The position numbers and the translations under genes were made by a program. The notes under the pieces are model-generated. The model was not told the origin of the DNA and made no database searches. It was given only the letters and a program-made list of their open reading frames with translations. From Candidatus Methylopumilus rimovensis (lineage in GTDB: Bacteria; Pseudomonadota; Gammaproteobacteria; Burkholderiales; Methylophilaceae), in the NCBI RefSeq assembly GCF_006364615.1, contig NZ_CP040986.1, positions 806,001 to 870,000 on the forward strand: a stretch of 64,000 nt of DNA, read 5' to 3'. The stretch's first letter is position 1. Each line of letters begins with the position of its first letter. Below, one piece after another: positions 1 through 64,000 of this stretch.

Positions 1-301
1 GTTACGTTTATGGAAGGCTACAAAAAATCCTGGCGATTATGGTATTAAATTATCTGATATTGATATGAATCGATTAATCGTATCAGGCGCTAGCCCGCGC
101 GGTATGAGCATGATGATGAAAGCAGCGCGTGTGAATGCATGGCTTAATGATCGAACATCAGTGACCCCTGCAGATATTCACGCAGTTTTCCATGAAACTA
201 TTGCCCATCGACTCGTATTTAACCCTGTCTATGAAATGAGAAGAACGATCATTGCACGTGATTTAACTAATGGCATTTTAAACGCCATCAACGCACCTTA
301 A
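1..301 (+). CDS. mxaR: MoxR-family AAA+ ATPase MxaR, C-terminal fragment
   Basis: Partial: the frame is open from base 2 of the window, so the gene starts upstream. About 99 residues remain, corresponding to the lid domain of MoxR-type AAA+ ATPases (SGASPRG sensor-2-like motif, then a helical segment with TPADI and HRLVF). The MoxR family acts as a metal- or cofactor-insertion chaperone together with vWA proteins. In methylotrophs MxaR heads the mxaRSACKL set needed for mature, metal-loaded methanol dehydrogenase. The gene order downstream (DUF58, MxaA-like, vWA, small TPR-like, vWA) is what identifies it as MxaR rather than a generic MoxR. Confidence 0.85.
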   Translation, partial: LRLWKATKNPGDYGIKLSDIDMNRLIVSGASPRGMSMMMKAARVNAWLNDRTSVTPADIHAVFHETIAHRLVFNPVYEMRRTIIARDLTNGILNAINAP

Positions 302-306
302 ACCAA

Positions 307-1167
307 ATGGTTCAATCCACCCCATTATTTGATTACCACATCGGTTGGAAATCTAAAGGCAAGCATCCTGGTCGCCATAAAAGCAATCAGAGAGGAATGG
401 GTATTGAATTTGCAGGACACACAACACTCCTTTCATACCCTGACCCAAGGCGAATTGATATTCGCCAATCGATTCGAGATCCTTTAGGTGAGATTCACGT
501 CAAAATATTTAATCAACGTAGTGCGACACCCGTCATGATTGTCTGTGATTTATCTGCCAGTATGAATTTTGGTGGAAAAAATAAAAAAATTAATTTAGCT
601 GCTGAAGTCGCGCAATCCATAGCTCACTCTGTCATAGATCGTCATGACGCTATCGGTCTCATTGGTTTTGATGACGAGATTAGAGAAGATTGGTTAGCAC
701 CCTTATCATTTAGATCACAACATGCATTAACACTTATTCACGAACTTAAAAACTTTACATCTACAAATAAATCGAATCGCGCAATCAAAGACCTCTATCA
801 GTATATGCCTCGTGAACGTTCACTTATTTTCTTTATTTCAGACTTTCACATGCCAGAAGTTGAGTTAGAAAATTGTTTATCTAATCTTATGAGGCACCAT
901 GTGGTCCCTGTAGTTTTATGGGATAAGAAAGAATACATCAATCTTCCTAATTTTGGCATTGTCACAATTACCGATCCTGAAAGTGGTAAAAAAAATACAC
1001 TTTTTTTAAGAAAAGAACTGAAAGAAAAAATTGTGGATTCATTTGAAAAAAGACGTGCTGTCATTACAAAAGCATTTATGAATTTTGATATTCCACCTTT
1101 TTTTGTAGATGACCATTTTGATGCAACTAAAATGACCGAATACTTCAATCAATTCGTGGGCGCTTAA
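307..1167 (+). CDS. mxaS: DUF58 domain protein MxaS
   Basis: 286 aa, starting 5 bp after mxaR. A DUF58/vWA-like protein with a metal-ion-dependent adhesion-type motif DLSASM at about residues 79-84 and a later ISDFH segment. DUF58 proteins pair with MoxR ATPases; in methylotrophs MxaS is one of the cytoplasmic accessory proteins for methanol dehydrogenase maturation. No signal peptide or clear membrane segment is seen. The tight spacing with mxaR and mxaA (5 bp on each side) indicates one operon. The molecular function of MxaS itself is poorly defined; the name rests on family plus synteny. Confidence 0.85.
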   Translation: MVQSTPLFDYHIGWKSKGKHPGRHKSNQRGMGIEFAGHTTLLSYPDPRRIDIRQSIRDPLGEIHVKIFNQRSATPVMIVCDLSASMNFGGKNKKINLAAEVAQSIAHSVIDRHDAIGLIGFDDEIREDWLAPLSFRSQHALTLIHELKNFTSTNKSNRAIKDLYQYMPRERSLIFFISDFHMPEVELENCLSNLMRHHVVPVVLWDKKEYINLPNFGIVTITDPESGKKNTLFLRKELKEKIVDSFEKRRAVITKAFMNFDIPPFFVDDHFDATKMTEYFNQFVGA

Positions 1168-1172
1168 TAATT

Positions 1173-2165
1173 ATGAAATATCTTATTTCTTTATGGATGC
1201 TTCTATTATCAGTTTCTAGTTTTGCACTGGATGTGCAAGAGTGGCCTGATATTCAAGAAGGTATCATATCCATCAAAATAAAAGAGCCGCTTCACCGAGT
1301 CGGATATACCGTAGGGGACAAATCAGAAAGACATGTAGAAGTTACAATTAAAAAACCTTATGTACTTATTAAAGAGTCTTTGCCTATTCCGGGTTACGAA
1401 AGAAAATATAAAGGCCAAGATTTAGGTATCGTATTGGATGCAATGAAACATGTATTAAAAGAAAATAAAACATCTTCTACATTAGTCATGGATCTTACGT
1501 ATCAAATTTTTACAAATAATGTAGTCGCAAAACCGGGATTCTTACCAGCTGAATATATCCGAGTCTTAAATCCTAATGACCCACAAAAGAAAGTCTTTAA
1601 ATATAGGATTCCTGAGTATCAAATTGCGATATCTCCTTTATCTATTTTTGGCGCTATAAAAATTGAACAAGATATGAGCCCATTAAGAGGCGTCATTTTA
1701 ATGGATGAGAAAAGTCCTATAAAAACACTTAAAATTTCGGGCATCATCGCACTTCTTTCTTTATTAGGTCTTATATATATTTATAGTCAATATGCATGGC
1801 TACCAAACGCTCGAGGTATATTTGCAAGAACCCATCGCTCATTCAATAAAATGAAGGCAACTCCCGCTTCTATTGAAAAAGCAATCACAGACATGCATCG
1901 TGCTTTTGATCTTGTTATTGAAAAAACTCTCTTTACAGATAATCTTCATGATCTTTATGCTAAGAATCCTTCATTTAAAAATATCGATACTGAACTGCGC
2001 GAGTTTTTTAAGCTTTCCACACTCGTATTTTTTAATACTTCAAATAAAAAATATGATCATGATGAAATACTTAAATGGCTTAAAGATTTCTCAAGGCATT
2101 GTCGAGATTGCGAGAGAAAACTTATTGTTGATAAAAAATCACTCGTGGCAGGTTTAGCTAAATGA
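1173..2165 (+). CDS. mxaA: Methanol dehydrogenase maturation protein MxaA
   Basis: 330 aa. The N-terminus is a signal peptide (hydrophobic stretch up to SSFALDV). A periplasmic domain follows, then one membrane segment at about residues 188-206 and a cytoplasmic C-terminal helical domain. This layout and the position between mxaS and mxaC match MxaA, which in methylotrophs is required for calcium insertion into MxaF-type methanol dehydrogenase. The stop overlaps the mxaC start by 4 bases (ATGA), so the two are translationally coupled. Sequence identity to known MxaA cannot be measured here; the call relies on architecture and gene order. Confidence 0.8.
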   Translation: MKYLISLWMLLLSVSSFALDVQEWPDIQEGIISIKIKEPLHRVGYTVGDKSERHVEVTIKKPYVLIKESLPIPGYERKYKGQDLGIVLDAMKHVLKENKTSSTLVMDLTYQIFTNNVVAKPGFLPAEYIRVLNPNDPQKKVFKYRIPEYQIAISPLSIFGAIKIEQDMSPLRGVILMDEKSPIKTLKISGIIALLSLLGLIYIYSQYAWLPNARGIFARTHRSFNKMKATPASIEKAITDMHRAFDLVIEKTLFTDNLHDLYAKNPSFKNIDTELREFFKLSTLVFFNTSNKKYDHDEILKWLKDFSRHCRDCERKLIVDKKSLVAGLAK

Positions 2166-3139
2166 CATTTTCATTTCCATGGGTCTTATGGCTTATTCCT
2201 TTAGCTTTTATTCCGCTTTTTTTTAAAGAAGTATCCTTACAGTACTACTCATGGAATGAAATGATTCCAAAAGATCGACTCTCAAGGATTGTGGCTATTA
2301 TCTTAAAATTTATCGCGACCATGATTTTATTGGCAATCATTGTTGGATTAAGTGGGCCACATTCTCGCCAAAAAGAAATTGAAAAAACAGGTATAGGCGC
2401 TCAAATTGGTTTGGTATTGGATCGAAGTGCGAGTATGGATGATCCTTTTGCAGGCAACGACCAATCCAAAGTGGGAGAAATGAAATCAGCTGCTGCTGCC
2501 AGACTAATTACTGACTTTGTAAAATCAAGAAAAAACGACATGATTGGTATGGTTTCATTTAGCAATTCTGGCATGTATGTTTTGCCACTGACTGATAATA
2601 AAAATGCCATTATTTCAGCCGTAAGAGCAACAGCTGGTAACGCATTATTTCAAACTAATATTGGTAGTGGTCTTACGACGGGTGCTGAATTATTTAATAA
2701 AGTACCAGACTCTGGTTCAAGAGCGATGATTTTACTTTCAGATGGAGCAGGTCGTATCGATGCTGCTACTCAAGAAAAAATTAAGGATTGGCTAGGCCGA
2801 TTTAAAATTAGCCTTTATTGGATCGTATTAAGACAACCAGGTGGTATCAGTATTTTTAATACTTCATATAAAGCACGAGATGATGAGGCGCTACCACCTC
2901 AAATTGAGCTTAATGAATTTTTTAAAACACTTCATTCGCCGTTTCAAGCTTATGAGGCAGAAGATCCAAAAACACTACAAAAAGCCATCGAGGATATCAA
3001 TCAAAAAGAAAAGAAACCCATTAAATATTTTGAGAAAATTCCAGGTCAAGATTATTCAACTCATTGTTTTGTCGTTGCGGCTCTTATGATGATAGGTTTA
3101 CTGATGCTTAAATTAATTGAGGTGAGATCATGGCTTTAA
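2162..3139 (+). CDS. mxaC: vWA-domain membrane protein MxaC
   Basis: 325 aa. Two N-terminal membrane segments (about residues 5-22 and 43-64), a von Willebrand factor A domain with the MIDAS signature DRSASM at about residues 90-95, and a C-terminal membrane anchor (about residues 300-318). This BatA-like architecture is typical of MxaC. It is coupled to mxaA by an ATGA overlap and overlaps mxaK by 10 bp. MxaC belongs to the membrane-bound set that works with the MxaR ATPase in loading metal into methanol dehydrogenase; the exact client interaction is inferred. Confidence 0.85.
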   Translation: MTFSFPWVLWLIPLAFIPLFFKEVSLQYYSWNEMIPKDRLSRIVAIILKFIATMILLAIIVGLSGPHSRQKEIEKTGIGAQIGLVLDRSASMDDPFAGNDQSKVGEMKSAAAARLITDFVKSRKNDMIGMVSFSNSGMYVLPLTDNKNAIISAVRATAGNALFQTNIGSGLTTGAELFNKVPDSGSRAMILLSDGAGRIDAATQEKIKDWLGRFKISLYWIVLRQPGGISIFNTSYKARDDEALPPQIELNEFFKTLHSPFQAYEAEDPKTLQKAIEDINQKEKKPIKYFEKIPGQDYSTHCFVVAALMMIGLLMLKLIEVRSWL

Positions 3140-3684
3140 TCACAAAAAATCTTTTTAGCACTAAAAAACTCACTTGGATTTTTGCACTGTTTCTCATAAT
3201 TTCACTTGGTGTATTTATAAAGCAATGGATTGAATTAAAAAATATTCAAGTATTTAATCGAGATATTGCTGAAGGTAAATCGCCGAGTATGTTTATCAAT
3301 AGTTTTGAAGCGCGTTATGCAACAGCTTATTGGCTCACAACTAAAGAAAGATATAAAGAAGCCAATATTCTTTTTACAAATCTTTTACCGATAGCTTCAC
3401 CCTCTCAAAAAGCAGCCATTCAATACAATATTGGTAATATTTTCTTTAAGCGCGCATTGGCGATCAACGGTACTGATATGACGGTCAAAAATGAAACAGA
3501 ATATTTATTTAGACAAGCAAAAGCAGCTTATATGCTATCTATTAAGATTGATAATCATGCATGGGATGTAAAACATAATCTTGATCGCGTGCTTATGATT
3601 TTGCCTGCCAACCCAACGCCTGGTGTTGGCGATTCAGATTCGCCTGGACTCATTTTAGGCAATGTTCCTGTAGGCCTTCCTTAA
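3130..3684 (+). CDS. mxaK: MxaK-like tetratricopeptide-type protein
   Basis: 184 aa with one N-terminal membrane segment (about residues 15-31). It then has a helical, TPR-like region (alternating A/Y-rich helices, for example the stretch around YNIGNIFFKRAL) and a Pro/Gly-rich C-terminal tail. Size and position between two vWA genes fit MxaK. A purine-rich ribosome binding site (gaggtgag) lies inside the end of mxaC, ahead of its ATG. By analogy with BatB/BatC-type TPR partners of vWA proteins it may scaffold the complex; this is inference. Confidence 0.78.
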   Translation: MALITKNLFSTKKLTWIFALFLIISLGVFIKQWIELKNIQVFNRDIAEGKSPSMFINSFEARYATAYWLTTKERYKEANILFTNLLPIASPSQKAAIQYNIGNIFFKRALAINGTDMTVKNETEYLFRQAKAAYMLSIKIDNHAWDVKHNLDRVLMILPANPTPGVGDSDSPGLILGNVPVGLP

Positions 3685-3688
3685 ATCT

Positions 3689-4663
3689 ATGAAAGCGTGG
3701 CTTAAAAACATAAAATCGGGATCCAATCTCGATTTTAATACCCTATCACTCATAGTATCGATTGGGTTTATGTTGCTTGCGATTATCAATCCATCAATAC
3801 CTCTCAAACACAATATTTATAACTATATCTTTGTGACTGACATCTCGCAAAGTATGAATACGATTGATATGTCTGTCATGAATAAATCCATCTCAAGACT
3901 TGAATATATGAAGCATAGTCTTCATGAAATTATGTCTGAGCTTCCTTGTGGTACAAAAGTGAGTATAGGTATGTTTGTAGGTGTGAGTGTGGCAGCCTCA
4001 TATACACCTATTGAAGTCTGTGAAAATTTTGATGCTATTGAAGACACAATCGATCATTTGGATTGGCGTTCGGGTTGGTCTGGTAATTCACGTATTCGAG
4101 AATCTTTTTTTAACTTAGCACGTTTAATTAGAAGCTTTCCTGAAAATTCTCAAGTCGTTTATTTTACTGACGGTGAAGAAGCTCCAAAGCTCCACGCATT
4201 TAATACAAAAGATCTTTCTCAATTTCAAGGCGGAAATGATTGGGTAATTGTTGGAATTGGAAGTTTAAAAGGAGCACCCATTCCAAAGTTAGATGGAAAA
4301 AATCAACTCATTGGCTATTGGGCTAATGATAGCTTTGCATTACAACCAGGTATTGCGCAAATCTCAGAGGCTAATATTGGTACTCGAGATGACAATGTGG
4401 CAGGTGGCGAGAGTGATCGCTATATGTCTAAGCTAGATGAAGCCTACTTAAAAGACATTACAAAACAGATAAATGGGATTTATGTAAGAGGTGATTCCAT
4501 ATTAAATATCTTAAGTGCAATGAAAAAACAAAAGCCTGCTTGGCAAGATACAGCTGACTTTCATCTTAAATGGTTTTTTGCCTCACTCGCAGGTATTATT
4601 TTTAGCCTTCGATTTTTTTCGATAAAACAAATAAAACAATATGTCATTAAGCGTAGAAAATAA
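3689..4663 (+). CDS. mxaL: vWA-domain membrane protein MxaL
   Basis: 324 aa. Membrane segments near both ends (about residues 21-37 and 296-312) flank a periplasm- or cytoplasm-facing vWA domain with MIDAS motif DISQSM at about residues 50-55 and a later FTDGEE. This matches MxaL, the last gene of the mxaRSACKL module. It follows mxaK by 4 bp, and its end overlaps ygfZ by 23 bp, so the mxa transcript probably continues into ygfZ. No methanol dehydrogenase structural gene (mxaF or xoxF) is within the window, so the client enzyme must lie elsewhere. Confidence 0.83.
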   Translation: MKAWLKNIKSGSNLDFNTLSLIVSIGFMLLAIINPSIPLKHNIYNYIFVTDISQSMNTIDMSVMNKSISRLEYMKHSLHEIMSELPCGTKVSIGMFVGVSVAASYTPIEVCENFDAIEDTIDHLDWRSGWSGNSRIRESFFNLARLIRSFPENSQVVYFTDGEEAPKLHAFNTKDLSQFQGGNDWVIVGIGSLKGAPIPKLDGKNQLIGYWANDSFALQPGIAQISEANIGTRDDNVAGGESDRYMSKLDEAYLKDITKQINGIYVRGDSILNILSAMKKQKPAWQDTADFHLKWFFASLAGIIFSLRFFSIKQIKQYVIKRRK

Positions 4664-5561
4664 ATTCATTATTCTTGATAAAACCTCTACGATAAAAGTT
4701 GAAGGTGATGATCGAGTTCAGTTCTTGCAAGGCCAATTGACTCAAGATATTAATCTCATCTCGCAAAATAATGCTCTATACGCTGGCTTTTGTAACCCCA
4801 AGGGTAGAATGCTGGCTTTTATGTTGTGTTATTTAGATCATGAATCAATCCACTTACAAATTGATAGCTCCATTCAAAATTTTATACTTCAAAAACTTAG
4901 GATGTATATTCTTCGCTCAAAAGTGTCGCTAAAATTAGCCAATGAAACATTCACATGTGTAGGTTTTGTGGGCTCCAAAGTACTTCTTACAAAAAACATT
5001 CAACCTCCAAAAAATTATTTAGATATCATTCAAGCAAATGGCATCATGATTATGCGTTTAGGAAAAGATGATGATAGATACCAACTCATTGGAGAAACTT
5101 CTAAAGTGAATGAATTTATGAAGCTTAACTTTTCTGAATATTCATCCATGAGTTTTAATGATTGGAATAATTTAAATATCCTAGATGGGATTCCTGATAT
5201 TTACCCAACCACGCAAGAAGCATTTATTCCACAATCTTTAAATATGGACTTAATCGAAGGTATTAATTTTAAAAAAGGTTGTTATACAGGACAAGAAATT
5301 GTTGCTCGAACACACTACTTAGGCAAAGTTAAAAGACGGATGTATCGTGCTTTTATTAAATCGCGCGCGGATCTTAATCCTGGTGATCTGATCTTAAATA
5401 ATAATGGTGAAGAAATTGGTCAGCTAGTGAGATCAGCCAATGAAAATGATGAGAAAACAAACATGCTGATTGAATTAAGAGTTGATCAAGCGCGCGAAGC
5501 GCTTTTCATTAAGAGTGAATTAATTGAAATCTTTTTAGAAGACCAAGGAAGATTTGATTAG
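4641..5561 (+). CDS. ygfZ: YgfZ/GcvT-like folate-binding protein
   Basis: 306 aa. It carries the YgfZ signature KGCYTGQE at about residues 212-219, including the conserved cysteine, within a GcvT-like fold. YgfZ binds tetrahydrofolate and supports repair or synthesis of certain Fe-S enzymes such as MiaB, which thiomethylates tRNA. Length is close to the family norm of about 325. It overlaps the end of mxaL, an unusual partner for a housekeeping gene, and its stop overlaps the convergent ftsB stop by 4 bases. Confidence 0.9.
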   Translation: MSLSVENKFIILDKTSTIKVEGDDRVQFLQGQLTQDINLISQNNALYAGFCNPKGRMLAFMLCYLDHESIHLQIDSSIQNFILQKLRMYILRSKVSLKLANETFTCVGFVGSKVLLTKNIQPPKNYLDIIQANGIMIMRLGKDDDRYQLIGETSKVNEFMKLNFSEYSSMSFNDWNNLNILDGIPDIYPTTQEAFIPQSLNMDLIEGINFKKGCYTGQEIVARTHYLGKVKRRMYRAFIKSRADLNPGDLILNNNGEEIGQLVRSANENDEKTNMLIELRVDQAREALFIKSELIEIFLEDQGRFD

Positions 5562-5881
5562 TGCTTAGCTTGCGAATTACTTGAAGCTTCATTTTCTTTT
5601 TTATCTTTTTCGTGATTTGTCACTTGGAAAAAGATTTCATCCTGCTTAATCATACCAAGCTCATTACGAGCTCTCTCTTCAATCGCTGAGAAACCTTGTT
5701 TAAGATCTCCTACCTCAGCATTGAGAACATTATTTCTTACTTGATTATCCGCATTTGTTTTTTTCTGAGCATCAATTTGATGATTTAAACTCCATACGCG
5801 CAACCAACTTCCTTTACCAAACCACAATGGGTATTGCATTAACGCTACCAATATGACAAAAATAGCAGTTAAAGATTTCAT
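5558..5881 (-). CDS. ftsB: Cell division protein FtsB
   Basis: 107 aa: a short N-terminal membrane segment (residues 4-20), a heptad-like coiled coil (about 28-70) and the conserved RARNELGM segment followed by FFQV. This is FtsB of the FtsQ-FtsB-FtsL divisome subcomplex. It is slightly longer than usual, with a Lys/Asn-rich tail. It sits directly downstream of eno, the classic proteobacterial arrangement. No separate promoter is visible in the 1-bp gap, so it is likely co-transcribed with pyrG-kdsA-eno. Confidence 0.92.
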   Translation of the reverse strand: MKSLTAIFVILVALMQYPLWFGKGSWLRVWSLNHQIDAQKKTNADNQVRNNVLNAEVGDLKQGFSAIEERARNELGMIKQDEIFFQVTNHEKDKKENEASSNSQAKH

Positions 5882-5882
5882 G

Positions 5883-10029
<4,147 letters not shown>

Positions 10030-10827
10030 TTAATGTAAGTTCTTAGAAGATGTGCATAACTGCACTATTTTGGGGAGCGCATCGAGCGTATTTTGATGTG
10101 ATACCTCAATCACTGAATCTAAATTCATATCTCGTAATTCAGCGAAAAAAGTTGCAATTTGATGTAACTCATGAGGTGCATTTCGTCTTCCATGACCTAA
10201 CCATGATGGGGGAATGTCAGGCGCATCTGTTTCTAACACAATAGACTCTATAGGTAACGTCTTTGCTAAGAATTGAATATGTGTGGCTCTTGAATAAGTC
10301 ATAGCACCACCAAAGCCCAATTTAAATCCTAACTCGATAAAAGCTTCGGCTTGTTGCATGCTGCCATTAAAGGCGTGCGCAATACCACCTCTCACTGGAT
10401 ATCGTCTTAAATTTTTAAGTACATCATCAACCGCCTGCCTTACATGCATGATGACGGGCAAATCAAATGCGCTCGCTAATTTTAATTGCGCTACAAATAT
10501 TTCTTCTTGAAGTAATTTGTTGTCTTTGGTAACAAAGAAATCTAAACCAATCTCACCCACTGCGATAGGCTCATATGTTTTTAAATAAGATTGCAATGTA
10601 TCTAAATCATCGTCTTTCATATCATTGATAAACATTGGATGAAAACCCAATGCATAAAAACAATTGGGAAATTTCTTTCTAAGATTAATAACATCATCGA
10701 AACTTTTTCTATTCACCGCAGGAACAATAATTTTTTCAACACCATGATCGAGCGCCTCTTTAACAATAGTATCTTGCTCTTGATTAAACTCTAATGCATC
10801 TAGATGACAGTGACTATCGATAAGCAT
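10030..10827 (-). CDS. TatD family metal-dependent hydrolase
   Basis: 265 aa TIM-barrel amidohydrolase-fold protein. Metal ligand motifs: DSHCHLD at the N-terminus, GEIGLD, H in MHVRQA, HAFNGS and ETDAPDIPP. This is the TatD/YcfH/YjjV group of Mg-dependent 3'-exonucleases or DNases. It starts 9 bp after the ribD stop in a ribD-tatD-like string, so it is likely co-transcribed with nrdR and ribD. The exact subfamily (TatD, YcfH or YjjV) is not resolved. Confidence 0.9.
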   Translation of the reverse strand: MLIDSHCHLDALEFNQEQDTIVKEALDHGVEKIIVPAVNRKSFDDVINLRKKFPNCFYALGFHPMFINDMKDDDLDTLQSYLKTYEPIAVGEIGLDFFVTKDNKLLQEEIFVAQLKLASAFDLPVIMHVRQAVDDVLKNLRRYPVRGGIAHAFNGSMQQAEAFIELGFKLGFGGAMTYSRATHIQFLAKTLPIESIVLETDAPDIPPSWLGHGRRNAPHELHQIATFFAELRDMNLDSVIEVSHQNTLDALPKIVQLCTSSKNLH

Positions 10828-10836
10828 TACGAATGG

Positions 10837-11919
10837 TCACTTTAATTTAAATCGCATTCTTAAGTCTTGACCGACCCAGCGATGATCTATGAGTGTGGTG
10901 GTAATTTTGTTTTCTAAATTTTCATAAGCAGGCAATGTAAACATACCTTTAGCCTCTGAACCTAAAATCACAGGCGCATAATAAATCATAAGCTCATCAA
11001 TTAAATTAGCTTTTAAAAATGCGCCATTTAAACCTTCGCCTGCTTCAATCCATACTTCATTCATTTCCCGTTCAGCAAGTATTTTAATAAGCGCTGCTAA
11101 ATCAACTTTACCTCTATCATCTAATTGAATACATTCAATACCTAAAGCTTCTAATTGCGCTAATTTTTTTTGTTTATCATTGGCATAAACTATAAGTAAA
11201 GGCTTTTCATGCAGGATGTCAGCATCTAGTGGAATTTTTAATTCTGAATCTACTACTACACGTAATGGTTGACGTGCATTTTCATAAAGCCTTACAGAAA
11301 GTTTTGGGTTGTCAGATAACACAGTGCCGATACCAGTCAAAATCGCACAAGAAGAAGCTCGCCAGTATTGAACGTCTGCCCTTGCAGCTTCGCCTGTAAT
11401 CCATTGACTCTTACCATTATGAAGTGCAGTTTTTCCATCTATTGATACTGCAAGCTTTGCTCTGACATAAGGTGATTTTTTTGTCATGCGACAAATAAAA
11501 CCTATATTTAATTGTTGTGCTTGTGCTTCCATCACACCTACTTCAACATCAATATACGCTTCTTTTAATTTTTGAATACCTTGACCTGACACTAAAGGAT
11601 TTGGATCTTGCATGGCAATAAATACTTTTTTAACTTTAGCTTTAATTAAAGCATTGACACATGGAGGCGTTCTACCGGTATGAGAACAGGGTTCTAATGT
11701 GACATATACATCGCTACCTTCTGATCTATTTCCTGCTTCTTCTAATGCCATCACTTCAGCGTGTGATTCGCCCGCTTTCATATGATAACCACGGCCTACA
11801 ATCTCATTGTTTTGAACGATGACACAACCAACTCTTGGATTAGGGGATGTTGTGAATAAAGCTTTTTCTGCAAGTCTCAAAGCTTCACTCATGAAAAATT
11901 GAGGTGAATATGAATTCAT
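10837..11919 (-). CDS. ribD: Riboflavin biosynthesis bifunctional deaminase/reductase RibD
   Basis: 360 aa. N-terminal cytidine-deaminase-like domain with zinc motif HAEV and the EPCSHTGRTPPC ligands. C-terminal reductase domain from about residue 145 (VRAKLAVSIDGKTA, NPKLSVR). It carries out deamination of the pyrimidine from GTP cyclohydrolase II and reduction of the ribosyl side chain in riboflavin synthesis. It directly abuts nrdR (adjacent codons, no gap), the usual nrdR-ribD pairing in proteobacteria. No FMN riboswitch is visible upstream because the gene lies inside an operon. Confidence 0.95.
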   Translation of the reverse strand: MNSYSPQFFMSEALRLAEKALFTTSPNPRVGCVIVQNNEIVGRGYHMKAGESHAEVMALEEAGNRSEGSDVYVTLEPCSHTGRTPPCVNALIKAKVKKVFIAMQDPNPLVSGQGIQKLKEAYIDVEVGVMEAQAQQLNIGFICRMTKKSPYVRAKLAVSIDGKTALHNGKSQWITGEAARADVQYWRASSCAILTGIGTVLSDNPKLSVRLYENARQPLRVVVDSELKIPLDADILHEKPLLIVYANDKQKKLAQLEALGIECIQLDDRGKVDLAALIKILAEREMNEVWIEAGEGLNGAFLKANLIDELMIYYAPVILGSEAKGMFTLPAYENLENKITTTLIDHRWVGQDLRMRFKLK

Positions 11920-12366
11920 TTAATCAAGGTCACGCATAACATCATGGAAATCTTCAACATCTGAAAAACTTCTATAAACAGATGCGAAACGAATATAAGC
12001 TACCTTGTCCATTTTTTTTAATTCATGCATGACGTTTTCGCCTAATTCACGGGCACTAATTTCTTTCTCACCGTACGCTAAAACTTTTTGAATGATACGT
12101 TCAATCGCTTGATCTATATATTCAACAGGTACAGGACGCTTATGAAGGGCACGGCTAAATGATTGGTGAAGTTTATTTCGGCTAAAGTCTTCACGTTTGC
12201 CATTTTGCTTCACAACTTGAGGAAATGTGAGTTCGACTGATTCATATGTAGTAAAACGTTTATCGCATTCTGAACATCGACGGCGACGGCGAATTGAATT
12301 ACCTTCGTCGTTCACTCTTGAGTCAACAACTTGGGTATCATCAGTTCCGCAGAATGGGCATTTCAC
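11920..12366 (-). CDS. nrdR: Transcriptional repressor NrdR
   Basis: 148 aa. N-terminal zinc ribbon (CPFCG at residues 3-7, then CSECDKRF at 31-38) with a basic RRRRR stretch, followed by an ATP-cone domain. It senses ATP/dATP and represses ribonucleotide reductase genes through NrdR boxes; those target genes are not in the window. It lies between glyA and ribD with gaps of 20 and 0 bp, the conserved glyA-nrdR-ribD order, linking one-carbon supply, nucleotide pools and riboflavin. Confidence 0.96.
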
Positions 12367-12386
12367 TTGATGTATTTAAATCTAAA

Positions 12387-13634
12387 TTAAGATCCGTAGA
12401 CAGGAAATTGAGCGGTTAAGGCAACAACCTTAGCTTTAGTTTCATTAATCACTTTTTCATCATGCGGATGATCAAGAATATCAGCAATCATTTGTGCCAC
12501 CATGTCCGCTTCTTTTTCTTTAAAGCCACGTGTCGTAATTGCAGGTGATCCGATACGAATCCCTGATGTCACAAAAGGACTTTCCGGATCATTAGGAATT
12601 GAATTTTTATTCACTGTAATATGCGCTTGGCCTAAAAGAACATCCGCTACTTTTCCAGTTAATCCCTTAGGTCTTAAATCAACTAAAAACAAATGGGACT
12701 CGGTGCGACCAGAAATAATACGAACACCTCTTTTGCTTAATGACTCAGCCATGGTTTGAGCATTTTTAACGACTTGCGTTTGATACGCTTTAAATTCGGG
12801 TTTCGATGCTTCTAAGAAAGCAACAGCTTTTGCTGCGATTACATGCATTAAAGGTCCGCCTTGAATACCAGGGAATACGAAACTATTAATGCTTTTTTCG
12901 AATTCAGCTTTAGCCAAAATAATGCCGCCACGAGGGCCTCTTAAAGTTTTATGTGTAGTTGATGTTACAAAATCTGCATAAGGCACTGGGCTAGGATAAA
13001 CACCAGCAGCAATTAATCCTGAATAGTGCGCCATATCCACCATGAAATAAGCGCCCACTTTTTTTGCAATCTGAGACATACGTTCCCAATCGAAACGCAA
13101 AGCGTAGGCTGAAGCACCGCCAATAATCAGTTTCGGTTTTGATTCAATCGCGAGCTTTTCCATTTCATCGTAATCAATCTCTTCATTTGCATTGAGTCCA
13201 TAAGGCACAATGTTAAAGAGTTTGCCCGATAGATTTGCAGGGGAGCCATGGGTTAAATGACCGCCATGTCCTAGGTTCATACCCATGATCGTATCGCCAG
13301 GTTTAAGTATTGAAAAATAGACAGCTTGATTCGCTTGGCTACCTGAGTGTGGCTGCACATTCACGTATTCAGCACCATATAATTTCTTTAGGCGATCAAT
13401 TGCAATTTGTTCAACGTTATCTACAAATTCGCAACCGCCATAAAACCGTTTGCCGATATAGCCTTCTGCATATTTATTTGTAAGTTGAGAGCCTTGGGCT
13501 TCCATCACCGCTGGGCTTGTGTAGTTTTCAGATGCTATAAGCTCGATATGGTCTTCTTGTCGCTTCACTTCTTGAGTGACTTGAAGCGCAATTTCTGGAT
13601 CCACAATACTTAATTTTTGAGCTTTGCTAAACAT
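12387..13634 (-). CDS. glyA: Serine hydroxymethyltransferase
   Basis: 415 aa, full length. PLP enzyme interconverting serine/glycine with tetrahydrofolate/methylene-THF. The PLP lysine lies in [12 protein letters not shown]; also present are SGSQANQ and the N-terminal [10 protein letters not shown]. In serine-cycle methylotrophs GlyA feeds C1 units into assimilation, but in ribulose-monophosphate methylotrophs it is just housekeeping; the window does not decide. It is the first gene of the glyA-nrdR-ribD-tatD string; the promoter should be in the 13635-13793 divergent gap. Confidence 0.97.
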
Positions 13635-13793
13635 GTCTTTATTTCCGCTATGTATTTAAAATGATTAGAGATTTTTGTCTCAGAAAAGTCGATATTTTAT
13701 CATGGGTCTGACCTATCTTTCTTAATGAAGTTCTATCTTAGATAAAATCTAAAAGTTATAATCCTTGTGACTATATTGAAGAGAAAGGTTTAT

Positions 13794-13988
13794 ATGCATT
13801 GGACTGATAGCCAAAGGATTGCTGAGGCTTTGTACGACAAACATCCTGATATAGACCCTAAGACGATTCGATTTACTGACTTATACCAGTGGATTTTAGA
13901 CCTTGAAGGCTTTGAAGATGACCCTAATAAATGTGGGGAAAAAATTCTAGAAGCCATTCAGCTCGCATGGATCGAAGAGTCCGAATAA
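13794..13988 (+). CDS. iscX: IscX/YfhJ Fe-S assembly adaptor
   Basis: 64 aa from the ATG at 13794 ([13 protein letters not shown]). A GTG 27 bp earlier keeps the frame open, but the ATG has a good ribosome binding site (gagaaagg). The family is acidic and small, with the hallmark motifs [28 protein letters not shown]. IscX binds IscS and iron and modulates Fe-S cluster assembly. It normally ends the isc operon; here it stands alone, 3 bp ahead of a phosphohexomutase gene. Confidence 0.92.
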
Positions 13989-13991
13989 ATC

Positions 13992-15368
13992 ATGGCATTA
14001 CTTCCTAGAGAGATTTTTAAAGCCTACGACATCCGTGGCATTGTGGGCGAAACGCTCACGCCTGCATTTGTAGAAATTATAGGTCGCGCTATTGGAAGTG
14101 AGGCAATTGATCGCGGGCAAAAAGAGATCTCTATTGGCTTTGACGGAAGGCTTTCAGGCCCAGAATTATCTCAATCACTCATCAAAGGCATACTTAAAAC
14201 AGGTATTAGCGTCATTAATCTAGGCATGGTCACAACGCCGATGGTTTATTTTTCTACATTCTTTCTTAAAACCCAATCGGGTGTGATGGTCACAGGAAGT
14301 CATAATCCCCCCGACTACAATGGTTTAAAGATGGTTTTAGGTGGCGATACCTTATCAACCGAAGCCATACAGAAACTTTATACCCGTATAGAAGAAGAAA
14401 ACTTTCATGAAGGTCAGGGATTTGAAAAAAAATATGACATTGCGAAAGACTATATTGAAGCAATCAAAAATCATATTCATTTAAAACGTCCCATGAAAAT
14501 TGTCATAGATTGTGGCAATGGTGTCGCAGGAGCTTATGCTCGAAAGATTTATGAAAGTATTGGCTGCTCTGTCGAAGAATTATTCTGTGATGTGGATGGC
14601 ACATTTCCGAATCACCACCCTGATCCTTCTGAACCTCATAACTTAAATGACGTGATAGCGCATCTTAAAAAAAGTGAAGCTGAATTAGGTTTTGCCTTTG
14701 ATGGTGATGCAGACCGTTTAGGTGTGGTAACAAAAGATGGTCAAATCATTTATCCAGATCGACAGCTTTTACTATTTGCTGAAGATGTCTTAAGTCGTAA
14801 TCCAAATGCCACAATTATCTTTGATGTGAAATCAACGCGGAATTTATTTCAATGGATTAAAGACAAAGGGGGTAAACCTTTAATGTGGAAAACAGGGCAC
14901 TCTCTTATCAAAGCTAAAATGAAAGAAGAAAATGCAGCGCTTGCTGGCGAAATGAGTGGACATACTTTTTTTAAAGAGCGTTGGTATGGTTTTGATGATG
15001 GTATTTATGCAGGTGCCAGACTTCTAGAAATCTTAAGTCGCTTCAATAATCCATCTGAAGTTTTAAATAACTTACCTAATAGCATTAGCACGCCAGAACT
15101 TCAAATTAAAATGAAGGAAGGTGAGCCACACGCTTTGATTAAAAAATTACAAACGGAAGCGCAATTTGATAATGCACTCGAAATTATTAAAGTCGATGGA
15201 TTGCGCGTTGAGTATCAAGATGGGTTTGGTTTAATGCGAGCATCAAATACAACACCGGTCATTGTTTTAAGATTTGAAGCTGAGAACAAAAATGCACTCG
15301 AGAGAATTCAAAGTTCATTTAAAAGTATTTTATCTATAGCCTCTCCGAATTCAGTTTTACCTTTTTAA
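13992..15368 (+). CDS. Phosphomannomutase/phosphoglucomutase
   Basis: 458 aa alpha-D-phosphohexomutase of the AlgC/ManB type. Active-site phosphoserine loop TGSHNPPDYNG (about residues 101-111), metal-binding DGDADRLG (about 240-247), sugar-binding GEMSGH (about 323-328) and a C-terminal phosphate-binding RASNTTP loop. It interconverts mannose-6-P/mannose-1-P or the glucose equivalents for exopolysaccharide and LPS precursors. It is translated 3 bp after iscX. Substrate preference cannot be told from motifs alone. Confidence 0.94.
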   Translation: MALLPREIFKAYDIRGIVGETLTPAFVEIIGRAIGSEAIDRGQKEISIGFDGRLSGPELSQSLIKGILKTGISVINLGMVTTPMVYFSTFFLKTQSGVMVTGSHNPPDYNGLKMVLGGDTLSTEAIQKLYTRIEEENFHEGQGFEKKYDIAKDYIEAIKNHIHLKRPMKIVIDCGNGVAGAYARKIYESIGCSVEELFCDVDGTFPNHHPDPSEPHNLNDVIAHLKKSEAELGFAFDGDADRLGVVTKDGQIIYPDRQLLLFAEDVLSRNPNATIIFDVKSTRNLFQWIKDKGGKPLMWKTGHSLIKAKMKEENAALAGEMSGHTFFKERWYGFDDGIYAGARLLEILSRFNNPSEVLNNLPNSISTPELQIKMKEGEPHALIKKLQTEAQFDNALEIIKVDGLRVEYQDGFGLMRASNTTPVIVLRFEAENKNALERIQSSFKSILSIASPNSVLPF

Positions 15369-15383
15369 GATCCTGATTACCAA

Positions 15384-15403
15384 TATCCTACGATCGAAGG
15401 ATA
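15384..15403. repeat. 20-bp interrupted palindrome containing TCGAAGGATA
   Basis: TATCCT-A-CGATCG-A-AGGATA, a near-perfect inverted repeat 35 bp before the SphA-like gene. Its right half, TCGAAGGATA (15394-15403), recurs exactly at 18368-18377, upstream of the small HTH gene at the other end of the same regulatory island. There is no T-run, so an operator is more likely than a terminator. Confidence 0.45.
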
Positions 15404-15437
15404 ATCAATCAAGAGCCTATTCAGTTAAAGTAACCTA

Positions 15438-16319
15438 ATGTTAATTAACTATCTGAATAAATTCAAACTTTTGTATGTCATCACACTCGTGATGATTCAT
15501 AAAATAGCCTTTGCGATTGATCTCCAGCCAGGAGAAATAAAAGCACCTATAGGGACATTTAATACAGCACAAATGTCTTATTTGTATGTTGAAAAAGGAG
15601 ATAAATATACCCACGGCAAAAAAACATCAGATGCTAGTCATATAAATTACAATGCTTTTCTTTTGAGGCTAAGTCATGCTTTTGATATTATGAAAATACC
15701 AGCTGCTGCCTATGTACAATCATCTATAAATCATCTTGAAAATACTAATATTCCCGGGGTAGCCAATGGTAACGAAAATGGTATTGGCGACACTGCCTTT
15801 GTATTCGCTTTATGGCCTCATGTCGATCGAGCAAAAGAAGAGCACTTTGGTATAGCAGCATACTTAACATTACCCACAGGTGATTATGATAAAAATCGAG
15901 CGATTAATATTGGAAACAATATTTATCAAACAGCTTTGCAAGCTGGCTACCAGAAAAAGCTCATGGAAAATATTAACTGGATGAATGCTTTAGACGTAGT
16001 TCTAAGCACTGATAATAATGAATATTTAGGTAATAAAAAACTTGAAAAAGATCCGCTCTATACATTCCAAACAGGGTTACAGTATTTATTTAATCCAACT
16101 TATTCGGTATCGATTGGATATTTCTATACTGTAGGAGGCGAAAGTACAATAAATGGAATTGATCAAGGTAATATCAATAAAATTCATCGCTACCAATTAA
16201 GCGGTCAAGGTAATTATAATTTTGGTCGACTCACGTTGCAGTATGGTTCAGAATTAGTAAATGAAAATAGCTATATTGAAGAGCATCGATTAATCACTAT
16301 ATACACATTTAAATTCTAA
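15438..16319 (+). CDS. SphA-like outer-membrane beta-barrel (transporter family)
   Basis: 293 aa. Signal peptide (hydrophobic core about residues 10-24, cleavage probably after IAFA). The mature part begins DLQPGEIKAPIG and consists of alternating amphipathic strands ending in an aromatic/charged F-K-F terminus, typical of outer-membrane barrels. It resembles the 'MetA-pathway of phenol degradation'/SphA family. SphA-like proteins often sit beside alcohol- or amino-alcohol-responsive two-component systems, as here (14 bp before a histidine kinase). Substrate unknown; uptake of a small hydrophobic or alcohol substrate is a guess from context. Confidence 0.7.
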   Translation: MLINYLNKFKLLYVITLVMIHKIAFAIDLQPGEIKAPIGTFNTAQMSYLYVEKGDKYTHGKKTSDASHINYNAFLLRLSHAFDIMKIPAAAYVQSSINHLENTNIPGVANGNENGIGDTAFVFALWPHVDRAKEEHFGIAAYLTLPTGDYDKNRAINIGNNIYQTALQAGYQKKLMENINWMNALDVVLSTDNNEYLGNKKLEKDPLYTFQTGLQYLFNPTYSVSIGYFYTVGGESTINGIDQGNINKIHRYQLSGQGNYNFGRLTLQYGSELVNENSYIEEHRLITIYTFKF

Positions 16320-16333
16320 AGAAAGTTAATTAA

Positions 16334-17761
16334 TTGAATCTGATTATTCCAATTATTTTTATTACGATTGCAATCATTCAGCTGGGAATTTTCGTAAATT
16401 CAATTTCTCTTATCAAAATCTATCCCAATGAAAAATCTATAAAATATTGGGCAGCGTCACTCTTATCTGGTTCGATTGGAATTACTTGTATCGCTTTGGG
16501 TTCTGCTATGTTAAAAAGCCTTGCAAAAGGAAGTTTATTTTTAACGTTTTCCAATATTATTTTCTTTGCTTCTACGATATGGCTTATTTTTTACTCTAAA
16601 AGTCTCAAATATAAAATTTCAAATAAAGATATAAAGCTCTACTCATTGACAGTTATTGCATATGGAATTGTATTTGAAGTCGTAAGGCAAAATGGTAATT
16701 TTATAGATAGGCAACTTTTTGCAGCCAGCTGTTCATTATTGGCTTACTTAGTATTACTTGTAGAAATAAAAAAACAAAAATTATATGAAGATTCAAAATA
16801 TTTAAAAATATTTTCCGCTACTACATTTATTGAATTTATTTTGCTTCTCATTCGAATATTAATACTCTTAAATAATGACTATGGATTCATAGACAGTCTC
16901 AATGAAATACCCATTGCCCCTCTTGCTATGCTATGGCTAATGCTCATAGTTAATATTTGGTCATACATATCAATCAATGGCTATTGGACAGAAAAAATTG
17001 CTTCATCAAGTACAGCAAATTTAATTGAAAATACAAAAATAAAAATATTACTAAATGAAAAATATAAATTAATTAATTCTTTAATGTCAGCAAATAAAAC
17101 AGCAGTATCTGGAGCGCTTTCCGCTTCGATAGCTCACGAACTAAACCAACCACTTGGTGCTATAAAAATAAATAGTCAGCATTTAGATCTTTTATTAAAA
17201 AATAAAAAAGAAAAAGCCCTCATAAAAAAAATTATTCAAGACAATGATAGAGCAGCAAATATTATTGCAACACTAAAATCTGCATTTAACAGTAATCCTA
17301 CTTACCAAATTATAAAATTTGATACTTTTATCGAATCCTTAAAGCCTTTGTTTATTCAAGCTGCTTCAGAAAAGCAAATTTCTATTAAGTTTTCATTAAA
17401 TGCTTCAGCCTCTGTAAGTATTAATCCAGACCAGTTAAGACAAGCCTTATCTAATTTATTTAATAACTCAGTGGAAGCGCTGTCCAAAACAAAAAAGACA
17501 AGTAAATTAATACTAATTAAAACCTCTATCAATAATAATAAATTAGTCTGTTCTATTTCTGATAATGGACCAGGCGTGAATAAAAAAATTAAAAACAAAG
17601 TTTTTGAGCTATATGAAAGTTCAAAAGATGGAAATATGGGTTTAGGTTTATGGTTAACTAAGTACATTATTTTCAATCATAAAGGTGCTATAGGTCTTAA
17701 TATGAAATATCTAAAAGGCGCAGAGTTCTTGATTGAGCTTCCTATCACTCAGAATGCATAA
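16334..17761 (+). CDS. Multi-span membrane sensor histidine kinase
   Basis: 475 aa, TTG start 14 bp after the barrel gene. The N-terminal 215 residues contain about seven hydrophobic segments (5-23, 38-60, 70-88, 100-117, 128-145, 160-180, 195-212), suggesting a membrane-embedded sensor. The kinase core follows: H-box AHELNQPLGAI with phospho-His at about residue 268, N-box NLFNNSVEAL, G1 SDNGPGV and G2 GLGLWL. The HELNQPL signature is the HPK4/FixL-like subgroup. It overlaps the response regulator gene by 8 bp, so the pair is cognate. Signal unknown. Confidence 0.88.
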   Translation: MNLIIPIIFITIAIIQLGIFVNSISLIKIYPNEKSIKYWAASLLSGSIGITCIALGSAMLKSLAKGSLFLTFSNIIFFASTIWLIFYSKSLKYKISNKDIKLYSLTVIAYGIVFEVVRQNGNFIDRQLFAASCSLLAYLVLLVEIKKQKLYEDSKYLKIFSATTFIEFILLLIRILILLNNDYGFIDSLNEIPIAPLAMLWLMLIVNIWSYISINGYWTEKIASSSTANLIENTKIKILLNEKYKLINSLMSANKTAVSGALSASIAHELNQPLGAIKINSQHLDLLLKNKKEKALIKKIIQDNDRAANIIATLKSAFNSNPTYQIIKFDTFIESLKPLFIQAASEKQISIKFSLNASASVSINPDQLRQALSNLFNNSVEALSKTKKTSKLILIKTSINNNKLVCSISDNGPGVNKKIKNKVFELYESSKDGNMGLGLWLTKYIIFNHKGAIGLNMKYLKGAEFLIELPITQNA

Positions 17762-18344
17762 AAAAAATAAAATTACTATTTTTTTGATTGAGGACGATCC
17801 TTCACAGCTTAAAAGTATCGAGTCTTTATTAGAATTCAAAGGATTTGTTTTTCAATCTTTTAAAAATGCTATGGATTTTTTAACGCTTTCTGACATTTCA
17901 AGACCTGCTGTGTTGGTATCTGATATGCGCCTTCCTGATTTGAACGGGGTGGAGCTTTATAAAGCTCTTACAGATCGAGGCGAAGACATTCCAATAATTT
18001 TTATAAGTGGCGAATCTTCTATTCAGCAAAGTATTGATGCCATGAAACAAGGTGCTATTGAATTTTTAGTAAAGCCTTTTGATATAAATGATTTAACTAA
18101 TGCGATCGAAAAAGCAACTCGCTTAGAACATAAGCGGGTAAATTTAAAAACATTATTAAAAAACTTATCTCCCAGGGAAAAACAAGTTTTTGATCTTTTA
18201 ATCCAAGGTTTAAATAATAGTGAACTTATGAAAAAAATTAATGTTTCGCTACCAACGGCTAAGCAGTACAAATCTGAAGTGATGAGGAAATTAGGAGTTA
18301 AATCACTCTCCGAATTGATGAATTTAAGTAATCAAACCGTCTAA
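17754..18344 (+). CDS. FixJ/NarL-type response regulator
   Basis: 196 aa from the ATG at 17754, which overlaps the kinase stop (atgcataa). A TTG 21 bp upstream is the alternative start. Receiver domain with acidic pair EDD (13-15), phospho-acceptor Asp57 in SDMRLPD, Ser/Thr switch in FISGES and the VKPF lysine. A C-terminal LuxR/GerE helix-turn-helix begins at about residue 138 (LSPREKQVFDLL, KQYKSEVMRKLGV). It should act on the barrel gene and the downstream HTH genes; the repeated TCGAAGGATA motif flanking the island is a candidate binding site (inference). Confidence 0.9.
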   Translation: MHKKNKITIFLIEDDPSQLKSIESLLEFKGFVFQSFKNAMDFLTLSDISRPAVLVSDMRLPDLNGVELYKALTDRGEDIPIIFISGESSIQQSIDAMKQGAIEFLVKPFDINDLTNAIEKATRLEHKRVNLKTLLKNLSPREKQVFDLLIQGLNNSELMKKINVSLPTAKQYKSEVMRKLGVKSLSELMNLSNQTV

Positions 18345-18404
18345 CCCCACCCCTAAATATCATGCTTTCGAAGGATATCCATAGACCGAATGTACATTTA
18401 ATAT

Positions 18405-18650
18405 TTGGCTGTGGAAAAATTAGAATATAACTTTGGCTTACTTAAGCAAAAAAGAATTGAACGTGGCTTATCTCCTCTGGATATTGCTAACGAGTTATGT
18501 TTAGCTGAAAGACAAATTCTTTCTATCGAGGAAAATAAACTTCAGCACTTTCCTTCTGCCTCTCTAAAGTTAGTGTGTGTAAGAAAATATGCCAAGGCAG
18601 TTGGTTTACCCATCTCTGAAGTAATTCCTCATTCAGAAGAAATCTCCTAA
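18405..18650 (+). CDS. Small RodZ-type HTH protein
   Basis: 81 aa (TTG start at 18405; GTG at 18411 is an alternative). A single helix-turn-helix domain resembling the N-terminal HTH_25 of RodZ/YmfM: GLLKQKRIERGLSPLDIANELCLAERQILSIEENK, then KYAKAVGLP. It has no membrane segment or periplasmic domain, so it is not RodZ itself. It is followed 4 bp later by a mini AraC protein, forming a two-gene regulatory unit just downstream of the two-component system. Confidence 0.75.
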   Translation: MAVEKLEYNFGLLKQKRIERGLSPLDIANELCLAERQILSIEENKLQHFPSASLKLVCVRKYAKAVGLPISEVIPHSEEIS

Positions 18651-18654
18651 TTTA

Positions 18655-18993
18655 ATGGTTCACGCAACTCCTCATAAAGCAATTGAATTAGCTCAAGAAT
18701 ATATTCGATTGCATCTTTCAGAAAAAATAACTATGAGTGATTTAAGAAATGCCTCCGGCTACTCAGAGCGATCTTTGCAGCTTTTATTTAAAAAGCATTT
18801 TGATAAAACGCCTTTTGAATATATTGAAGAAGAAAGACTCGTTCTGGCTTTCGATTTAATTAAACGTCACAAAAGTACTAAAAAAACGACTGAAATTGCT
18901 TTGAATGTTGGATGTAAACACCTCGGAAGATTTTCTGTGAAATTCAAAGCAAGATTTGGAATTCACCCCTCTGTTCTCGCTAAGGCCGCATAA
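18655..18993 (+). CDS. Stand-alone AraC-family DNA-binding domain
   Basis: 112 aa that is little more than the two-HTH AraC/XylS DNA-binding domain: AQEYIRLHLSEKITMSDLRNASGYSERSLQLLFKKHF, then EIALNVGCKHLGRFSVKFKARFG. The usual N-terminal ligand-binding domain is absent. Starting 4 bp after the small RodZ-type HTH gene, it presumably gets its signal from partners or from its own expression level. The strong hairpin right after it ends the transcript. Confidence 0.85.
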   Translation: MVHATPHKAIELAQEYIRLHLSEKITMSDLRNASGYSERSLQLLFKKHFDKTPFEYIEEERLVLAFDLIKRHKSTKKTTEIALNVGCKHLGRFSVKFKARFGIHPSVLAKAA

Positions 18994-19018
18994 AAAACTA
19001 TCTTTCGGGATCGTTTTT

Positions 19019-19054
19019 ATCCCACGTATATATCGCGGTATGTGGGATTTTTTT
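19019..19054 (+). terminator. Rho-independent terminator
   Basis: ATCCCACGTA / TATGTGGGAT form a 10-bp stem (one G-U) with a 10-base loop, followed by TTTTTT. It lies 25 bp after the AraC-type gene and just before the convergent TSUP gene stop. Confidence 0.85.
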
Positions 19055-19057
19055 GTT

Positions 19058-19801
19058 TTAAGTGAGTAACAACTTTAATCCTGCAATCACCAAAACCAAA
19101 GCTAATGTTTTTTTAATGGTGTTAGCTGTATAAAACTTTATCCCAAGCGTTGTGCCAATAAGTGCGCCTATCAAAGTAGCCCCTATGAATAAAGGTAGTT
19201 GATTAGGTAGACTCTGAATAGAAGAGTAGTTTCCAAGCAATCCAAAACTAGAATTAATAAGAATAAATAGTGCGGTGATGCCTGAAGTTGTTTTGGTTGA
19301 GCTCCAACCTAAAAATAATATCAGTGGTGATAAAAATATACCTCCACCTGTTCCAGTTAATCCTGCCAAAAAGCCTATACATGAACCAATCAAAACGGCT
19401 AAGAAAAATGGAGGTTTTTTAAGATTTTTATCGATCTTTTTAGAAAGATCGGTCACAAGAGAAATAGCAGATATTAAAAGAATAAAACCCACAATAGATT
19501 TATAGATATGGCTCGGAGGATTGATATAACCCCCTAAAAATGCGAATGGGATGGCACCTAGTGCAATCGGCAATAAAACTTTTAAATCAAAAAAACCTTT
19601 TCGTATAAAACGCCAGCTCGTAAATGAAGCAATAAAGATATTTAAAACTAATGCTGTCGGTTTAATCACAGAACTAGGGATATTAAATAGCGTCATGATA
19701 GCAATATAAATTGAAGCGCCTGCATGCCCCACTGATGTATACAAGATTGCACCCAATAATAAACAGAAGCTGATAGTAAAATCAATCAATTCAAAATGCA
19801 T
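19058..19801 (-). CDS. TSUP family permease (TauE/SafE type)
   Basis: 247 aa from the ATG at 19801; a GTG two codons upstream is the alternative. Seven to eight hydrophobic segments and the duplicated small-residue motifs typical of TauE/SafE/TSUP transporters (GAILYTSVGHAGASIY near the N-terminus, GFLAGLTGTGGGIF in the second half). The family exports or imports sulfite, sulfonates or other organosulfur anions. No sulfur-metabolism genes are adjacent, so substrate is undefined. Its promoter region is shared with the divergent YgiQ gene. Confidence 0.88.
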   Translation of the reverse strand: MHFELIDFTISFCLLLGAILYTSVGHAGASIYIAIMTLFNIPSSVIKPTALVLNIFIASFTSWRFIRKGFFDLKVLLPIALGAIPFAFLGGYINPPSHIYKSIVGFILLISAISLVTDLSKKIDKNLKKPPFFLAVLIGSCIGFLAGLTGTGGGIFLSPLILFLGWSSTKTTSGITALFILINSSFGLLGNYSSIQSLPNQLPLFIGATLIGALIGTTLGIKFYTANTIKKTLALVLVIAGLKLLLT

Positions 19802-19886
19802 AAACACTTTCTTAATCGCTTATTAATGATATTAACTAATTAATTATAAAGCGTTTAATAGCTTTATCGGAGTAAAATGCTCAACT

Positions 19887-22013
19887 ATGCAAACGACTGC
19901 TCAATCTTCAGTAAAAGCTATAAACAAATACCGTCCTTATTGGGCGAAACGTTTTGGCGCAGCCCCAATGCTTCCTATGACGCGTAAGGAAATGGATGCA
20001 TTAGGCTGGGACAGTTGCGACATTATTTTAGTGACAGGTGATGCTTATATTGATCACCCAAGTTTTGGTATGGCCTTAGTAGGACGATTACTTGAAGATC
20101 AAGGATTCCGAGTGGGCATCATATCCCAACCTGATTGGTCGAGTGCTGAACCTTTTAGAGCGCTAGGTAAACCCAATCTTTATTTCGGTATCACCGCTGG
20201 CAATATGGATAGTATGGTCAACCGATACACGGCTGACCGAAAAATTCGATCTGATGATGCTTATACGCCCGGCGCTATTGCAGGCAAACGACCTGACCGA
20301 GCAGTGCTTGTGTATTCTCAACGTTGTCGCGAAGCATTTTCAGATGTGCCATTAGTGATTGGAAGTATTGAAGCAAGTCTTCGTCGAATTGCACATTACG
20401 ACTATTGGTCTGACAAAGTACGTCGTTCAATACTGGTGGATTCTAAAGCTGATATTTTATTATATGGCAATGCTGAACGCGCACTGATTGAACTCACACA
20501 CCGTATTGCTGATGGTGAAAAAGTAGAAGATATTCAAGATATAAGAGGTACAGCATTCTTACGTAAAAAAATTCCTGAAGGCTGGGAAGAGATTGCGTCC
20601 ACACACCTTGATCGCCCAGGAAAAATTGAAGTCCATGTTGACCCTTATGAAATGAAAATGGGGGCTGGAAGTGATTGCGAAACCAAAGAAAAATTGCCTG
20701 AAGATGTGAAAGTCATTCAGGTTGTTCGAAAAACAAAAACAGATCGAAGTAAACAAGTAGTTCGTTTACCAAACTTTGAAGAAGTGGTTGATAATCCGGT
20801 GCTCTATGCGCATGCATCACGCGTCCTTCATTTAGAAGCGAATCCAGGAAATGCGCGAGCGCTCATTCAAAGACACGGGGATCGTGAAGTTTGGTTAAAC
20901 CCACCCCCTATTCCTCTCACAACAAAAGAGATGGACTATGTATATGGCATGCCTTATGCAAGAAAACCTCACCCTTCTTATGGCAACGCTAAAATTTCAG
21001 CATGGGAAATGATTCGTTTCTCAGTGAATATTATGCGCGGGTGTTTTGGTGGATGTACTTTCTGTTCCATTACAGAACATGAGGGTCGCATTATTCAAAG
21101 TAGATCTGAAGAGAGTATCTTAAAAGAAGTTGAAGAGATTAGAGATAAAGTTGAAGGCTTTACAGGGGTCATTTCAGATTTAGGTGGTCCTACAGCAAAT
21201 ATGTACCGCATGGCTTGTAAATCTGAAACCATTGAAGCTTCTTGTAGAAAGCTTTCTTGTGTTTATCCTGGTATTTGTGAGAATTTAAATACTGACCACT
21301 CAGCCCTTATAGAGCTTTATCGAAAAGCCAGAAACACCAAAGGTATCAAAAAAGTACTGATTGGATCAGGACTGCGTTATGACCTTGCAGTCACTTCTCC
21401 TGAATATGTCAAAGAGCTTGTGCAACATCATGTCGGGGGTTATCTGAAAATTGCACCTGAGCACTCTGAGGAAAATGTCTTATCTAAAATGATGAAACCG
21501 GGCATGGGTTCATATAATAAATTTAAAGAGATGTTTGATCGCTTCTCCAAAGAAGTCGGCAAAGAACAATATTTAATTCCTTATTTTATCGCAGCGCATC
21601 CAGGTGCTACCGATGAGGATATGATGAATTTGGCACTATGGCTCAAAGAACATGACTTTAAATTAGATCAGGTGCAAACTTTTACACCGACACCGATGGC
21701 TATGGCTACAGCCATGTATCACTCAGGTAAAAATCCTTTGCGTAAAGTAACAAATGATAGTGAAGAAGTTCCCATTCCTCGAGCAGGTGGCATAAGACGA
21801 CTTCATAAAGCATTTATTCGCTATCATGACCCAAAAAATTGGCCTATGTTACGAGAGGCATTACAACGTATGGGCCGCTCTGATTTAATTGGAGACAGTA
21901 AAAAACATCTGATTCCAGCAAGGCAGCCTTTATCAGAAAATCACTCTAAAAGAATGCATCAATTTGCGAGAAACAAACCCTCCACTACAAAGCCTTTTAA
22001 ACGCGCTCGCTAA
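19887..22013 (+). CDS. ygiQ: YgiQ family radical SAM protein
   Basis: 708 aa, full length for the family. An N-terminal B12-binding-like region ([27 protein letters not shown]) precedes a radical SAM core. The [4Fe-4S] motif [12 protein letters not shown] (CxxxCxxC) lies near residue 385. A conserved C-terminal region and basic tail follow. The family (UPF0313) is widespread but its substrate is unknown. It has a clean ATG 80 bp after the divergent TSUP gene and probably its own promoter. Confidence 0.93.
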
Positions 22014-22048
22014 CCTTTAACTTCGCTAAGAAGTTGAAAGAAAATAAA

Positions 22049-22633
22049 ATGAAAAACAAAAAAATCACAGAACTTCTTAAACAGATGGAAGCGATTGAAA
22101 AAGAACTGAATGAAGTCATTCATCAGCAAGAAATTCAATTCAACTATCAATTTAAAGGCAAGAAGGTTGAATTTGAAAGTTCTATTAAAGAGGCACATAA
22201 GAAATTAAAAATAGGTTTAATACATTGGTTTTCAACAAGACCCATCAATCTTATGACAGGGCCCATTATCTACAGCATGATCATCCCTATGTTAATCCTA
22301 GATGCGTGTATAAGCTTTTATCAATTCACGTGTTTTCCTATCTATGAAATTAAATTAGTGAAGCGACGTGATTACATTTCTTTTGATCGCCACCATCTTC
22401 ATTATCTTAATTGGATCGAAAAATTTCATTGCACCTACTGTGCTTATGGGGCTGGACTTTTAGCTTACATCACAGAAATTGTAGCGAGAACTGAGCAATA
22501 CTTCTGCCCTATAAAACATGCAAGAAAAGTCATGGGCACACACTCAAGATATATAAAATTTTTAGAATACGGAGATGCTAAAAACTATCAAGAAAATCTT
22601 GAGAATTTTAGAAAACAGCTTTCAAAAACTTAA
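22049..22633 (+). CDS. Conserved hypothetical membrane protein with Cys/His motif
   Basis: 194 aa from the ATG at 22049 (TTG at 22034 is in frame but less likely). It has an N-terminal coiled coil of about 25 residues rich in Glu/Lys, then an amphipathic region. One or two hydrophobic segments follow (about 73-95). Then comes a compact motif FHCTYCAYGAGLLAY with two Cys three apart, and a later YFCPIKHARK. The Cys/His arrangement could bind a metal or heme. I do not recognise a named family; it looks like a conserved betaproteobacterial hypothetical. Confidence 0.75.
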   Translation: MKNKKITELLKQMEAIEKELNEVIHQQEIQFNYQFKGKKVEFESSIKEAHKKLKIGLIHWFSTRPINLMTGPIIYSMIIPMLILDACISFYQFTCFPIYEIKLVKRRDYISFDRHHLHYLNWIEKFHCTYCAYGAGLLAYITEIVARTEQYFCPIKHARKVMGTHSRYIKFLEYGDAKNYQENLENFRKQLSKT

Positions 22634-22669
22634 GTTCTTATTTTTATGAACTTTTTCATAAAACTTAAG
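22629..22669. other. Intergenic hairpin
   Basis: Outer arms CTTAAGTT (22629-22636) and AACTTAAG (22662-22669) enclose an inner perfect 7-bp stem TTATGAA/TTCATAA. The structure overlaps the end of the preceding gene and lacks a 3' T-run, so it may stabilise or process the mRNA rather than act as a classic terminator. Confidence 0.5.
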
Positions 22670-22701
22670 ACAAAGAAGCATTTCATTTATAAGGTATTTT
22701 T

Positions 22702-23094
22702 ATGAGAGCTTTAGTTGTATGTTTAACGTTACTTAGTTGTTTTTCATTGGCATTTGCTAATCAAGATATAAATACTCAAAAACTTCAAAGCCAAAAGCAA
22801 TTTATTAGTAACATCAATCAATGTAGTAATCCTGCCCAATTAGAGCAATTCATTCAAAATGCTCTTGTTAATGTCTCTAATCATGAAAAAAGGGCTCAAC
22901 ATGCGGCGTTACTTGAAGAGCTTATTAAATACAATCCTTCATGTTTTGTAGCAAGCGTTAAAAAATTAGACCCAAAAAGCTGCGAAAAAATGGAAGAGTC
23001 TTATCTTAGCGAACCGTTCTTTTATCCAAGGGAAGACTTAAGAGCCTCTCTTGCATCAGCGAAAAACTATAAGGCGAGTTGCTTAGCAAGTTAA
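22702..23094 (+). CDS. Secreted hypothetical protein
   Basis: 130 aa with a clear Sec signal peptide (MRALVVCLTLLSCFSLAFA, cleaved before NQD). The mature part is helical, with cysteines near QCSNPAQ, PSCFVASV, SCEKM and the C-terminal SCLAS that could form two periplasmic disulfides. Not recognised. It lies 4 bp before the MORN-repeat gene, so the two are probably co-expressed envelope proteins. Confidence 0.7.
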   Translation: MRALVVCLTLLSCFSLAFANQDINTQKLQSQKQFISNINQCSNPAQLEQFIQNALVNVSNHEKRAQHAALLEELIKYNPSCFVASVKKLDPKSCEKMEESYLSEPFFYPREDLRASLASAKNYKASCLAS

Positions 23095-23098
23095 TTTT

Positions 23099-23554
23099 AT
23101 GAAAATTATTCGATGTATAGCGATCATTTCTATTCTCTGTCTTTGCAATCTCTCATTCTCCAAAGACTTAGATGGCAAATTACTCTCAGGAACACATATT
23201 GAAAAATACCAAAATGGAAATACCAAATATGAGGTCCATTATGTCAACGGCAAAAAAGAAGGTTTAGAGACTTTTTGGTACAACAGTGGACTGAAATATA
23301 TACAAACTAATTATAAAAACGATAAAGAAGATGGTGTGTGGAATCAATGGTATGAAAGTGGCCAACTTAAATTAGAAGCGCATTACAAAGATGGTAAAGA
23401 GCATGGTTTATTTACACAATGGTATGACAATGGCGCCAAAAGATCTGAAGCAACTTTTAAAGATGGCAAAAAAGAAGGGTATGAGACTTACTGGGAAAAG
23501 AATGGCGATGTCAAATCTAAAACCTTATATGAGGATGGAAAGCCCACAAAATAA
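23099..23554 (+). CDS. Secreted MORN-repeat (YwqK-like) protein
   Basis: 151 aa. Signal peptide (about 21 residues, ending LSFSK) followed by about five tandem MORN_2-type repeats of about 22-23 residues, each with a G-x-x-x-x-(W/Y)-(Y/W)-x-(N/S)-G core and ending in YKDGK(E)-type turns. Such repeats are found in proteins annotated as 'toxin-antitoxin YwqK family antitoxin', but there is no toxin gene beside it, so that label should not be taken as function. Probably a periplasmic or surface repeat protein. Confidence 0.82.
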   Translation: MKIIRCIAIISILCLCNLSFSKDLDGKLLSGTHIEKYQNGNTKYEVHYVNGKKEGLETFWYNSGLKYIQTNYKNDKEDGVWNQWYESGQLKLEAHYKDGKEHGLFTQWYDNGAKRSEATFKDGKKEGYETYWEKNGDVKSKTLYEDGKPTK

Positions 23555-23578
23555 AAATGCTACCTAGGTAGCATTTTT
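23553..23578. terminator. Bidirectional terminator, 26-bp perfect palindrome
   Basis: AAAAATGCTACCT and its exact complement form an uninterrupted palindrome between two convergent genes. It has A5 on one side and T5 on the other, so it can terminate both transcripts. It overlaps the stop codons of both neighbours. Confidence 0.88.
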
Positions 23579-24923
23579 ATTTATCAAAAGAATTTTCTGA
23601 TCTTAATTTTTCAATACGCTTATTTTCAAAGGTTCTTAAACCTATAAATGTAAAGAGTCCAATCGCAATCATGACTAAAATAAAACAGCCATAAGCTAAT
23701 TGCCAAGGGATACCATTCGTCATCATACTAAATTCAGACATACCTCCAATACCTGCAATGATATTCACCGGCATAAAGACGACGCTGATAATCGTCAATC
23801 TTTTCAAATCAATATTTTGATTTACATTAAGGAAACCGACTGTGGCATCCATTTGAAAGTTGATCTTATTAAATAAGAATGATGTATGGCCATCTAATGA
23901 GTCTATATCACGAAGAATTTCTTTGACATCTTCATGTTGACTCACTGATAAAAGCTTTGAACGCATCAAAAATGACAGAGCGTTTCTAGTATCCATCACA
24001 TTACGTCTTATCTTACCGTTCAAATCTTCCTCGATGGCAATATCAGAAAGAATCGTCGCCGCCTGGCTATTTGTCATATAGGACTTCACAACCTGCTTAC
24101 CGACTTTTTCTAGTCTTGAGTAAACATCTTCAAGGGCGTTCGCTGAATATTCAATATCTGCTGCATACAAATCTAATAAGACATCTTTCGCTTGAGATAC
24201 ATAACCTGCTTCTGCACGCGCTCTTAAACGTTGAAGTCTGAATACAGGCAATTCTTCATTTCTAACAGTGAATAATATTTTGTCTTTAAGAACGAATGCC
24301 ACCGTAACGTTTTTAGATTCTTTCGTGGTGTCTAGTAAGAAATTGGAATGTAGATGAATTTCACCATTATCTTCAATATAAAAACGCGCACTCGTTTCCA
24401 AGTCTGTAAGTTCATTGGGGTTAGGAATATGCGCACCAAAAATTTCTCTAGCCCATTCGAGCTGCTCAATCTCAGGTGTGACAAGATCCACCCAAATAGG
24501 CTTGGCCTTTTCAAGATCTTTTCGGCTGTAAATAGGTATTTGACGTAAACGACCTTTAAATAAGTCAAATACTCGAATAACCGTAATTTGCTCTTTATTT
24601 GGAGTTTCGTCAGATACAAGATCCATACGAATGTCATCAGAAACTTCCAGAAGCACATCATCACGACGACTTGTTTCAATATGATCCCATACAACAATTC
24701 GCTCTTGCTCTATTAATGCTTCCAGAATTCTGGCAATGTCATTAACTTCTAGCTTTTTAACAAGCTTTTCTAATTCGGTGGAATTTTGTTTTTGAATGAG
24801 AGATTCGACAATATCCTGACGAGACATCTCTTGTCTTTGAATGAGATTACCAACCAGATTTTGCTTAGCGAGCAAGTTTTTGATACTGGATAATTTCTTA
24901 TCAATGTTGTTTTTTTCTGACAT
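23577..24923 (-). CDS. CorA-like divalent cation transporter with MgtE-like N-terminus
   Basis: 448 aa. The first about 110 residues are helical and resemble the MgtE intracellular N-domain (KKLEVNDIARILEALIEQER). A CorA cytoplasmic domain follows (from about residue 130), then two C-terminal membrane helices. The pore loop reads GIGGMSEFSMM: the usual CorA GMN signature is GMS here. Such a long N-terminal extension and pore variant suggest a subfamily whose ion may not be magnesium. The bidirectional terminator ends this gene. Confidence 0.85.
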   Translation of the reverse strand: MSEKNNIDKKLSSIKNLLAKQNLVGNLIQRQEMSRQDIVESLIQKQNSTELEKLVKKLEVNDIARILEALIEQERIVVWDHIETSRRDDVLLEVSDDIRMDLVSDETPNKEQITVIRVFDLFKGRLRQIPIYSRKDLEKAKPIWVDLVTPEIEQLEWAREIFGAHIPNPNELTDLETSARFYIEDNGEIHLHSNFLLDTTKESKNVTVAFVLKDKILFTVRNEELPVFRLQRLRARAEAGYVSQAKDVLLDLYAADIEYSANALEDVYSRLEKVGKQVVKSYMTNSQAATILSDIAIEEDLNGKIRRNVMDTRNALSFLMRSKLLSVSQHEDVKEILRDIDSLDGHTSFLFNKINFQMDATVGFLNVNQNIDLKRLTIISVVFMPVNIIAGIGGMSEFSMMTNGIPWQLAYGCFILVMIAIGLFTFIGLRTFENKRIEKLRSENSFDK

Positions 24924-25058
24924 GATAATTGCCTCGAATTCAGATTAAGCTTAAGGTTTCGGCAATTGTAAAGTAATAGCCATCAAATTGAAACCTTGAT
25001 CACCAATAAAAATGAATTACTTATATATACCTTGAAAATAAGGTGGTTTGGCTAATAC

Positions 25059-25760
25059 TTATGCCGCTAGATCAAATATCAACACTTCCCCATCCCCACC
25101 CTTTTCAATGGTGATTAGGGGCTCATCCTTTAGCAATAATGCATCACCAGACTTCAAATGATGGCCGTTAATTTCCAATGCTCCTTTGATAAGATGAACA
25201 TACGCTTTTCTATTTTGGCTCAACTTTAAAATCGCTTTCTGATGTTCATTGAAAATACCGGCATATAAAGACGCATCCGCATGAATCAAAACGGACTGAT
25301 CTCTCCCATCTGAAGATGCAATGAGGGCAAGCTTACCTTCTTTCTTAGCTCTAGAAATCGTTTTTTGCTCATAGCTAGGCTCTATATTTTTCACATGAGG
25401 CTCAATCCAAATTTGTAATAGATGGGTCATAGAATTACTAGCACTATTAAATTCGCTATGCGCAACAAAGCTCCCTGCACTCATTCTTTGCACCTCATCT
25501 GGATTGATAGTTTTCATATTGCCCATGCTGTCTTTATGGGCCAACTGACCTGAAAGTACATAGGTGATGATCTCCATATTTCTATGAGAATGATCTCCAA
25601 AGCCTCCGCCTACTTCAATATAGTCCTCATTAATGACGCGAAGATTACCCCAACCCATATATTGAGGATCGTAATAATCTGCAAATGAAAATGAATGATA
25701 GCTTTTTAACCAACCATGGTCGGCATATCCTCGATCTTCTGATTTTCTAAGTATGATCAC
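25059..25760 (-). CDS. Pirin family protein (YhhW-like)
   Basis: 233 aa bicupin. Metal-binding histidines sit in DHSHRNMEI and the following LAHKDS and VAHSEFN; the typical EVQRMSAGS motif is present. Bacterial YhhW-type pirins have quercetinase activity in vitro; physiological role is usually unknown. Its ATG overlaps the stop of the preceding membrane protein gene by 4 bases. Confidence 0.92.
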   Translation of the reverse strand: MIILRKSEDRGYADHGWLKSYHSFSFADYYDPQYMGWGNLRVINEDYIEVGGGFGDHSHRNMEIITYVLSGQLAHKDSMGNMKTINPDEVQRMSAGSFVAHSEFNSASNSMTHLLQIWIEPHVKNIEPSYEQKTISRAKKEGKLALIASSDGRDQSVLIHADASLYAGIFNEHQKAILKLSQNRKAYVHLIKGALEINGHHLKSGDALLLKDEPLITIEKGGDGEVLIFDLAA

Positions 25761-26239
25761 TGATTAAATTTCTTAAAATTTTTCTTGTAACGATAAAAGA
25801 GCAAAATAGAGAGAAATAAAATATTTGGATACCAAATATACCAATGTGTCCATGGCACTCCATCCATTTTGTAATCTGATAGTGGCCAAAAAATCGGGGT
25901 CGCAAAGAAAGCTTTCGAGTGAAAAGGAAAATCGAGAATAATATGGAAAGGCCAAGCTAGCATCGCCATAGCAAATGCTCGGTTAAAGCGATAAACAAGA
26001 TAAATGATAGGCAGGCATACCATAAAACTATGGCCGATTGAATAGGCTGGAAAAATCCAAGACGGCAGAGAATCTAATGCGGGTTTTCCAAAATGCCAAT
26101 GCCCCGTCATAAGATTTATAAGCATCAAGAATCCAAACGAAATAAGATCTGGCATAGAACCGAAGAATATGGCTGACCAAGGATATCGCTTGTACCCAAA
26201 CAAACCATAACCCCATAAAGCATGACTTAAAGTATCCAT
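25757..26239 (-). CDS. Membrane protein resembling YdjM/DUF457 hydrolases
   Basis: 160 aa with about four hydrophobic segments. Conserved-looking His/Asp positions: DTLSHALWGYG at the start, GSMPDL, IGHSFM and HIILDFPFHS. This spacing resembles the LexA-regulated YdjM/DUF457 'membrane-bound metal-dependent hydrolase' group. No LexA box is seen upstream. Translationally coupled to the pirin gene. Family assignment is moderate. Confidence 0.6.
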   Translation of the reverse strand: MDTLSHALWGYGLFGYKRYPWSAIFFGSMPDLISFGFLMLINLMTGHWHFGKPALDSLPSWIFPAYSIGHSFMVCLPIIYLVYRFNRAFAMAMLAWPFHIILDFPFHSKAFFATPIFWPLSDYKMDGVPWTHWYIWYPNILFLSILLFYRYKKNFKKFNQ

Positions 26240-26304
26240 AAAATAAGTATAGGGTCTTTAGTAAAAAAATTGAATTTTTAATAGAGGCTGAGCTCTATAA
26301 AAGA

Positions 26305-26372
26305 AGCAATAAGCTGAAATATTGCTCGATAGGCTCCAAATTCACCCTGAATGGTTTGGGGCCTTTCTTTTT
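26305..26372 (+). ncRNA. Putative structured leader or small RNA with terminator
   Basis: Two consecutive hairpins: AGCAATA/TATTGCT (26305-26311 with 26320-26326, 8-base loop), then GGCTCCAAA/TTTGGGGCC (26332-26340 with 26355-26363, one G-U pair). The second is followed by TTTCTTTTT. The second hairpin is a strong + strand terminator placed 20 bp before the start of the DCC gene, where a terminator is not expected. It could end a short sRNA of about 70 nt or act as an attenuator for the downstream operon. No known riboswitch class was recognised. Confidence 0.55.
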
Positions 26373-26391
26373 AAATCTCATTTAAAAAATT

Positions 26392-26748
26392 ATGATAAAG
26401 ATTTTATTTGATAATCAATGCAATATTTGCAAAAAAGAAATTCGATATTACAAATCAATTGCCCCCACCAACATTTTTTTGTGGTGCAATCTTCATACGA
26501 ATAAAGACCTGCTCAACAAATATCAAATTACATATAAGGATGCACTTTTAAGCCTTCACGCTATCGATGAAAACGAAATGCTTCATAAAGGTATCGATGC
26601 GTTTTGTCTTATTTGGAAACATTTAAGAGGATGGCGCTGCTTAAGCATCGTTATCAAGCTTCCTATCATTTACCCTATGAGCAAAATAGCATATCAATAT
26701 TTCGCGTCATGGCGTTTTAACAGGCTCAATTACTGTCGAGTGAATTAA
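26392..26748 (+). CDS. DCC family thiol-disulfide oxidoreductase-like protein (DUF393)
   Basis: 118 aa. N-terminal hallmark FDNQCNICKKEI, the D-x-x-C-x-x-C signature of the DCC/DUF393 family, on a thioredoxin-like small fold. Function is not established for the family. It is first of three close genes: the DUF429 gene begins at the next codon position (no gap). It lies behind the terminator-like leader RNA, so expression may be attenuated. Confidence 0.85.
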   Translation: MIKILFDNQCNICKKEIRYYKSIAPTNIFLWCNLHTNKDLLNKYQITYKDALLSLHAIDENEMLHKGIDAFCLIWKHLRGWRCLSIVIKLPIIYPMSKIAYQYFASWRFNRLNYCRVN

Positions 26749-27435
26749 TTGGCATTCATTATTGGAATTGATGGTTGTAAGTCTGGTTGGTTTTCAGTTT
26801 GGGAAAATCAAAGTGAGAATATTGAGTCATCTATTTTTACAAATCTTAATGACTTAAATAATTTCTTTAAAGATGAAAATCATCTAGTTATTGGCATTGA
26901 TATGCCAGTCATTCTATCTGATGAAATTCCAAGGGAAGCCGACCAACTAGCCAGAAAATTACTCAGCAAAAAAGCTTCTTCAGTATTTACGGCACCTACT
27001 CCTGAAATGTTAGAACAGCCCAACTATGAAAAAGCTTCATTAGTTTCAAAAAGACTTTTTGGTAAGTCTATGTCGCTTCAATCATGGTATTTATTTCCTA
27101 AGATTAAAGATGTGCAAACCATGATTCACCATGAAAAAATGAATTTTTATGAAATACATCCGGAGTTGAGTTTTAGGGCAATGAATAATGAAAAAGTTAT
27201 TTTGGAAAGCAAAAAGACCTTTGAGGGTTTTAATATAAGAAATTCATTATTAACTACACATTTTAAATATTTTCATTTTGATGAAATAAGGATGCAATAT
27301 CCAAAAAAAGATGTCATGGATGATGATATATTAGATGCACTTGCCGTATTATGGAGCGCAAAAAGGATTCAATCCAATGAAGCTTCATTTATACCCCAAG
27401 CCCCAAAAAAACCAAACATGCAAATTGCTTACTGA
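26749..27435 (+). CDS. DUF429 domain protein
   Basis: 228 aa, TTG start immediately after the DCC stop. Features of DUF429: IGIDGCKSGW at the N-terminus, GIDMPVIL, READQLARK and SVFTAPTPEML, then EIHPELSF. The fold is RNase H-like with Asp residues that could bind metal, suggesting a nuclease-like or NTP-dependent role, but activity is unknown. The last base overlaps the start of the next gene. Confidence 0.85.
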   Translation: MAFIIGIDGCKSGWFSVWENQSENIESSIFTNLNDLNNFFKDENHLVIGIDMPVILSDEIPREADQLARKLLSKKASSVFTAPTPEMLEQPNYEKASLVSKRLFGKSMSLQSWYLFPKIKDVQTMIHHEKMNFYEIHPELSFRAMNNEKVILESKKTFEGFNIRNSLLTTHFKYFHFDEIRMQYPKKDVMDDDILDALAVLWSAKRIQSNEASFIPQAPKKPNMQIAY

Positions 27436-27761
27436 TGGCTTACTTTGTAAAAATTATTATCGCTACTTTAGTGATTGTATTAGTGACTGAATTAAGTAAA
27501 AAAGATACTAAGATAGCAGCACTCCTCTTAGCGCTCCCAATTATTTCATTTACTGCATACACTATGATTTGGTTTGAAAGTAAAGATACTGAAAAGATTG
27601 CTCAACTGGCTAATGAAAATTTTATTTATGTATTGCCAGTGATGCCTGTATTACCCTTATTTAGCTGGCTATTAAAAAACCAGTATGGTTATTTTACTTC
27701 TATGCTATTGGCTATCATTATCATGACAATACTTTTTTATTTGCTCCAAAAAATACTCTAA
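27435..27761 (+). CDS. DUF3147-like small membrane protein
   Basis: 108 aa with four hydrophobic segments (3-18, 27-46, 63-80, 85-106) separated by short charged loops (SKKDTK, ESKDTEK). The pattern fits the DUF3147 family of inner-membrane proteins. It overlaps the DUF429 stop by one base, so it is the third gene of this small operon. No function known. Confidence 0.7.
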   Translation: MAYFVKIIIATLVIVLVTELSKKDTKIAALLLALPIISFTAYTMIWFESKDTEKIAQLANENFIYVLPVMPVLPLFSWLLKNQYGYFTSMLLAIIIMTILFYLLQKIL

Positions 27762-27964
27762 GTATGGGACTACTCTCAATAATCTTTAAAAAAGTTTCCT
27801 ATAATCATTAATAGTGATTGAATATAGTCCTTTTCATCAATATTTCTTGAGTTATTTATATTTTTCCTCATGAATTCCAAAAATACTCATAACTAAATGA
27901 TGCAATGTAAAAACACTATTTTATATGTGAAAAACAAAAAAATTGTTTTTATTAGATTATTTAT

Positions 27965-29494
27965 ATGAAAACTCTAAGACTTATTCTAGGCGATCAGCTC
28001 AATCCAAACCATTCCTGGTTTAAAACCACAAATGATGAAATATATTACGTTTTAATGGAAGTGAAGCAAGAAACAAATTATGTTCTTCATCATGCACAAA
28101 AAATTATAGCTATATTTGCTGCCATGAGAGATTTTAAGGGGTTTCTCTTAAAAAATAATCATCACGTCATTTATATAAAAATAAATGATAAAGACAATCA
28201 ACAATGTTTTAAATCTAATCTTAATGCCTTACTTAAAGTTCACCATATTAAAAAATTTGAATATCAAGAGCCAGACGAATCAAGGTTAGATAAAGAATTA
28301 AAAAATTTTTGTAATGAAATCTCTATACCATCAGCATGTGTCTCATCAGAACATTTTTATACAAGCCGTGATGAAGTTAAAGAGGTCTTTAAAGATAAAA
28401 AACAATGGCTCATGGAGTCTTTTTATCGTTATATGAGAAAAAAGCATCACATTCTGATGAATGATATAAATGAGCCAATCGGTTCAAAATGGAATTTTGA
28501 TAATGAGAACAGAAAGGTATGGAAGGGAACACCCAAGACTTTTAAAGATACTCGACCCATACATGATCATAGTGCCCTATGGAATGAAATTTGTAATGCC
28601 CAGATACAAAGCTTTGGTGAAAATAATGCATCTCACTTTCGATGGCCATTAAATAGACAAGAAGCATTAAAACATCTCGATTTCTTTGTAAAAAACATAT
28701 TAGTGCACTTCGGTGATTATCAAGATGCGATGCATAAGGATGAGTCAAAGATGTTTCATTCATTAATTTCTTTTGCTCTTAACACAAAAATGTTATCGCC
28801 TCATGAGGTTATTTTGAAGGTTGAGAGATCATATCGCGATAATCACATATCTATTAATACCGCCGAAGGTTTTATCAGACAAATTTTAGGCTGGAGAGAA
28901 TATATAAGAGGCTATTACTGGGCAAATATATCTTCACTAAATAGTGAAAATTATTTTAATCATCAATTAAAGGTACCAAGTTGGTTTTGGAATGGTCAAA
29001 CCCAAATGAATTGTCTTAAATATTCCATTAATCAATCTTTAAATGAAGCCTATGCTCACCATATTCAAAGACTTATGGTGATTGGCAATTTTTCACTTCT
29101 TGCAGGCATTCATCCACAAAAACTACATCAATGGTATCTTGGAATTTATATTGATGCTTTTGAATGGGTGGAAATGCCTAATACTATTGGTATGAGTCAA
29201 TTTGCTGATGGTGGAAAGTTAGCGAGTAAACCTTATGTTTCCACTGCCAATTATGTCAATAAAATGAGTAACTATTGTGAGGGCTGCCATTATTCTAAAA
29301 ATGAAAAAATTGGTGAAAAGGCTTGTCCATTTAACAGTCTTTATTGGAATTTCTTTTTATTAAATGCCGAAAAGCTTGGTAAGAATCCTAGATTAGGCAT
29401 TGTATACAAGCAACTTCGAGACATGGATCCTGATTTATTAAAGGATGTGCAATCTCAAGCACGTAAATATATTCAAAATATTGAGACTTTGTAA
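27965..29494 (+). CDS. Iron-sulfur bacterial cryptochrome/(6-4) photolyase (PhrB-like)
   Basis: 509 aa of the FeS-BCP class (deoxyribodipyrimidine photolyase-related). N-terminus LRLILGDQLNPNHSW binds the ribolumazine antenna region in relatives. The C-terminal half holds the FAD domain with GWREYIRGYYW and LAGIHP. All four [4Fe-4S] cysteines are present at residues 350 (MNCLKY), 438 and 441 (YCEGC) and 454 (KACPF); as I recall, these are the same positions as in Agrobacterium PhrB. Uses blue light to repair (6-4) photoproducts or to signal. It stands alone on + strand with a 200-bp upstream region and faces DUF2256/TIGR03643. Confidence 0.93.
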   Translation: MKTLRLILGDQLNPNHSWFKTTNDEIYYVLMEVKQETNYVLHHAQKIIAIFAAMRDFKGFLLKNNHHVIYIKINDKDNQQCFKSNLNALLKVHHIKKFEYQEPDESRLDKELKNFCNEISIPSACVSSEHFYTSRDEVKEVFKDKKQWLMESFYRYMRKKHHILMNDINEPIGSKWNFDNENRKVWKGTPKTFKDTRPIHDHSALWNEICNAQIQSFGENNASHFRWPLNRQEALKHLDFFVKNILVHFGDYQDAMHKDESKMFHSLISFALNTKMLSPHEVILKVERSYRDNHISINTAEGFIRQILGWREYIRGYYWANISSLNSENYFNHQLKVPSWFWNGQTQMNCLKYSINQSLNEAYAHHIQRLMVIGNFSLLAGIHPQKLHQWYLGIYIDAFEWVEMPNTIGMSQFADGGKLASKPYVSTANYVNKMSNYCEGCHYSKNEKIGEKACPFNSLYWNFFLLNAEKLGKNPRLGIVYKQLRDMDPDLLKDVQSQARKYIQNIETL

Positions 29495-29538
29495 CTAAGC
29501 GTAACAGGGGCAGCAGTTATTTTATTTTGACATTCATG

Positions 29539-29673
29539 TTAATTTTTATGGCGCCTGCAACGTTCAGAACAAAACTTCACTTCATCCCAAACAAGTTGCC
29601 ATTTTTTTCGCCAAGCAAATGGTTTCTGGCACACAACACAAATCTTAGTGGCTAATTGTGCTTTTTTTATCAT
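29539..29673 (-). CDS. DUF2256 small zinc-finger-like protein
   Basis: 44 aa (46 if the ATG at 29679 is used). Reading: MIKKAQLATKICVVCQKPF then AWRKKWQLVWDEVKFCSERCRR. This is the DUF2256 pattern: CxxC, a WRKKW segment, then CxxxC, probably a zinc-binding treble. DUF2256 genes are habitually found next to FeS cryptochromes, as here. It lies 12 bp after the TIGR03643 gene in the same direction. Confidence 0.88.
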   Translation of the reverse strand: MIKKAQLATKICVVCQKPFAWRKKWQLVWDEVKFCSERCRRHKN

Positions 29674-29685
29674 TCTCATAAAAAA

Positions 29686-29955
29686 TTAACGGCTGATTTT
29701 ATATTGCGTAGGGCAATAAGCGCGTTTTATCTCAGACGATCTGAGTTTCAGATGTTTGACTGATTTTTCTTTAACGCGCTTTCTCCATAACCGATACGAG
29801 GATGGCTTAAGATTTTCTTGCATGATTCTCATGAGAGACGGCTCATCTACATGAAAATTTTTTAAGATTGCCTCAAAAGGCGTTCTATCCTCCCAAGCCA
29901 TTTCAATGAGACGTGAGAGATCACCCTCACTCAATAATGGCTTTTTTAGGCTCAT
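29686..29955 (-). CDS. TIGR03643/DUF2805 family protein
   Basis: 89 aa from the ATG at 29955, chosen because it overlaps the stop of the 44-aa membrane protein (ATGA). An upstream TTG would add four residues. Helical, with LIEMAWEDRTPFEAI, LMRIMQ and SSYRLWRKRV typical of TIGR03643. The HTH-like layout suggests nucleic-acid binding, but function is unknown. Forms a three-gene unit with DUF2256, opposite to the cryptochrome. Confidence 0.85.
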   Translation of the reverse strand: MSLKKPLLSEGDLSRLIEMAWEDRTPFEAILKNFHVDEPSLMRIMQENLKPSSYRLWRKRVKEKSVKHLKLRSSEIKRAYCPTQYKISR

Positions 29956-30086
29956 GATGCAGAACAAAAAAGATATTTAACGAAAGCGGCAATACCTAAA
30001 ACATAAAATGCAGTTCCAAGTAAACATCTAAAAGCCATATGCCAATTGTAGGAACATTTTTTTTCTTGCTTTACTTTTTTTGCCAT
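29952..30086 (-). CDS. 44-aa single-span membrane protein
   Basis: Reads MAKKVKQEKKCSYNWHMAFR followed by a hydrophobic stretch LLGTAFYVLGIAAF and an end VKYLFCSAS. It has a basic cytosolic N-terminus, then one membrane helix (about residues 21-38). The stop overlaps the start of the TIGR03643 gene by 4 bases, which supports it being translated. Not a family I recognise. Confidence 0.7.
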   Translation of the reverse strand: MAKKVKQEKKCSYNWHMAFRCLLGTAFYVLGIAAFVKYLFCSAS

Positions 30087-30191
30087 GACTAATCCTATTT
30101 GTAATTAATAACTCTGAATAGAGCAAATGTTAAAGATAGAGTTCACTCAATTCATGATACGGCCTTTGTTCTTTTTTAAATTTTTGAAAAT

Positions 30192-32297
30192 TTAAAATTC
30201 ACCTCGAAGACCAATCATAAGCGATCGACCACCCATGGGCGCTATATCTTTTAGAAATGATGTATGCTCGCGAATTTCTTCGTCTAATAAATTATTAGCG
30301 CGCGTAAATGCCTCTAAATTATATTGGGTAGGTAACTTATACGTTGCCATCATGCTGACGTTTGTATAACTGTCTGTAACAAGCTCCTTACCTCCCTCGT
30401 AATTATAGTTTGTCGCAACACGATCTTGTCTAAAAGCATGAAGTACATCTAATCTTGCGCCAAAGCTATTAAATTCATACTTAAGACCTGTGCCTAATTT
30501 GAGTGGCGCTATGCGTGGCACATAACCACCATTCGTTTTATCTTGAGCATCCACATAATCTCCTCTAAGATTGAATTGAAGATTCTCTGTCAACATGGTT
30601 TTACCCTCTAACTCCACACCCTTGAATATAGCCTTAATGCCTGTAAATTGAGATATTTTAGGGTATGTATATTCTTCGTGGTCATGGTCGTAAGCGTCTC
30701 CTTTTTCACTAGTAGACAAAAGACCAATAAAATTTGAAAAATTTGTATAATAAGCTCCAAGCGTCAAGCTATCTTCTCCTGCTTTCCAGCGAATTTGACC
30801 ATCTAATCCATTTGATCTTTCTTTCCTAAGTCCAGTATCACCCTGTTCATAAGTAGCTGTAGCAACATGCATACCCTTTGCGAAAAGTTCAAAATAGCTA
30901 GGAGCACGCTCATTATGAGTGACATTACCTGTCAACGACCATTGATCGTTAAGCGCATAAAGGCCACCAATAGCTGCATTATTGGTATTAAATTTCTTTG
31001 TAGAAGGATTACCAAAATGAAAACCTCCACCATCTTCTAAATCTCCTCCACCTTGACTTGCCACATTATGTTTGCCATGTCTTAAACCAAAGGTCAGCTT
31101 ATGTTGGTTTAAGGGAAGTTCTTCATAAACATAAACAGATTGAGAATTTGTTTTTGAATTTGGTACAAAGGCTTCATGACCAAGCGCATCAAATCTACCA
31201 TTATCAAATTGAGTTCCGATCACCCCTTTCAAACCGAATAAAGGTACATGCGTCAATTCAAATGTCCCATTGATACCTTTATTTTTAAAAGTGGTGTGAA
31301 TTTTACTTCCATCTTTTTCATGATGAAGGTAATCGGTATAAGCTGCTTTAAATTTAGCGCGCTCAAAAAAAGTACCTAGATCTCTAATTTCAGAGGCAAA
31401 GTCAAAGCGGTCGCTATCCATATCAATAAGAACTGGTTTTACGATGCTGCCATAATTTGTTTGATGTTTAGCGTAACTAACACCTGCATAGCCCCTATCA
31501 AAAATCATAGATGCTCCTATAGCACCACCCCTTGTCTCAGATTGGCTATTCAGGAGTCTACCCCTACCATGATCGGTCAAATAAGGCTTATAAGATCCAT
31601 TTTTTGAGCCTTCAACTTCTTCTTCTTTGTCCCAATATCCAGTGGATTCAAGTCTTCTTGAAACCGCATTGCCTGGAATTCTTAAGTTTTTACTATCTCG
31701 ATTGTAAGCATCAAAGTGCATCACAAAATTACCTGTACCGACATCCACCACAGCCGCATTGCTTTGTTCTAAGTTAGCACCTCCATAACGCACTTCACCA
31801 CGACCTGTAATGCCTTCTAATTTTTCTTTAGGAATTCGATGATCAATCGCATTGACTACCCCCCCAACTGCACCACCGCCATATAGAAGTGTGGCAGGTC
31901 CTCGAATCACATCTATCTGTTCTATAATTAAAGGGTCAATCGATACGCCATGGTCAAAACTTAAATTAGACGCATCTAAGTTATTAATACCATTTTGTAA
32001 GATTCTAATCCGATCGCTATCCATGCCGCGAATCACAGGACGCCCCACCGAAGGACCAAACGAACTATTACTCACGCCTGGAATGCTATTTAATGTCTCA
32101 GCCAATGTATTTTCTCGTCTTAATGAAAGTTCACGACCATTGAGAATTGAAATGGGGACCACCATTTCATCTGAACCAACGCCCAAAGGATTTCCAGTGA
32201 CCGGTGTTGTAGGCAGTGTAATCAAAGATTTTTCAGCTGCGATCGCTTCGTTCACTGATATAAAAAAAAGCGCTAATACTAGTTTCTTGAGTTTCAT
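30192..32297 (-). CDS. znuD: ZnuD-like TonB-dependent zinc receptor
   Basis: 701 aa. Signal peptide (about 21 residues, ending IAAEK), plug domain with LAETLNSIPGVSNSSFGPSVGRPVIRGM and GPATLLYGGGAVGGVVN, then a 22-strand barrel ending in a terminal Phe. Histidine/acid clusters in external loops (HDHEEY, the HHEKDG region) match ZnuD of Neisseria. It imports zinc across the outer membrane with TonB energy. Zur context (zur, COG0523 GTPase and a matching operator nearby) supports zinc rather than iron. Confidence 0.88.
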   Translation of the reverse strand: MKLKKLVLALFFISVNEAIAAEKSLITLPTTPVTGNPLGVGSDEMVVPISILNGRELSLRRENTLAETLNSIPGVSNSSFGPSVGRPVIRGMDSDRIRILQNGINNLDASNLSFDHGVSIDPLIIEQIDVIRGPATLLYGGGAVGGVVNAIDHRIPKEKLEGITGRGEVRYGGANLEQSNAAVVDVGTGNFVMHFDAYNRDSKNLRIPGNAVSRRLESTGYWDKEEEVEGSKNGSYKPYLTDHGRGRLLNSQSETRGGAIGASMIFDRGYAGVSYAKHQTNYGSIVKPVLIDMDSDRFDFASEIRDLGTFFERAKFKAAYTDYLHHEKDGSKIHTTFKNKGINGTFELTHVPLFGLKGVIGTQFDNGRFDALGHEAFVPNSKTNSQSVYVYEELPLNQHKLTFGLRHGKHNVASQGGGDLEDGGGFHFGNPSTKKFNTNNAAIGGLYALNDQWSLTGNVTHNERAPSYFELFAKGMHVATATYEQGDTGLRKERSNGLDGQIRWKAGEDSLTLGAYYTNFSNFIGLLSTSEKGDAYDHDHEEYTYPKISQFTGIKAIFKGVELEGKTMLTENLQFNLRGDYVDAQDKTNGGYVPRIAPLKLGTGLKYEFNSFGARLDVLHAFRQDRVATNYNYEGGKELVTDSYTNVSMMATYKLPTQYNLEAFTRANNLLDEEIREHTSFLKDIAPMGGRSLMIGLRGEF

Positions 32298-32367
32298 GTC
32301 AAACCTTTTAAATATTTAAACCAAAAGCCCATCAAATTAAAATGGGGTAATTTTAAAGTCGAATAAT

Positions 32368-32673
32368 TTAAAGGTATTGAGGTGGGGCGCGAGCAGCAAA
32401 GTGAATTGCTGTGAGAGATTCATATGAATTAGGTTGAACTACAAATACTGTGTAATGATTTAATTCTTCAAGACTGAAAGCAAATTCACCATCATTAATA
32501 TGCTGAAGTTTTGCGAAACCAATACATTGAGCACAGGAATGAAGATCTGACTTATGTGATTGCGTCTTTTCTGTATAGTCTTCTATATGAGAAATTTCAT
32601 GCGCAATTGCTGCTTGCTGACTTACCGCAAACAGAATTATCAAACACAATATAGAAAACAATCGTTTAAACAT
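32368..32673 (-). CDS. DUF2946-like periplasmic metal-binding protein
   Basis: 101 aa from the ATG at 32673 (MFKRLFSILC). An in-frame earlier start at 32712 would run through the operator at 32696-32712 and is rejected. Signal peptide ends AIAHE. The mature protein has HEISHIED, HKSDLHSCAQC and ends ARAPPQ, like DUF2946 proteins that accompany TonB receptors. The His/Cys clusters suggest zinc or copper binding. It directly precedes znuD in the same direction (70 bp), so the two are probably one Zur-regulated transcript. Confidence 0.72.
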   Translation of the reverse strand: MFKRLFSILCLIILFAVSQQAAIAHEISHIEDYTEKTQSHKSDLHSCAQCIGFAKLQHINDGEFAFSLEELNHYTVFVVQPNSYESLTAIHFAARAPPQYL

Positions 32674-32695
32674 AAATTTTATTGTAGCACCATAA

Positions 32696-32712
32696 ATGCA
32701 TCTATGTTGCAT
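32696..32712. promoter_or_regulatory. Zur-type operator C
   Basis: ATGCATCTATGTTGCAT, 23 bp upstream of the DUF2946-like start. It matches two sites upstream of the COG0523 GTPase (consensus on the reverse strand ATGCAAC-N3-GTTGCAT). Confidence 0.65.
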
Positions 32713-32749
32713 ATTATACTAATCATAATTTCCCTAAAGAAAGGCCCAC

Positions 32750-34006
32750 CTAATGAACTTCTTCACTGGCTAAATGCTCGCTCGTAAATTCTGGGAAAGG
32801 ATCATTGAAGTGTTTCCACGCATTCATTTTTTCTCCATGATCGCCAATAGCTAATTCTTGTTGGGTTAGTAAGCATGCATTAAACCCTCTTATAATCGCA
32901 TCTTTATCCATATCCATGCCAATAATTACAATCTCTTGTTGTCTGTCGCCATAAGGCTTTTCCCAGCGCGCCCTAATTTGCTGAAGACTAGCTTCATCTT
33001 CAGGCCAATGAGTATTTGGCGTAATCACCCACCAGAACCCAGCTAATTCGGTTCTTGTGATAGCTCCAGCTTGAGACCAATTCATGCAACAATCAGGTCG
33101 TGAGGCTATCCAAAATCGACCTTTTGAGCGAATCACTCCAGGCCATTCCTCGTTAAAGTACGCCCATAACCTCTCTGGATGGAATGGAATGCGAGAGCGA
33201 TATACAAAACTTGAAATTCCATATTCTTCAGTCTCAGGAATATGTTCGCCACGTAATTCCTTAAGCCAACCTGGTGATTCTGCAGCTACATCAAAATTAA
33301 ACAATCCAGTATTCATAATTTGATCAAGCGCTACCTGAGAAAATTGACTATGAATAATCTTAGCGCGTGGATTAAACGTTTTTAAAATGCCTTCTAAACG
33401 TCCAATTTCATCAGTGGAGAGTAAATCTGTCTTATTAAGAACTATCACGTCACAAAATTCAACTTGCTCTACTAGCAGATCTACTACTGTTCTCTCATCT
33501 TCATCGCCAAGGCTCTCCCCTCTATCTGCAATATAATCTCTGGAGCTATAATCCTTGATAAAATTATACCCATCAACTACAGTCACCATCGTATCAAGCT
33601 CTGCAATATCAGATAAACTAACTCCATCTTCATCACGAAATGTAAATGTCTCAGCGACAGGAAGAGGTTCTGAAATACCAGTGGATTCAATAAGTAAGTA
33701 ATCGAATCGACCTTCCTTTGCAAGTCTGGTAATTTCAACCAGTAAATCCTCTCTTAAAGTGCAGCAAATACAACCATTACTCATTTCAATCAATTTTTCC
33801 TCACTACGAGATAGCTCGGCTCCTCCGTCTCGGACTAATTGAGCGTCAATATTTACTTCAGACATGTCATTCACAATAACTGCAACCCTTTTACCCTCAC
33901 GATTATGTAAAACGTGATTTAAGAGAGTAGTTTTACCCGCACCCAGGAACCCTGAGAGAACGGTCACGGGAAGTTTTTTATTTACGGCAAAAGTTTTTGA
34001 TTCCAA
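32750..34006 (-). CDS. zigA: COG0523 GTP-dependent zinc metallochaperone
   Basis: 418 aa. G3E GTPase: Walker [12 protein letters not shown], the GCICC metal motif ([12 protein letters not shown]), NKTD guanine-specificity motif, then a CobW C-terminal domain from about residue 250 with the [10 protein letters not shown] segment. This long subgroup (ZigA/YciC-like) is induced by zinc starvation and is thought to deliver zinc to essential enzymes. Two copies of the zinc-operator palindrome lie just upstream, and zur is the next gene up. The symbol is by subgroup analogy. Confidence 0.88.
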
Positions 34007-34026
34007 GGAGTTTTCCTTTTAAAAAT

Positions 34027-34043
34027 ATGCAATTTTGTTGCAT
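34027..34043. promoter_or_regulatory. Zur-type operator A
   Basis: ATGCAATTTTGTTGCAT: 6-bp inverted arms ATGCAA/TTGCAT with 5-bp spacer, 20 bp upstream of the COG0523 start. 16-bp gap from operator B. Confidence 0.7.
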
Positions 34044-34059
34044 TATAAAAGAAAAAAAT

Positions 34060-34084
34060 AAATATGCAACTAAGTTGCATATTT
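34060..34084. promoter_or_regulatory. Zur-type operator B, perfect 11-3-11 palindrome
   Basis: AAATATGCAAC-TAA-GTTGCATATTT, exact inverted repeat, in the 92-bp gap between zur and the COG0523 gene. Its core 17-mer is the best of the three sites. Confidence 0.75.
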
Positions 34085-34098
34085 TTGGCTATTTTAAA

Positions 34099-34551
34099 TT
34101 ATTGACAGCGAGAACACTTACCCTTGATGGTAAGCTCAATGGATTCCGCAAAGAATTTAGCGGGAAGAACGTGGCTTAATTTTGGATGAATATCATCTAG
34201 ACAAAAAATTTGCCCACAAGATTTACAATTAAAATGTGCATGCAAATGATTCGTAGTTGAGATTTTCTGTTTTGCAGTTAACCTTGGTCGTGGTTGGGAA
34301 TTAAAGAACTCATGATTCAACTGAAAATACCAAGTGCGATTTTCACCTGAAATGCGATGAATTAAACCTTTTTTTAGTAACCAATTAAGATTTCGATAAA
34401 GTGTGACGCGATCAAAATTTTGCGGTAGTTGTTTTAATATATCCTGGTGAGAAAGTGGCTGATGGTGACTTAAAAGAACATCGACAATAATTAATCTGGA
34501 AGATGTAGCTCTTAACTTTTTTTGTGCAAATAGAGTTTGTGAATTATTCAT
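34099..34551 (-). CDS. zur: Fur-family regulator, probably Zur
   Basis: 150 aa. Winged-helix N-terminus (SSRLIIVDVLLSHHQPLSHQDI, RVTLYRNLNWLLKKGL) then a metal/dimerisation domain with HLHAHFNCKSCGQIFC and a C-terminal KGKCSRC, giving two CxxC structural zinc pairs. Placement next to a COG0523 GTPase, ZnuD-like receptor and shared palindromes argues for Zur, not Fur. The three operator copies are the likely targets. It has no obvious operator of its own upstream. Confidence 0.85.
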   Translation of the reverse strand: MNNSQTLFAQKKLRATSSRLIIVDVLLSHHQPLSHQDILKQLPQNFDRVTLYRNLNWLLKKGLIHRISGENRTWYFQLNHEFFNSQPRPRLTAKQKISTTNHLHAHFNCKSCGQIFCLDDIHPKLSHVLPAKFFAESIELTIKGKCSRCQ

Positions 34552-34868
34552 TATTAAAAAAATAATACCACTACCCTGTGGGTTTTAAATAGGAATTTTT
34601 ATAAGTAGCTATGATGAAAATGCTTTGCATTTTGTCTAAATTTTTATGAATTTCTTTTAATTAAGTTTGCAATCAATATCTTTTTTATAAATTCTTACAA
34701 TCAAGCCTTTATTGTATTCATGAAATTACTTAGCTTATGTTAAGTGAATTTTTCCTATGATGTATCAATCTTAAGAGTACGATTCATTTAACAAGTTAAA
34801 AGACTTGTTAAATGAATTAATAAACTAGACATTATTAATTTTTTAAAATAACTTTTAGGGAAAATATT
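34552..34868. other. Non-coding leader region of pqqA
   Basis: 317 bp with no open frame of note, very AT-rich. It contains the zur promoter side on the left and a long perfect inverted repeat (34782-34817) about 50 bp before the pqqA start. The ribosome binding site of pqqA (tagggaaa) lies at its right end. Confidence 0.6.
34782..34817. repeat. 15-bp perfect inverted repeat in pqqA leader
   Basis: ATTCATTTAACAAGT - TAAAAG - ACTTGTTAAATGAAT, two exact 15-bp arms with a 6-base loop. There is no following T-run, so it is not a standard terminator. It lies 51 bp before pqqA and could be an operator or an mRNA-stabilising hairpin. Confidence 0.7.
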
Positions 34869-34940
34869 ATGTGGACAACTCCAGCAGCTACTGAAATGCG
34901 TTTTGGCTTTGAAGTCACAATGTATGTAATGAACAAGTAA
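34869..34940 (+). CDS. pqqA: PQQ precursor peptide PqqA
   Basis: 23 aa: MWTTPAATEMRFGFEVTMYV followed by MNK. It has the invariant Glu and Tyr separated by three residues (E-V-T-M-Y) that are cross-linked by PqqE to make pyrroloquinoline quinone. Good Shine-Dalgarno (agggaaaa). No pqqB, C, D or E genes are in the window, so this is an orphan or dispersed precursor gene. Its own terminator follows, implying a short monocistronic and probably abundant transcript. PQQ serves methanol dehydrogenase and the sugar dehydrogenase at 48-49 kb. Confidence 0.93.
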   Translation: MWTTPAATEMRFGFEVTMYVMNK

Positions 34941-34965
34941 TTGTTTTTTTTTAAATGAAAAAACT

Positions 34966-34994
34966 AAAAAGCCTGGTTCATACTAGGCTTTTTT
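34966..34994 (+). terminator. Rho-independent terminator of pqqA
   Basis: AAAAAGCCT (34966-34974) pairs with AGGCTTTTT (34985-34993) around a 10-base loop and ends in a T-run, 25 bp after the pqqA stop. Confidence 0.88.
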
Positions 34995-35043
34995 ATATGT
35001 TATCTGCCATTACTGATAGTGTTTAATAATTTGAGGAAGAGTA

Positions 35044-35133
35044 ATGAAATATAAAAATAAAACTGAAGCATTTGAGTGGCTTGTGCATTCCTGGAAATGT
35101 ACCTGCCCTATTTGTTCAACAAAAATTCATTAA
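35044..35133 (+). CDS. 29-aa Cys-rich micro-protein
   Basis: Reads MKYKNKTEAFEWLVHSWK followed by CTCPICSTKIH. Preceded by one of the best Shine-Dalgarno sequences in the window (gaggaagag, 4 bases before the ATG). Three Cys in CTCPIC could bind a metal. It lies 50 bp after the pqqA terminator and ends 6 bp before the convergent nhaD stop. Not recognised. Too short for homology-free certainty; translation is supported mainly by the ribosome binding site. Confidence 0.5.
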   Translation: MKYKNKTEAFEWLVHSWKCTCPICSTKIH

Positions 35134-35139
35134 TAACAA

Positions 35140-36423
35140 TTAGTGAGTTAAATTATATTGGGCAATATAGACAGCTATGCCTGCAAAATAGCCTATCAAG
35201 GCTAACCAGCTAATCTTTTTAACATACCAAAAAAATGGAATTTTTTCTAAGCCCATAGCAGCGACTCCTGCAGCCGAACCAATAATAAGTATTGATCCAC
35301 CTGTACCTGCACAATAAGCCATAAATTCCCATAAGAAACTATCAGCCGGATATTGCGTTAAGTCGTACATCCCTATAGAAGCTGCGACAAGGGGCACATT
35401 ATCAACAACAGCACTCAATAAGCCCAATAAGGTGACAATATAATCCTGGCGACCCACTGTTTTATCTAAAAACTCAGAGAATGAGCGAAGTATATGGCTA
35501 TGTTCGAGTGTAGCGACAGCCAATAAAATCCCAATAAAAAAGACAATCGATGTCATGTCAATACGATGTAAAGCATGGGCTAAAGTGAATTGCTGTTTAT
35601 CAGCATCGTCCTTCTTATAATGTATCAAATCCCCTACCAACCAAAGAATTCCTAATCCAAAAAGGATGCCCATAAAAGGTGGTAAATGCGTCACTGTTTT
35701 AAATACAGGCACTAAAATCAAAATACCGAGGCCTAAATAAAACATAGTGTTCCGCTCAAAATCAGATGTCAGCATTGAAGGGGCGTTATATGTTTTAGTT
35801 TGCGTTGAAATAAGCTTGCCCTTCATTGAATGACTAACAAATAATAAGGGCGCAATAAGGTTAGCTAATGAAGCTAAGAATAAACCTTTAATGATAGCCA
35901 ATGTAGTAATCTGTCCGCCAATCCACAACATAGTGGTTGTCACGTCGCCAATGGGCGACCAAGCACCTCCCGCGTTAGCTGAAATTACCACCATTGCTGC
36001 AAATAAAAGCCTATCTTCTTGTTTTTGTAATAATTTCCTAGTAAGCGAAACCATCACGATGGTAGTTGTTAAATTATCTAATACGGCACTTAAGAAAAAA
36101 GATAGGAACCCTACAATCCATAGTAAAGATGTCAATTTTGTAGTTTTGATACGAGATGTAATAACTTCAAAGCCATTATGCGCATCAATCACTTCTACAA
36201 TCGTCATAGCACCAATTAAGAAAAAAACAATTTCAGCTGTAGAAGCTATTGATTCGGATAATTGGTGACCTACAAGTGAATGGTCACTTGTTGCTAATGC
36301 ATATATGGTCCATAACAATCCGCCACCAAGTAATGCACTGGCTGATTTATTAATTTTTATAGAATGTTCGAGCGTAATTGAAGCATATGTAATGACGAAG
36401 ATAATAATGAGTGAACTAATCAT
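35140..36423 (-). CDS. nhaD: NhaD-type sodium:proton antiporter
   Basis: 427 aa, about 11-12 membrane helices, of the ion transporter (IT) superfamily. Characteristic segments: FLSAVLDNLTTTIVMVSL and the repeat-related LLSAVVDNVPLVAASIGM, each with conserved D-N in the membrane, plus ISANAGGAWSPIGDVTTTMLW. Exchanges Na+ (or Li+) for H+. In a cell with proton-pumping rhodopsins it could couple the proton gradient to sodium export (inference). Monocistronic with 94 bp to glnE upstream. Confidence 0.92.
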   Translation of the reverse strand: MISSLIIIFVITYASITLEHSIKINKSASALLGGGLLWTIYALATSDHSLVGHQLSESIASTAEIVFFLIGAMTIVEVIDAHNGFEVITSRIKTTKLTSLLWIVGFLSFFLSAVLDNLTTTIVMVSLTRKLLQKQEDRLLFAAMVVISANAGGAWSPIGDVTTTMLWIGGQITTLAIIKGLFLASLANLIAPLLFVSHSMKGKLISTQTKTYNAPSMLTSDFERNTMFYLGLGILILVPVFKTVTHLPPFMGILFGLGILWLVGDLIHYKKDDADKQQFTLAHALHRIDMTSIVFFIGILLAVATLEHSHILRSFSEFLDKTVGRQDYIVTLLGLLSAVVDNVPLVAASIGMYDLTQYPADSFLWEFMAYCAGTGGSILIIGSAAGVAAMGLEKIPFFWYVKKISWLALIGYFAGIAVYIAQYNLTH

Positions 36424-36517
36424 AATTTTTAGCTAGCTTATTTATTTTTACAATTAGATTTTAACATTTTAAATGCCTTGATTTATATATCACTCAAATT
36501 GAAAAAACTTATGGCAA

Positions 36518-39232
36518 TTAATCTTTAAAAAGTTCCTTCCAAATCGATATAACTTCCATGGGGTAATGATCCACTTCAGAAAGTATCACTTTTCCATCTA
36601 GTTTAGCTTCCAGCCCTAATTGATGTTGGAGTGATCTATATAAGCGATATGCATCAATAAGTTTTTCTGCCATTTCAACTTCTATTAAATTTTTTTTACT
36701 AAAAAGATTAAGTAGTCCAATATTGCCTATATTGTGAGTGAGTTCTTTATATGAAGCACTAAAAGCCAATACAAAATATTGCACAATAAATTCAATATCA
36801 ATAATACCGCCACGATCTTGCTTTAAATCGAAATAATGATGATCGACTTTGTGTTTTTCAACCATTTTTTCTCGCATCTCGACTACATCTTTCTTTAACT
36901 GATTTATATCTCTTGGAGCATTTAAAATATTAAATCGAATCTTTTCAAATTGATTACCTATTTCTTTATCTCCAGCACAAAATCTAGCGCGTGTAATCGC
37001 TTGATGCTCCCAAGTCCATGCTCTCTTTGATTGGTAATCTCGAAAAGCATTGATTGAACTGACTAAAAGGCCACTGGCACCATCAGGTCTTAATGCGAGA
37101 TCAATTTCATAAAGCACACCTGAAGATGTATAGGTATTAAGCCAACTATTAATACGCTGTGCAAATCTTGCATATTTTTCGGCCATACCATCTCGTTCAT
37201 CATCATAGATAAATACAACATCTAAATCTGACGTATAGCTCATTTCTTTACCACCAAATTTTCCATAAGCAATTACTGCAAACTTAGGCAAGTCAATCTG
37301 CTCTGAATACATATAACTCCAAACTAAATCTAATGTTTCTTCAATCAATAAATCAGCAAGTTCAGTTAAATAATCAGAAAGATTTTCAACGGATACATCT
37401 CCTATTACCTCGAGCGCTGCTAATTTAAAAATCGTGGCATGCTTAATATTCCGCATCACATTCATTTGATGCTCAATATCATCTCGAGCATCCAGTAAAT
37501 CTTTTTGAAGTCTCGCTTTTATTTCAGCAAAATCTGGTTTTGTATAAAAATGATTAATATCAAGAAGCTCATCAATTAAAATCGGATGCTGAACAAGGTA
37601 TTGGGAAAGCCAAGGGCCTGCTTCCGATAATTTAATAAGTATCTTTAGTGCGCTTGGATTTTCTGTGAGCATCGCAAGATAACTTGCACGCCGACATATA
37701 CTCTCTAAAACTGAGATCATTCTTATCAATGTTGCATAAGATGCTGACGTCAAAGAGACTTCATTTATAATTAAAGGCATCAGCAAATCGAATCGTTGCC
37801 GACTAGATTCAGGTAAATGAATATATCGTGAGCTATGCTTGAGTCCATCAAGCACTTGATAAGTCTCACTCGGTAATTTAAATCCTAAACTCTCGAGATA
37901 CTGAAGTGCATCCTCTAATTTTAAAGTGCCATGCCAAAGTGCTTTAGCCATATTTAATTGAGGCGAATCCTCGTCTTTAATGGCTTCTTTAAAGACTTCA
38001 TCAAAATACAATTCTATCTTTGCTCTATGAATTTCAAGATCTCGATAAAACAAATTCCAATCCTCATATTGCATAGATTTTGCGACTCTTGATTTCCCTT
38101 CATCAGACTTTGGTAGCTCTTGTGTTTGCTTATCTTCTATATACTGAAGTCTATGCTCAAGATTTCTTAGGAATCGATAAGCTTCAGTTAAGGATTTGAC
38201 AGCTTCGGTAGATAATAAATTTTTAGTTTCTAGAAGTTTTAATGTGGGCAAAAGTGATTTTAGCTTTAAAGCTTTGTCTTGACCGCCTCTAATTAATTGA
38301 TAGACCTGCGCAATAAACTCAACTTTGCGAATACCGCCTCGGCCAAGTTTTATATTTTCTTGAATACCTCTTTTTTTGACGTCGTTTTGAATTTGACTTT
38401 TTAAGTCGCGCATAGAGTTTAATGCGCCATAATCTAGATACCTGCGATAGACAAAAGGGTCAATAATTTTATTAAGCTCTATTCGAGGCCCCGCTATAAC
38501 GCGACCTTTTACCCAAGCATATCTTTCCCATTCTCGTCCGTATTTTTGATAATAGTCTTCTAGCATTTGATAGCTGCATGTAATTTGACTCTCAGAGCCA
38601 AAAGGTCTTAATTGCATATCTACACGAAATACAAATCCATCTTCTGTGATGTCGTTGAGACTCGATATGATTTTCTTACTAAGCTTAATAAAAAAGCTTT
38701 GATTACTTATAGGTTCTTTACCTTCGGTATCACCCTCTTCGGGATATGCAAAAATAAGATCAATATCAGATGAAACATTAAGCTCTTCTCCACCTAATTT
38801 ACCCATGCCCACAATACTTAATTGTTGCTCTTCACCATTTAATCCTATAGGCGAGCCATGAATGGTCTTGAGGTAATTGAAATGAAATTGATGTGCTTGA
38901 ATGAGCGTGATTTCGGCAAGTGCAGTAATTGACACTAAAACCTCATCTAAATCACCAAGCTTATTAAGATCACGAAGAATGATATTAGCAACAACATATT
39001 GACGTAATTTACGAAGCGATTGATTTAAGCTTGCTTCATCTAAAATTTGACGGCTATTCAGCCAAGATTCCATCTCTTGACGACTAAAGGGATGATTTAT
39101 GTGTTCAAGTGATTTTTGTTCAAGGTCTTGATCAGCCTCAAATAATCTTTTGATAAAAGGAGAACAATAAAAAGTGTAAGCAAGATTCTTATCTATCAAT
39201 TGACTCATTAATGAATTGTGCTGAGTATGCAT
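36518..39232 (-). CDS. glnE: Glutamine synthetase adenylyltransferase/adenylyl-removing enzyme
   Basis: 904 aa, full length. Two nucleotidyltransferase domains: the first with GMGKLGGEELNVSSDIDLIFAY (deadenylylase half), the second with YGKFGGKEMSYTSDLDVVF (adenylylase half), each followed by a GlnD-type helical domain. It reversibly AMPylates glutamine synthetase in response to PII. No other nitrogen-regulation genes are adjacent. Confidence 0.96.
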   Translation of the reverse strand: MHTQHNSLMSQLIDKNLAYTFYCSPFIKRLFEADQDLEQKSLEHINHPFSRQEMESWLNSRQILDEASLNQSLRKLRQYVVANIILRDLNKLGDLDEVLVSITALAEITLIQAHQFHFNYLKTIHGSPIGLNGEEQQLSIVGMGKLGGEELNVSSDIDLIFAYPEEGDTEGKEPISNQSFFIKLSKKIISSLNDITEDGFVFRVDMQLRPFGSESQITCSYQMLEDYYQKYGREWERYAWVKGRVIAGPRIELNKIIDPFVYRRYLDYGALNSMRDLKSQIQNDVKKRGIQENIKLGRGGIRKVEFIAQVYQLIRGGQDKALKLKSLLPTLKLLETKNLLSTEAVKSLTEAYRFLRNLEHRLQYIEDKQTQELPKSDEGKSRVAKSMQYEDWNLFYRDLEIHRAKIELYFDEVFKEAIKDEDSPQLNMAKALWHGTLKLEDALQYLESLGFKLPSETYQVLDGLKHSSRYIHLPESSRQRFDLLMPLIINEVSLTSASYATLIRMISVLESICRRASYLAMLTENPSALKILIKLSEAGPWLSQYLVQHPILIDELLDINHFYTKPDFAEIKARLQKDLLDARDDIEHQMNVMRNIKHATIFKLAALEVIGDVSVENLSDYLTELADLLIEETLDLVWSYMYSEQIDLPKFAVIAYGKFGGKEMSYTSDLDVVFIYDDERDGMAEKYARFAQRINSWLNTYTSSGVLYEIDLALRPDGASGLLVSSINAFRDYQSKRAWTWEHQAITRARFCAGDKEIGNQFEKIRFNILNAPRDINQLKKDVVEMREKMVEKHKVDHHYFDLKQDRGGIIDIEFIVQYFVLAFSASYKELTHNIGNIGLLNLFSKKNLIEVEMAEKLIDAYRLYRSLQHQLGLEAKLDGKVILSEVDHYPMEVISIWKELFKD

Positions 39233-39345
39233 GCGTAAATGGAAATAGTAAATTTTCTATACACTAGAAATTACCATAAAAAAACTCATTACAGGATTGT
39301 TTGAATAGCCTAGTACTAATTACCTTAGACTTCGATCAATTATAT

Positions 39346-39975
39346 TTACTTAAGCATATAAACAATATGATGATTATCAGGTGTGATTGATTCTAACTTA
39401 ACCCATTCCTTATTCTCTTTGTACCAAAGCTGTATATTAATTTTAGGTGCTAAAAGCTGATATGAGTCAGCTTCTATATTTTCATTTTTAACTTTAATAG
39501 ACTTTTTACCCAAATATTTAATCGACACTTCTGGGTATTCCCCCGTCTGAACATTTAAAAGTTTTTTCTGTTTTAGCATAAGAGGATTCCAATAGCTAAA
39601 GGTCATCGGGCAATCAGCTGCAAATGCTTGTTTAGTCGGCTCTATTAATTTAAAAGTGTTAGCCTCTGTTTTGCCTAATACTTTGTAAGCGTCTCCTCCA
39701 TCCTGCGTCGAAGATTCAACAGTATATAAACAATCTTTATTCCATTGCTCTTGGGATATATGTTTATACTTATAAACTGGGATAGATAAAAGCGTGACTT
39801 TAAATTGAGCATTGCTAGTAAGCTGATTAAATTCAACGTCTTCTTTGAGCTGAAAAGTATGTTCTCCAATTAATTTTTCATCCATAAAGACATCAAAATT
39901 CCAATCTTTTGCAAAAGTTATGCTTGGAATAAGGGTTAGACAGAGAATTAAATTTTTAAAAGCTAAAGATTTCAT
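39346..39975 (-). CDS. Secreted DUF6134-like protein
   Basis: 209 aa. Signal peptide ends ITFAK. The mature domain begins DWNFDVFMDEKLIGEHTFQL and continues as beta strands, like DUF6134 periplasmic proteins often found in chromosomal sets with lipid-related genes. Two Cys (KDCLYTV, AADCPMTF) could form a disulfide. It is 9 bp downstream of the DUF4136-like lipoprotein gene. Function unknown. Confidence 0.65.
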   Translation of the reverse strand: MKSLAFKNLILCLTLIPSITFAKDWNFDVFMDEKLIGEHTFQLKEDVEFNQLTSNAQFKVTLLSIPVYKYKHISQEQWNKDCLYTVESSTQDGGDAYKVLGKTEANTFKLIEPTKQAFAADCPMTFSYWNPLMLKQKKLLNVQTGEYPEVSIKYLGKKSIKVKNENIEADSYQLLAPKINIQLWYKENKEWVKLESITPDNHHIVYMLK

Positions 39976-39984
39976 AGAGAAATA

Positions 39985-40641
39985 TTAGCACACACCATCC
40001 CAAGATTTTTCAAGAGATTGAGTATCATTATTTTTTCCCGGGAAATTTTGAAAATACATGTCAATGAGATATGGAAGTGTCACGGTAAGTTTTGAGCACG
40101 TGCCTCTACTTCTTAACTGGCCTTCATAAATTTTATCTAGTTCAGTACTTTTCATTTTGGGTTTAGCTATATCAATACGAATATATCGCGTAAATAAAGT
40201 GTATTTATTAGTATGAGTTTGATAACCTCGATATCCATACATGGGCATACCGGGATACATACCCCAAGAATTTAGAGAGTATCCAGTATATCCAATCATA
40301 CCAAAATCAGGGATGGTGTAGGTTTCGGTTATTTCCTTACCATTGTCATCCCCATAATCAAAGAATAAAAGTAGTTCAGGTTTTTTAGAATGGTCTACGA
40401 CAGTAAAGCCTAGTTTCTCTATCCGCTCCTTTAAGATCGCAGAATAATGCTTAAACTCTAAGGAGCCTTTTTGAGATTGATGCCAAGGAACAATGGCAAC
40501 AGTAGAAAGTTTAAAGTCTTTTGGAAGCTCATGAAAAACAGTAAGTTCAGCCTTGAGGCTTGGATTTTTTTGCGCAAGATGTTGGCATCCCGCAACGCTA
40601 GCTAAGGCTATTAATGAAATGATGGTAAAGATAAATCTCAT
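39985..40641 (-). CDS. DUF4136-type lipoprotein
   Basis: 218 aa. Lipobox ASVAGC with Cys at residue 19, so an outer-membrane lipoprotein. The mature part has the DUF4136 pattern (STVAIVPWHQ near the start of the domain, KPELLLFFDYG) and a Gly/Tyr/Met/Pro-rich loop (YPGMPMYGYRGYQ). Family function unknown; likely envelope structural. Confidence 0.75.
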   Translation of the reverse strand: MRFIFTIISLIALASVAGCQHLAQKNPSLKAELTVFHELPKDFKLSTVAIVPWHQSQKGSLEFKHYSAILKERIEKLGFTVVDHSKKPELLLFFDYGDDNGKEITETYTIPDFGMIGYTGYSLNSWGMYPGMPMYGYRGYQTHTNKYTLFTRYIRIDIAKPKMKSTELDKIYEGQLRSRGTCSKLTVTLPYLIDMYFQNFPGKNNDTQSLEKSWDGVC

Positions 40642-40697
40642 TTTGATTTAGGACTAAATATTTCTATATTTGTTCATTTCTAAATTTAAGAAAACTT

Positions 40698-41291
40698 CTA
40701 AGGCTTCAATTCTATATCTGAACTTTCGGAAGCCTCCCAAATTTCCTTAGCCGCATCCAGATTAATAGTCATAATAAAAAAACCAACGAGTAAATCAGGC
40801 CATATCGAATACCAAATAAAGCTTATTAAACCAGCAAAAATAATAGCTATATTGGCCAAGGCATCATTTCGCGCTGAAAGAAACGCGGCTCGAGATAAAC
40901 TACCTTGATAATTTCTAAATTTCACCAAGATATATACGCAACTGAAATTAATCAATAAGGCTCCGACCCCTGTGATAGAAAGCATCGATGGATCTGGAAC
41001 AGAAGGTACATAAAATTTTTGCCATGCTGTATACAAAAAAGCAAAAGCTGGGATAACTAAAATGATCGCTAAGACCTTACCAAGTCTTGCTTTATTTTTT
41101 GATGTCCAATGTAATGCAAGAAAGATAAGTAAATTAATCGAAGCGTCTTCTAAAAAGTCAATGCTATCCGCAAAAAGAGAGGTAGCATGGATATTGCGTG
41201 CAACAAAAAATTCTACAAAAAAATAACTTAAATTAGCTAAGGCTACCAGTAGAATAGATTTTTTAAATAGTGCTTCTTTATTGCTAAGCAT
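40698..41291 (-). CDS. Cation diffusion facilitator-like transporter, short form
   Basis: 197 aa with about six hydrophobic segments. HATSLFADSIDFLEDA holds the D-x-x-x-D membrane metal motif, and NDALANIAIIFAG in the second half is the matching CDF segment. The usual C-terminal cytoplasmic domain is missing, as in the short betaproteobacterial forms. It likely exports a divalent metal such as zinc or cobalt. It is 14 bp downstream of a DUF4399 periplasmic gene. Confidence 0.78.
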   Translation of the reverse strand: MLSNKEALFKKSILLVALANLSYFFVEFFVARNIHATSLFADSIDFLEDASINLLIFLALHWTSKNKARLGKVLAIILVIPAFAFLYTAWQKFYVPSVPDPSMLSITGVGALLINFSCVYILVKFRNYQGSLSRAAFLSARNDALANIAIIFAGLISFIWYSIWPDLLVGFFIMTINLDAAKEIWEASESSDIELKP

Positions 41292-41305
41292 GGATATATT
41301 GGGCT

Positions 41306-41731
41306 CTACTTCACTTCAATTTGAATTGTCTTACTTAAAGCTTTCCCATATGAACGATGATATCCATCCGCAAATTGAAGGGTCAGTGTGTACACGCCAG
41401 GATTTAGGTTAAGCTCTGTTTCTGTCTGTGCTTTCCCAAAGTGCAAATGATTTGAATCCGCAGGAATAGCATTACCTTTTTCGATATAAGGTTTATTAAT
41501 GAGTAAATGATGATGTCCAGAGTTCTCTTTAAACTCACCGGCTGGCTCTGTTCGTATACCATTGGCTTTAAATATGATCTTGAAAGGATTTGAGACCTGA
41601 TCACCATCCTTAAGATTTAAAAAATCAACAGAGGGTTCAGGAACTGGAATGTCATTTCTTGGATAAGAAAAAATATGCGTTGAGAGCCACAAGGCAGACA
41701 ACCCTATAAAAAAAAGTGTTTTAATTTTCAT
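41306..41731 (-). CDS. DUF4399 periplasmic protein
   Basis: 141 aa. Signal peptide (MKIKTLFFIGLSALWLSTHIFS). The mature domain has the DUF4399 pattern: VSNPFKIIFKANG, SGHHHLLIN and ADSNHLHFGKAQTE, with clustered His. The family is typically a small secreted beta-sandwich. The His cluster plus the CDF neighbour suggests a metal link (inference). Confidence 0.85.
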   Translation of the reverse strand: MKIKTLFFIGLSALWLSTHIFSYPRNDIPVPEPSVDFLNLKDGDQVSNPFKIIFKANGIRTEPAGEFKENSGHHHLLINKPYIEKGNAIPADSNHLHFGKAQTETELNLNPGVYTLTLQFADGYHRSYGKALSKTIQIEVK

Positions 41732-41800
41732 TGGCAGTAGATTTATATAATGACTCCTAGATAATACAATAAACTCATCAACATAATACGTCTCATTGAT

Positions 41801-42844
41801 ATGAAGTATTTTTATTATTTTTTAGCTATGATTGCACTTCTTCAGCCCGCAGAGATAGTGGCGGAATCAGAAAAAAATACATTAAAGATTGCTGTTCTTT
41901 ATGATGATCAATTTCTCCTTCATAATACCGGACTCAATCATCCTGAAAATCCAAGTCGCATTACTCATGCTATTGACTTTCTTAAAAAAGAATATCAATT
42001 TAAGTCTCATTTGATATGGCCCTCTTTTGATTATGCGCCCATCGATTTGATAAGTCTTGTTCATTCAGAAAAATATATTAATCTTGTAAAGCTAGAGTCG
42101 GAAAGACTTAATAAATCTGTTGCTACACTCTCCACAGGGGACACAGTTATTTCTGACAAATCTTATCAAGTTGCAAGAAAATCTGTTGGCGCAATGATTG
42201 AAGGTATTGATCAAATCATGCAAGGGAAAGTATCTAGTGCATTTGCATTCACAAGACCTCCTGGACACCATGCATCTAGAGATAAAGGTATGGGATTCTG
42301 TGTATTTAATAATGTAGCCATTGCAGCTAAGTATTTACAAAATAAATATGGGATTAAGCGTATCTTAATTGTGGATTTTGATGTTCATCACGGCAATGGA
42401 ACGCAAGATATATTTTATAGTGATAATTCGGTATTTTATTTTAGCATTCATCAACATCCTTTTTATCCTGGCACGGGACGTCAAACCGAGCGAGGTATTG
42501 GTAATGGATATGGTTTTACGTTAAATATCGATTTACCAAAAGGTGCGGGAGATAGAGAATTCATTGAAGGTTTAAATAATCAATTAATACCTGCTATGGA
42601 CAAGTTTAAACCAGAATTTATTTTAGTCTCTGCCGGATTTGATGCGCATGAAAATGATTTGCTTGGACAATTAAAGTACTCAAATGATGGTTACAAAAAA
42701 GCTGCTGATATTTTATTGTCACTCGCAAAAAAATACTCCATGAATCGTATGATGTTTGTATTAGAAGGTGGCTATGAGCCAACAAATATAAAAGATGCTT
42801 CAGAGAGCATTCTGAACGCAATGATATCTAAACATAACAATTAA
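41801..42844 (+). CDS. Secreted histone-deacetylase-fold hydrolase
   Basis: 347 aa. A Sec signal peptide is present (residues 1-21, ending IVAES), which is uncommon for this family. HDAC-fold catalytic residues are intact: tandem His in PPGHHASRDKG, zinc ligands in DFDVHHGNG and GFDAH, and the transition-state Tyr in EGGYEP. Bacterial members act on acetylpolyamines or other acetylated small molecules. Export would place the activity in the periplasm, which fits a scavenging role (inference). Confidence 0.88.
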   Translation: MKYFYYFLAMIALLQPAEIVAESEKNTLKIAVLYDDQFLLHNTGLNHPENPSRITHAIDFLKKEYQFKSHLIWPSFDYAPIDLISLVHSEKYINLVKLESERLNKSVATLSTGDTVISDKSYQVARKSVGAMIEGIDQIMQGKVSSAFAFTRPPGHHASRDKGMGFCVFNNVAIAAKYLQNKYGIKRILIVDFDVHHGNGTQDIFYSDNSVFYFSIHQHPFYPGTGRQTERGIGNGYGFTLNIDLPKGAGDREFIEGLNNQLIPAMDKFKPEFILVSAGFDAHENDLLGQLKYSNDGYKKAADILLSLAKKYSMNRMMFVLEGGYEPTNIKDASESILNAMISKHNN

Positions 42845-42904
42845 TAATTCAAATTATTCCCTTACTTTGATAAAGTAAAATATACAATTTTTGAGGAGTT
42901 AATT

Positions 42905-43054
42905 ATGGCTAAAAAAAATATAGAAGAAGCATTGCTGGAAAAAATCCATCAAAAACTCTCAGACATTAACACCAATATGCTTAAAGTATTTTGGATTGTC
43001 GCTATTTTTGCTTTTCTATACTTTGGCTTAATGCTCTATCTTCTAAATAAATAA
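42905..43054 (+). CDS. 49-aa single-span membrane protein
   Basis: Reads MAKKNIEEALLEKIHQKLSD, then a short linker, one membrane helix (VFWIVAIFAFLYFGLMLYLL) and a short tail. Strong ribosome binding site (gaggagttaatt before ATG). It ends 1 bp from the convergent Sua5 stop. The N-terminal amphipathic helix could mediate oligomerisation. Unknown family. Confidence 0.7.
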   Translation: MAKKNIEEALLEKIHQKLSDINTNMLKVFWIVAIFAFLYFGLMLYLLNK

Positions 43055-43055
43055 T

Positions 43056-44024
43056 TTAAATCTTAAAAGAAGCTTTCTTGATTCTGTCATGTATTGCATA
43101 CCATTCAGATTTTTCGGGTGGCAATTCAATATATATTTTTTCATATTTTTTATCGTCCATTAACCTTAGTGTTGAGTAAAAAACTTGCCCATATTGATAG
43201 GCATCTTTTGGCATTTGATGAATATGTATATTATTTTTATTGATATCGCTTAAAAGTAATAAGACAGATTTATTTATTGGCATATCGTTAATTAAATGTT
43301 CAATTTCTGATTTTTCATATGGATGAACTGAAGCTCTCGGCTGATAATGATTCAATAAATTGCCTGAAATTTTCTCGTCAGAATTAGAATGAGGCAGAAT
43401 TTTTTTATCTATGACCTCTTCAATATGAGCTATAGGCAAACCTCCCGGGCGAAGTATCTTAGGTTTGATTTCTGTTAAGTCAATAATGGTAGATTCAAGC
43501 CCCACTTCACATTGACCGCCATCAAGAATAGCTGAAATTTTTCCATCAAGATCATCCAAGACATGTTGAGCTGACGTAGGGCTTACACGACCAAATAAAT
43601 TTGCAGATGGCGCGACAATCCCTTTATTAAGAATTGTGAGAAGAGAAAGCGTCACAGGGTGATTAGGGATCCGAATACAAATTTTGTCTGATCCGCCAGT
43701 AATTTCACTTAGCACATCAGGGTGTTTTTTTAATAAAAGTGACATGGGTCCAGGCCAAAAATGTTTTGCTAAATTATGGACGTCACTTGGAATGTCTATG
43801 GCCCAATCATTCAATTGATCGATGCTTCTGAGATGTAAGATTAAAGGATGTGATTGAGGTCTTTTTTTAACTTCAAAAATCTTATTTATGGCGGATATAT
43901 TTGACGCATCCGCAGCCAATCCATAAACAGTTTCTGTAGGGATGGCGACCAGCTCACCATCAGATAGTAATTGTGATGCCTTGTCTAAATCAATGTCATT
44001 TGCTTTAAGAAGAATAGTTTTCAT
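43056..44024 (-). CDS. L-threonylcarbamoyladenylate synthase (Sua5 type)
   Basis: 322 aa. Sua5/YciO/YrdC domain (residues 1-195) with PTETVYGLAADA and CIRIPNHP, followed by the extra C-terminal Sua5 domain (HYQPRASVHPY linker). It makes threonylcarbamoyl-AMP for t6A37 of ANN-decoding tRNAs. The two-domain form, rather than short TsaC, is used. Confidence 0.93.
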   Translation of the reverse strand: MKTILLKANDIDLDKASQLLSDGELVAIPTETVYGLAADASNISAINKIFEVKKRPQSHPLILHLRSIDQLNDWAIDIPSDVHNLAKHFWPGPMSLLLKKHPDVLSEITGGSDKICIRIPNHPVTLSLLTILNKGIVAPSANLFGRVSPTSAQHVLDDLDGKISAILDGGQCEVGLESTIIDLTEIKPKILRPGGLPIAHIEEVIDKKILPHSNSDEKISGNLLNHYQPRASVHPYEKSEIEHLINDMPINKSVLLLLSDINKNNIHIHQMPKDAYQYGQVFYSTLRLMDDKKYEKIYIELPPEKSEWYAIHDRIKKASFKI

Positions 44025-44160
44025 AAGATTTAAATCATTTTAATTAAAAAAGTGAATGTTTTTCTTCTTTTATTTTTTTATGGCTTACCTCTATCTTAGT
44101 CTTGTAAACCGGCCATGCCTTGAAAACACATAAATTAATATTTTCCTTGATGTTTTAAAT

Positions 44161-44179
44161 GAGAATGATTATCATTTAG
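44161..44179 (+). promoter_or_regulatory. Fur box
   Basis: GAGAATGATTATCATTTAG matches 15 of 19 positions of the Fur consensus GATAATGATTATCATTATC. It ends 2 bp before the GTG start of the TonB-dependent receptor. Confidence 0.75.
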
Positions 44180-44181
44180 GT

Positions 44182-46515
44182 GTGGAAATACACAATAAAT
44201 CAAAATATCTCAATAAAACAATAATTTACCTATTTATAGGAAGCTTGCTGCCGGGTATTTCTTTTGCCAATACAGCTGAAAATGAAAATTATTATAAAAA
44301 AAATGAGCGTAATGAAATTGAAAGTGTTAAAGACGGTTTAGCTAAAACAAATCTCAAGAAAAGAGTGACTACCTTCACAAAAAAAAATCTACAAAGTCGC
44401 AACACTCCCCCTTTAATCTCTGAGAATACCAATAAAGTATTTTTAAATACCGCTATCAATACGGCGAGATTAAATGTCGTTGAGCTAAGTACGATTGATG
44501 TGAAGGGAGACTCTAGTATTTTAGGCTCTAAAAACCTTCAGTTTAAATTACCTAGCTCATTTAATACGATTGAACAAAAAGAGCTAAATGATAATCATGT
44601 AATGACAACTAATGAGGCTCTCAGAAAAGTACCAGGTGTAGTTGTAAGAGATGAGGAAGGTTTTGGTATGAGGCCCAATATAAGCATAAGAGGACTCAAT
44701 CCAACTCGCTCGACCAAAGTCATGCTATTAGAAGATGGGATTCCGCTTGCTTATGCGCCATATGGTGATAACACTAGTTACTACTATCCTTCTATAGATC
44801 GATTTTCTTCAATTGAAGTCCTTAAAGGTGCAGGGCAAATAAAATATGGCCCACAAACAATCGGTGGTGTTATTAATCATATTACACCCTTACCTCCAGA
44901 AAAATTTGGTGGTTTTATAAGTTATACCGGAGGTAATAGAGACTTTCTTAATACAAAGTTAAATGTTGGTGGGAATGGAATGTTGCTGGACTATACGTTT
45001 AAGAAAGGGGATGGGGCTAGAGATAATACTAATCACAATATTGATGATTTGAATTTCAAAATCATTCGTGACTTAACAGAAAATCAAGCATTAACATTAC
45101 GTACAAATTATTTTAGTGAAGACTCTCAAGTTAGCTATAGCGGAATCACCAGAGCTGAATATGAGAATTTTGGAGGTCAATATAACCCCTTCAAAAATGA
45201 TTCTTTTGTGACCAAAAGGTATGGTACTTCAGTAACACATGATTGGCAGGTGAGTCAAAATATGTATCTATTAACAAATATTTATTACAGCTATTTTGAT
45301 CGAGATTGGTGGCGCCAGCAAAGTAATTCAGCAGCTGGGAATATTGCCTCCGGAACAGGTTGCAATAGTGTAGGTTCTGCGCGTGAAGCCGGGCAAAGAA
45401 TCAACAGTGATGATTGTCTTGGAAATCAAGGCCGACTAAGAGCTTATGAAACATACGGTGTTGAACCTAGATTAAGTATAAATCATGACTTGGGCTTACT
45501 TGAATTAAGTATGCGTATTCATCGCGAACAACAAGATAGAAGACAAGTAAACGGATCTTCGCCAAGAGCGAGAGATGGAACTTTGGTCGAAGACAATTAT
45601 CGAGAAACAAATGCAATTTCAGGGTATATAAGCAATAGATTTGAAATAGATAAATTTAGTATCACACCTGCAGTGAGATATGAACATATTGAAAATGAAA
45701 GATTAAACAAGCTGAATGGAGCTCATGGAAAAAATATTTTACATGCTTGGGTGCCAGGCGTCTCTGTTGGATATACTCCAAATGATCAGATCACATATTT
45801 TGCCGGAGTCCATAAAGGATTTGCGCCTCCTAGAACAGAAGATTTGATCACAAATGATGGTGGAGCAATCGATGTCAATGCCGAAAATTCTACTAATCAT
45901 GAAATTGGATTAAGGGCAAAACCAAACTCAAAGAGCTATATTGAAACAACTGCATTTTATAACGACTTTAGAAACTTAATCGCTGTTGGTTCAGTAGCGT
46001 CAAATTTACCAGCTCTGGCGCAAGGTGAAGCATTATTCGCTGGTCTTGAAATATTGGGTAAATATGATTTTGACAGTGGGTTTTATTCGAAAGCTGCTAT
46101 TACTTGGCTGCCTATTGCTAGACAAGAAAGCGCATTTAGAAGAGTTGATAATAATTCGATTGTTGCAAATAGCATGGAAGGAAAAAGACAACCCTATGCT
46201 CCTAAGCAAACAATCACAGCTGGATTAGGATTTAGAAATAATTCCTGGGATGGAATTTTAGAATTAGTTCACGTGGGAGAGCAATTTGCTGATTTTGCAG
46301 AAACTAAAAATGTTGATGTTTTAGGACAAAATGGCGTCATTAATAGTTATACAATATTTAATGCTTCTGTTAACTATAAAATTCCGCAATACAAAACATC
46401 ATTATTTGCTGTTGGAAAAAATATTTTTGATAATGAATATATAGTTGATAGAACAAGAGGAATTATCACAGGCATGCCAGCATTATTTCAAGTTGGAGCA
46501 AAAATTGATTTTTAA
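44182..46515 (+). CDS. TonB-dependent receptor, probably iron (FecA-like)
   Basis: 777 aa, GTG start directly behind a Fur box. Signal peptide ends ISFAN. An N-terminal extension of about 100 residues precedes the plug (TNEALRKVPGVVVRDEEGFGMRPNISIRG, GAGQIKYGPQTIGGVIN). A 22-strand barrel with two Cys in a large loop (GTGCNSV ... DDCLG) follows, and it ends VGAKIDF. Resembles FecA/Fe(III)-dicitrate-type receptors. The start needs care: the Fur box leaves almost no 5' UTR, so a downstream start is possible; the signal peptide still supports the call. Confidence 0.85.
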   Translation: MEIHNKSKYLNKTIIYLFIGSLLPGISFANTAENENYYKKNERNEIESVKDGLAKTNLKKRVTTFTKKNLQSRNTPPLISENTNKVFLNTAINTARLNVVELSTIDVKGDSSILGSKNLQFKLPSSFNTIEQKELNDNHVMTTNEALRKVPGVVVRDEEGFGMRPNISIRGLNPTRSTKVMLLEDGIPLAYAPYGDNTSYYYPSIDRFSSIEVLKGAGQIKYGPQTIGGVINHITPLPPEKFGGFISYTGGNRDFLNTKLNVGGNGMLLDYTFKKGDGARDNTNHNIDDLNFKIIRDLTENQALTLRTNYFSEDSQVSYSGITRAEYENFGGQYNPFKNDSFVTKRYGTSVTHDWQVSQNMYLLTNIYYSYFDRDWWRQQSNSAAGNIASGTGCNSVGSAREAGQRINSDDCLGNQGRLRAYETYGVEPRLSINHDLGLLELSMRIHREQQDRRQVNGSSPRARDGTLVEDNYRETNAISGYISNRFEIDKFSITPAVRYEHIENERLNKLNGAHGKNILHAWVPGVSVGYTPNDQITYFAGVHKGFAPPRTEDLITNDGGAIDVNAENSTNHEIGLRAKPNSKSYIETTAFYNDFRNLIAVGSVASNLPALAQGEALFAGLEILGKYDFDSGFYSKAAITWLPIARQESAFRRVDNNSIVANSMEGKRQPYAPKQTITAGLGFRNNSWDGILELVHVGEQFADFAETKNVDVLGQNGVINSYTIFNASVNYKIPQYKTSLFAVGKNIFDNEYIVDRTRGIITGMPALFQVGAKIDF

Positions 46516-46737
46516 ATAGAGTGAGAAGTCTTGTATTTTCTCATTGACTATAAGGCTTTATCTATGAAGAGCGGTCAATTAATCTATGCTAGAACAAACA
46601 GCATAACTTCACTGTTCTGCAAAAGCTAATTAATCTCGATGACGATTCACTCCTCAATCGTATCAAATCCTGTAAAATATTTAGAGCTTTCGAAGTTAGA
46701 TCAAAAAATTGCATAGCACATTTACAAAAGGAGTCTA

Positions 46738-47196
46738 ATGATGGACGAAAAAAAAACAAATGAAATTAATAAAGCATTGAACACCATTTTAGAGTTTGAA
46801 TTAGCCGGAGTTGTAAGATACACGCATTATGCATTAATGGTCTATGGTTACAATCGCATACCTATCGTATCTTGGCTTCGAGGCCAAGCCTCAGAGTCTT
46901 TAGCGCATGCTGACAAGGCTGGTGAACTCATTACGCATTTAGGTGGCCATCCTTCGCTCTCAATAGGCCCTCTTCTAGAAACACATAACCATGACATTGG
47001 TGATATTTTACGAGAGTCACTTGCTCATGAATTAAATACTCTTAATGCATATAAAAATCTTTTAAATATCGTAACCGATGAGTCAGTAATGCTTGAAGAG
47101 TATGCGCGAGAGATGATTTATCAAGAAGAACTTCATCTTGGAGAGGTAGACAAAATGCTTAGAAAACCAGGTGATTTATCAAAATTCCATGCATAA
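46738..47196 (+). CDS. Bacterioferritin-like ferritin-family protein
   Basis: 152 aa four-helix ferritin-like protein. Diiron ligands are visible as FELAGVVRYTHY, ASESLAHADKA (E..H), ESLAHELNTLNAY and IYQEELHLGEVDKML (E..H). It has a strong ribosome binding site (aaaaggag). The length and motifs fit bacterioferritin or a Dps-like relative. It may store iron or consume peroxide. It lies after the Fur-box receptor but with its own 220-bp upstream region. Confidence 0.85.
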   Translation: MMDEKKTNEINKALNTILEFELAGVVRYTHYALMVYGYNRIPIVSWLRGQASESLAHADKAGELITHLGGHPSLSIGPLLETHNHDIGDILRESLAHELNTLNAYKNLLNIVTDESVMLEEYAREMIYQEELHLGEVDKMLRKPGDLSKFHA

Positions 47197-47214
47197 ATTT
47201 TTATTCAACTAACA

Positions 47215-47262
47215 TGCTAATGAATGTTTAAATTTACATGCATTAGCAATTTGTAATTGCTA
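47215..47262 (+). other. Two overlapping, mutually exclusive hairpins
   Basis: Hairpin 1: TGCTAATG (47215-47222) with CATTAGCA (47241-47248). Hairpin 2: TAGCAATT (47244-47251) with AATTGCTA (47255-47262), loop TGT. They share TAGCA, so only one can form at a time. They lie after the bacterioferritin-like gene and 86 bp before terC. No T-run follows. Confidence 0.5.
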
Positions 47263-47347
47263 AATTTATATAGAAATTTATTTTTACCAAAATTTCAAAT
47301 ATGCGTAATAATCAATTTTAAATTCTTTGAGGTAATGTAGCTACAAA

Positions 47348-48094
47348 ATGCTTGAGTTCATTCTTAATCCAAATACGATCATTGCTTTTTTTGCACTTTC
47401 GGCTATGGAAATTGTTTTAGGTATTGATAATATTATTTTAATTAGCGTTATTGTTAATCGCCTTCCATCAGAAATCCGTGAATCAGTCAATCGATTTGGC
47501 TTATTCCTTGCACTAATTACGCGGGTTTTATTGCTACTGACATTAGCTTGGGTAATGGGCTTAACAGAAACACTTTTTACTCTTTATAACCAAGAAATTT
47601 GTGGCAAAGATTTAATTTTATTCTTCGGTGGCTTATTCCTTTTATGGCAAGCTTGCTCGGAAATTTATCTTGAGGTTGAAGCCAAAGAGGAATCTGCAGA
47701 GAAAATTGATTCTTCAAACCTCAGAGCAAAATCCACTCAGAAGATTTTTTGGGGCGCTATCCTCCAAATTGGTATTCTTAATATGGTTTTCTCACTAGAC
47801 AGTATCATTACTGCTGTTGGCTTAGTCAATGAAATCTCAATCATGATTGCTGCTGTTTTGACGTCTGTCTTTTTTATGCTTTTAGCTGCAAAGCCTACAA
47901 GTGATTTTATCCATCGCTATCCATCAATTAAAATTTTAGCGCTATCTATGTTAATACTTGTTAGCCTTATTTTAATTACTGAAAGTTTTGATATCCATAT
48001 TCCAAAAGAATATGTTGGTTTTGCAGTTGCATTTTCTCTTGGGGTAGAAGCGCTAAACATCCGAGCTCGCCATAAAAAGAAAGTATCTGAGTAA
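47348..48094 (+). CDS. TerC family integral membrane protein
   Basis: 248 aa, seven membrane segments. Family motif FALSAMEIVLGIDNIILISV near the N-terminus and LNMVFSLDSIITAVG in the second half, each with the conserved membrane Asp. TerC proteins (Alx, MntP-like) export manganese or help metalate exoenzymes during protein secretion. An involvement in metalating methanol dehydrogenase or other exported enzymes here is only inference. Confidence 0.9.
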   Translation: MLEFILNPNTIIAFFALSAMEIVLGIDNIILISVIVNRLPSEIRESVNRFGLFLALITRVLLLLTLAWVMGLTETLFTLYNQEICGKDLILFFGGLFLLWQACSEIYLEVEAKEESAEKIDSSNLRAKSTQKIFWGAILQIGILNMVFSLDSIITAVGLVNEISIMIAAVLTSVFFMLLAAKPTSDFIHRYPSIKILALSMLILVSLILITESFDIHIPKEYVGFAVAFSLGVEALNIRARHKKKVSE

Positions 48095-48103
48095 CGCAAT
48101 AAT

Positions 48104-49411
48104 TTATTGTTTTGAAGTAACCCTCCAAACACGATTACCTACATCGTCAGCAATAAGAAGATTTCCTTTTTTATCAATCACTAACCCCACGGGCCTTCCA
48201 TATGCTTCATCACCGACCACAAAATTGGTGACAATATCGATTGGCAACCCTTGAGGTTCATTATCTTTAAAAGGTATATAAACGACTTTATAGCCACTTC
48301 TTGGCTTTCTATTCCAAGAGCCATGCTCACTTATAAATACGCCATAGTTATAGGGCGATTTGAATTGTGAAATATCCGAAAAAACTAAGCCCAATGCTGC
48401 GACATGTGCGCCTAGTGCATAATCAGGTGAACGAGGATTTAGATTGCTTGGCATAGGTTCTTTCACACGAGGATCTTTATGATTTTTATAATATACGTAA
48501 GGCCATCCAAAAAAATCGCCATCATGAACAGAGGTTAAATAATCAGGTACTAAATCATTACCTAATGCATCCCTTTCATTTACTACTGTCCATAATTCAC
48601 CTGAAGTTGGATGCCATGCAAGGCCGTTGGGATTTCTTAAGCCTGAAGCATAAACTCGTTTTTGTTTTGTTTTAAGATCGACTTCTATAATTGAGGCTCT
48701 ATCATTTTCTTGATCTAGTCCATGCTCGCCAATATTGCTATTAGATCCGACTGTGACATAAAGCTTTGCGCCATCGGATGATGCAATAATATTTTTCGTC
48801 CAATGTGAGTTAATCTCTCCTTCTGGCAAATCTGCAATTTTTTCTGGAGGGTATTTTTTAGTATCAATGCTTAAATCGCCTAACTCATAATGAAAACGCA
48901 AAATAGCATCAGTATTGGCCACATATAAATCATTGCCAATTAATGCCATGCCAAAAGGTGAATGTAATCGGGTTAAAAAATCATTAGCTAGCTCAGCAAC
49001 CCCATCATCATTTTTATCACGAAGTAGTGAAATTTTGTCTGGACTATCATTACCAGCTCCAGCGCGTTTCATGATGAATCCTGCTATAAGATCTTTTAAT
49101 CCTTGAGCTTTTTTAGGGGGTTGCTTATTACTTTGCGCAACAAGGACATCTCCATTAGGTAAAACATAAAGCCAACGAGGATGTATGAGATCTCTTGAAT
49201 AAAGATTTATCGCAAAATTATCATGAACAATAGGTGTCAAATTTTCTGGCCATTTTGATGCCTTTGCAATATTCACTGTAGGGATAATTGATACGCTTGG
49301 CTCAGGTAATTCAGGATTTACTCCTAAACTCGATGGAGGCAAATCTGAAGAGAGAATTGTTTGGCAAGAAAAGAGAATGGCCAATATAAAAATACTTAAT
49401 ATTTTTTTCAT
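48104..49411 (-). CDS. PQQ-dependent sugar dehydrogenase (sorbosone dehydrogenase type)
   Basis: 435 aa. Signal peptide or lipoprotein signal (FSCQTILSS, with Cys as possible lipobox). Six-bladed propeller typical of soluble aldose/sorbosone dehydrogenases: GSNSNIGEHGLDQEND, RNPNGLAWHPTSGELW, NERDALGNDLVPDY and DGDFFGWPY. PQQ and calcium sit at the propeller centre. The electron acceptor is likely a periplasmic cytochrome. The substrate is not predictable. It links functionally to the pqqA gene 13 kb away. Confidence 0.87.
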   Translation of the reverse strand: MKKILSIFILAILFSCQTILSSDLPPSSLGVNPELPEPSVSIIPTVNIAKASKWPENLTPIVHDNFAINLYSRDLIHPRWLYVLPNGDVLVAQSNKQPPKKAQGLKDLIAGFIMKRAGAGNDSPDKISLLRDKNDDGVAELANDFLTRLHSPFGMALIGNDLYVANTDAILRFHYELGDLSIDTKKYPPEKIADLPEGEINSHWTKNIIASSDGAKLYVTVGSNSNIGEHGLDQENDRASIIEVDLKTKQKRVYASGLRNPNGLAWHPTSGELWTVVNERDALGNDLVPDYLTSVHDGDFFGWPYVYYKNHKDPRVKEPMPSNLNPRSPDYALGAHVAALGLVFSDISQFKSPYNYGVFISEHGSWNRKPRSGYKVVYIPFKDNEPQGLPIDIVTNFVVGDEAYGRPVGLVIDKKGNLLIADDVGNRVWRVTSKQ

Positions 49412-49612
49412 GACCTTATTTTATAGAATTGTTAATGTTTTAGCTCAATCCTTCTCTAGGCTCAGTAAATGTCCTCATGACGTCTTGACTTGACCCTGAC
49501 TAATCCATCTTTGATTTATAATACTTATCACATACTTAAAAACAATTCATTGGATTTATCACAATAAGAGGCATAAAGTTGATTCGTAAAAACTATTAAT
49601 GAGGGGTTAAAA

Positions 49613-49777
49613 ATGAAATCAAAAAAAGAAATTAAAACATCTAAGGGTCAAGGAAAAAAGACCGGTTTACAAAAAACAAAAGTGTTAAAAAACACAGATG
49701 AAAATATTTTTGTATGCAAACAAAATGATAAAGACTGCTGGCATCGATACTCTGCTGCAATGGGAGATTGTGTTTAA
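49613..49777 (+). CDS. 54-aa Cys micro-protein, C-x6-C-x10-C type
   Basis: A Lys-rich N-terminus (MKSKKEIKTSKGQGKKTG) is followed by FVCKQNDKDCWHRYSAAMGD and CV. Three Cys at C-x6-C-x10-C with one residue after the last. The same pattern occurs in a second micro-protein at 57753-57911. Good ribosome binding site (gagggg). It ends 96 bp before the convergent blh stop. Not recognised. Confidence 0.65.
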   Translation: MKSKKEIKTSKGQGKKTGLQKTKVLKNTDENIFVCKQNDKDCWHRYSAAMGDCV

Positions 49778-49873
49778 TTAATAGATACCAAAATAGGGTA
49801 TTTGATATGCCCCATTAAACTTTAATGACAACCTCTAGATTCTAAACCATTCTGAGAAGTTGATATGTTAAAA

Positions 49874-50758
49874 CTATTTATGCTCGCCGAGTAAATTTGA
49901 CAGAAAACGATTAATTGCTGGCCAAAACATATGGGAAATTGTAAGGGCCATTAAAATAGAAAAAATAATATTTAAATATTCAATCTGTAAATTCTCAAAA
50001 AGTACAAAGTAAGCAAAAAGAGTAACTGGCAAGGTAAAAATAATTAAAAATAAAAGATCTCGCAAAGAATTAATTCCGACGTTAATCAAGGCTCTAATGC
50101 CATGCAAAAAACAGAAATAAAAAGCAAACCAAAAAAGCGGTTGCAAAAAGCTAGCTAGAATAAGGGTTATTAGAAACTCTAAAAAAAGAAAAATCTTATC
50201 TTTTTTTGTAATGATATTACTTGTATAAACAAGAAATAGAAAACTAAAGCTAAAAAAAAGTGTAAGTATTTTAAGAGCAAGGAATACATTAGGGTTTATT
50301 TCAAAATTCACTAATATATCAAAAATGTTTTTAACATCATTTTCAAAAAAAATGACTGGCAGTAATGTCATAGCAAAGCCCCATGATACTTTCATCATTT
50401 GAGGAACTTTTTTTAGATATGTAAGATCGCTCTCTCCAAAATGGATAATAGACATTAAAATTAAGGAAACCAATCCAAGAGCAGGGCTTTGGAACCACAC
50501 AAACAAGCCTAAAAAAACTATGGATATATAAACTAAAAAAGCTATCGCTCTTGTTTTAATGTTTGAGTAAGCATTCCATATAACAATAGAGTCAGAAGCA
50601 CCGTGTGAAACACCAAGGGACATGATGATTACAAAAATGATAGCTAAAGATGAATTGATATCAGAAATTTTAAAGAAAGCATTCTGATGATTAAAAAACA
50701 TCAAAAAAAGTCCTGAAATCACATATATAGCTTGATGAACTCTTATCTTATTTAACAT
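49874..50758 (-). CDS. blh: Beta-carotene 15,15'-dioxygenase, Brp/Blh family
   Basis: 294 aa polytopic membrane protein. Conserved residues of Blh: VSHGASDSIV, IHFGESDL, CFLHGIRAL and TISHMFWPAI, giving the His set that binds the catalytic iron. It cleaves beta-carotene to two retinals, supplying the chromophore to both rhodopsins. Last gene of the rhodopsin/crt string; its start overlaps the crtY end by 11 bp. Confidence 0.93.
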   Translation of the reverse strand: MLNKIRVHQAIYVISGLFLMFFNHQNAFFKISDINSSLAIIFVIIMSLGVSHGASDSIVIWNAYSNIKTRAIAFLVYISIVFLGLFVWFQSPALGLVSLILMSIIHFGESDLTYLKKVPQMMKVSWGFAMTLLPVIFFENDVKNIFDILVNFEINPNVFLALKILTLFFSFSFLFLVYTSNIITKKDKIFLFLEFLITLILASFLQPLFWFAFYFCFLHGIRALINVGINSLRDLLFLIIFTLPVTLFAYFVLFENLQIEYLNIIFSILMALTISHMFWPAINRFLSNLLGEHK

Positions 50759-51875
50759 ATAAATTCAGCAAACCCTTAAGCATAATTATTTTAGGCAATT
50801 TCAAAATAATGGCTAAATAATCAATGAGCCTTGCTTGATCAGATAAGAATCTTATGACTGATGCAATAGGCACCTTTGTAAAAAAAATTCGGAATATTTT
50901 AGGTGCTTCTTTTGGATTTGATCTTAAGACAGAAAGAAAAATTTTATCTAACCAATTAGTAAGATATTTTTTTTTGTGATTTATCATTTCATATGAAAAT
51001 TGATTTTTTACATCTATTTGATTTGCCCACAAAGCAATTCGGGTAAAAGCATATCCAGAGGCGGGTCTAGAAGCTCCTCCAAAATTACCAATTCTAAAGT
51101 ATTGATTATCTGCTCTTGCTTCAGAATATGGCGACATCGGTAAAACAGCCTTTTCTGTCTTCAATATCTCTTTAATATTAAACTTCTTTAGATTTTTTTT
51201 GTGCAGCCTATCTACTTCTTTGAAGTTTATTTTTCGAGAAAAAAAAGTAGTCTCTACTAATGCCCTAGTTTTTGAGAAAGGAAGAATATAGGTAAAAATA
51301 ATATTTTTTTCAGATTCGAAAAAATCCATTAATGTGACAATATTTTCATTAAATATTTTTGTGTTTGAAACAACCTCAGAACCAATAAAAACTTGTTTTA
51401 ATGAAGGATACTTATCGTCAAACTTAATATTTGGTCTACTATCTGCTATATTTTTTAGTAAAATTTTTTTATTATTTAAATTAATTTCCCACTCATCATT
51501 AATTTTTTTAATCTGCTTAATTAAGCATCCCCGCTCAACTTTAATACCTTTCGTAACTAATCTTTTATAAAGCTCCTTTATAACTGATTTAGATTCATAG
51601 CATGCATACCGATAATCGCCTAAATCAATAATATGTGATTCACCTTTTACCTTAATTTCTAGCTGAGACCATTCTTTTTTAATTTTAATATTTAATTTTT
51701 TTTTAATATCTAAGAGACCTGGTCCCGACCAAAAACTATAGGTTTTATCATTTTCTAAAGTGCGATTTTTCTCTAATAAAATAAAATTATTAATTTTTTT
51801 ATTAAGAAGAGAATTCGCTAGAGTTAATCCAGATAGACCAGCGCCAATAATGCCAATATCAAATTTCTGTTTCAT
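50748..51875 (-). CDS. crtY: Lycopene beta-cyclase
   Basis: 375 aa. N-terminal FAD/NAD-binding motif GIIGAGLSGLTLANSLL, then SFWSGPG, and the RIGNFGGASRPASGYAFTRI segment typical of CrtY. It cyclises both ends of lycopene to beta-carotene. Overlaps blh by 11 bp and starts 3 bp after the crtB stop. Very Lys/Asn/Ile-rich, an effect of high A+T. Confidence 0.92.
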   Translation of the reverse strand: MKQKFDIGIIGAGLSGLTLANSLLNKKINNFILLEKNRTLENDKTYSFWSGPGLLDIKKKLNIKIKKEWSQLEIKVKGESHIIDLGDYRYACYESKSVIKELYKRLVTKGIKVERGCLIKQIKKINDEWEINLNNKKILLKNIADSRPNIKFDDKYPSLKQVFIGSEVVSNTKIFNENIVTLMDFFESEKNIIFTYILPFSKTRALVETTFFSRKINFKEVDRLHKKNLKKFNIKEILKTEKAVLPMSPYSEARADNQYFRIGNFGGASRPASGYAFTRIALWANQIDVKNQFSYEMINHKKKYLTNWLDKIFLSVLRSNPKEAPKIFRIFFTKVPIASVIRFLSDQARLIDYLAIILKLPKIIMLKGLLNLYVK

Positions 51876-51878
51876 ATA

Positions 51879-52769
51879 TCAAAAATGTGCGTCGGGTAGA
51901 TTATGAATAAATTTATGAAGATTTTTATTATGCAGCTTCATCTCTTGTTTAAATGAGGTCAAGTATTTTGTAATAATACCCAATGTAATCATAAACTTAG
52001 AAAAATTACTAACATAACACCTTTTTTCTTTACGCTCATAATGGGCTTTCATTAGCTGGTATCCAATTTGCTGGTATAAAGCTGAAGCTAATTTCACGGC
52101 AAGTGATGCGCCTTTGGGTAAATGGTCAATAGCTCGACTAGCGCTTTCAAAATAGATGTTCGCTAATTGAATCATTTTCTTTCGAGCTTCATCTATTTTT
52201 CTAGCTGTCTCCTTGTTTGGATTAGCAATTTCTTTAGCTCTATATTTCCCAATGAGACTTTCTGGCAAATAAACTCTGTTTCGTAGACTATCCTCATAAA
52301 TATCTCTCGAAATATTGACTAACTGCATCGCAATTCCTAAATCAATTGCAAAATATCGCATTTTTTTATCTTTTACCCCAAAAATATCACAGACCATTAA
52401 ACCGACAGTACCAGCAACTTGATAACAATAAACAATTAGAGATTTTTCTGATTTAAAGGTGGAAAATTTAATATCTGAAATTTGTCCATTTAAGAAATTT
52501 TTAACAAGTTTTTGGTTGGGCCAGTTTTCTTTTGGAATATCGCTCAACAAATTAATAACAGGATGTGATCTGCTCTTCTTCCATGCTTCCGTAAATATCA
52601 AAAGTCTTTTTTTTGCTATGTGGGTAGTTTTGGCTTCATCCACCATATCATCGACTCTTCGGCAGAAGCTATAAATTGAATAAATGGCTTGCATGTTCGA
52701 CTTATCAAGGAAAAGGGAAGCCCAATAAAAAGTCTTACCATGCTTACGCATGAGTAAATTATTTTTCAT
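51879..52769 (-). CDS. crtB: Phytoene synthase
   Basis: 296 aa from the ATG at 52769 (a TTG at 52790 would add seven residues). Squalene/phytoene synthase motifs: RRVDDMVDE first Asp motif and NISRDIYEDSLRNRVYLP second Asp motif, QQIGYQLM. It condenses two GGPP to phytoene. Overlaps the crtI end by 11 bp, so the genes are translationally coupled. Confidence 0.94.
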   Translation of the reverse strand: MKNNLLMRKHGKTFYWASLFLDKSNMQAIYSIYSFCRRVDDMVDEAKTTHIAKKRLLIFTEAWKKSRSHPVINLLSDIPKENWPNQKLVKNFLNGQISDIKFSTFKSEKSLIVYCYQVAGTVGLMVCDIFGVKDKKMRYFAIDLGIAMQLVNISRDIYEDSLRNRVYLPESLIGKYRAKEIANPNKETARKIDEARKKMIQLANIYFESASRAIDHLPKGASLAVKLASALYQQIGYQLMKAHYERKEKRCYVSNFSKFMITLGIITKYLTSFKQEMKLHNKNLHKFIHNLPDAHF

Positions 52770-54240
52770 GTTTAGGAATAAGCTTATCAATAACTTTGGC
52801 AGAGTTCAAAACACCGGGAACACCAGCACCTGGGTGAGTACCTGCACCCACATAAAAAAGATTCTGATATAAATCATCTTTATTGTGAGTCCTAAACCAA
52901 GCAGATTGTCTAAATAGAGGTGCTATAGAGAAACCAGACCCGAAAGGTGTATTGTAATCTTGAAGAAAGTTTTCTGGAGTCATATAAAATGATTCGCAAA
53001 TGGTTTCAGTAAGTTTTGGCATCATTGTTTGTTCTAATGCTTTGATAATTGATTTAATGAATGCGGGCGCTTCATCCTCCCAAACTATATTCCCTTTCAA
53101 GTTCGGAACTGGAATTAGGGCATAAAAACTATCACAACCGATAGGTGCAAAATTAGTATCAGTTGCTGTGGGTCTATGAAGATAGATAGAAAAATCGTCA
53201 GCCAATTTGTGAAGGTCAAAAATATCACTTAATAGCTCTTTGTATCTTGGTCCCATCCATATCGTATGATGAGCAATATTTTCATACTTAACTTTTGTTC
53301 CAAAGAAAAGGACAAATAAGCCCATTGAATGTTTTGCTGTTTTATTAATAAATTTGTTATGGAGTGAGATTTTCTGATTGTCTATTAAATGATTATTTGT
53401 ATAAATGGGATCTGCATTTGTAATTAAATAGTCAGTTTTATAAAAATCTCCTTTTGAATTTACAATACCGTCGACTTTTTGCTGTGAAGTCACAATCTTA
53501 TTAATCTCACTATTTAAAAAAATATTAATCCCTTTTCGCTCCATAAGCATTTTTAATTGAGAGACTATTTCCCCGGTGCCACCTTTAGCAAAAAATACTC
53601 CCCATTTTTTTTCTAGTGCATGAATCAATGCATATATAGAGGTTGTATTGAAAGGATTACCACCCACGAGTAAGGGTTGAATTGAAAATGCTTGTCTTAA
53701 GTTTGGATGCTTTAAATAAGTTGAAACAAACTGATAAACAGATTGATAGCCTTTTAATTTAATAATATCGGGGGTATACCGAATCAAACTGCTTAGTTTA
53801 TGAAAAGGTTGGTCAGCAAGCTTAAGGTAGCCTAATTCAAAAATTTTCTCAGCATGTTTAAGCATTTTAAGGTACCCATTCACATCTTTAGGCTCAAAAG
53901 CTTTGATTTGCTCTAATAATTCATCTTGATTTGGACCATAGTTAAAAAATGATCCATCATGAAATCTAAAGCGATACCATGGATCTAAAGGTATGAAATT
54001 AATAAAATCATCTATTTCTTCACCAAAAATTTCAAATAACTCTCTAAATAAATAAGGCGCTGTTATAACTGTAGGGCCAGCATCATGAATAAACCCATTT
54101 TGATTGAATTGTCTTGCTCTTCCGCCAAGTTGATCAAGCTTTTCATGTAAATCAACTTCATACCCCTTTGCTCGCATTCTCAAAGCAGCTGCAATACCGC
54201 CGAAACCACTTCCAATGACAATAATTTTTTTAGTTTGCAT
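52759..54240 (-). CDS. crtI: Phytoene desaturase
   Basis: 493 aa from the ATG at 54240, within the last codons of crtE. N-terminal FAD motif IVIGSGFGGIAAALRMRAKGYEV, HEKLDQLGGRARQF, and C-terminal GAGTHPGAGVPGVL as in bacterial CrtI. It converts phytoene to lycopene. Full length, coupled to crtE and crtB by overlaps. Confidence 0.95.
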   Translation of the reverse strand: MQTKKIIVIGSGFGGIAAALRMRAKGYEVDLHEKLDQLGGRARQFNQNGFIHDAGPTVITAPYLFRELFEIFGEEIDDFINFIPLDPWYRFRFHDGSFFNYGPNQDELLEQIKAFEPKDVNGYLKMLKHAEKIFELGYLKLADQPFHKLSSLIRYTPDIIKLKGYQSVYQFVSTYLKHPNLRQAFSIQPLLVGGNPFNTTSIYALIHALEKKWGVFFAKGGTGEIVSQLKMLMERKGINIFLNSEINKIVTSQQKVDGIVNSKGDFYKTDYLITNADPIYTNNHLIDNQKISLHNKFINKTAKHSMGLFVLFFGTKVKYENIAHHTIWMGPRYKELLSDIFDLHKLADDFSIYLHRPTATDTNFAPIGCDSFYALIPVPNLKGNIVWEDEAPAFIKSIIKALEQTMMPKLTETICESFYMTPENFLQDYNTPFGSGFSIAPLFRQSAWFRTHNKDDLYQNLFYVGAGTHPGAGVPGVLNSAKVIDKLIPKHEK

Positions 54241-55177
54241 GTGAGAATTGATGGGATCTTTTTTCAATTTCTTCGCTTAAAGAAGAAATAATAGGTCTGA
54301 TGACGACTGGCATAAGATGTAGAGAATTTTTAATGCCATGTAGAATATTCTCAATTTTAAAAATTAAATCATCTGCAATATTTGATGATAAAAGATATTG
54401 CTTTAACTCGCTCTTATTTTTCTTAAGGAAATTTATTTCTTTTTCGGAGGACTTTTCCTTAAGTAAAACAATAAGTGCATTCACTCTCTCAAATTTAATA
54501 TCTGTGGGAATTTCGTTATGTTGGCTGATTAAAATATTTTCTAAGTCATTCACTATTTGGTAGGCAAGCCCCATTTCGTCTGTTAATTTTCTTAAGTGCA
54601 TATAATAAGGCTCTTCTAGCTCTCCACATTTGAACATACCCATAATAGGTAAACAAATAAGTGGTGATGTTTTAGCTGTTGCAAGTTTTATATATTCTTC
54701 CCAACTTAAACTTAAAAAATTCGTATTGACGTCTCCCGATTGACCGAATACGATTTCCTTAACAGTTCCTGAAAGCAGGCTAAGTAAAATATTCTGATGC
54801 CAGCCCTGCTCAATTTCAGTGATTTTTCGAAACGACTCAGCAATCAAATAATCGCCTGTGCATATTGCAGCTGGAATTCCAAAATTCTTCCAAACACTTA
54901 CCTTGCCTCTTCTTATTTCATCGCTATCGCAAATATCATCGTGAAGTAAAGATGCGCTATGAATTAACTCACAAACAACAGACCAAATAATTGCTGTGTG
55001 TTTAGAGATTCCTAAGGCTTCACCGGATGATAAAGCTAAGTGCGATCTGATTAATTTACCTTCTGATCTGCCATGCCAATTTAACCACTGAGATAAGTTT
55101 TTCTCGTCGACATCAAAAGACATCGCCAGATGTTTTTTTACAATACTTATGGAGTCGCTTTCGTCTGTATACATCAT
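54230..55177 (-). CDS. crtE: Geranylgeranyl diphosphate synthase
   Basis: 315 aa polyprenyl synthase. The first Asp-rich motif is intact (HSASLLHDDICDSDEIRRG). The second, normally DDxxD, reads YQIVNDLEN, losing the first and last Asp. The usual KT-containing segment TAKTSPLICLPI is present. It makes GGPP for carotenoids. It is first of the crt genes, 56 bp after the second rhodopsin in the same direction. Confidence 0.85.
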   Translation of the reverse strand: MMYTDESDSISIVKKHLAMSFDVDEKNLSQWLNWHGRSEGKLIRSHLALSSGEALGISKHTAIIWSVVCELIHSASLLHDDICDSDEIRRGKVSVWKNFGIPAAICTGDYLIAESFRKITEIEQGWHQNILLSLLSGTVKEIVFGQSGDVNTNFLSLSWEEYIKLATAKTSPLICLPIMGMFKCGELEEPYYMHLRKLTDEMGLAYQIVNDLENILISQHNEIPTDIKFERVNALIVLLKEKSSEKEINFLKKNKSELKQYLLSSNIADDLIFKIENILHGIKNSLHLMPVVIRPIISSLSEEIEKRSHQFSHAN

Positions 55178-55233
55178 TAATTTATTTAAAAGAAAGCATA
55201 TAGAAATTTAGCTTATTTAGATAAAAGGCTTAA

Positions 55234-55959
55234 CTAGGCACCAATTTCAGATTTTCTTTGCGCGATAATGTATATCAAAATGCCAAAAACTGATTTAGCA
55301 ATAATATCTACGAAGGTATATCCCACCTGAATACTTACAAATGCAGAAAAACCTAGCAAGGGAAGAATATAAACTAAAGGGTAAAATGACCAAGACAATA
55401 TAATAAGTAATCTTGTTTTCTTAAATAACGGTTGAACAATCATAGGTTGGGTTTTGATTGACATTCCTATGCCATAAACCATTTCGTAGAGTATGTATGA
55501 GAATGGAATCATGGCTAAAATCCACCAAATAATCTTAGCAAATCCAATAGTAAGCGTTTCGCCAGGATAGCCCAATAAGACCATAAGGGCTGATGCTGCA
55601 ACCAAGGCAAATCCTTTTTTGTATGTCTCTGAATGAGGCAATCTTAAAATTAAAACAAACTCTAAAAGCAAAAGAGGGACTGTTAATAACCAGTCAACAT
55701 ATCGATATGCATTGTTAAATTGCATACCGCTTTCTATCACTAAACCATCTTTTAATAAGTATGCATTATTAAAACTTTCGAAAATCCTTAGGTAGTGATA
55801 CGTTGTGATCAAACAAACAAGACTTGAGAGAGTTAATGCAGTTTTATATGCAGGAGATACTTGCGATCTTTGCAATAGAAAAAAAATAGTTGAGGCTCCA
55901 AAAGCAGCAATTGCAAATGAAATTGCGTTATAAACTAAATTAAACTCAACATTATTCAT
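55234..55959 (-). CDS. Second rhodopsin, xanthorhodopsin/actinorhodopsin-type proton pump
   Basis: 241 aa, seven helices, no signal peptide. Helix C FNNAYRYVDWLLTVPLLLLEF places acceptor D89, T93 and donor E100 (DTE, outward proton pump). L97 at the spectral-tuning site predicts green absorption. H55 in helix B pairs with D89. The retinal lysine is K222 (AKSVFG). Long B-C loop and the GYPGE motif are traits of the xanthorhodopsin/actinorhodopsin group. The helix E site that is Gly in antenna-binding members is Trp here (WW at 145-146). Co-directional with crtE. Confidence 0.9.
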   Translation of the reverse strand: MNNVEFNLVYNAISFAIAAFGASTIFFLLQRSQVSPAYKTALTLSSLVCLITTYHYLRIFESFNNAYLLKDGLVIESGMQFNNAYRYVDWLLTVPLLLLEFVLILRLPHSETYKKGFALVAASALMVLLGYPGETLTIGFAKIIWWILAMIPFSYILYEMVYGIGMSIKTQPMIVQPLFKKTRLLIILSWSFYPLVYILPLLGFSAFVSIQVGYTFVDIIAKSVFGILIYIIAQRKSEIGA

Positions 55960-56024
55960 CGTATGGGTATATCGATTTTGTTACTTGGGCTTTTGATATA
56001 TTTAAATTTAAAGGCAAAAAATAA

Positions 56025-56056
56025 AAAAACTGTGTAGCCTAAGCCACACAGTTTTT
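56025..56056 (-). terminator. Strong terminator between the two rhodopsin genes
   Basis: AAAAACTGTGT and ACACAGTTTTT form a perfect 11-bp stem with a 10-base loop between the proteorhodopsin stop and the second rhodopsin start. The A/T tails make it usable on the minus strand (and in principle both). It should make most proteorhodopsin mRNA monocistronic. Confidence 0.88.
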
Positions 56057-56072
56057 TTAATATATTACATAC

Positions 56073-56858
56073 TTACTTAGATTCTGAAACAGCTACAGAC
56101 CAAATAATTACACCGAATGCAATTTTATTTAAAACATCAGCTAAGTTATAGATAATGTTTAATGATGCCATGCTGCTTGCAGGATCAGCGCCAGTTAAAT
56201 ATCCGAAATAGTAGCCTAATGGATAAATTGCCCATCCAAAAGTTACAATTAATCTCATAGTGTTAAAAGCTTTTTGCACAGTTGCAGGAGCCTTATTTGC
56301 ACTAATTTTGCTTGCTTCGCCAGCAAAGATTTCGTAAAGGATATAGAACCATCCAAGCATACCAACGATAAATGATGTCATCACGTCAGCATAGCCAGCT
56401 TCGCCAACATAACCGCCCACAAGCATTACTAATGTACCAATTACAAGTCTCCAAAAAACACCTGTTGATACTTTGGTAATTGCAGATAGGATCAAATAAA
56501 ACTCAATCATTAATAGTGGTACTGTAATGAGCCAATCAATATATCTATAAACTGTTGGTGTTGATCCAGTTGCGACCCACACGTCACGCATATAGAAATA
56601 GTGAACAGCCGCTACTAATGTAACAAGTCCGGACACAGTGAGAGAAGTTTTCCACTTACCTGCTACACGATCTCTTTCGAGGAAGAAGAAAGCAGTTGAA
56701 GCAACTAATGCCATTGAGATTAGCCAAAAGGTAATACCAACAAAATCGCTTGATTGAAGCACTTGACCTGATGTAGCAAAAACTGATGTTGATAAGCCTA
56801 ATAAAGACAATCCTAATAAGCACTTATTTCTTAGGGATTTAAAAAAACCTTGAAACAT
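56073..56858 (-). CDS. Green-absorbing proteorhodopsin
   Basis: 261 aa with an N-terminal signal peptide (ending SVFAT) and seven helices. Helix C YRYIDWLITVPLLMIEF: acceptor D108, T112, donor E119 (DTE, light-driven outward proton pump). L116 corresponds to position 105 in the classic numbering, predicting green absorption. H86 in helix B (AVHYFYM), retinal lysine K245 (NKIAFG). Strong Shine-Dalgarno (caggagg). Carotenoid genes and blh downstream supply retinal. Terminator follows. Confidence 0.96.
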   Translation of the reverse strand: MFQGFFKSLRNKCLLGLSLLGLSTSVFATSGQVLQSSDFVGITFWLISMALVASTAFFFLERDRVAGKWKTSLTVSGLVTLVAAVHYFYMRDVWVATGSTPTVYRYIDWLITVPLLMIEFYLILSAITKVSTGVFWRLVIGTLVMLVGGYVGEAGYADVMTSFIVGMLGWFYILYEIFAGEASKISANKAPATVQKAFNTMRLIVTFGWAIYPLGYYFGYLTGADPASSMASLNIIYNLADVLNKIAFGVIIWSVAVSESK

Positions 56859-56881
56859 AAGAACCTCCTGTTGATTGAAAA

Positions 56882-56902
56882 AAACTTTAACGACTAAAGT
56901 TT
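56882..56902 (-). other. 5' UTR hairpin of proteorhodopsin
   Basis: AAACTTTA/TAAAGTTT 8-bp perfect arms with 5-base loop, 24 bp upstream of the proteorhodopsin start and just before its Shine-Dalgarno. Likely part of the transcript leader. Confidence 0.5.
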
Positions 56903-56929
56903 AGATAATTAAATGTAGCATTAATAAAA

Positions 56930-57166
56930 TTATCTTGAAGAAAGTTTACACTCTAACTTTAGGGTTGTTATATATATTTTTATTCTATTGATTTCATTCA
57001 TGATTATCATTAACCATAAAACAAATATGGGAATAAATAAAAACCTATATAGTGTTGATTTTTTGTAATCAAAGGAATAAATTGGATTAGCTAAAAATTT
57101 ATTTCGACGTAAATTTTTTCCTAGGTTCGCCCCTTCTTTTTTTATTTGCTTACTAAATCCTTGCAT
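56930..57166 (-). CDS. Doubtful 78-aa membrane protein
   Basis: An ATG-started frame with a basic N-terminal half (KQIKKEGANLGKNLRRNKF) and one hydrophobic segment (about 41-56). No ribosome binding site ahead of the ATG. It occupies the region where the proteorhodopsin promoter should be. It may be a chance frame in low-complexity DNA; listed only because no other gene covers this stretch. Confidence 0.25.
   Translation of the reverse strand: MQGFSKQIKKEGANLGKNLRRNKFLANPIYSFDYKKSTLYRFLFIPIFVLWLMIIMNEINRIKIYITTLKLECKLSSR
56996..57014 (-). promoter_or_regulatory. Fur-box-like sequence upstream of proteorhodopsin
   Basis: ATTCATGATTATCATTAAC matches 15 of 19 positions of the Fur consensus, the same score as the box at 44161. 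It lies about 140 bp upstream of the proteorhodopsin start. Confidence 0.4.
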
Positions 57167-57243
57167 GAATAGAGAAAGAAGGGGTTTTGTTTATTAAAAC
57201 ACCCTCAAACTTAACGCCTCATCTCCTCATTAAGTAATAATAT

Positions 57244-57747
57244 TTAAAGTACCCAATTTATATCTCGTAAAAAATGGCATGAATAGCCATCCGGGTATTT
57301 CTTTAAGTATTTTTGGTGATTTTCTTCAGCGGGGAAAAATGAGCTGAATGTAATTACCTCTGTTGTAATTTTTCTTGAAAGCGCACCTGACGCATCGATC
57401 TTTTTAATTAAATCTTCGGCCATCATGATTTGTTCATTATTGGTTGCGAAAATAGCTGATCGGTATTGAGTGCCTAAATCATTGCCTTGTTGATTAAGCG
57501 TTGTGGGATCATGTATTTTAAAAAAGAATAAAAGTAAGTCCTTAAAACTTAAAATATCAGAATCAAAAACGACTTTTACTGTCTCTGCATGCCCTGTTGT
57601 ACCGGTTGTGACTTCTCGATAACATACATTTTTAACATGCCCGCCGGAGAAACCTACCGTTGTATCAACAACGCCCGGAATTCCACTTAAAAGATTTTCT
57701 AAGCCCCAATAGCAACCACCTGCCAAATATACTGTTTCATTAGCCAT
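57244..57747 (-). CDS. msrA: Peptide-methionine (S)-S-oxide reductase MsrA
   Basis: 167 aa from the ATG at 57747 (MANETVYLAGGCYWG). An upstream ATG at 57762 would run into the preceding micro-protein. Catalytic Cys in GGCYWGLE, plus DPTTLNQQGNDLGTQYRS. It reduces S-sulfoxide of methionine residues in the cytoplasm. It begins 5 bp after the stop of the C-x6-C-x10-C micro-protein, so the two are co-translated. Confidence 0.94.
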   Translation of the reverse strand: MANETVYLAGGCYWGLENLLSGIPGVVDTTVGFSGGHVKNVCYREVTTGTTGHAETVKVVFDSDILSFKDLLLFFFKIHDPTTLNQQGNDLGTQYRSAIFATNNEQIMMAEDLIKKIDASGALSRKITTEVITFSSFFPAEENHQKYLKKYPDGYSCHFLRDINWVL

Positions 57748-57752
57748 TTTAA

Positions 57753-57911
57753 TCAAGCACAATCAGACTGTGATTCAAGCCATCTTTTAGTGCATGCTTT
57801 ATCTTCAGCTTTACAGGGGAATTGTTCCGGAAGTGTTAAAGCTTTAATAGCTGCTTCTGTTGCTAAATCTTTAACTTTTCGGTTTTTATTTTTATCTTCT
57901 TTATTAATCAT
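57753..57911 (-). CDS. 52-aa Cys micro-protein, C-x6-C-x10-C type
   Basis: A charged N-terminus (MINKEDKNKNRKVKDLA), then a helix, then FPCKAEDKACTKRWLESQSD and CA. The three Cys have exactly the spacing of the micro-protein at 49613-49777, sharing F-x-C-K-x-x-D-K-x-C-x-x-R and D-C-x at the C-terminus. Good ribosome binding site (aaaggtg). Its TGA is followed 5 bp later by the msrA ATG. Not recognised. Confidence 0.75.
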   Translation of the reverse strand: MINKEDKNKNRKVKDLATEAAIKALTLPEQFPCKAEDKACTKRWLESQSDCA

Positions 57912-57994
57912 ATTTACACCTTTTGGGTTCTTAAAATTATTAACTTATGGTTAACGCATTTAAGATTCGATGTAAATTTATTAGTTCCAAGAAG

Positions 57995-58600
57995 TTAGTT
58001 AAGTTGATTTGAAAAATAGTGATTTACATCCCTATGATTCATTTCATCTTTTCGCACAGCCAAAATAACATCACTTAATCGTGCGTTCTTTTTTAAATGC
58101 CAATAATCAATAGCTATTTGAGGTGCTGGAATATTTTCATATTTACCCATTTGGACACCATGCAAATATTCTGTATAGCTATAAACTGCTTCCTCTTCAA
58201 AATAACCAACTAAGCGATGGGCTGTTCTAGATGAAATCAAATAAAGCAAAAAGAATAAGTTATAAAAAATGCCTTGTGCCAGAATGATCAAGAACCTTTC
58301 AAAAGCGTTTGGCTTGGCAATTTCAATAAAGGTCATTAAATGCATACGCTCATTTTCAGCCTCATCGAGCAATAACCTGATCCAACCATCGTCATTTTGC
58401 ATCCGCCTTAGGGATTTCAGGTGTTGTAAAGTACCGCCTATCATTCCTGGGACGCCTGCTACCGTTTCTAAAACTACAGCTCTATGTCCGTATCGTCCAG
58501 CAAAAAAAGTATCTGCAAAAAAACGAAGGAATTTAGTACAAGCTAAGGCAAAGTAATCAGAAAAACCTTCAGCTTTATGATGAGTTATTCTTTTAATCAT
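57995..58600 (-). CDS. aox: Alternative oxidase (ubiquinol oxidase, AOX family)
   Basis: 201 aa diiron carboxylate protein. All four AOX signatures are present: LETVAGVPGM, the NERMHL motif (E-x-x-H), FEEEAVYSYTEY and RKDEMNHRDVNH (E-x-x-H). Interfacial membrane protein that passes electrons from ubiquinol to oxygen without pumping protons. Bacterial AOX is sporadic; in a rhodopsin-bearing cell it could vent electrons when light drives the proton gradient (inference). Confidence 0.92.
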   Translation of the reverse strand: MIKRITHHKAEGFSDYFALACTKFLRFFADTFFAGRYGHRAVVLETVAGVPGMIGGTLQHLKSLRRMQNDDGWIRLLLDEAENERMHLMTFIEIAKPNAFERFLIILAQGIFYNLFFLLYLISSRTAHRLVGYFEEEAVYSYTEYLHGVQMGKYENIPAPQIAIDYWHLKKNARLSDVILAVRKDEMNHRDVNHYFSNQLN

Positions 58601-58727
58601 GATGTTTTTAGAGAGTTAAATTAATCGAATGAGTTCAATGAAAAAACCTCTGGATTTAGGTTCTATTGTAACTCACGCCTTCTAGAGCCTTGCTACAATA
58701 TTTAATGAGCGTGATTCATTTAAATGA

Positions 58728-58886
58728 TTAATTTTTTGATAGCCGTTTTTTCTCTAATTCTATTTTTTTGCTGTCATCTGGCTTTGAAGAGATCATTTTT
58801 TCACCATCCCACCTTTGACCGCACCAACAAATACCTTGAGCATTAATGATACAGACTCCTCTTCCACAGCATCTTTTATCTTCCAA
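58728..58886 (-). CDS. 52-aa Cys-rich micro-protein, TTG start
   Basis: Starts at TTG with a strong Shine-Dalgarno (aaggag, 8 bases upstream). Reads MEDKRCCGRGVCIINAQGIC followed by WCGQRWDG and a charged tail. Five Cys in the first 22 residues in a CC-x4-C-x7-C-x-C pattern, likely metal- or cluster-binding. The compact CCGRGVCIIN...CWCGQ.W pattern looks conserved rather than random. Function unknown. It lies 128 bp upstream of aox, same strand. Confidence 0.65.
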   Translation of the reverse strand: MEDKRCCGRGVCIINAQGICWCGQRWDGEKMISSKPDDSKKIELEKKRLSKN

Positions 58887-58997
58887 AATTTGAGCTCCTT
58901 ATAAAATAATTGCTAGATAAATTTCTATAATCTATTTCTATTCAAGTTAACTATTTTCAACTAGAGTATCAGCAATAACTAAATTTACTTAATTTTA

Positions 58998-59942
58998 ATG
59001 AAGATAAAAAAAATACCGTCATCAGAAATTACGCCTGAGCATATTTATATTGATCGTCGACATTTTATAAAAAATTTAGGTTTAATTTTAGGTTCAACTG
59101 CGCTCTCTGCATTTGCAAATAAAAGTTTTGCAGCACTTCATACACTACCTTCATTTGCTCAAGCTAAAGAGCGAGAAAAAGAAAAGCTATCCTCACTTAA
59201 GGACATCACAAGCTATAACAATTATTATGAATTCGGTACTTCAAAATCTGACCCTTATGACTACGCAGAAAAATTAAATATCGACCCTTGGTCAATCTCT
59301 ATTGAAGGTTCTGTGACTAAACCACTCAAATTAGATTTGGATGAACTTATAAAAGAGATGCCTTTAGAAGAGCGCATTTATAGACTTCGATGCGTCGAAG
59401 GTTGGTCGATGGTCATCCCTTGGGTGGGTATTCCATTACATGCATTACTTAAAAAAGTGTCCCCGAATGGAAATGCTAAGTATGTGGAATTTGTCTCCTT
59501 AAAACGGCCAAGTGAAATGATTGGCCAAAAAGATGACATGCTCGATTGGCCCTATACCGAAGGCCTAAGATTAGATGAAGCGATGCATCCTTTGACGATA
59601 TTAGCAGTGGGTTTATATGGAAAAGTTTTACCTAAACAAAATGGTGCGCCTATCAGATTAGTTGTGCCATGGAAATATGGATTTAAGAGCATTAAAGCGA
59701 TTACAAAAATTAGATTAGTAGAAAAAATGCCTATATCTACTTGGATGAAAGCAAACCCAAAGGAATATGGTTTTTACGCAAATGTGAATCCTAAGGTTGA
59801 TCACCCTCGCTGGTCACAAACCACTGAAAGAAGAGTGGGTGAAAGTTTATTAACACCTCGACTAAAAACCCAGATGTTTAATGGCTATCAAGAAGAGGTT
59901 GCTCACTTATATCAGGGCATGGATCTAAATAGGTATTTTTAA
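58998..59942 (+). CDS. msrP: Protein-methionine-sulfoxide reductase catalytic subunit MsrP (YedY)
   Basis: 314 aa. Twin-arginine signal DRRHFIKNLGLILGSTALSAFA. The molybdopterin ligand Cys lies in LRCVEGWSMVIPW. A conserved RLVVPWKYGFKSIK segment follows. Periplasmic molybdoenzyme that repairs oxidised methionine in exported proteins. It forms an operon with msrQ (5 bp). Confidence 0.95.
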   Translation: MKIKKIPSSEITPEHIYIDRRHFIKNLGLILGSTALSAFANKSFAALHTLPSFAQAKEREKEKLSSLKDITSYNNYYEFGTSKSDPYDYAEKLNIDPWSISIEGSVTKPLKLDLDELIKEMPLEERIYRLRCVEGWSMVIPWVGIPLHALLKKVSPNGNAKYVEFVSLKRPSEMIGQKDDMLDWPYTEGLRLDEAMHPLTILAVGLYGKVLPKQNGAPIRLVVPWKYGFKSIKAITKIRLVEKMPISTWMKANPKEYGFYANVNPKVDHPRWSQTTERRVGESLLTPRLKTQMFNGYQEEVAHLYQGMDLNRYF

Positions 59943-59947
59943 GCCTT

Positions 59948-60535
59948 TTGAAGTTAAATCAAATATATATCAAACGTTTAATTTTTATCATAAGCCTTTG
60001 GCCAATTTTATCTCTTAGTGTTGCTATATTCCTAAATAATCTTGGAGCTAATCCAGTCGAATTTATTGAGCGTCATTTTGGTAAGTGGGCACTGATTTTT
60101 TTGTGTCTAACATTAAGCATGACGCCTTTAAGAAGAATCACCCATATGAATCAATGGATTTTATATAGAAGAATGTTAGGGCTTTTTACTTTTTTCTATG
60201 CAACAGTGCATCTTCTTTGCTATATAGGGCTCGATTATCATTTTGCTTGGATTGATATAAAAAATGACATCATTAAGCATCGCTATGTACTTGTGGGTTT
60301 TTTAGGATGGCTTTTGTTATTACCTTTAGCTATTACTTCATCAGACACAATGATGAGAAAGCTTAAATTTAATTGGAAAAGGTTACATCGTCTTATTTAT
60401 CTAATAGCTATTCTAGGTGTACTTCACTTTTTATGGCTAGTTAAAAAAGATATCACCGAGCCACTCATTTACGCCCTCATTATTTTCATATTATTTCTAT
60501 TGAGATTAAATATGTTTAAGCGACAAAAGCTTTAG
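59948..60535 (+). CDS. msrQ: Heme-binding membrane subunit MsrQ (YedZ)
   Basis: 195 aa, TTG start 5 bp after msrP. About six membrane helices with heme-ligand His (FFYATVHLLCYIGLD, KRLHRLIYLIAILGVLHFLWL) and the LSMTPLRRI segment. It delivers quinol electrons to MsrP. Together MsrP/Q and MsrA cover both periplasmic and cytoplasmic methionine repair within 3 kb. Confidence 0.93.
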   Translation: MKLNQIYIKRLIFIISLWPILSLSVAIFLNNLGANPVEFIERHFGKWALIFLCLTLSMTPLRRITHMNQWILYRRMLGLFTFFYATVHLLCYIGLDYHFAWIDIKNDIIKHRYVLVGFLGWLLLLPLAITSSDTMMRKLKFNWKRLHRLIYLIAILGVLHFLWLVKKDITEPLIYALIIFILFLLRLNMFKRQKL

Positions 60536-60563
60536 AACACATAATTAAAAAATTTAAGATTAA

Positions 60564-61868
60564 ATGCCCAATATCACTATTTACTGTTTTAGAAATGATC
60601 TTCGTTTAATAGACAATCCAGCCTTTCTAAAGGCTGCAAGTGAAAGCGATATTTTATTACCTTTATTTTGTCATCCGAATAATGATTTGATTTATAAAAG
60701 CGTTAAAAGGGTTGGTATACATAGACAAACTTTTTTAAGACAGGCATTAAATCAATTAAGCGCTAGTCTTAAATTGATGGGCTCAGATCTTATTGAAGTT
60801 CAGGGTAATATTTGTGATCAGATAAAAAAAATAGCAGATGCAATCGGTGCTACAAATATTTTCTTCGAAAAAATTATAGCTCCTGAAGAGCTTGAGCAAG
60901 AAGCATTAATTCGAAGCCTCGGTATTCCTGTTGTGACATTTTGGCAGTCCTCAATGATTGATCCATCCGAACTTCCATTTGAACCTCAAAATATGCCAGA
61001 TATTTTTACAGAATTTAGAAAGCAGATTGAGTTAAAGAATATTGAAATAAAAACATTGGCTCAATCGCCTTCAAAACTTCCGCGTCTTCCAAACAAAAAA
61101 TTTGAAAGTGATATAAATATTAATTTTACAAAAGAGATTAAGAATCAAAAATCATCTTTTCCATATACAGAAAATCAATTCTTAGGTGGTGAAAAAACTG
61201 CGCTGGCTCACCTTGAAAATTATTTACTTAAAAAACTACCTCATTCTTATAAAGAAACAAGAAATAAACTATCCGGTATTGATTTTTCAACAAAGTTTTC
61301 TCCATGGCTTGCTATCGGTTGTATATCCGCAAAATATATAGCCTTTAAATTAAAAGAATTTGAGGATCAATTTGGTGCAAATGAAAGCTCATATTGGATA
61401 TGGTTTGAACTTCTATGGAGAGATTACTTTAGATTCTTACATTTTAAATATGGAAAAAGTCTCTATTTAAAAAATGGATTAAATAAGAATCCAACACACA
61501 TAAACCATAATGAATCTAAATTTGAAGCTTGGATACATGGTAGGACAGGAAATCAATTAATCGATGCTGGCATGAGAGAACTTTTTTTGACTGGATACCT
61601 ATCAAACAGAATGAGACAAATTGTTGCAAGCTACTTAATTTATGATTTAGAGTGTGACTGGAGAAAAGGGGCTCAATGGTTTGAATCTCAATTAATTGAC
61701 TATGATGTTTATAGTAATCATGGGAATTGGCTTTACATTGCAGGAAATGGCACTGATCCTAGAGGTGGAAGAAGATTTAATACGACAAAACAAAATTTAG
61801 AACATGATCCAACTGATATATATAAGAATTATTGGAAAGAACAGTCCATAAACATTTCTCCAATTTAG
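60564..61868 (+). CDS. DASH-type cryptochrome/photolyase
   Basis: 434 aa. N-terminal photolyase alpha/beta domain begins ITIYCFRNDLRLIDNPAFL. The FAD domain has WFELLWRDYFRFL, GRTGNQLIDAGMREL and the DASH hallmark GNGTDPRGGRRFN. Cry-DASH repairs cyclobutane dimers mainly in single-stranded DNA and may signal blue light. It is a different class from the FeS enzyme at 28-29 kb. It starts 28 bp after msrQ, so possibly the third gene of that operon. Confidence 0.9.
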   Translation: MPNITIYCFRNDLRLIDNPAFLKAASESDILLPLFCHPNNDLIYKSVKRVGIHRQTFLRQALNQLSASLKLMGSDLIEVQGNICDQIKKIADAIGATNIFFEKIIAPEELEQEALIRSLGIPVVTFWQSSMIDPSELPFEPQNMPDIFTEFRKQIELKNIEIKTLAQSPSKLPRLPNKKFESDININFTKEIKNQKSSFPYTENQFLGGEKTALAHLENYLLKKLPHSYKETRNKLSGIDFSTKFSPWLAIGCISAKYIAFKLKEFEDQFGANESSYWIWFELLWRDYFRFLHFKYGKSLYLKNGLNKNPTHINHNESKFEAWIHGRTGNQLIDAGMRELFLTGYLSNRMRQIVASYLIYDLECDWRKGAQWFESQLIDYDVYSNHGNWLYIAGNGTDPRGGRRFNTTKQNLEHDPTDIYKNYWKEQSINISPI

Positions 61869-61942
61869 CTTTTTTCACTCACCACTTTTTCTATCTTTAT
61901 ACTCAAATAATTTAATAGACTTCAAAACATCATTAAAGATAG

Positions 61943-62632
61943 CTAGAAACCGATAAACACAAAACTAGAAAGTACATGATTCATTTGATCAGTCCTACCA
62001 TTTGTTCCATTGATATACTGATTCAAGTAGCCAATTTCTAGTCTTGATGACTCGGTATATTTCCACATCAAACCAGTAAATAGACGATTCTGATTAAAAC
62101 CATCAGATCCTGCCCATTGCGTATCATTTACGTTCCAGAAGACTTCATCCCAAACTAAATAACTCAAGTCATTTCTACCATTGATCGGCAAACTCGCACG
62201 TATCTGTTGTCTGAAGCGATATGATGCTGAGTCGCCGCTATCCAAATGGCGCTGCTCAAGCCTAGAACGAGTAAGCCATGTAATGTCGTTGTACTTTGAT
62301 ACGTATTGAAACTGCTGCCACCAACGATCTTCGTGAGTATGCCCATTGGCCGCTTTAGTGTCAGCATAGGCGTACCCTAGCCACAGTGAGGCTTTTTCTG
62401 ATAATGCAAAATTTAAAGCGGGACGTAAAAAACCCTGGTCGAAGTTTTTTACATCATCCTTCCAGCGTGCCTGAACCTCGGCATACCAGCGCACATCTTT
62501 TGTAATATTGCCTTCTGCAATAAAGGCTTGCCATAAGCGACTATCTTCATCCATAGCCTTGATAAGCGGAGAATATGTAAGCACGAAGCTAGTCAAAATA
62601 TAAACTAGGTAATTTATGTAATTTTTAAACAT
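61943..62632 (-). CDS. DUF2490 outer-membrane barrel-like protein
   Basis: 229 aa from the ATG at 62632; an earlier in-frame ATG at 62695 would place a GATAAT-rich Fur-like element inside the gene. Signal peptide up to LIKAM. The mature part is a strand-rich DUF2490 protein (WQAFIAEGNITKDVRWYAEVQARW, EDRWWQQFQYV, ends SSFVFIGF with terminal Phe), typical of a small outer-membrane barrel. No known function. Confidence 0.8.
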   Translation of the reverse strand: MFKNYINYLVYILTSFVLTYSPLIKAMDEDSRLWQAFIAEGNITKDVRWYAEVQARWKDDVKNFDQGFLRPALNFALSEKASLWLGYAYADTKAANGHTHEDRWWQQFQYVSKYNDITWLTRSRLEQRHLDSGDSASYRFRQQIRASLPINGRNDLSYLVWDEVFWNVNDTQWAGSDGFNQNRLFTGLMWKYTESSRLEIGYLNQYINGTNGRTDQMNHVLSSFVFIGF

Positions 62633-62873
62633 AGAATGCACACAAATCTTATGATAATCACTGATAATTATGAAGGAAATATGACGCTTAAGCATTTATC
62701 ATTAGTTTACTAGATTAGATACCTGATGACTCAGACCACTCAAAATCTTGAAATTTACAAAATCTAATTACTGAAGTTTCAGTTGTTTTAAAGTTCGCCA
62801 CTATTCACCCTTTGCAGTTTTGACTTGGTTTGCCATCTACAACCCGCACAAGTACTGTAAAATGTTCTTTTCT

Positions 62874-62949
62874 GGGGGATTAGCTCAGCTGGTAGAGCAG
62901 CGGACTCTTAATCCGTTTGTCGCGAGTTCGACCCTCGCATCCCCCACCA
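62874..62949 (+). tRNA. tRNA-Lys (anticodon CTT)
   Basis: 76 nt cloverleaf with encoded CCA. Acceptor GGGGGAT/ATCCCCC, D-arm GCTC/GAGC, anticodon stem GCGGA/TCCGT around loop CTCTTAA (anticodon CTT), T-arm with GTTCGACC. Reads Lys AAG. Confidence 0.97.
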
Positions 62950-63013
62950 CTAAAATTAATTTATTTCTGATAATCTCTATTAAAATTTAATTTTATAAAA
63001 CTAAGGAATAACA

Positions 63014-63328
63014 ATGGCTACCGCCGTAATTATTAAACATCCGAATTCTGGCATGATTAAAATTGGTTACTATGGTTTTAGTTGGACCTATCTTTTTTTT
63101 GGTTGGTTTGTGCCGCTTTTTAGAGGTGAATTAGGTGTAGCTGCACTTCATATGCTTTTTTCAATTATCACATTAGGGCTATGGCAGATCATTGTGGCTT
63201 TTTTATATAACAGACAATATATGACGCGTATGTTTATGACTGGATGGGTTTTAGCAGATTCAGAAGGTAATAATGAAATGGCCGCTCAAAGACTTGGTGT
63301 TGTATTACCTAAACGTGGAAGCAAATAA
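63014..63328 (+). CDS. Small conserved membrane protein
   Basis: 104 aa. SGMIKIGYYGFSWTYLFFGWFVPLFRGELG, then two hydrophobic segments (about 24-37 and 44-66) and a TGWVLADSEGNNE C-terminal region. It resembles small proteins that share the KVGFSWT.LFFGFFVPLFRGDW pattern and are found widely in proteobacteria with no assigned role. It follows the tRNA gene with its own start. Confidence 0.72.
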   Translation: MATAVIIKHPNSGMIKIGYYGFSWTYLFFGWFVPLFRGELGVAALHMLFSIITLGLWQIIVAFLYNRQYMTRMFMTGWVLADSEGNNEMAAQRLGVVLPKRGSK

Positions 63329-63332
63329 AACT

Positions 63333-63713
63333 CTATTTCTTTTTGCTACAGACGCTTTTTAAGTACAAATCATTCAGCGTTTTAGGTTTGATTGCTTGCC
63401 AATCTAATGCTTCACCTTTATTAAATAATGAATGGCCTTGCCCCATAGGCTCTGGGTATAACGCATAAGCAAGAATTCGCATTTTTCGAGACTTACAATC
63501 AAACTCTGATCTATTTTTAACAGATCGATATTGAAGATTTTTAATGGTTTGTGGTTCGGCGTAATTTTGTAAATACCACGCCCTTGTCTTATGTCCACTT
63601 TTACTCATAAGAGCATAATCTATGTAATGATCGGCATCGTCTTGATGCACCAAAGACCAATCAGCAAAGGAATGAATTGGAATAAGAAACAAAAGAGATA
63701 GGAAAAATTTCAT
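63333..63713 (-). CDS. Surface-adhesin protein E-like secreted protein
   Basis: 126 aa. Signal peptide ends HSFAD. The mature domain WSLVHQDDADHYIDYALM ... HKTRAWYLQNYAEPQ with two Cys (SEFDCKSRK, KSVCSKKK) resembles the Haemophilus surface-adhesin protein E domain, common in betaproteobacterial periplasmic proteins. Convergent with its neighbour, 4 bp apart. Confidence 0.72.
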   Translation of the reverse strand: MKFFLSLLFLIPIHSFADWSLVHQDDADHYIDYALMSKSGHKTRAWYLQNYAEPQTIKNLQYRSVKNRSEFDCKSRKMRILAYALYPEPMGQGHSLFNKGEALDWQAIKPKTLNDLYLKSVCSKKK

Positions 63714-63832
63714 GGGTCAAATCATCGCATTTAATAAATATTTTCTCAACATGAAACTTCTGAGAAATCACGGCTTGTCTATTCACTGAAGGCTGAGCAT
63801 AATTAAACATCGTTTAATTTAAGTTAAAAAAA

Positions 63833-64000
63833 ATGAAAAAAATACGTTGGGGTATTCTGGGGGCTGCGCGCGTAAACGAACGACTTCTTCCAGCTATTGC
63901 TAATAGTCCTTTTGGTGATCTATTTGCCATTGGAAGTCGAAGAGCAAATGCCGCAGAAGAATGTTTAGAAAAATATCAACCCAACCTAAAAGGTAAAGTT
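63833..64000 (+). CDS. Gfo/Idh/MocA family oxidoreductase, N-terminal fragment
   Basis: Runs off the window end; 56 codons visible. N-terminal NAD(P)-binding motif IRWGILGAARVNERLLPAI followed by AIGSRRANAAEECLEKY, as in Gfo/Idh/MocA dehydrogenases. Substrate unknown. Confidence 0.85.
   Translation, partial: MKKIRWGILGAARVNERLLPAIANSPFGDLFAIGSRRANAAEECLEKYQPNLKGKV

Follow-up and report, generated by a model that had tools for sequence, protein, structure and literature searches.

The closest described systems each resemble this locus in part. CP12, found in cyanobacteria and cyanophages, is a tiny, largely disordered, cysteine-paired protein common to the host and T4-like phage. Downstream-peptide and glutamine-type RNAs precede short open reading frames (ORFs) in cyanobacteria and phages, and ANTAR proteins read dual-hairpin RNA targets with hexaloops and a terminator. 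Among the methylotrophs common in lakes and the sea are Candidatus Methylopumilus and bacteria of the OM43 type. In DsrC, according to excerpts of PMC3397948, the penultimate cysteine is the persulfurated one; this C-terminal cysteine is strictly conserved in DsrC and TusE (same excerpts) and in all of the microproteins that we describe here. T4-like Methylophilaceae viruses with methanol dehydrogenase share both the host family and the phage type with our viral copies, and the excerpts of PMC7678222 on those viruses mention neither the microprotein nor its leader.

Two cysteine microproteins and their family

We analysed a window of 64,000 nucleotides from Candidatus Methylopumilus rimovensis, in which an initial annotation had reported two short ORFs with identical cysteine spacing, one beyond blh and the other, coupled to msrA, beyond the rhodopsin gene. 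Both ORFs, here called mp1 and mp2, lie where it had placed them, both read C-x6-C-x10-C-x-stop, and they have in common the core F-x-C-K-x-x-D-K-x-C-x-x-R-[WY]-x5-D-C-x (Table 1). The msrA start codon (ATG at 57747) follows 5 nt downstream of the mp2 stop. Pairwise BLASTP of mp1 against mp2 gave E = 2e-5, with 9 of 22 residues identical. The DNA form of the motif has two matches in the window, namely mp1 and mp2, while 100 shuffles averaged 0.00 matches; the motif is beyond chance expectation. Over the last 23 codons, mp2 has a pN/pS of 0.09 and mp1 one of 0.14. Judged by sequence comparison, both ORFs are genuine genes that are homologous to each other and subject to purifying selection. AlphaFold2 predicts two short helices in mp2, at residues 16-25 and 38-49, and a tree built on few columns places mp2 within the phage copies. 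Some family members, among them mp1 and mp1b, are lysine-rich.

Table 1. Coordinates of the microprotein genes, msrA and the mp2 leader in the window
Feature	Position	Strand	Details
mp1, 54-aa microprotein	49613..49777	+	Cys 35/42/53: C35-x6-C42-x10-C53-V-stop
mp2, 52-aa microprotein	57753..57911	-	Cys 33/40/51: C33-x6-C40-x10-C51-A-stop
msrA, peptide methionine sulfoxide reductase	57244..57747	-	PF01625 E 3e-59
5' leader RNA element of mp2	57915..57957	-	covariance model R2, 46 bits, E 2.5e-7 (this leader is one of the 24 training rows of R2)
Hairpin 1	57939..57955	-	GUUAAC-CAUAA-GUUAAU, pentaloop CANAA
Hairpin 2	57918..57928	-	ACC-CAAAA-GGU, contains Shine-Dalgarno AGG

The suggestion that the two proteins represent a real, undescribed family stands: homologues exist, and there is no above-chance match in Pfam, NCBIfam or PHROGs. 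Searches with mp1 and mp2 (Pfam to E 10) gave a best Pfam E-value of 0.12 and a best PHROG E-value of 0.06; five single-cysteine relatives and two exported proteins (see below) had sub-threshold Pfam matches at most (to E 1), and over all family-database scans the best E-values were 0.01-0.1, all sub-threshold. Foldseek with the predicted structure returned no matches. Literature searches on Methylophilaceae microproteins, OM43 small ORFs and Methylotenera structured RNAs came back empty, and the excerpts of PMC13059738 hold nothing on microproteins or leader. The protein family is undescribed, and its leader is absent from Rfam.

As aligned, the family consists of microproteins of about 30-67 aa of the Methylophilaceae, which are probably cytoplasmic; what stays constant in them is the tail D-C-[mostly V, A or I]-COOH at the C-terminus, with its penultimate cysteine. 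The three-cysteine pattern, initially taken as the mark of the family, holds for a subfamily, which the first and second cysteines (C-x6-C-x10-C) define in our alignments, but not for the whole family, in which many relatives lack the first two. Checking the conservation of the cysteines, as had been proposed, we found the second and third cysteines, R and D invariant in a 16-row alignment; one mp2 orthologue (L004) has lost the first cysteine. In a 28-row alignment, for which all rows were picked with three cysteines, C33, D37, C40, R43, D50 and C51 are invariant (mp2 numbering). C-terminal pN/pS is 0.09-0.18 in three cellular groups and 0.30 in one phage group. Single-cysteine copies with a leader occur in nine Methylophilaceae genera. 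The initial annotation lacked these forms, the phage copies, the leader and the constancy of the penultimate cysteine, because tools were needed to find them.

An order-wide protein profile search (300 genomes) matched five non-Methylophilaceae genomes at E 0.017-0.043, in stop-containing frames or longer ORFs. The collection scans required all three cysteines and are therefore silent on single-cysteine forms beyond the Methylophilaceae. A fourth profile match in the genome itself (C1:555026-555064, E 0.014) was rejected, as no family ORF lies there.

Short precursors ending in cysteine are typical of modified natural products of the MNIO/DUF692 type, and many of the larger Methylophilaceae encode an MNIO enzyme (40 of 60 genomes of the family). 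Yet it is scarcely credible that the microproteins are precursor peptides of this type. PF05114 is absent from all 13 genomes of g1, g15 and g20, and we rejected such a product for the pelagic genera; as regards MNIO it is refuted for g1 and g15, the holders of most three-cysteine copies, and by eye we recognised no maturase beside the copies inspected.

The tail resembles the DsrC arm in spacing and position only. Two reference arms end in ACKIAGLPKPTGCI-stop (the DsrC of genome G153) and TKYGGLPKPTGCV-stop (another copy); both have V or I as the last residue, where the microproteins mostly have V, A or I. The DsrC type has a second cysteine 11 residues upstream (C-x10-C-x-COOH), which among the microproteins is found in the three-cysteine subfamily only, whereas the TusE type, like most leader-led microproteins, has no upstream second cysteine. 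Nothing in the DsrC arm corresponds to the first cysteine of the subfamily, a third and extra one. In DsrC and TusE a globular domain of about 110 aa bears the arm, while mp2 has 52 aa and no predicted DsrC-like fold. PF04358 (DsrC/TusE) found no match in mp1, mp2, the five single-cysteine relatives or the two exported proteins, and none of the 25 Methylophilaceae genomes searched has it. By these comparisons the microproteins are not members of the DsrC/TusE family.

A covarying RNA leader

The leader of mp2 is also present at the single-cysteine copies and at 43 of the 49 phage mp genes, against 0 of 667 other ORFs at the same loci. It is made up of a CANAA-pentaloop hairpin that covaries strongly and, usually, a smaller second hairpin over the Shine-Dalgarno sequence or start codon. 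Across 33 leaders, all seven pairs of hairpin 1 are changed on both sides, with a covariation of 1.01 compared to 0.26 when shuffled (0/500); the values are 0.91 compared to 0.24 for hairpin 1 in 70 cellular leaders, and 0.82 compared to 0.22 for both hairpins jointly in 24 leaders (6 of 8 pairs), the controls being column-shuffle and slide and the rows being partly picked by pairing or structure model. With compensatory changes above these controls, the leader is, by comparative analysis, a covarying structured RNA. In mp2, hairpin 2 has three pairs only, and the leader folds no better than its own shuffles (z 0.11).

The RNA model search gave 85 genomic matches, 68 of which lie upstream of ORFs ending in DC plus one residue, in nine genera; these ORFs were located via the RNA model and not via the protein. 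Twelve others lie upstream of exported two-cysteine proteins, where the third pair of hairpin 2 is mostly missing, and two upstream of a 26-aa ORF. Under strict filters, 75 of 140 family genomes have no R2 match. An upstream search of mp1 and its close paralogues for an RNA element found none, and therefore a single regulation cannot cover the family. Rfam at gathering score matched tRNA and tmRNA only, and in E-value mode gave chance-level matches only. Several candidates were set aside: the one RNA-model match beyond the Methylophilaceae (genome G178) is antisense within a 612-aa ORF, and three weaker matches of model R1 (L215, L217, L223) were read as chance or terminators. Another R1 match (L219, E 3e-4), absent from the R2 list, lies upstream of a short-chain-dehydrogenase-like gene. 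The window has one other R2 match, at 34013-34045 (E 0.0025), between zur-like and GTPase genes; it has the look of a terminator, and hairpin 2 is missing from it.

Downstream-peptide and glutamine-type RNAs likewise combine a structured leader with a short ORF in bacteria and phages, but they are different RNAs, and the CANAA leader has no Rfam match. The targets read by ANTAR proteins also have two hairpins with like loops; the leader differs from them in having a CANAA pentaloop instead of a hexaloop and in lying over the ribosome binding site instead of a terminator.

The best explanation, to which we give a probability of roughly 40%, is that the microproteins are free-standing DsrC/TusE-like thiol arms under translational control. 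The penultimate cysteine would act as a reactive thiol and transport sulfur or electrons in the manner of the flexible C-terminal arm of DsrC/TusE, the tail would serve a protein partner, and the additional cysteine pair could be a disulfide switch. An RNA-binding protein acting in trans, or else a small signal, would grip both like loops and block the ribosome, and thiol or sulfur stress would release this block on the leader. A protein that binds the CANAA loop would lead to the signal and the regulon, so that the RNA element may be used as a handle.

Alternatively, the microprotein might itself bind both CANAA loops, in its own leader and in those of the co-regulated exported proteins. Leader and protein do move together between host and phage, and lysine-rich members exist; however, the lysine-rich mp1 and mp1b have no leader, the leader also stands upstream of unrelated exported proteins, and a host factor would do equally. 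We regard such autoregulation as improbable.

Gene neighbourhoods and the phototrophy genes

The initial annotation had inferred a functional tie to the phototrophy island. This was not upheld: two-sided bracketing is found in this genome (G000) and one other (G072) only, and we rejected a phototrophy partner because the bracketing is not conserved among relatives. Among the 15 genus members searched, three have both proteins (G000, G063 and G072). In three genomes (G013, G054, G091) mp1 lies about 8 kb from rhodopsins, and in G085 mp2-msrA does adjoin rhodopsin-carotenoid genes. The mp-msrA pair occurs in two genera; in G063 (a 10-kb contig) and two g15 genomes it has no rhodopsin match in the 10-19 kb inspected.

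Neighbours of the copies are thiS-thiG, msrA (PMSR), ahpC/ahpF-type or ferritin-like genes, with DoxX and an azurin-like gene (by eye) near some, but the neighbourhoods are mixed and we found no constant partner gene. Of the redox or metal partner suggested initially, a redox or thiol role of the family is plausible from the neighbours msrA, ahpC, ahpF and ferritin-like genes. If the microproteins are thiol arms, those near thiS-thiG might take part in a sulfur-transfer step and those near msrA and ahpCF in oxidised-thiol turnover. The metal half of that suggestion would have the three closely spaced cysteines, from one or two chains, hold a soft metal (Zn or Cu(I)) as a chaperone or buffer, with the DoxX, ferritin-like and azurin-like genes as fitting neighbours. 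It is a long shot, in that most leader-led members keep one or two cysteines near the tail and no metal gene is constantly adjacent.

The strict distance from D-C-x to the stop would also suit a translated leader peptide that arrests to control the gene downstream. Mp2 abuts msrA, a g15 copy lies 66 nt before ahpF and a phage copy (L148) before ahpC, and in two g7 genomes (L260, L261) a dienelactone-hydrolase-like gene is next on the same strand. However, mp1 and the other thiS-linked copies inspected face a gene transcribed towards them (blh, dlh or gnd) and therefore have no same-strand gene downstream. With such a gene absent for mp1 and most of the thiS-linked copies inspected, we rejected arrest peptides as very improbable.

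Phage copies

Among viral stretches with the motif, the gene is present in 65 of 67, and the viral contigs tested look T4-like. The phage unit of leader and gene is mostly preceded by a late-promoter-like TAAATA. A second viral scan yielded 52 stretches, five with a hairpin of at least 4 bp at the pattern; two of these (L301, L316) belong to the family and the other three do not. In cultured phages (50,697 records), tblastn of two phage forms matched 8 and 1 records with a best E-value of about 2, which we read as chance.

Capture by phages and oxidative-stress neighbours would also be expected of a redox-switched regulator like CP12, mostly disordered, in which the cysteine pair closes when oxidised and the C-terminal tail enters a host enzyme and inhibits it; phages would then carry it to redirect host metabolism. 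The microproteins have in common with CP12 the tiny size, the large share of disorder, the cysteine pair and the sharing between host and T4-like phage. Their N-terminus is short and poorly conserved while helix and tail are conserved, and phages L316 and L301 have the same N-terminus but differ in the C1-C2 pair, present in one and absent in the other. Against this, the widespread forms are the single-cysteine ones, so the pair is not the core of the function; mp1 and mp2 have no CP12 family match in Pfam, the hosts are methylotrophs, and no enzyme gene is constantly adjacent. We consider a CP12-like regulator rather unlikely.

On the thiol-arm explanation, phages would provide the microprotein late in infection and so keep host thiol chemistry going. 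A more detailed version, which we hold as doubtful, sees in the microproteins autonomous, domain-less carriers of a thiol arm that replace the missing TusE; the dual-pentaloop RNA would be a thiol/sulfur switch, also over the exported two-cysteine proteins, and phages would bear the unit, at times with a peroxiredoxin, to sustain the thiol chemistry of the infected host. Carriage by phages suggests a host function worth keeping for them, and a protein family and RNA element that span Methylophilaceae and phages point to an unmapped part of basic physiology, which may concern sulfur or thiols. The RNA element may in addition help to assign uncultured phages to their hosts. The last residue in the phage copies is often D, C or G. 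AhpC adjoins mp in L148 and L166, and the L166 contig also has a fragment of a methanol-dehydrogenase-type PQQ alcohol dehydrogenase.

Two microproteins and their relatives in cells

Both micro-ORFs described in the initial annotation, mp1 (54 aa, beyond blh) and mp2 (52 aa, beyond the rhodopsin gene), are present in the window sequence, each behind a Shine-Dalgarno-like sequence (by eye). The common spacing claimed for them, C-x6-C-x10-C-x-stop, is confirmed; the two match by pairwise BLASTP at E 2e-5, and in its DNA form the motif has exactly these two matches in the window, against 0.00 expected. Homologues also occur beyond this genome, a single contig of 1.28 Mb. The three-Cys motif, scanned against 84,980 species genomes, gave 32 stretches, which on reading comprised 25 family members and 7 chance matches; the records of the 25 are named Methylophilaceae, Methylopumilus, Methylotenera or parent groups of these. 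Single-protein searches (E 0.1 or better) gave mp2-like matches in 20 and mp1-like matches in 26 of 120 family genomes, some of them weak chance matches, and at E 0.5 a 16-row profile had matches in 50 of 140 genomes, of which the weakest are not all genuine. The source genome has three copies: mp1, mp2 and a single-Cys copy at C1:99002-99166. Genome G054 has three mp1 paralogues (mp1b) within about 11 kb.

The constant feature of the family is its tail: D-C, one residue (in cells mostly V, A or I) and the stop. Conservation of the three Cys held in part. The penultimate Cys is constant, but locus L004 has only the second and third, and single-Cys forms, spread over nine genera and for that reason probably the older, lack the others. 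Locus L064 has a Cys at the second place and not at the first; it and L004 count against strict Cys pairing. The related phages L316 and L301 have a common N-terminus, with the Cys pair in one and absent in the other. Three-Cys forms occur in genera g1, g15 and g20, one Methylotenera-labelled MAG, and phages; we infer that g1 is Ca. Methylopumilus and g15 the marine KB13/LSUCC group.

Codon changes among orthologues indicate purifying selection, strongest at the C-terminus, where pN/pS is 0.09 for mp2, 0.14 for mp1, 0.18 for mp1b and 0.30 for one phage group. AlphaFold2 offers modest evidence (mean pLDDT 73.5, about 88 in the motif; pTM 0.35) that mp2 forms a helix at 38-49, with C33 ahead of it, C40 in its first turn and C51 behind.

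An RNA leader and the genes behind it

By reading, we found a hairpin with a CANAA pentaloop and freely varying stems upstream of the phage genes. Defined as CANAA at -52 to -26 with at least 4 bp and at least one G-C pair, it precedes 43 of the 49 microprotein genes in 50 deduplicated viral loci, but none of the 667 remaining ORFs there and none of the 65 window ORFs that are at least 100 aa long. Among 33 distinct slices, both sides vary at all seven pairs (score 1.01, versus 0.26 shuffled and at most 0.25 slid); these were selected for at least four paired positions, a choice that forces pairing on the inner four but leaves the range of pair types free. For 70 distinct cellular slices, chosen without a pairing requirement though from loci found with the covariance models R1 and R2, the score is 0.91 versus 0.24. 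The window leader folds with a z of 0.11 and six others with z from -0.6 to -4.8; these energies are modest, and thus covariation rather than stability carries the case for RNA structure. In 49 of the 70 leaders tested, a second hairpin, with loop [CU]A.[AC]A, lies over the Shine-Dalgarno or start codon; a few of these may be chance, and the misses include mp1 types.

The CANAA hairpin is absent from 25 of 91 phage and cellular members, including mp1, mp1b, the ahpF-linked copy and phages L148, L151, L164, L166, L170 and L172; L174 is among the 25 only owing to a wrong start. Beyond the 70 cellular slices, two element-led ORFs have no CANAA at the searched place. The mp1 leaders (L118 6680-6751, minus strand, and others) may have a different hairpin over their own Shine-Dalgarno (CUCAUACAAACUAUUUGUGAGG).

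R1, built from 13 mp2 and phage leaders, was applied to 16 genomes of the genus. It recovered the mp2 leaders (E 2e-11 to 2e-10) and, unasked, those of single-Cys copies (E 0.01-0.4) and of a 102-aa exported two-Cys protein (E 2e-4 to 0.004); weaker matches were read as chance. R2 (24 leaders), run with strict filters on 140 family genomes, gave 85 matches, spread over 65 genomes from 9 of the 24 genera. Downstream content was read for all 85, three only via position against the 16-row profile matches: 68 precede ORFs that end in DC, 12 precede exported proteins with two Cys (the 102-aa type plus g15 relatives) and 2 precede a 26-aa ORF reading WQPQTD. The remaining three we took for chance: L258 precedes an acyl-carrier-like ORF, L270 lies amid two nuo-like genes and L271 falls inside a protease-like ORF (names by eye). 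The source genome's three matches belong to mp2, a thiS-linked copy and the exported protein. At L268 1617-1809 and L269 2433-2599 two elements stand in tandem, one leading a 26-28-aa ORF (WQPQTD.DLNWLNNPKK) and the other an exported two-Cys protein; at L268 the short ORF comes first. One weak RNA-model match in the window is probably a terminator.

The leader matched no Rfam family, and the libraries used contain no match to either the protein or the RNA element. Small, translationally controlled thiol proteins common to host and phages are, as a broad kind, already known.

Copies in phages

Over IMG/VR, the three-Cys motif gave 67 stretches, of which 65 encode family members and two (L140, L181) do not; many are near-copies, and 50 loci were left after overlap removal. 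Eight neighbour proteins (L141, L148, L151, L163, L174) match PHROGs, in the classes ssDNA-binding protein, DNA polymerase, clamp loader, translation repressor, helicase, endolysin, GroES and thioredoxin domain, a set that we read as T4-like. A TAAATA late-promoter-like box lies upstream of 41 of 47 microprotein genes versus 53 of 667 other ORFs.

An AhpC-family gene stands immediately beside the microprotein gene on L148 and L166. L148 (IMG/VR 3300047557_002442) also has GroES and a tmRNA of betaproteobacterial/permuted type; a porin-like gene (by eye) was seen on this T4-like contig. L166 encodes a glutaredoxin and part of a PQQ alcohol dehydrogenase of the methanol-dehydrogenase kind, the latter with 94% identity to a gene of one g1 genome (88-94% in g1, at most 85% in other genera, among the matches listed).

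In a 74-row tree of few columns, the window's mp2 falls in a set with 98/99 support that comprises 4 cellular and 3 phage rows; this is nested within a larger set (14 phage rows, 4 cellular rows; 95/85), while mp1 is confined to cell-only sets. On this branching, it is mp2 rather than mp1 that seems to have passed between cells and phages, in either direction.

Gene neighbours and a likeness to DsrC/TusE

The proposal that the pair brackets a phototrophy island did not generalize: flanking of the rhodopsin genes at both ends was seen in genomes G000 and G072 only. The gene msrA follows mp2 in g1 and likewise in g15, where the N-terminus is quite different. Three g15 genomes have a 41- or 32-aa copy inside or after ahpC-ahpF genes (L068, L067, and L082, its ahpF-like ORF identified by eye), with DoxX also at L068, and a ferritin-family gene adjoins mp1 in a Baikal Methylopumilus (L028). 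Of 39 distinct element-led DC ORFs in the loci analysed, 25 have ThiS or ThiG nearby, 8 have msrA, 2 have a dps/ferritin-like gene and 4 have none of these.

The neighbours ThiS/ThiG, MsrA and AhpCF are consistent with thiol or sulfur chemistry, in which the microprotein would serve a defined partner by steps that we infer. The nearest nameable chemistry is that of the C-terminal arm of the sulfur carriers DsrC/TusE (PF04358). According to PMC3397948, the arm's penultimate Cys is strictly conserved and takes the persulfide, and the DsrC type has an additional Cys 11 residues upstream of it. Against reference arms read in L280 and L284, Cys spacing and position are the same, but sequence and fold differ, and for that reason we do not file the microproteins as members. 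A search for PF04358 found it in none of 25 Methylophilaceae; it was present in the E. coli control and in one of 16 genomes from elsewhere in the order. An arrest peptide, in which the translated microprotein ORF would itself be a leader controlling the downstream gene, is very improbable; we rate it slightly higher than we otherwise would because two g7 copies are followed by a same-strand gene.

Features in the window
Feature	Position	Strand	Remarks
Weak RNA-model match	34013-34045	-	between zur-like and GTPase genes (names by eye)
mp1	49613-49777	+	Cys 35/42/53
Two tandem rhodopsin genes	55234-55959, 56073-56858	-	both match Bac_rhodopsin; about 33% identical where cross-matching
mp2	57753-57911	-	Cys 33/40/51
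Cys-rich 52-aa protein (MEDKRCCGRGVCIINAQGICWCGQRWDGEKM...)	58728-58886	-	also in other Methylopumilus genomes and g15 (L085); no Pfam match at 1e-5
Molybdopterin oxidoreductase and ferric-reductase-like pair	58998-60535	+	close to msrA; msrP/msrQ by position

Exported repeat proteins with FKPFHPTDALLIGGNG.FN.G.EY units were also seen in Methylopumilus (L066 7260-7505, L219 982-1239, L056 10964-11221).
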